From: Deltaproteobacteria bacterium
GTDB taxonomy: Bacteria; Bdellovibrionota_F; JAHFAK01
Direction: 5' to 3'
Length of the DNA stretch: 15,612 bases
Assembly: GCA_023250585.1 (NCBI GenBank)
Contig: JAHFAK010000027.1
Coordinates: forward strand, 4,729 to 20,340
Part shown: positions 1 through 15,612 of the stretch, piece by piece
Layout of the letters: every line of letters starts with the position of its first letter
Numbering within the stretch: the stretch's first letter is position 1
Notes under the pieces: generated by a model
Seen by the model: only the letters and a program-made list of their open reading frames with translations
Databases searched by the model: none
What the model was told of the DNA's origin: nothing
Translations under genes and position numbers: made by a program

Positions 1-156
1 CCTAACAAAGACTATTTTAAATCTGTACGGAAGCTTTGGGAATTTGCAGGAATTTTACATCCAATAATGTATCCACGAGGTATATTTAAATTCAAAACAC
101 TTGAGGCAGCACAGAAACATCGAGAAGAAGTTGAATTAAAAAAAGCTTTGGAATGA
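1..156 (+). CDS. C-terminal end of a small unknown protein (5' truncated by window)
   Basis: An open frame enters from the left edge and ends at TGA 154-156, giving 51 residues with no start in view. The visible part has a Lys/Arg-rich helix-like tail (ending EVELKKALE), and a PRGIFKFKTLEAAQKHREE stretch. Short proteins with a 'PRGvyrFrsfeeA' pattern are, from memory, common next to nucleotidyltransferase-type toxin genes, but nothing here tests that and I assign no function. The frame has no internal stop and sensible codon use for this genome. It converges on the minus-strand lipoprotein gene, with only 3 bp between the two stop codons and no terminator hairpin, so the transcripts probably overlap. 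Confidence 0.6.
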   Translation, partial: PNKDYFKSVRKLWEFAGILHPIMYPRGIFKFKTLEAAQKHREEVELKKALE

Positions 157-159
157 GAA

Positions 160-1047
160 TTATTTTGTTTCTTCTTCTGGAGGATTACGAAATTCTTCTT
201 TCAATCGATAGTATTCGAGTTTGAAGCTGATTTTAAATGAAGCGGCATCAGGACCCCAACCCCAGAATCCTTCATCGCCATTGACAAGCCATACATAGCT
301 TTTCCATGGTTTTCCATTGGATTTAACCTCAGTAAATTGTAAAGCTTTTGATTTTGACTCTCCTCCGGTTTGATCAATACCAAATTCTGCGGTTTTGAAA
401 TAGATACAATCGGTGCTGAGTGGTTCTTTTTCTTTTTTATATTTTGGGAGCCAAAAATCAACGAATTGAGGATGAAGCCAGGTTTGATTGTCGAAATTTT
501 GATCACCTTGATATTCAATGCTGAGCTGAGCTTTATGGCGAAGTCCATAATCTTCACATGTGCTGTGTTGACCCACGCCTTTGGTATTATCTCCTCCATC
601 TTCATAGGCCTCTGTTCTAAAACTCCCATTTTCTAAAATCAGTGCATTGTAATCTGAAACGCATAAGCTGAGTTCTATATCAACATTGGTTTTTTCATAT
701 TTGTCTTTTTCGGCTTCGTCTACATGGAGTTCACAGGGAGTTCCAATTGGCTTTCCGGTAAGGTCATAGAGATCTTCGAGAACTTCATCAGGTATCGTTT
801 TATCTTGTTCATCTTGAAGAGTAACCGCTAAATCATAGACCTCTCCAGCGCCTGTATTGCCAGCACCTCCTCCGCCACCTCCATTATTGGGATTTGTTGG
901 ATCATTAGGATCAGTTGGATTACTCTGTTTCCCACCATTATCTGGAGCGGGAGGGGAACTACTTTCATGGCCTGACATACATGAAAGCGTAAATATACTT
1001 AAGGTAAAAACACATAAAAATAAACCGAGAAGTTTTTTAGTATTCAT
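160..1047 (-). CDS. Putative secreted lipoprotein with Gly/Pro/Asn-rich linker, unknown function
   Basis: A 295-residue protein starting at ATG 1047 (MNTKK). I prefer this start to upstream in-frame TTG 1110 or ATG 1074 because it puts a Lys-Lys pair directly before a hydrophobic segment (residues 6-22) and a lipobox-like T-L-S-C with Cys23, as in a lipoprotein signal peptide (signal peptidase II); the -3 Thr is not ideal. After Cys23 comes a low-complexity linker of about 45 residues rich in Ser, Pro, Asn, Asp and a run of six glycines (about 56-61). A mixed, soluble-looking domain of about 225 residues with several Trp, Tyr and Cys follows. The linker suggests a domain tethered away from the membrane. 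I recognise no family. It lies 141 bp downstream of ihfB on the same strand, has no Shine-Dalgarno and has a -10-like hexamer just before the ATG, so it is probably its own transcription unit. Confidence 0.7.
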   Translation of the reverse strand: MNTKKLLGLFLCVFTLSIFTLSCMSGHESSSPPAPDNGGKQSNPTDPNDPTNPNNGGGGGGAGNTGAGEVYDLAVTLQDEQDKTIPDEVLEDLYDLTGKPIGTPCELHVDEAEKDKYEKTNVDIELSLCVSDYNALILENGSFRTEAYEDGGDNTKGVGQHSTCEDYGLRHKAQLSIEYQGDQNFDNQTWLHPQFVDFWLPKYKKEKEPLSTDCIYFKTAEFGIDQTGGESKSKALQFTEVKSNGKPWKSYVWLVNGDEGFWGWGPDAASFKISFKLEYYRLKEEFRNPPEEETK

Positions 1048-1052
1048 ACACT

Positions 1053-1079
1053 TGTATAAAAGTGCAACTCTCATGCCAA
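1053..1079 (-). promoter_or_regulatory. Possible promoter giving a leaderless transcript of the lipoprotein gene
   Basis: Read on the minus strand, TTGGCA (1074-1079) and TATACA (1053-1058) are separated by 15 bp, and the -10-like hexamer ends 5 nt before the ATG at 1047. No Shine-Dalgarno lies between them. The spacer is short for sigma-70. A perfect TATAAT also occurs further upstream on the same strand (1130-1135) and is an alternative that would give a leader of about 75 nt. Confidence 0.3.
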
Positions 1080-1188
1080 TATCATAGAAGAATGAATTAA
1101 AATTTAACAATGATTTAAATAGGTTATGAATTATATTTCAAGAGACATTTAAATAATAAGCTTAAGTGAAAGATACGTTATGAAAAAA

Positions 1189-1464
1189 TTACTCAGTAAC
1201 GCGTTCTTTGAGTTCCTTACCGACTTTGAAAAATGGCAGCTTTTTGGAGGAAACATGCACCTTTTCGCCCGTTTTTGGATTTCTTCCTTGATATGGTTTG
1301 TATTGGCGAATCGTAAACGCACCAAATCCGCGGATTTCAATGCGTTCTCCTTGACTGAGAGCCTGCATCATGGCATCAAAAATAAGGTTTACCATGCCTT
1401 CAGTAAGCTTTTTGGTAGAACCAGTTTTTTCGGTCAGCATTTCAATGAGTTCTGATTTTGTCAT
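1189..1464 (-). CDS. ihfB: HU/IHF-family DNA-bending protein, IHF-beta-like
   Basis: A 91-residue protein, the normal length of the family. It begins MTKSELIEML, carries GERIEIRGFGAF (about 39-50) and then the DNA-binding beta-arm with GRNPKTGEKVHV (about 60-71), including the conserved Pro63 that intercalates into DNA in this family, and ends in a PFFKVGKELKERV helix. The N-terminal MTKSELIE, the RGFGAF strand and the GRNPKTG arm resemble the beta subunit of integration host factor more than generic HU, so I use ihfB, though an HU-type homodimer cannot be excluded. It would bend DNA at promoters, origins and recombination sites; IHF proper needs an alpha partner, not present here. It starts at ATG 1464 behind GAGGAG at 7 nt spacing. 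The 36-bp gap from the upstream slt gene allows co-transcription, but a TATAAT hexamer in that gap suggests its own promoter too. Confidence 0.93.
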   Translation of the reverse strand: MTKSELIEMLTEKTGSTKKLTEGMVNLIFDAMMQALSQGERIEIRGFGAFTIRQYKPYQGRNPKTGEKVHVSSKKLPFFKVGKELKERVTE

Positions 1465-1471
1465 AGTTAAA

Positions 1472-1492
1472 CTCCTCTTTTCCCTAATTATA
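1472..1492 (-). promoter_or_regulatory. ihfB -10 box and Shine-Dalgarno
   Basis: On the minus strand a perfect TATAAT occupies 1487-1492 and GAGGAG occupies 1472-1477, 7 nt before the ihfB ATG. A start site 6-7 nt after the -10 box would give a leader of about 16 nt that just contains the ribosome binding site. There is only an A-rich, non-consensus -35 region, which overlaps the last codons of slt. Confidence 0.45.
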
Positions 1493-1500
1493 TCTATATA

Positions 1501-3693
1501 TTACCTTATTTTTTTATCTAAATCAAGCTTAATATTTTTATTTTCATAGAGGAGTTCATAGATGGTAATATTTTGAAAAATACGTTTTACGTATTCTCGA
1601 GTTTCTTTAAATGGAATGACCTCTACAAAAACTTCAGAATCGCTAAAGTTTTTCATTGTTCCAAGCCATACACTAACGATTTCTTTACCTGCATTATAGG
1701 CAGCAATTGTATGAACGGGATTATTACCAAAAGAATCCGAGAGAGTAGATAAAAAATAACTTCCTAATTCAATATTGATTTCAGGATTTAAAAGATCTTC
1801 GGGAGCTTTAAATTGTTTTTTTCCTAAATTCTCAGCAAGTTTTACTGCAGTTGGAGGAATGAGTTGCATAAGGCCAAACGCATCTGCGGGTGAAACGGCT
1901 TCTTTACGTAAGATAGTTTCCTGTCTCGCTATTGAAAGTGGAAGATAGGGATTTATTTTTACTTTGTTTGCGTAGGTGGTGAATGTGTCAAAATATGCTT
2001 GTGGCCATTTTATGTATACATGATTATCAGGCAATTTTTCATTAGGAATTTTTACTAAGGTCAATGCTGCATTATAGTGATCATCAGCAAAATGATAGAG
2101 CACTGCTAGATAGTATAACAATTCCAGACTATTTATTTTATTTATATCAATTGCCGAGAGCTCCTGTTGCGCATATGAAAGAAGTCCCAATTTTAAAAGA
2201 TGTTCTGCCGTCTCAAGATATTTTGTAGTCTTCTGGGACAACGATTCAAGTCTTACCGCATACACGCCGTTAAAATTATTATCTCTTTTTTTCCATTCCG
2301 TCGGAACAAAATTACGTGATAAGAGTCCATAGTAATTGAGAGGATAATGAGCAATAATTTCTTGAAAAAGCTTTTGTGCCTCCACGCTATTTAATCTATT
2401 ATGAGCTCGCGCTTTCCAATACAGAGCAGGAATTAAATATTCTTCATCATTACTTTTACTAATTTCTTCAAAATAACTTTCCGCTTCTTTATATTTCATT
2501 TGAATAAAGGCAATAATGCCGAGTCGGAATTGTGCAGCTCGCAAAAGTGAGGAATGGTGAAATTTCTCAGTTACGAGACGAAAGAAAAATTGTGCTTGTT
2601 CGAGATTGTATTGTTCCAAATGCGCTCGACCCAACATAAACACAAGCTCATCGGAGAGATCATGAAAATCATTATAGGCTTTGGAGAGAAGCTCAAGAGC
2701 ATCATTGTATTGTCCAAGCTTGAGTTCTACGACGGCAAAGCGTTCAAGTCCTTGAGCATCAGGAACTTCGCTTTTAAGTTGTGAATACGTGCTTATTTGC
2801 TTTTCATTATTTCCCATGCGTTTGTAACAATCGGCAATTTCTTTGAGGGCATTATTTCTTTTCATAGTGTCCGTCATGCCATTTAGATATTCTTCATAGA
2901 GATAAATTGCATCACTGTATTTGAGAGATTTTTTGTAGAGTGTCGCCAGCTCGAAGATTTCTTCTTTTTTTAATTCTTTATTGTGATAGTCGCATGCTTT
3001 TTTCAACTGAGGGAATTCTTTTGAGAGTTTATCTATATCTAATTTTGGGCATAGAAAATTAATCTTTTTTCCCACAGTATTTTCTCGGAGATAGGTGCTT
3101 ATGAGTAGGTACTCGAATTCTCGTTTATCAGCATATGTCAGATTTTCTGAATTCATTTTATCAAGATGCATTCTGACTTTTGAATAATTTTTTTCACGGT
3201 TATATATGCCTGCTAATTCTAGATTAACCTCATTTTGTAAAGGACTCTGTGGAAAAAAGGTTGCAATATTTTCAAACATATTTTTAATAACGTCGCTTTT
3301 TTGATCTTTGAGTTGCAGTGTCTTTGCATAGAAAAAAGTTGCGTATTCCCGTAGAACAGTGTCCTTATCTTTAAGTTCACTAAAAAATGCATTCGATTGA
3401 TCTATATCCATTTCATAACGATACTGAAGATACGCGATTTGAAATTTTAAATCATAGATTTTTTTATCGTCAGTTTCTTTCGCTAATGCTTTGATCAATG
3501 TTTTGATCATCTTTGAAGCTTCATCTTTTCCTACGCTGTCGAGGTTAATGATGGAAGTAAAATCACGTATTTCGTAGATTTCACTTGTTACTATTTTTGG
3601 AGTAACGGGTTTAAAAATAAGTAGTCCGGGTGGCATTCGTTTTGGGGCGCAAGAAACAATAAAAATAACTATAACGAATATTGATCTTTTCAT
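1501..3693 (-). CDS. slt: Slt-type (family 1) TPR lytic murein transglycosylase, lipoprotein
   Basis: A 730-residue protein. ATG 3693 (MKRSIF) is chosen over in-frame TTG 3711 because it gives a compact signal peptide, hydrophobic residues 4-14 and Cys15 in I-V-S-C, i.e. a probable lipoprotein. A long helical solenoid of TPR-like repeats (about 40-560) follows, including ALYWKARA and HYPLNYYGLLSR, typical of the Slt70 U/L domains. The C-terminal catalytic domain holds SIARQET with the presumed catalytic Glu592, then AFGLMQL (606-612) and AAYNAG (664-669), the standard transglycosylase motifs. It cleaves MurNAc-GlcNAc bonds of peptidoglycan, forming 1,6-anhydro-MurNAc ends, in the periplasm. 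It is longer than E. coli Slt70 because of the extended TPR part, and membrane-anchored. Its products could feed the amgK/murU pair in this window, though those lie in a separate unit on the other strand. Confidence 0.92.
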   Translation of the reverse strand: MKRSIFVIVIFIVSCAPKRMPPGLLIFKPVTPKIVTSEIYEIRDFTSIINLDSVGKDEASKMIKTLIKALAKETDDKKIYDLKFQIAYLQYRYEMDIDQSNAFFSELKDKDTVLREYATFFYAKTLQLKDQKSDVIKNMFENIATFFPQSPLQNEVNLELAGIYNREKNYSKVRMHLDKMNSENLTYADKREFEYLLISTYLRENTVGKKINFLCPKLDIDKLSKEFPQLKKACDYHNKELKKEEIFELATLYKKSLKYSDAIYLYEEYLNGMTDTMKRNNALKEIADCYKRMGNNEKQISTYSQLKSEVPDAQGLERFAVVELKLGQYNDALELLSKAYNDFHDLSDELVFMLGRAHLEQYNLEQAQFFFRLVTEKFHHSSLLRAAQFRLGIIAFIQMKYKEAESYFEEISKSNDEEYLIPALYWKARAHNRLNSVEAQKLFQEIIAHYPLNYYGLLSRNFVPTEWKKRDNNFNGVYAVRLESLSQKTTKYLETAEHLLKLGLLSYAQQELSAIDINKINSLELLYYLAVLYHFADDHYNAALTLVKIPNEKLPDNHVYIKWPQAYFDTFTTYANKVKINPYLPLSIARQETILRKEAVSPADAFGLMQLIPPTAVKLAENLGKKQFKAPEDLLNPEINIELGSYFLSTLSDSFGNNPVHTIAAYNAGKEIVSVWLGTMKNFSDSEVFVEVIPFKETREYVKRIFQNITIYELLYENKNIKLDLDKKIR

Positions 3694-3701
3694 GATTGAA
3701 A

Positions 3702-3710
3702 AGTATACCA
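3702..3710 (-). promoter_or_regulatory. Extended -10 promoter for slt, possibly leaderless
   Basis: The minus strand reads TGGTATACT, an extended -10 (TGn plus TATACT), ending 8 nt before the slt ATG. The -35 region at 17 bp spacing (TAGATT) is weak, as is common with extended -10 promoters. The 8 nt between hold no Shine-Dalgarno, so the mRNA would begin at or within one or two bases of the start codon. Confidence 0.4.
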
Positions 3711-3744
3711 AAAAACAAACCGATAATCTATAAGGAACATACTT

Positions 3745-3867
3745 ATACTAAGTTGCATTCAAACGCTAACTGCGTTGGCTTCGTCGTCGGCTCCTCAACG
3801 TACTATTACGTACGTTTGCGTCGCCTTCTCCTTGCCGACGTTTATCATTTTGAATGCAACTTAGTAT
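3745..3867. repeat. Palindromic intergenic element with 19-bp perfect inverted ends (MITE/REP-like)
   Basis: Bases 3745-3763 (ATACTAAGTTGCATTCAAA) are the exact reverse complement of 3849-3867. Inside are further nested palindromes: CGTCGGC 3785-3791 with GCCGACG 3834-3840, and AACGTAC 3797-3803 with GTACGTT 3810-3816 around a 6-nt loop. The whole ~123-bp unit could fold as a branched cruciform or RNA. Its CG-rich interior contrasts with the AT-rich flanks. It sits between the divergent slt and ftsK genes, so it is not a terminator for either. Only one copy is in the window, so mobility is inferred from its form. The short plus-strand frame across it is not taken as a gene. Confidence 0.75.
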
Positions 3868-3939
3868 TACTTCCCTTTATTAACTGACTCGTTACATTTA
3901 CTATTTGAATTTTGGTTATTTATTGAGTAATTTATATTG

Positions 3940-3947
3940 AGAGGTGA
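3940..3947 (+). promoter_or_regulatory. Shine-Dalgarno that decides the ftsK start
   Basis: AGAGGTGA contains GAGGTGA, complementary to seven bases of the usual 16S rRNA 3' tail (TCACCTC), and ends 8 nt before GTG 3956. The longer in-frame start GTG 3944 lies inside this sequence and so is unlikely to be used. Confidence 0.7.
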
Positions 3948-3955
3948 TAAAAAAC

Positions 3956-6229
3956 GTGTCTGTTCGAAATTATATTACAACATTTATGAAAGGAACAGTT
4001 AAAGAAGTATTTGGCCTTATTGTTCTTTTTATTACGCTCTTTTTAAGTGTAAGCCTTATAACATACTCTGCCAAAGATCCCACGGTGTTTACGGTTTTCT
4101 CGAGCAATTATGAAACGATTAAAAATTCCGGTGGCGTTGTTGGAGCTATGATTGCTCATGTATTTTTGTCTCTCTTTGGGATTAATTCCTATGTTCTTAT
4201 TATTTTTACTTTTATTCTTTCTCTCATGAGTCTTTTTTCTCCATTAATTACAAAAAAAGTTGTAAGAACGATAGGATTTCTTCTTTTATTGATTTTTGTT
4301 TCGGTATTATTTGATTTATTATTCAAAACGGTAACAATTCAAGGCTCGTCAATTGCTGCAGGCGGAGTGATTGGTGCCTATAGCGCCAAAGGCCTCGTTA
4401 CACTTTTTAGTAAACTAGGCGCTTATATTATATCCATCATGTTTTTTTGTGTTGGTTTTCTTCTCTTCACTCAAATTTCACTGGTTAAAATTTTAGAACT
4501 GCTTCGCATAGTTTTTCGAAAAGCTGGAGTGCTGTTTTATGAACATGTTCTTTTGGAATTGTATGAATACGGTTCTACTCAATTTAAAAACTACAAGCTC
4601 AAACGAAAAATAGTAGAAAAAATTGATGAAAAGGAAAGTGGGCCTAAAATTTCAATGGGTAAAGAAGAAGTTAAAGAAAAAAAGAAAAGAGTGCAAGAAC
4701 CAGTAAAAGAAGAACGCAAAGAAGTAACCAAAGTTGGGCCTCTGCTCAATGGACAGAAATATATATTTCCTAAATTAGAATTTTTGGATGATCCACCCAA
4801 AGATAGAGAACGTATTTCAGAAGCATTGCTCTATGAGAATGCAAAAATTCTTGAAAATAAGTTACGCGATTTTGGAATTTTGGGTAAAGTCGTTGATGTA
4901 AAACCAGGTCCACTCGTAACGATGTATGAATTTGAGCCTGAGGCTGGCATTAAAGTTAAAGGAATTCTTGCACTCGAAGATGATCTTGCCATGGCTCTGA
5001 AAGCAATGAGTATTCGTATTATTGCGCCTATTCCTGGAAAAGCGGTTGTTGGTATTGAAGTTTCTAATCAAGTCAGAGAGCTCGTCTATTTAAAAGAAGT
5101 TATTTCGCAAGACGTATTAGGATCTCAATCATTCACACTTCCTCTTGCATTTGGAAAAGATATTGCCGGTGAAGTTGTTGTTGAAGACCTCAAAAAAATG
5201 CCTCATCTTCTTGTTGCGGGAGCAACAGGAACCGGCAAAAGTGTTTTTTTAAATTCTATTATTTCAGGTTTACTCTATAAAGTTCATCCCGATCACGTGA
5301 AGTTCTTAATGATTGATCCAAAAATTCTTGAGTTATCCAATTACGATGGAATTCCTCATTTATTACTTCCGGTGGTAACAAACCCAAAAAAAGCGTCGCT
5401 CGCGCTTATGTGGGCAATTCGAGAGATGGAAAATCGGTATAAACTTATTGCGGAATTAGGAGTGCGTAACCTTGAGACATATAATGAACGTGTAGAAAAA
5501 CTCAAAGAAGAAAAGGCAAAAAGTATTTCTGCTACACATGCATCACCGGAAAGTGAAGGACAAGATGGCCTTTCGAAGCCTCTTGAACGATTACCGTATA
5601 TCGTAATTATTATAGATGAATTTGCTGATCTGATTATGGTTGCTTCAAAACAAGTTGAAGATTACATAACACGACTTGCTCAAATGGCGCGAGCCGCGGG
5701 AATTCATTTAATCATTACCACGCAACGCCCATCAACCGATGTTATTACTGGATTGATAAAAGCAAATTTCCCTGCGCGATTATCTTTTAAAGTTACATCA
5801 AAATACGATTCACGAACAATTATCGATACGGTTGGCGCGGAACATCTTCTTGATCGCGGCGACATGCTTTACCTCGTTCCGGGTACGAGCAAAATGAAAC
5901 GAATTCATGCGCCCATGACAACAGATCGTGAAGTCAATCGCCTTGTCGCGTTTTTACGTACTCAAGGTATGCCTAAATATTCGATGGATATTTTGAAACC
6001 TCAGGAAGAAACACAAGATAAAGATCCGGAAGATACGGATGAAGTATATGATCAAGCGGTGCAGATTGTATCTGACATTGGAAAGGCTTCGGTGTCACTT
6101 TTACAGAGGCGACTGCGCATTGGATATAACCGGGCTGCACGGATTATTGAAAAGATGGAAGAAGAGGGTATTGTTGGCCCTACCGATGGAATTAAACCCC
6201 GCGATGTTTTGATTAATCGTCAATTGTGA
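3956..6229 (+). CDS. ftsK: DNA translocase FtsK/SpoIIIE
   Basis: A 757-residue protein from GTG 3956. The N-terminal part (about 15-190) has four to five hydrophobic membrane segments anchoring it at the division septum. A short, highly charged Lys/Glu-rich linker (about 210-260) replaces the very long linker of E. coli FtsK. The motor has Walker A GATGTGKS (422-429) and Walker B VIIIDEFADL (about 550-559). The C-terminal gamma domain (about 695-756) contains the winged-helix stretch SVSLLQRRLRIGYNRAARI that reads polar KOPS-type sequences and activates XerCD in known FtsK proteins. The hexameric motor pumps chromosome ends through the closing septum. It is divergent from slt across the palindromic element, with no partner gene immediately downstream on an obvious operon. 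Family assignment is secure. Confidence 0.97.
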   Translation: MSVRNYITTFMKGTVKEVFGLIVLFITLFLSVSLITYSAKDPTVFTVFSSNYETIKNSGGVVGAMIAHVFLSLFGINSYVLIIFTFILSLMSLFSPLITKKVVRTIGFLLLLIFVSVLFDLLFKTVTIQGSSIAAGGVIGAYSAKGLVTLFSKLGAYIISIMFFCVGFLLFTQISLVKILELLRIVFRKAGVLFYEHVLLELYEYGSTQFKNYKLKRKIVEKIDEKESGPKISMGKEEVKEKKKRVQEPVKEERKEVTKVGPLLNGQKYIFPKLEFLDDPPKDRERISEALLYENAKILENKLRDFGILGKVVDVKPGPLVTMYEFEPEAGIKVKGILALEDDLAMALKAMSIRIIAPIPGKAVVGIEVSNQVRELVYLKEVISQDVLGSQSFTLPLAFGKDIAGEVVVEDLKKMPHLLVAGATGTGKSVFLNSIISGLLYKVHPDHVKFLMIDPKILELSNYDGIPHLLLPVVTNPKKASLALMWAIREMENRYKLIAELGVRNLETYNERVEKLKEEKAKSISATHASPESEGQDGLSKPLERLPYIVIIIDEFADLIMVASKQVEDYITRLAQMARAAGIHLIITTQRPSTDVITGLIKANFPARLSFKVTSKYDSRTIIDTVGAEHLLDRGDMLYLVPGTSKMKRIHAPMTTDREVNRLVAFLRTQGMPKYSMDILKPQEETQDKDPEDTDEVYDQAVQIVSDIGKASVSLLQRRLRIGYNRAARIIEKMEEEGIVGPTDGIKPRDVLINRQL

Positions 6230-6279
6230 TTATTGCTCACTTTCGGATCGTATTCCTATTATTATATAAAAAAATAGTA

Positions 6280-6308
6280 TTGCATTCCTATTCAGAATCA
6301 GCTACAAT
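6280..6308 (+). promoter_or_regulatory. Sigma-70-type promoter of the ATPase gene, leaderless arrangement
   Basis: TTGCAT (6280-6285), a 17-bp spacer, then TACAAT (6303-6308). The ATG at 6317 follows after 8 nt with no Shine-Dalgarno, so transcription would begin at or 1-2 nt before the start codon. Confidence 0.5.
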
Positions 6309-6316
6309 TTTCTTAT

Positions 6317-7552
6317 ATGCTGGAAGATATATTTTTATTAAGTCAAAATTTTATTCGCCTTAACAATCGGGCATATAAGAGGTATATCTTACACAAAGAG
6401 ATTTTTAAAAATCGATTTTCAATTCTTGTAGGGCAACGAGGTGTTGGAAAAACCACATCAATCATTCAGTATTTAGTTTCTAAGTATAAGGATTTTTTCA
6501 GTAAAAAGATACTCTATGTTCCTTCAGATCATTTTAAGATAGGTACAACTGCTCTCTATGAAATTGCTGAAAATTTTTTTAATCTAGGCGGAGAGATTAT
6601 TTGTTTTGATGAAATTCATAAATACAAAGATTGGTCTCGGGAGCTTAAAAGTATATATGATACCTTCCCAAAGTTAAAGATGATTGCTTCAGGAAGTTCT
6701 GTTTTAGAAATAGCAAAGGGGACTCATGATCTTGCCAGAAGAGCTATTATTTATAATTTAGAAGGATTATCTTTTAGAGAATTTATTGAATTACGATATA
6801 AGCAGAGCCTTGATGTACTTTCGATGCAACAAATTATTTCAGATCATGAAGCAACTTCCGAAAAAATCGTAATTCTACTTGAGAAAGAAATACAGAATAA
6901 AGTATTAGTTCTCTTTAAAGAATATTTACAGATTGGTTATTATCCTTATTTTTTAGAATATGATGATCCAAAGCTTTATTATTTAACACTCGAACAAAAT
7001 ATACATACGACATTAGAGAGTGATTTGCCGGCCATTTACCCTGCAATTACTGGCGCAAGTATTAATAAAATTAAAAGACTTTTATCTATTATTGCTTCTT
7101 CAGTTCCTTTTACTCCTGATCTAAAGACATTAAAAGAACTTTTGGATATAGGAGATGAAAGAACGCTTAAGATCTATCTAAAATATCTCGAAGATGCAGG
7201 CCTTATACGAACGTTATTGAGTAGCAGAAAGGGATTAAGAAAGCTCGAGAAGCCGGAAAAAATATATTTGAATAATACAAATCAAATCTATGCCCTGGAA
7301 AACAATGATATACAAAATGTTGGAAACATCCGAGAAACCTTTTTTCTCAATAGTGTTTCAGCGAAATATCCTGTTTCTTATACCTCTACGAGTGATTTCT
7401 TAGTCGATGCTTCACTTACCTTTGAAATAGGAGGAAAGAATAAAGATTTTTCACAAATAAAAAATATCAAGCACTCTTTTATTGCGGTTGATGATATTGA
7501 GAGAGGTTCTGGAAGAAAAATTCCTCTTTGGCTTTTTGGTTTTTTATATTAG
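6317..7552 (+). CDS. AAA-family ATP-binding protein, AAA_14/DUF4143 type
   Basis: A 411-residue cytoplasmic protein. Walker A GQRGVGKTT is at 39-47, Walker B IICFDEIHK at 94-102, and an SGSS sensor-like stretch at 125-128. A winged-helix-like segment (about 270-300, ending in LEDAGLIRTL) and a C-terminal nuclease-like-fold region (about 315-375, IYLNN...GNIRETFF...FEIGGKNKD) match the common two-part AAA_14 plus DUF4143 architecture. No biochemical role is established for these widespread proteins, which often look horizontally acquired. Nothing nearby indicates a toxin, restriction or mobile partner. It stands alone between ftsK (87 bp) and the amgK-like gene (33 bp) with its own probable promoter and no Shine-Dalgarno. 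Codon use resembles the neighbours. Confidence 0.85.
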   Translation: MLEDIFLLSQNFIRLNNRAYKRYILHKEIFKNRFSILVGQRGVGKTTSIIQYLVSKYKDFFSKKILYVPSDHFKIGTTALYEIAENFFNLGGEIICFDEIHKYKDWSRELKSIYDTFPKLKMIASGSSVLEIAKGTHDLARRAIIYNLEGLSFREFIELRYKQSLDVLSMQQIISDHEATSEKIVILLEKEIQNKVLVLFKEYLQIGYYPYFLEYDDPKLYYLTLEQNIHTTLESDLPAIYPAITGASINKIKRLLSIIASSVPFTPDLKTLKELLDIGDERTLKIYLKYLEDAGLIRTLLSSRKGLRKLEKPEKIYLNNTNQIYALENNDIQNVGNIRETFFLNSVSAKYPVSYTSTSDFLVDASLTFEIGGKNKDFSQIKNIKHSFIAVDDIERGSGRKIPLWLFGFLY

Positions 7553-7570
7553 AAAGATATAGTCTCACTA

Positions 7571-7579
7571 TGCTATAAA
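7571..7579 (+). promoter_or_regulatory. Extended -10 promoter before the amgK-like gene, leaderless arrangement
   Basis: TGCTATAAA is an extended -10 (TGn plus TATAAA) and the ATG at 7586 comes 6 nt later. There is no Shine-Dalgarno and no good -35 at 17-19 bp. The usual start-site distance places +1 on or next to the A of the ATG. Confidence 0.4.
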
Positions 7580-7585
7580 GTTATT

Positions 7586-8671
7586 ATGACGTTAATACAT
7601 TTTCTCAAAGAAAAGCTTATCAATGAATGTGAAGGCGATACAAATGCCTTTGCAAAACTTGTTGCACGAGATAAACATCTTGTCTTGACAAAGCTCGAAG
7701 GTGACGCTTCGACGCGATCTTATTTTCGTTTTAACGATTCGAGTAATTCTATTATTATTATGAAACTTAATCTTTCTTCGAAATTAGCTGAGGAAGGATT
7801 TACGACGCAATCGAATTCATCTACACAAAAAAAACTTCCGTTTATCGATGTGTATGATTATTTGTCGCAATTTCCTATTTCAATTCCACAGATCCTTGAG
7901 TATTCTCCTGGAGCTGGCATTCTCCTTCTTGAAGATGTGGGAGATGAACTTTTACAGTATTATATTCACAATAAAGATGCCAAAGAAATTGAACACGTAT
8001 ACAAAAAAGCTCTCGATAGTTTGCTTATCTTTCAAAATACGACCGGGAAAAATAAAAAAGATTGTGTTGCTTTTACACGATCCTTTGATGTTGAACTTTT
8101 TAATTGGGAATTCAATCATTTTATTGAATATGCGCTTCGACAAGCATCTGAATATGCAAGCCACGAAAAAATAGAGATGCCTCAAGAAGATCTTAAGAAG
8201 CTTCGGGAAATTTTCGATCATATATCAAAAACACTGGCGAGTGATGAGCACGTTTTTGTTCACCGGGATTATCACTCACGAAATATTCTCGTTCATAATG
8301 AAAAACTTTATATTATTGATTTTCAAGATGCGCTTATGGGTCCAGTTCATTATGATTTAGCTTCGTTATTGCGAGATGCATATATCCATCTCGATGAAAA
8401 TACTACTGCTCATCTTTTGAATTATTTTATTGAAAAAAAGGGTATTGCCAATAGGCAAGAATTTTTGAAGCATTTTGATTTTATGGTAGTGCAAAGAAAT
8501 TTAAAAGCAATTGGACGTTTTTATTTTATTGATCGAGTAAAGAAGAATCCAAAATTTTTGCAGTATATTCCAAATCTCGTTGAAAATATAACAGTGATAC
8601 TCAAACGATATAAAGAATTACATTTCATTGATACATTGTTTACTCGTTATTATGAGGATTATTTAAAATAG
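7586..8671 (+). CDS. amgK: Phosphotransferase, probable MurNAc/GlcNAc anomeric kinase (AmgK-like)
   Basis: A 361-residue protein of the aminoglycoside-phosphotransferase/choline-kinase fold. GDASTRSYFRF (about 39-49) is the nucleotide-binding loop, HRDYHSRN (226-233) carries the catalytic Asp228, and IDFQDALMGPVHYDL (244-258) is the metal-binding DFQD segment. LLRDAY (261-266) and a C-terminal QRNLKAIGRF (303-312) follow. DFQDA-x-x-GPV-x-YDL together with LLRDAY is typical of AmgK, which phosphorylates MurNAc (and GlcNAc) at C1 in a cell-wall recycling route that bypasses MurA. The partner is the next gene: its GTG overlaps this stop by one base (TAGTG), the expected amgK-murU coupling. Length is slightly above the ~340 residues usual for AmgK. 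Substrate is inferred from motif and neighbour; another sugar kinase remains possible. Confidence 0.85.
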   Translation: MTLIHFLKEKLINECEGDTNAFAKLVARDKHLVLTKLEGDASTRSYFRFNDSSNSIIIMKLNLSSKLAEEGFTTQSNSSTQKKLPFIDVYDYLSQFPISIPQILEYSPGAGILLLEDVGDELLQYYIHNKDAKEIEHVYKKALDSLLIFQNTTGKNKKDCVAFTRSFDVELFNWEFNHFIEYALRQASEYASHEKIEMPQEDLKKLREIFDHISKTLASDEHVFVHRDYHSRNILVHNEKLYIIDFQDALMGPVHYDLASLLRDAYIHLDENTTAHLLNYFIEKKGIANRQEFLKHFDFMVVQRNLKAIGRFYFIDRVKKNPKFLQYIPNLVENITVILKRYKELHFIDTLFTRYYEDYLK

Positions 8672-9657
8672 TGAAAGCAATGATTCTAGCCGCCGGTTTT
8701 GGAACTCGGCTCAAACCGATAACTGATTATATCCCAAAACCTTTGGTTCCCATCCTCAATAAGCCGCTTATTGAATATACGATTGATCTTCTTGCACGAC
8801 ATAAAATAACTGATATTTATATTAACCTTCATTATTTAATGGATAGCCTCGCGACTTATCTTGGGGATGGCAAAAAATATGGAGTCAAAATTACTTATTC
8901 CAAGGAAAAAGAAATTTTAGGAACCGGCGGTGGGATAAAAAAATGTGAAAAGTTTTTAAAAGATGGGCCATTTCTTGTAATCAATAGCGACATCCTTCTT
9001 GATATAGATTTATTTGATCTTATCCAAAAACATGAAGAAAGCGGAGCGCTTGCTACAATGGTTTTACGCAAACATCCTGAAAGTAAAAAATATGGTGAAT
9101 TTAGTGTGGATGAAAATGGATTGATTGTGAATTTTTTGGGAAAAGGAGAAAATATTTCTAACCATTATATGTTCACGGGTGTTCATTTACTCGAACCTGA
9201 AGTTTTTAATTACCTTGAAACATCACGTTTTTCATCAATTATTGATTCATTTTATCGTAAAGCCTTTGATGATGGAAAAGCTCTTTTGGGATATATTATG
9301 GAAGGGTACTGGAGTGATGTTGGGACGTTAGATAATTATTTACAAACATCGCTCGAGGTTTTGAGATCAAAATACGAAATAGATAAAGATTATGCAGCAT
9401 TTTCGCTTAATGAAACCGTCTATATCGGAGAAAATGTAAAGATTAAACCTCCCGTATATTTTGGATCACATATTAAGCTTTTGACTGATTCTATTATTGG
9501 GCCCGATGTAATCCTTGGCAATAATACGGTCATTTATAGCCCAGAAGGAATTGAAGAAAGTATTATTCTCAATGAAACTGAATATAGAGCAAATAGTGCC
9601 GAAAAAAATATCATTGCATGTAGAGAAAGCATAGAAAAGCTGACGATAGTTTCCTAA
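8671..9657 (+). CDS. murU: Sugar-1-phosphate nucleotidyltransferase, probable MurU-like with C-terminal left-handed beta-helix
   Basis: A 328-residue protein from GTG 8671 (MKAMILAAGFGTRL), overlapping the kinase stop by one base. LAAGFGTRLKPIT (6-18) with PKPLVPI (22-28) is the nucleotide-binding signature, GTGGGI (85-90) contacts the nucleobase in relatives, and NSD (105-107) supplies the metal-binding Asp. GYWSDVGTLDNYL (212-224) ends the catalytic domain. MurU turns MurNAc-1-phosphate plus UTP into UDP-MurNAc, completing the AmgK route. Pseudomonas MurU is only about 220 residues; this protein adds about 100, including YIGENVKI and SIIGPDVILGNNTVI, hexapeptide-type repeats of a left-handed beta-helix as in GlmU or mannose-1-P guanylyltransferases. 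A different NDP-sugar product is therefore possible; linkage to the AmgK-like kinase is the main support for murU. Confidence 0.8.
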   Translation: MKAMILAAGFGTRLKPITDYIPKPLVPILNKPLIEYTIDLLARHKITDIYINLHYLMDSLATYLGDGKKYGVKITYSKEKEILGTGGGIKKCEKFLKDGPFLVINSDILLDIDLFDLIQKHEESGALATMVLRKHPESKKYGEFSVDENGLIVNFLGKGENISNHYMFTGVHLLEPEVFNYLETSRFSSIIDSFYRKAFDDGKALLGYIMEGYWSDVGTLDNYLQTSLEVLRSKYEIDKDYAAFSLNETVYIGENVKIKPPVYFGSHIKLLTDSIIGPDVILGNNTVIYSPEGIEESIILNETEYRANSAEKNIIACRESIEKLTIVS

Positions 9658-9697
9658 AGAAATACAATTCCTTCTGTGTCTATCTTGCCGCACTTTT

Positions 9698-9705
9698 GAT
9701 ATAAT
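9698..9705 (+). promoter_or_regulatory. Possible extended -10 promoter upstream of the envelope gene cluster
   Basis: TGATATAAT is a perfect extended -10 (TGn plus TATAAT), 41 nt after the murU-like stop. The -35 region at 17 bp (TGTCTA) is poor. If used, it would give a leader of about 190 nt before the barrel gene at 9905; I could not recognise a structured RNA in it. Confidence 0.35.
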
Positions 9706-9784
9706 AGTTAGTCGTTCTGTCCCATCTCTGAAAGCTAATCCTTAAAAAGTGTTGTAATATCAATAAATTAAGAAAAATAAAAAT

Positions 9785-9801
9785 TTGGCATGAATTCTGC
9801 A
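9785..9801 (+). promoter_or_regulatory. Sigma-54-like (-24/-12) promoter upstream of the envelope gene cluster
   Basis: The sequence TTGGCATGAATTCTGCA fits the TGGCACG-N4-TTGCW consensus with two mismatches. It keeps the invariant GG (9787-9788) and GC (9799-9800) exactly 10 bp apart. The start site would fall about 12 nt downstream of the GC, near 9812, leaving a leader of about 90 nt to the ATG at 9905. Sigma-54 control would imply an enhancer-binding activator, for which no gene is seen here. Confidence 0.45.
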
Positions 9802-9833
9802 TAATTTTTAAGATGAGAAGCACTAAAAAGAAC

Positions 9834-9898
9834 TTGAACTTAAAGCGACATTTTTTGTATATGACTCTAGTGTGACTTAGCGAACAATAGGCAAGGAG
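9834..9898 (+). promoter_or_regulatory. Alternative sigma-70 promoter and Shine-Dalgarno of the first barrel gene
   Basis: TTGAAC (9834-9839), 18 bp, then TATATG (9858-9863) is a weaker alternative promoter. AAGGAG at 9893-9898 is a strong Shine-Dalgarno 6 nt before ATG 9905. The ribosome binding site is secure; the promoter is only a candidate. Confidence 0.4.
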
Positions 9899-9904
9899 AA
9901 TGCA

Positions 9905-11032
9905 ATGAGCATAAAGGCAAAAAAAATTCAAATCGCAGCAACATGTGCTCTCTTTTATATATTCAGCATATCAGCTTTCTCTCAAGAAGATCCGCAATCC
10001 CCGTTGACTATTAAACCAAAGTTAGATCTTGGATTTGAATATAATAAAGATTATTCTTCATCTATTAATCCTGGAATTTCGTTAGTAGCAGAATTTAAAA
10101 GTGGTACCAATAAAAAAATTGGTTTTGAAATTTCATATAATTTTACCTTAAAAGAATATCTTACTGAGGATAATGTAATTGCTGAAAACAACATAGAATC
10201 CACAACTCAAATTCGAGATTATAAACATGTTATTGCCCTCACTACAAAAAGTGATATTACTTCAAAGATAAATCTTGAACTCAAGGGCGATGTCACATTT
10301 TATCGTGTTAATACGTATGAACAAACAGGTGCTGATTCTGATACATTTACTCTTGGACCAAAGTCTTCATTTACCGGTATTCAATATACTACCTTGAGTG
10401 TCGGATATACCTATACGGGAGCAAATAGTACTCATAAATCAAATACATTAACCACCGATGAGTATGCTTTTGATACTGAAAGTCAGCGTGAACTGAGAGG
10501 CAGTATCCTCGTATATCCATATTCTGACTATACAGAGTTTGGCACCGATGGAGGATCAGATTCATTTTTTGTTGGACTCGATGGAACCGTATTTGATTCA
10601 GGGGAAGAAGTCCCAACATTTAAGCAGACTCATGATATTGGTCTCTCGGGTAAAGTTGATACAAAAATGCCGTATGTCCCCAGTGGTACGCTTGGATACA
10701 ATTTTATTCCTGCTGTCGATTCAAATAATGATAAAGATGACGGCTTTGGACATGTTTTTAAGATAGGTGTAAAACAACCTCTATGGCCAAAAGCTTCATT
10801 AGGATTAGATTATAAATTAGGTATTAATGGTTATAATAATCAAACAGATACGAGCGGAGAATACATTAAGTTTTCATATCCTAACACGATAACTACTTCT
10901 TTATCACAAGATATTGTAACTTGGTTAAATGCTAAAGCTGGCTATGAATACAAGTATACAGCAAGTAATAATGCAGAAGATGATGGAAAAAAAAGCTATA
11001 AAGTTACTCTTGGATTATCGGCATTTTTTTAA
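9905..11032 (+). CDS. Outer-membrane beta-barrel protein, unknown family
   Basis: A 375-residue protein with a signal peptide (basic residues 4-7, hydrophobic 9-24, SAFS with likely cleavage after Ser26). The mature part is made of alternating hydrophobic/polar stretches rich in Tyr, Thr, Gly, Asn and Asp (for example LDLGFEYNKDYSS, VGYTYTGANS, LGLDYKLGINGYN) and ends in Phe-Phe, the C-terminal aromatic used by the BAM machinery for outer-membrane barrels. There is no cysteine after the signal peptide, as usual for barrels. The strand-like repeats suggest roughly 14-16 transmembrane strands, which I did not model. It is the first gene of a same-strand run with the Cys-rich lipoprotein (14 bp gap), the multihaem cytochrome and a second barrel. 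It has a strong Shine-Dalgarno and a sigma-54-like element upstream. It may be a channel or a structural partner of the cytochrome; I do not recognise a named family. Confidence 0.8.
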   Translation: MSIKAKKIQIAATCALFYIFSISAFSQEDPQSPLTIKPKLDLGFEYNKDYSSSINPGISLVAEFKSGTNKKIGFEISYNFTLKEYLTEDNVIAENNIESTTQIRDYKHVIALTTKSDITSKINLELKGDVTFYRVNTYEQTGADSDTFTLGPKSSFTGIQYTTLSVGYTYTGANSTHKSNTLTTDEYAFDTESQRELRGSILVYPYSDYTEFGTDGGSDSFFVGLDGTVFDSGEEVPTFKQTHDIGLSGKVDTKMPYVPSGTLGYNFIPAVDSNNDKDDGFGHVFKIGVKQPLWPKASLGLDYKLGINGYNNQTDTSGEYIKFSYPNTITTSLSQDIVTWLNAKAGYEYKYTASNNAEDDGKKSYKVTLGLSAFF

Positions 11033-11046
11033 TACGTGAGGTATAG

Positions 11047-12048
11047 ATGAAAAGAAATAAAATAATATTGAGTATTTTATTCCTCTTAGTGGTGATTATT
11101 TCTTTTGGTATTTCTGCATGTAAAGGATATCGTACTCAAAAACCGGGGGGTAAAGATCGAACTCAAAAGTTTTCCTTTTCAGAGAAAGGAGCAGAAGTTC
11201 CTGAGGAATCTTCCTCATCGGCATTTTCTGAAGTAGATGCAATCAGTGGAAACTTTGAAGTTAGAGAATTTGCTTCATGTACTTCTGCGAGTAATCCTGC
11301 TGATTGTGAATACAAAGCCTATGTTCGTTTTTCTACTTTTAAAGAGCCGATTAAGTTTAATCCTCTTTTCTTGGGAGTCTTTGAAAAACAAAAAGTTGCC
11401 ACCAACGATCATGGTCCCACTATACTTTATGGTCCATATATACCTGGAGTTGAAGGTAAAGCATATTCAAAGCAACTCATGGATGATGTCAAAAGTCAAT
11501 CAAAAGGAATGTATGTGCCTGGACGAAAGGATGGTTTAGGTAAAGGTATTAACCTCTATGATCCTCAGAAATCTCTTGCGAAAATTGAGTATGATCCTAA
11601 TAGTACAAATCAAAGAAATTTTATATTCAATATGAATGGTGTTCTTGTATATGCCCAAGCTAATATGCCTTCGATTTCTGCACCAATGGGAGAATCATTT
11701 ATTGCGGGCAAAGTTTTGAAAGCAGAGCAGGATAAAGAATTAAAGCTTACGTGGACTGGGAATCCTGAAGGAGGAATAGTACGCGGTGTTTGTGAATGTA
11801 GCGTAAAGAAAGTTCCCTATATTCTTGAAATCAATGCATTCGATGATGGAGAACTCGTTTTACCCCCTAAGCAGGAAGATGGAAAAGATGGAGCAATAAA
11901 TTTCTTGCCCGAATGTACTGCAGAATGCCAGCTTTGTCGAATTGCACCTCAAACCGTGACAACAAGTGACGGCAAAATGAAAATTAATGGTTTTGGTAAG
12001 AAATGTTCGGAATTTGTTGTTACAAAGACTAAACCAAAAAAGACGTGA
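11047..12048 (+). CDS. Cys-rich lipoprotein, unknown function
   Basis: A 333-residue protein. Lys/Arg-rich MKRNK, a hydrophobic stretch (6-23) and the lipobox I-S-A-C put the lipidated Cys at 25. A polar, Ser/Lys/Glu-rich spacer follows (about 26-66). The body holds eight further cysteines at 78, 87, 249, 251, 290, 294, 297 and 320, grouped as C-E-C and CTAECQLC, with no CXXCH haem motif. In the periplasm or on the outer membrane these could form four disulfides, or the C-x3-C-x2-C cluster could bind a metal; neither can be decided here. GTGAGG (11036-11041) is a modest Shine-Dalgarno, 5 nt before the ATG. The gap from the barrel gene is 14 bp, so the two are almost certainly co-transcribed. 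It may be an accessory or surface component of the neighbouring barrel/cytochrome assembly. No family recognised. Confidence 0.75.
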   Translation: MKRNKIILSILFLLVVIISFGISACKGYRTQKPGGKDRTQKFSFSEKGAEVPEESSSSAFSEVDAISGNFEVREFASCTSASNPADCEYKAYVRFSTFKEPIKFNPLFLGVFEKQKVATNDHGPTILYGPYIPGVEGKAYSKQLMDDVKSQSKGMYVPGRKDGLGKGINLYDPQKSLAKIEYDPNSTNQRNFIFNMNGVLVYAQANMPSISAPMGESFIAGKVLKAEQDKELKLTWTGNPEGGIVRGVCECSVKKVPYILEINAFDDGELVLPPKQEDGKDGAINFLPECTAECQLCRIAPQTVTTSDGKMKINGFGKKCSEFVVTKTKPKKT

Positions 12049-12063
12049 CTTCATTATAATCTT

Positions 12064-12092
12064 TTGATTTTTAGCTTTTTCATAAGTAAGAT
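12064..12092 (+). promoter_or_regulatory. Possible internal promoter for the multihaem cytochrome, near-leaderless
   Basis: TTGATT (12064-12069), a 17-bp spacer, then TAAGAT (12087-12092). The ATG at 12102 follows after 9 nt without a Shine-Dalgarno. A weak 6-bp hairpin (AAGTAA 12084-12089 with TTACTT 12093-12098) overlaps the -10. The gene may still be read from upstream, because no terminator is visible in the 53-bp gap. Confidence 0.4.
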
Positions 12093-12101
12093 TTACTTCT
12101 A

Positions 12102-14114
12102 ATGAAAAGGCTAGTTCTCTTTCTAATCTTGAGTATAGTAATTGTTTCTGACAAAGGATTTGCTATCAACTTTGATCCTGGTAAACTCCTTTCCCCTGGA
12201 GATCTCTCGTCTGCCCATTCCCGCTATGAAGGCATAAAGAATTGTTTTAAATGTCACGCCATCGATCAAGGACTTGTTGATACAAACTGCCTCAAATGTC
12301 ATACGGAAATTCAAAAGCGCATTACCGATAAAAAAGGTTTCCATGGAAAGATTGTTCAACAGCAATGCTTCAAATGTCATACTGAACATAAAGGGCTTGA
12401 GTTTTATATTATGCCTATTAAAGAAAAGTTTGATCACAAAAAGCTGGATTTTGATTTGCCAGGAGTGCATGAAAAACTCAGTTGTAATCGTTGTCATTTT
12501 CAAAATAGAACCGATGTCGAAACAGGACAAAAGACAAATAGCTTTACCTATCTCGATTATACTTCGCATGAATGCTTGAGCTGTCATGCAGATTATCACG
12601 AGCCAAAAGCAGAAGTAGATAACAAATGGGCTTCGTGCGAGAAGTGTCATACCTTCAGTAACTTTCGTGATTTAAAAAAGAATCCGCAATTCGACCATGA
12701 TAAAGATACTGCTTTTAAACTTGAGGGTGCGCACAAGGACGTTACATGTTTTAAATGTCATGATAATGGCAGATGGAAACCTATTGCTTCTAATAGTTGT
12801 TTAACCTGTCACGCTGATGTTCATCGCAAAGCTTTTGGAGATGATTGTCTTAAGTGTCATACGCAAGATAGCTTTAAAGTAAAAGTTTTTGATCATAATA
12901 AAACTCAATTTAAACTCGAGGGTGCGCATACAAAAGTCAGTTGTGAATCATGTCATGGCGATAAATCATTAACCAAAAAAATTGAGAAATTTCAGAGTTG
13001 TCGTGATTGTCATGCAGACCCTCATCGTGGCCAATTTGGTGACCGTGATTGTATTCAATGTCATTCAGCAAAAACATTTACGAAAGGCACATTTGACCAT
13101 AACACCACTAATTTTGAATTAATTGGAGCGCATAATACAACATGTGAACGATGCCATAAAAGTGATAACTATCAATTGCAGTATAAGCAATGTATAGATT
13201 GTCATCGCGAAATTCATCAACGTGGATTTCGTAAGAATAAAGAATATGCGCAGAGCTGCGATCGCTGTCATTCTCAATACGATTGGCGAGATCTCTCATT
13301 TGATCATGATAAAGATACCGATTTTAAACTCGAGGGATCACATAAATATTTGAGTTGCGATGAATGCCATAAAGCAAATGAATATATCGATGATCGCCGT
13401 AAATGTATTGATTGTCATAAAGATCCGCACGGCGGACAATTTAAAGATAAGAGTTGCAATGAATGTCATAATGTAACTAAATTTCCTGATTTTAAATTTG
13501 ATCATGCCGTCAATACTCGTTTTGTTCTTAAAGGAGAACACGTATGGCTTAGATGTGAACGATGCCATAAAGTCGAGGAAAAATATCGCATGGAACGGCT
13601 TAATTGCCAAGAATGTCACAAAGATATCCATAAAGGAAATTATGGTTCTCGATGTTCGAAGTGTCATAATGAATCAGGTTGGAAGGGTGTGACATTTGAA
13701 CATAATTTTGGCGAATACACACTGGCCGGCGATCATATGAAGCTTGATTGCGTTGAATGCCATAAAGCTGGTGCATTGCTTGCCGGTGAAGGATATGAAT
13801 GTATCAGTTGCCATAAAGATCCTCACTTTAATTCTTTTGGTGCATTTTGTGGCAAGTGCCATAATCAACGCGATTGGATGCCAACAAACTTTACTCATAA
13901 TCGGACAGGCTTTCCATTATCAGGAGCACATAAGTTTACTTCATGTGAATCATGTCATCGTAATAGGATTTATATGGGTTTGCCTAATAACTGTATCTTC
14001 TGCCATCGAGCTGATTTTGCAGGATCAATTGAACATAAAACTGATTTTGTTGGGAAAGAGCGCTGTGAACTCTGTCATTTTACAACCAATTGGTATCCGG
14101 TACGACGACGATGA
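12102..14114 (+). CDS. 27-haem c-type cytochrome of nine triheme modules
   Basis: A 670-residue exported protein with a signal peptide (MKRLVLFLIL..., likely cleavage after Ala21) and no lipobox. It has 27 CXXCH motifs, starting at residues 48, 63, 89, 128, 158, 179, 216, 233, 249, 281, 300, 317, 348, 364, 386, 419, 435, 452, 485, 502, 518, 550, 567, 583, 615, 631 and 655, and no other Cys. They fall into nine sets of three. Sets 2-9 each begin with a (F)DH-type segment and a G-x-H, then CXXCH, CXXCH with a D/E-x-H-like His, and CXXCH, as in triheme c7/c3-family cytochromes. Every set has at least three non-motif His, enough for bis-His ligation of all haems. It would be a periplasmic or outer-membrane electron wire. 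Its stop overlaps the next barrel gene by ATGA, as in porin-cytochrome conduits. Electron partners and direction are unknown; haems are attached by the Ccm/Ccs machinery elsewhere. Confidence 0.95.
   Translation: MKRLVLFLILSIVIVSDKGFAINFDPGKLLSPGDLSSAHSRYEGIKNCFKCHAIDQGLVDTNCLKCHTEIQKRITDKKGFHGKIVQQQCFKCHTEHKGLEFYIMPIKEKFDHKKLDFDLPGVHEKLSCNRCHFQNRTDVETGQKTNSFTYLDYTSHECLSCHADYHEPKAEVDNKWASCEKCHTFSNFRDLKKNPQFDHDKDTAFKLEGAHKDVTCFKCHDNGRWKPIASNSCLTCHADVHRKAFGDDCLKCHTQDSFKVKVFDHNKTQFKLEGAHTKVSCESCHGDKSLTKKIEKFQSCRDCHADPHRGQFGDRDCIQCHSAKTFTKGTFDHNTTNFELIGAHNTTCERCHKSDNYQLQYKQCIDCHREIHQRGFRKNKEYAQSCDRCHSQYDWRDLSFDHDKDTDFKLEGSHKYLSCDECHKANEYIDDRRKCIDCHKDPHGGQFKDKSCNECHNVTKFPDFKFDHAVNTRFVLKGEHVWLRCERCHKVEEKYRMERLNCQECHKDIHKGNYGSRCSKCHNESGWKGVTFEHNFGEYTLAGDHMKLDCVECHKAGALLAGEGYECISCHKDPHFNSFGAFCGKCHNQRDWMPTNFTHNRTGFPLSGAHKFTSCESCHRNRIYMGLPNNCIFCHRADFAGSIEHKTDFVGKERCELCHFTTNWYPVRRR
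12429..14111 (+). repeat. Eight tandem ~66-residue triheme modules inside the cytochrome gene
   Basis: Module starts (the F of FDH or its variants) lie at residues 110, 197, 263, 331, 400, 466, 532 and 597. Spacings are 87, then 66, 68, 69, 66, 66 and 65 residues, with a 74-residue last unit. Similarity is still visible in the DNA: 12690-12734 and 13299-13343 match at 36 of 45 bases, and 12888-12929 shares the AATTTAAACTCGAGGGTGCGCAT-type core in part. The array fits growth by tandem duplication. It is protein-coding, not a CRISPR or satellite array. Confidence 0.85.
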
Positions 14115-15612
14115 AATACATTATACTCCTTACCCTTTTTTTTTATGCCTGTACTCTGAGCACTGCATTTGCAATTTCTAAAACCAAAGGAAAATTTCGT
14201 ATAGGATTTTTATATTACTTCGATAATATAGATGATCTCATTTCGTTATACCCCGATAAAGAAATTATCGATGTGAGTGACTTTCAGGAACTTACAAAAC
14301 CTGAAGATGAACGTGATCCTAATTTAAATCCAGCGGATGCTCCTATTAATAACTCGCTTCTGACTTTTGAAGACAGCGATACAGCACGACGTTATATAGG
14401 GGATTTTTCTTATCTTACGTTTCGCAGTTATCTTCATGCTGAAAAAATACAAAAAACAAATCTTAATTTTCATTTTAATTTTTATGGGAAAGAAAACTTA
14501 CAAAATCCCATTATTACTTATTTAGGTGAGGAGAAAACCAAAATTAAAGTCACTGAATTCAATCTTGAATATAATAACGATTATACTCCCATTCGTTTCC
14601 AAGCGGGACGAATTCCGCTTACGAATTTAGGATTTAATTTAATTGATGGAGTAGAATTAGAATATAAATTAAATAAAGAAGTACAGATAGGAATTTTTAG
14701 TGGCGAAAAACCACATCCTGTTACGTATTATTTTACTGATAATCTTACAAGCCATGGGACGTATCTCAATTATTATCGGCCTAATTTCAATTTAGAGAAT
14801 GGGATTCTCTTTGATCTTTTTGAATTTAATAAACTCGATCGAGCAGCATATTTTAATTATTTCCATGTAAAACCCCTTGATGTACTTGATATAAGCGCTT
14901 ATTCTACTTTTAACATTCAGGAAGGATATTTTGAATATGTCTATGGGAGCATCTCATCTCGGCCATTTTTCTTCATGCAATCGGCACTTGCGTTGTTACA
15001 TTATAGAAATGTTTTTCTTCAAGAATCAGGAGTCCTCGATCTTCATTTTGAAAACAATACGGAACTGCAAGATATTTATAACCAAAAATCAGTGAATGAA
15101 TTACGATTTACGCAAGAATTTATACCACATGATACTTTTTCAATCTATGGAATTTTTGATTTAGGCCATTCAGAATTCAGTGATAAAGATAAAATCGGTT
15201 ATTCCATTGGTACGCGGGCGCAACGAATCGAGCCGCTTTTCATTAATCTTACCACCCAATATCAAGATACGTATAATTACTTCTCTCATGATCAACTTTT
15301 TTCCATAGATGTATCCCGATATTTTTTAAATGACGATCTCTATATTCTTACTGGCGTGGATATCGAAACAAATGAGCGAGATTTAGAATACCTTGTTGAT
15401 CTTGATACTACTACAATTCCTGCTGATGATAAGGATTTGAATTTTACGGCTATTTTTGAACTTTCCTATAATCTCTATGATAACTATAGCCTCGATCTTA
15501 TGTATAATCGAAGAACTGCCACTGAATTTGTGAATCAATTTGATCTGCCGAATACGGTCTCACGTTTTAATTTAGATGAAAATACTTTCTATGTTCAGCT
15601 TTCTTATAGATT
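14111..15612 (+). CDS. Outer-membrane porin-like beta-barrel, 3' truncated by window
   Basis: An open frame from ATG 14111 continues without a stop through the last base, so at least 500 residues. The ATG lies in ATGA with the cytochrome stop (14112-14114), a classic translational-coupling overlap, and there is no separate Shine-Dalgarno need. MKYIILLTLFFYACTLSTAFA is a signal peptide with likely cleavage after Ala21. The mature part is amphipathic beta-strand-like throughout, rich in Tyr, Phe, Asn and Asp (e.g. LNFHFNFYGKENL, RFQAGRIPLTNLGFNLIDGV, FTAIFELSYNLYDNYSLDL), including a porin-like G-R-I-P-L-x-N-L-G pattern near residue 176. Size and coupling fit the barrel subunit (MtrB/PioB/OmbB role) of a porin-cytochrome complex, although I see no diagnostic MtrB-family motif such as a CXXC near the N terminus. 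The true length and C-terminal residue are outside the window. Confidence 0.8.
   Translation, partial: MKYIILLTLFFYACTLSTAFAISKTKGKFRIGFLYYFDNIDDLISLYPDKEIIDVSDFQELTKPEDERDPNLNPADAPINNSLLTFEDSDTARRYIGDFSYLTFRSYLHAEKIQKTNLNFHFNFYGKENLQNPIITYLGEEKTKIKVTEFNLEYNNDYTPIRFQAGRIPLTNLGFNLIDGVELEYKLNKEVQIGIFSGEKPHPVTYYFTDNLTSHGTYLNYYRPNFNLENGILFDLFEFNKLDRAAYFNYFHVKPLDVLDISAYSTFNIQEGYFEYVYGSISSRPFFFMQSALALLHYRNVFLQESGVLDLHFENNTELQDIYNQKSVNELRFTQEFIPHDTFSIYGIFDLGHSEFSDKDKIGYSIGTRAQRIEPLFINLTTQYQDTYNYFSHDQLFSIDVSRYFLNDDLYILTGVDIETNERDLEYLVDLDTTTIPADDKDLNFTAIFELSYNLYDNYSLDLMYNRRTATEFVNQFDLPNTVSRFNLDENTFYVQLSYR

Follow-up and report, generated by a model that had tools for sequence, protein, structure and literature searches.

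The window analysed here, a stretch of 15,612 nucleotides (G000:C77:4729-20340) from a 2.24 Mb genome in 164 contigs that is 96.7% complete, encodes an exported cytochrome with 27 haem-binding motifs. Because the cytochrome gene lies directly before the gene for an outer-membrane beta-barrel, the protein is most likely a long electron wire between the inside and the outside of the cell, and we consider it probable that a compact, PCC3-related porin-cytochrome conduit has this protein as its only cytochrome, which would cover most of the periplasm and enter the barrel.

Architecture of the cytochrome

12102 to 14114, forward strand: 27-haem c-type cytochrome, 670 aa, of nine c7-like triheme units (27 CXXCH motifs, Pfam Cytochrome_C7, units aligned)
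12102 to 12164, forward strand: apparent Sec signal peptide (MKRLVLFLILSIVIVSDKGFA, roughly residues 1-21) without a lipobox Cys, as read from the sequence
Residues 30-109, 110-196, 197-262, 263-330, 331-399, 400-465, 466-531, 532-596 and 597-670: the nine units, phased at the 'FxH' element

The original prediction had described 27 CXXCH motifs in 670 residues with no cysteine to spare, and exact counts agree, with one haem per about 24 residues and all 54 cysteines lying within the motifs. Shuffled sequences of the same composition (n = 2000) contained on average 0.35 CXXCH and never more than three; the pattern is genuine and beyond chance. The division into nine regular triheme modules is borne out by the alignment of the units with one another (BLAST, pair E-values from 0.008 to 1e-22), units 3-8 being 65-69 residues each, and Pfam Cytochrome_C7 matches the protein in eight stretches (E 7.9e-28). 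The protein has 55 histidines, 27 in the motifs and 28 free. In the FxH phase every unit contains three CXXCH and three free His, unit 2 adding a fourth, unconserved one (H156), whereas triplets cut at the first CXXCH leave the last with a single free His, so that the three extra histidines originally attributed to each module hold in the former phase and not in the latter. In two distant homologues from another phylum (40% identity) all 27 haem motifs are colinear, as are the distal His for nearly all of them. There are thus as many largely conserved free His as haems, 27 of each, or one conserved candidate distal His per haem, and bis-His ligation throughout, as the original prediction had it, is possible.

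A profile search of the PDB with the cytochrome (E <= 0.01) gave 22 matches, including HmcA, GSU1996 and MtrA, and phmmer with the single sequence as query found no matches in the PDB. OmcS, OmcE and OmcZ are absent from the 22 profile matches. This bears on the idea, raised originally, that the protein is a subunit polymerising into an extracellular conductive filament, for which its regular repeats and high haem density would be suitable; the missing OmcS-type match, the barrel partner and a haem number that is finite and conserved in three genomes all speak against it, and we found no evidence that would make it other than very improbable. AlphaFold2 modelling of the cytochrome (10-sequence alignment) gave an unusable pLDDT of 37.6 and no haem distances, so the haem chain and barrel insertion discussed below are inferred rather than modelled.

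The overlapping barrel gene and its relatives

9905 to 11032, forward strand: 375-aa exported protein, possible operon member, co-directional and 14 bp before the next gene, no Pfam match
11047 to 12048, forward strand: 333-aa predicted lipoprotein, possible operon member, co-directional and 53 bp before the cytochrome gene, no Pfam match
14111 to 15612, forward strand: exported outer-membrane beta-barrel and porin partner of 500 aa or more, its gene truncated where the contig stops

The stop codon of the cytochrome gene overlaps the start of the barrel gene (ATGA), an arrangement that the original prediction missed and that points to a porin-cytochrome system. The barrel gene is readable up to SYR and then TT, where contig C77 and the window both end, so that it is almost complete and probably one codon short. 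The barrel is related to those of multihaem clusters in Bacteroidota (hhalign E 9.5e-7), with which it has an xGR..DG signature in common. About 22 long strands are seen in its AlphaFold2 model, which is of low confidence (pLDDT 43) and retrieved only generic porins in a Foldseek fold search; in Pfam the barrel had no MtrB_PioB match and a weak one to OMP_b-brl. Equivalents of the 375-aa and 333-aa upstream genes were not seen beside the homologue in genome G034, and a scan for promoters and terminators gave sites no commoner than in shuffled sequence. Elsewhere in the window, positions 160-1110 encode a predicted lipoprotein with a Pro/Asn/Gly-rich low-complexity stretch and no Pfam match.

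The closest homologues, both with 27 haems and with a barrel gene directly downstream, are from one other phylum (G034, 677 aa; G061, 676 aa), and the start of a third compact homologue, cut by a contig end, is present in G059. In a tree of the N-terminal part, these four compact sequences group together (support 85/90) on long branches. A query with the C-terminal part recovered two more single-cytochrome systems from a sample of 290 genomes, in G067 (26 CXXCH and 4 CX4CH, or 30 possible haems) and in G207 (29 CXXCH and 4 CX4CH, or 33), each again followed by a barrel. The order of cytochrome then barrel is thus found in five genomes, namely that of the window, G034, G061, G067 and G207.

L072:6467-8905 and L071:7957-10713: the CX4CH-bearing homologous cytochromes

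A plain CXXCH count misses four haems in each of these two proteins. The forms with 27, 30 and 33 haems differ by whole triheme units, in keeping with the extendability that had been predicted from the repeats. In G034 a 190-aa protein with six haems (L044:8759-9328), resembling the N-terminal part of the 27-haem protein, is encoded before the latter; it may be a paralogue that has been shortened, or else another periplasmic carrier. G059 (L060:2488-9210, L059) has, apart from its compact system, another gene cluster that encodes cytochromes of 20 and of 10 haems and in which a flavoprotein is fused to the inner-membrane protein. Matches on Sphingobium plasmids were rejected as members of the same system, the protein being smaller and its neighbourhood one of copper resistance.

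12189 to 13619, forward strand: haems 1-20, residues 30-506, matching in order the haems of the 20-haem cytochrome (PCC3 type) in Bacteroidota
13620 to 14111, forward strand: C-terminal extension with haems 21-27 (residues 507-670) and, at its end, the second-cytochrome signature

In Bacteroidota the typical gene order is an inner-membrane protein, a 20-haem cytochrome, at least one further cytochrome of 10-40 haems and a barrel, and a flavoprotein with Fer4 and Pyr_redox domains is encoded nearby. When haems 1-20 of our protein are aligned with the 20-haem first cytochrome, all 20 CXXCH are invariant at about 38% identity, and the N-terminal fragment is 38-48% identical to the 20-haem Bacteroidota proteins. 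Haems 21-27 have no counterpart in the alignment of 20-haem first cytochromes. The last three haems (25-27) carry the signature C..CH-x-P..C..CH..D[FYW]-x-C..CH, which none of the eight first cytochromes listed (with 20-23 haems) has. All second cytochromes of the set (extracellular or 10-haem type) have it, as do the 27-haem proteins of G034 and G061 and the single cytochromes of G067 and G207. Haems 1-20 and 21-27 differ in their affinities, which the original prediction had also missed; since the units are all related repeats, it is mainly this one signature that places haems 21-27 with the second cytochromes.

These results also bear on whether the protein might instead be a soluble periplasmic c7 polymer, storing electrons as a capacitor or shuttling them, next to a barrel unrelated to electron transfer. 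Such a role has been proposed for GSU1996, to which the c7-type repeats and the profile match (3ov0, E 4e-12) relate our protein, and suggested for GSU2210, a 27-haem Geobacter protein described as periplasmic and of a kind described as capacitors. It would leave unexplained, however, why the overlapping gene encodes a homologue of the barrels of multihaem clusters, why the order of cytochrome and barrel recurs in five genomes and why the C-terminus bears the second-cytochrome signature, and we regard it as unlikely.

A proposed inner-membrane partner and the relation to known systems

On contig C38 the genome encodes a 660-aa membrane protein with cNMP-binding, 4Fe-4S and cytochrome-b-like (IMP-like) parts, its Fer4_11 match falling below the curated cutoff. 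The C-terminal half contains both HX13H motifs and SGxxG; the second WX3HX13H is exact and the first is without the W at -4. In the Bacteroidota clusters, two helices of the inner-membrane protein likewise contain HX13H, and SGxxG is present too; these are features described for PCC3 and PCC4 (PMC5566968). The PCC3 protein has about 300 aa, five TM helices, two WX3HX13H and SGxxG. The 660-aa type was found at full length in all four genomes with the 27-haem type (that of the window, G034, G059 and G061), whereas searches of eight other genomes gave no full-length protein of this type. In G034 its gene lies about 1.3 kb upstream of the 6-haem gene, which itself comes before the 27-haem gene, and in G059 it shares a contig with the gene for the compact cytochrome; in the genome of the window the two genes are on different contigs, so their linkage here is drawn by homology with G034 and G059.

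PCC3 was described by He et al. (2017; PMC5566968), and its periplasmic-type cytochromes have a median of 21 haems; in Gallionellaceae they have 21, 24 or 27, in multiples of three (Hoover et al., 2023; PMC10734462). Our system resembles PCC3 in its long haem-dense cytochrome and its barrel and, less clearly, in an inner-membrane protein that carries both HX13H motifs along with SGxxG; the sequences were compared with Bacteroidota and Gemmatimonadota clusters of PCC3-like layout. It differs in that a separate extracellular cytochrome was not found, the signature of the latter being in the C-terminal seven haems, in the fusion of the inner-membrane protein to cNMP-binding and 4Fe-4S domains, and in the size of the barrel, many PCC3 porins being larger, with as many as 42 strands reported. 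Since a separate extracellular cytochrome was looked for and not found, we file it as a PCC3-related variant and not as PCC3 itself.

It might nevertheless be an ordinary complete PCC3 whose extracellular cytochrome was lost in an assembly gap, given that published PCC3 periplasmic cytochromes include 27-haem forms and that the contig ends inside the barrel gene. With 164 contigs and a contig end at this position, the gene for an additional cytochrome might have escaped notice if it lay a short way past the barrel, and this small gap is the chief caveat to the reading as a single-cytochrome system; a search for contig-end overlaps found no sequence past the barrel. Against this, no other large multihaem frame was found in the genome: searches with Pfam C7 and a 40-haem protein gave no second large multihaem cytochrome, no surface-type cytochrome was found, and other multihaem proteins have at most eight CXXCH where the frame was read. 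In G034, moreover, no cytochrome follows the barrel on a contig of 229 kb, and the second-cytochrome signature is already present at the C-terminus of our protein. We judge a lost extracellular cytochrome to be unlikely, and slightly less probable than a periplasmic electron store.

The proposed compact, PCC3-related conduit shares features with other systems as well. As in MtrAB, MtoAB and PioAB, it has a two-gene layout of cytochrome and barrel without an obligatory surface cytochrome, and its profile is similar to MtrA (6r2q_A, E 7e-10), but it has 27 haems against ten, as the original prediction had emphasized for MtrA, and a barrel without a Pfam MtrB match. GSU1996 (12 haems) also has triheme c7-type domains in a row; in that protein, however, each domain has one His-Met haem, whereas a candidate distal His is available for each haem here, and our protein has a barrel partner. 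GSU2210 was compared by haem number, in which it equals our protein. PCC4 has a 4Fe-4S component (pfam13247) and an HX13H inner-membrane protein in common with our system, where the Fer4_11 match is below the cutoff, but three smaller cytochromes (4, 5 and 10 haems) in place of one with 27.

A possible electron path and its meaning

In the proposed path the nine triheme units are stacked in a line through the periplasm, and electrons would be handed on from each haem to the next. The N-terminal 20 haems may reach across the periplasm to the cytochrome-b-like protein of the inner membrane encoded on contig C38, and the C-terminal seven may dock in or enter the barrel that the overlapping gene encodes, so as to offer electrons at the surface of the cell, a task that falls in full clusters to the separate second cytochrome. 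Edwards et al. estimated that about 27 haems would bridge a periplasm of ~200 A (PMC7096707), so the length of the protein fits the whole periplasm, or most of it together with the outer membrane, and the original suggestion that it spans the periplasm is plausible. We infer that the haem chain is continuous, that it enters the barrel and how it is oriented, and likewise its connection with the membrane protein and the direction of flow. Outward flow is slightly favoured, because in the Bacteroidota clusters a flavoprotein of Fe-S/NAD(P) type is encoded close to the membrane protein (the two being fused in G059), with Fe(II) uptake as the alternative. The genome encodes a haem-copper oxidase and, on contig C85, a molybdopterin/Fe-S protein next to one with five haems, similar to alternative complex III, which makes electron uptake possible. 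It also encodes the cytochrome maturation protein ResB and, on contig C95 (L046:6684-8276), an octahaem protein of the Multi-haem_cyto or cytochrome c554 type.

Cytochromes with 27 haems (GSU2210, PCC3) and proposals of periplasm-spanning proteins are already known, periplasm bridging having been put forward in published work as a putative function of PCC3 cytochromes. In the open-access papers searched we found no description of a layout in which a lone cytochrome ends in a second-cytochrome module and has a cNMP/4Fe-4S/IMP partner, although an earlier account is possible. More tentatively, one polypeptide might form an uninterrupted haem chain from the inner membrane through the periplasm and the barrel to the surface, with a haem number that is set by the width of the envelope and varies only in steps of one triheme unit; a membrane protein combining cNMP sensing, 4Fe-4S and cytochrome b would feed the chain. 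With one cytochrome, one barrel and one inner-membrane protein, this is the smallest version that we found, and the compact system would offer a simple object for testing whether one protein alone can connect the cell surface with the inner membrane. Its homologues, which have 30 and 33 haem motifs, would serve as natural length variants.
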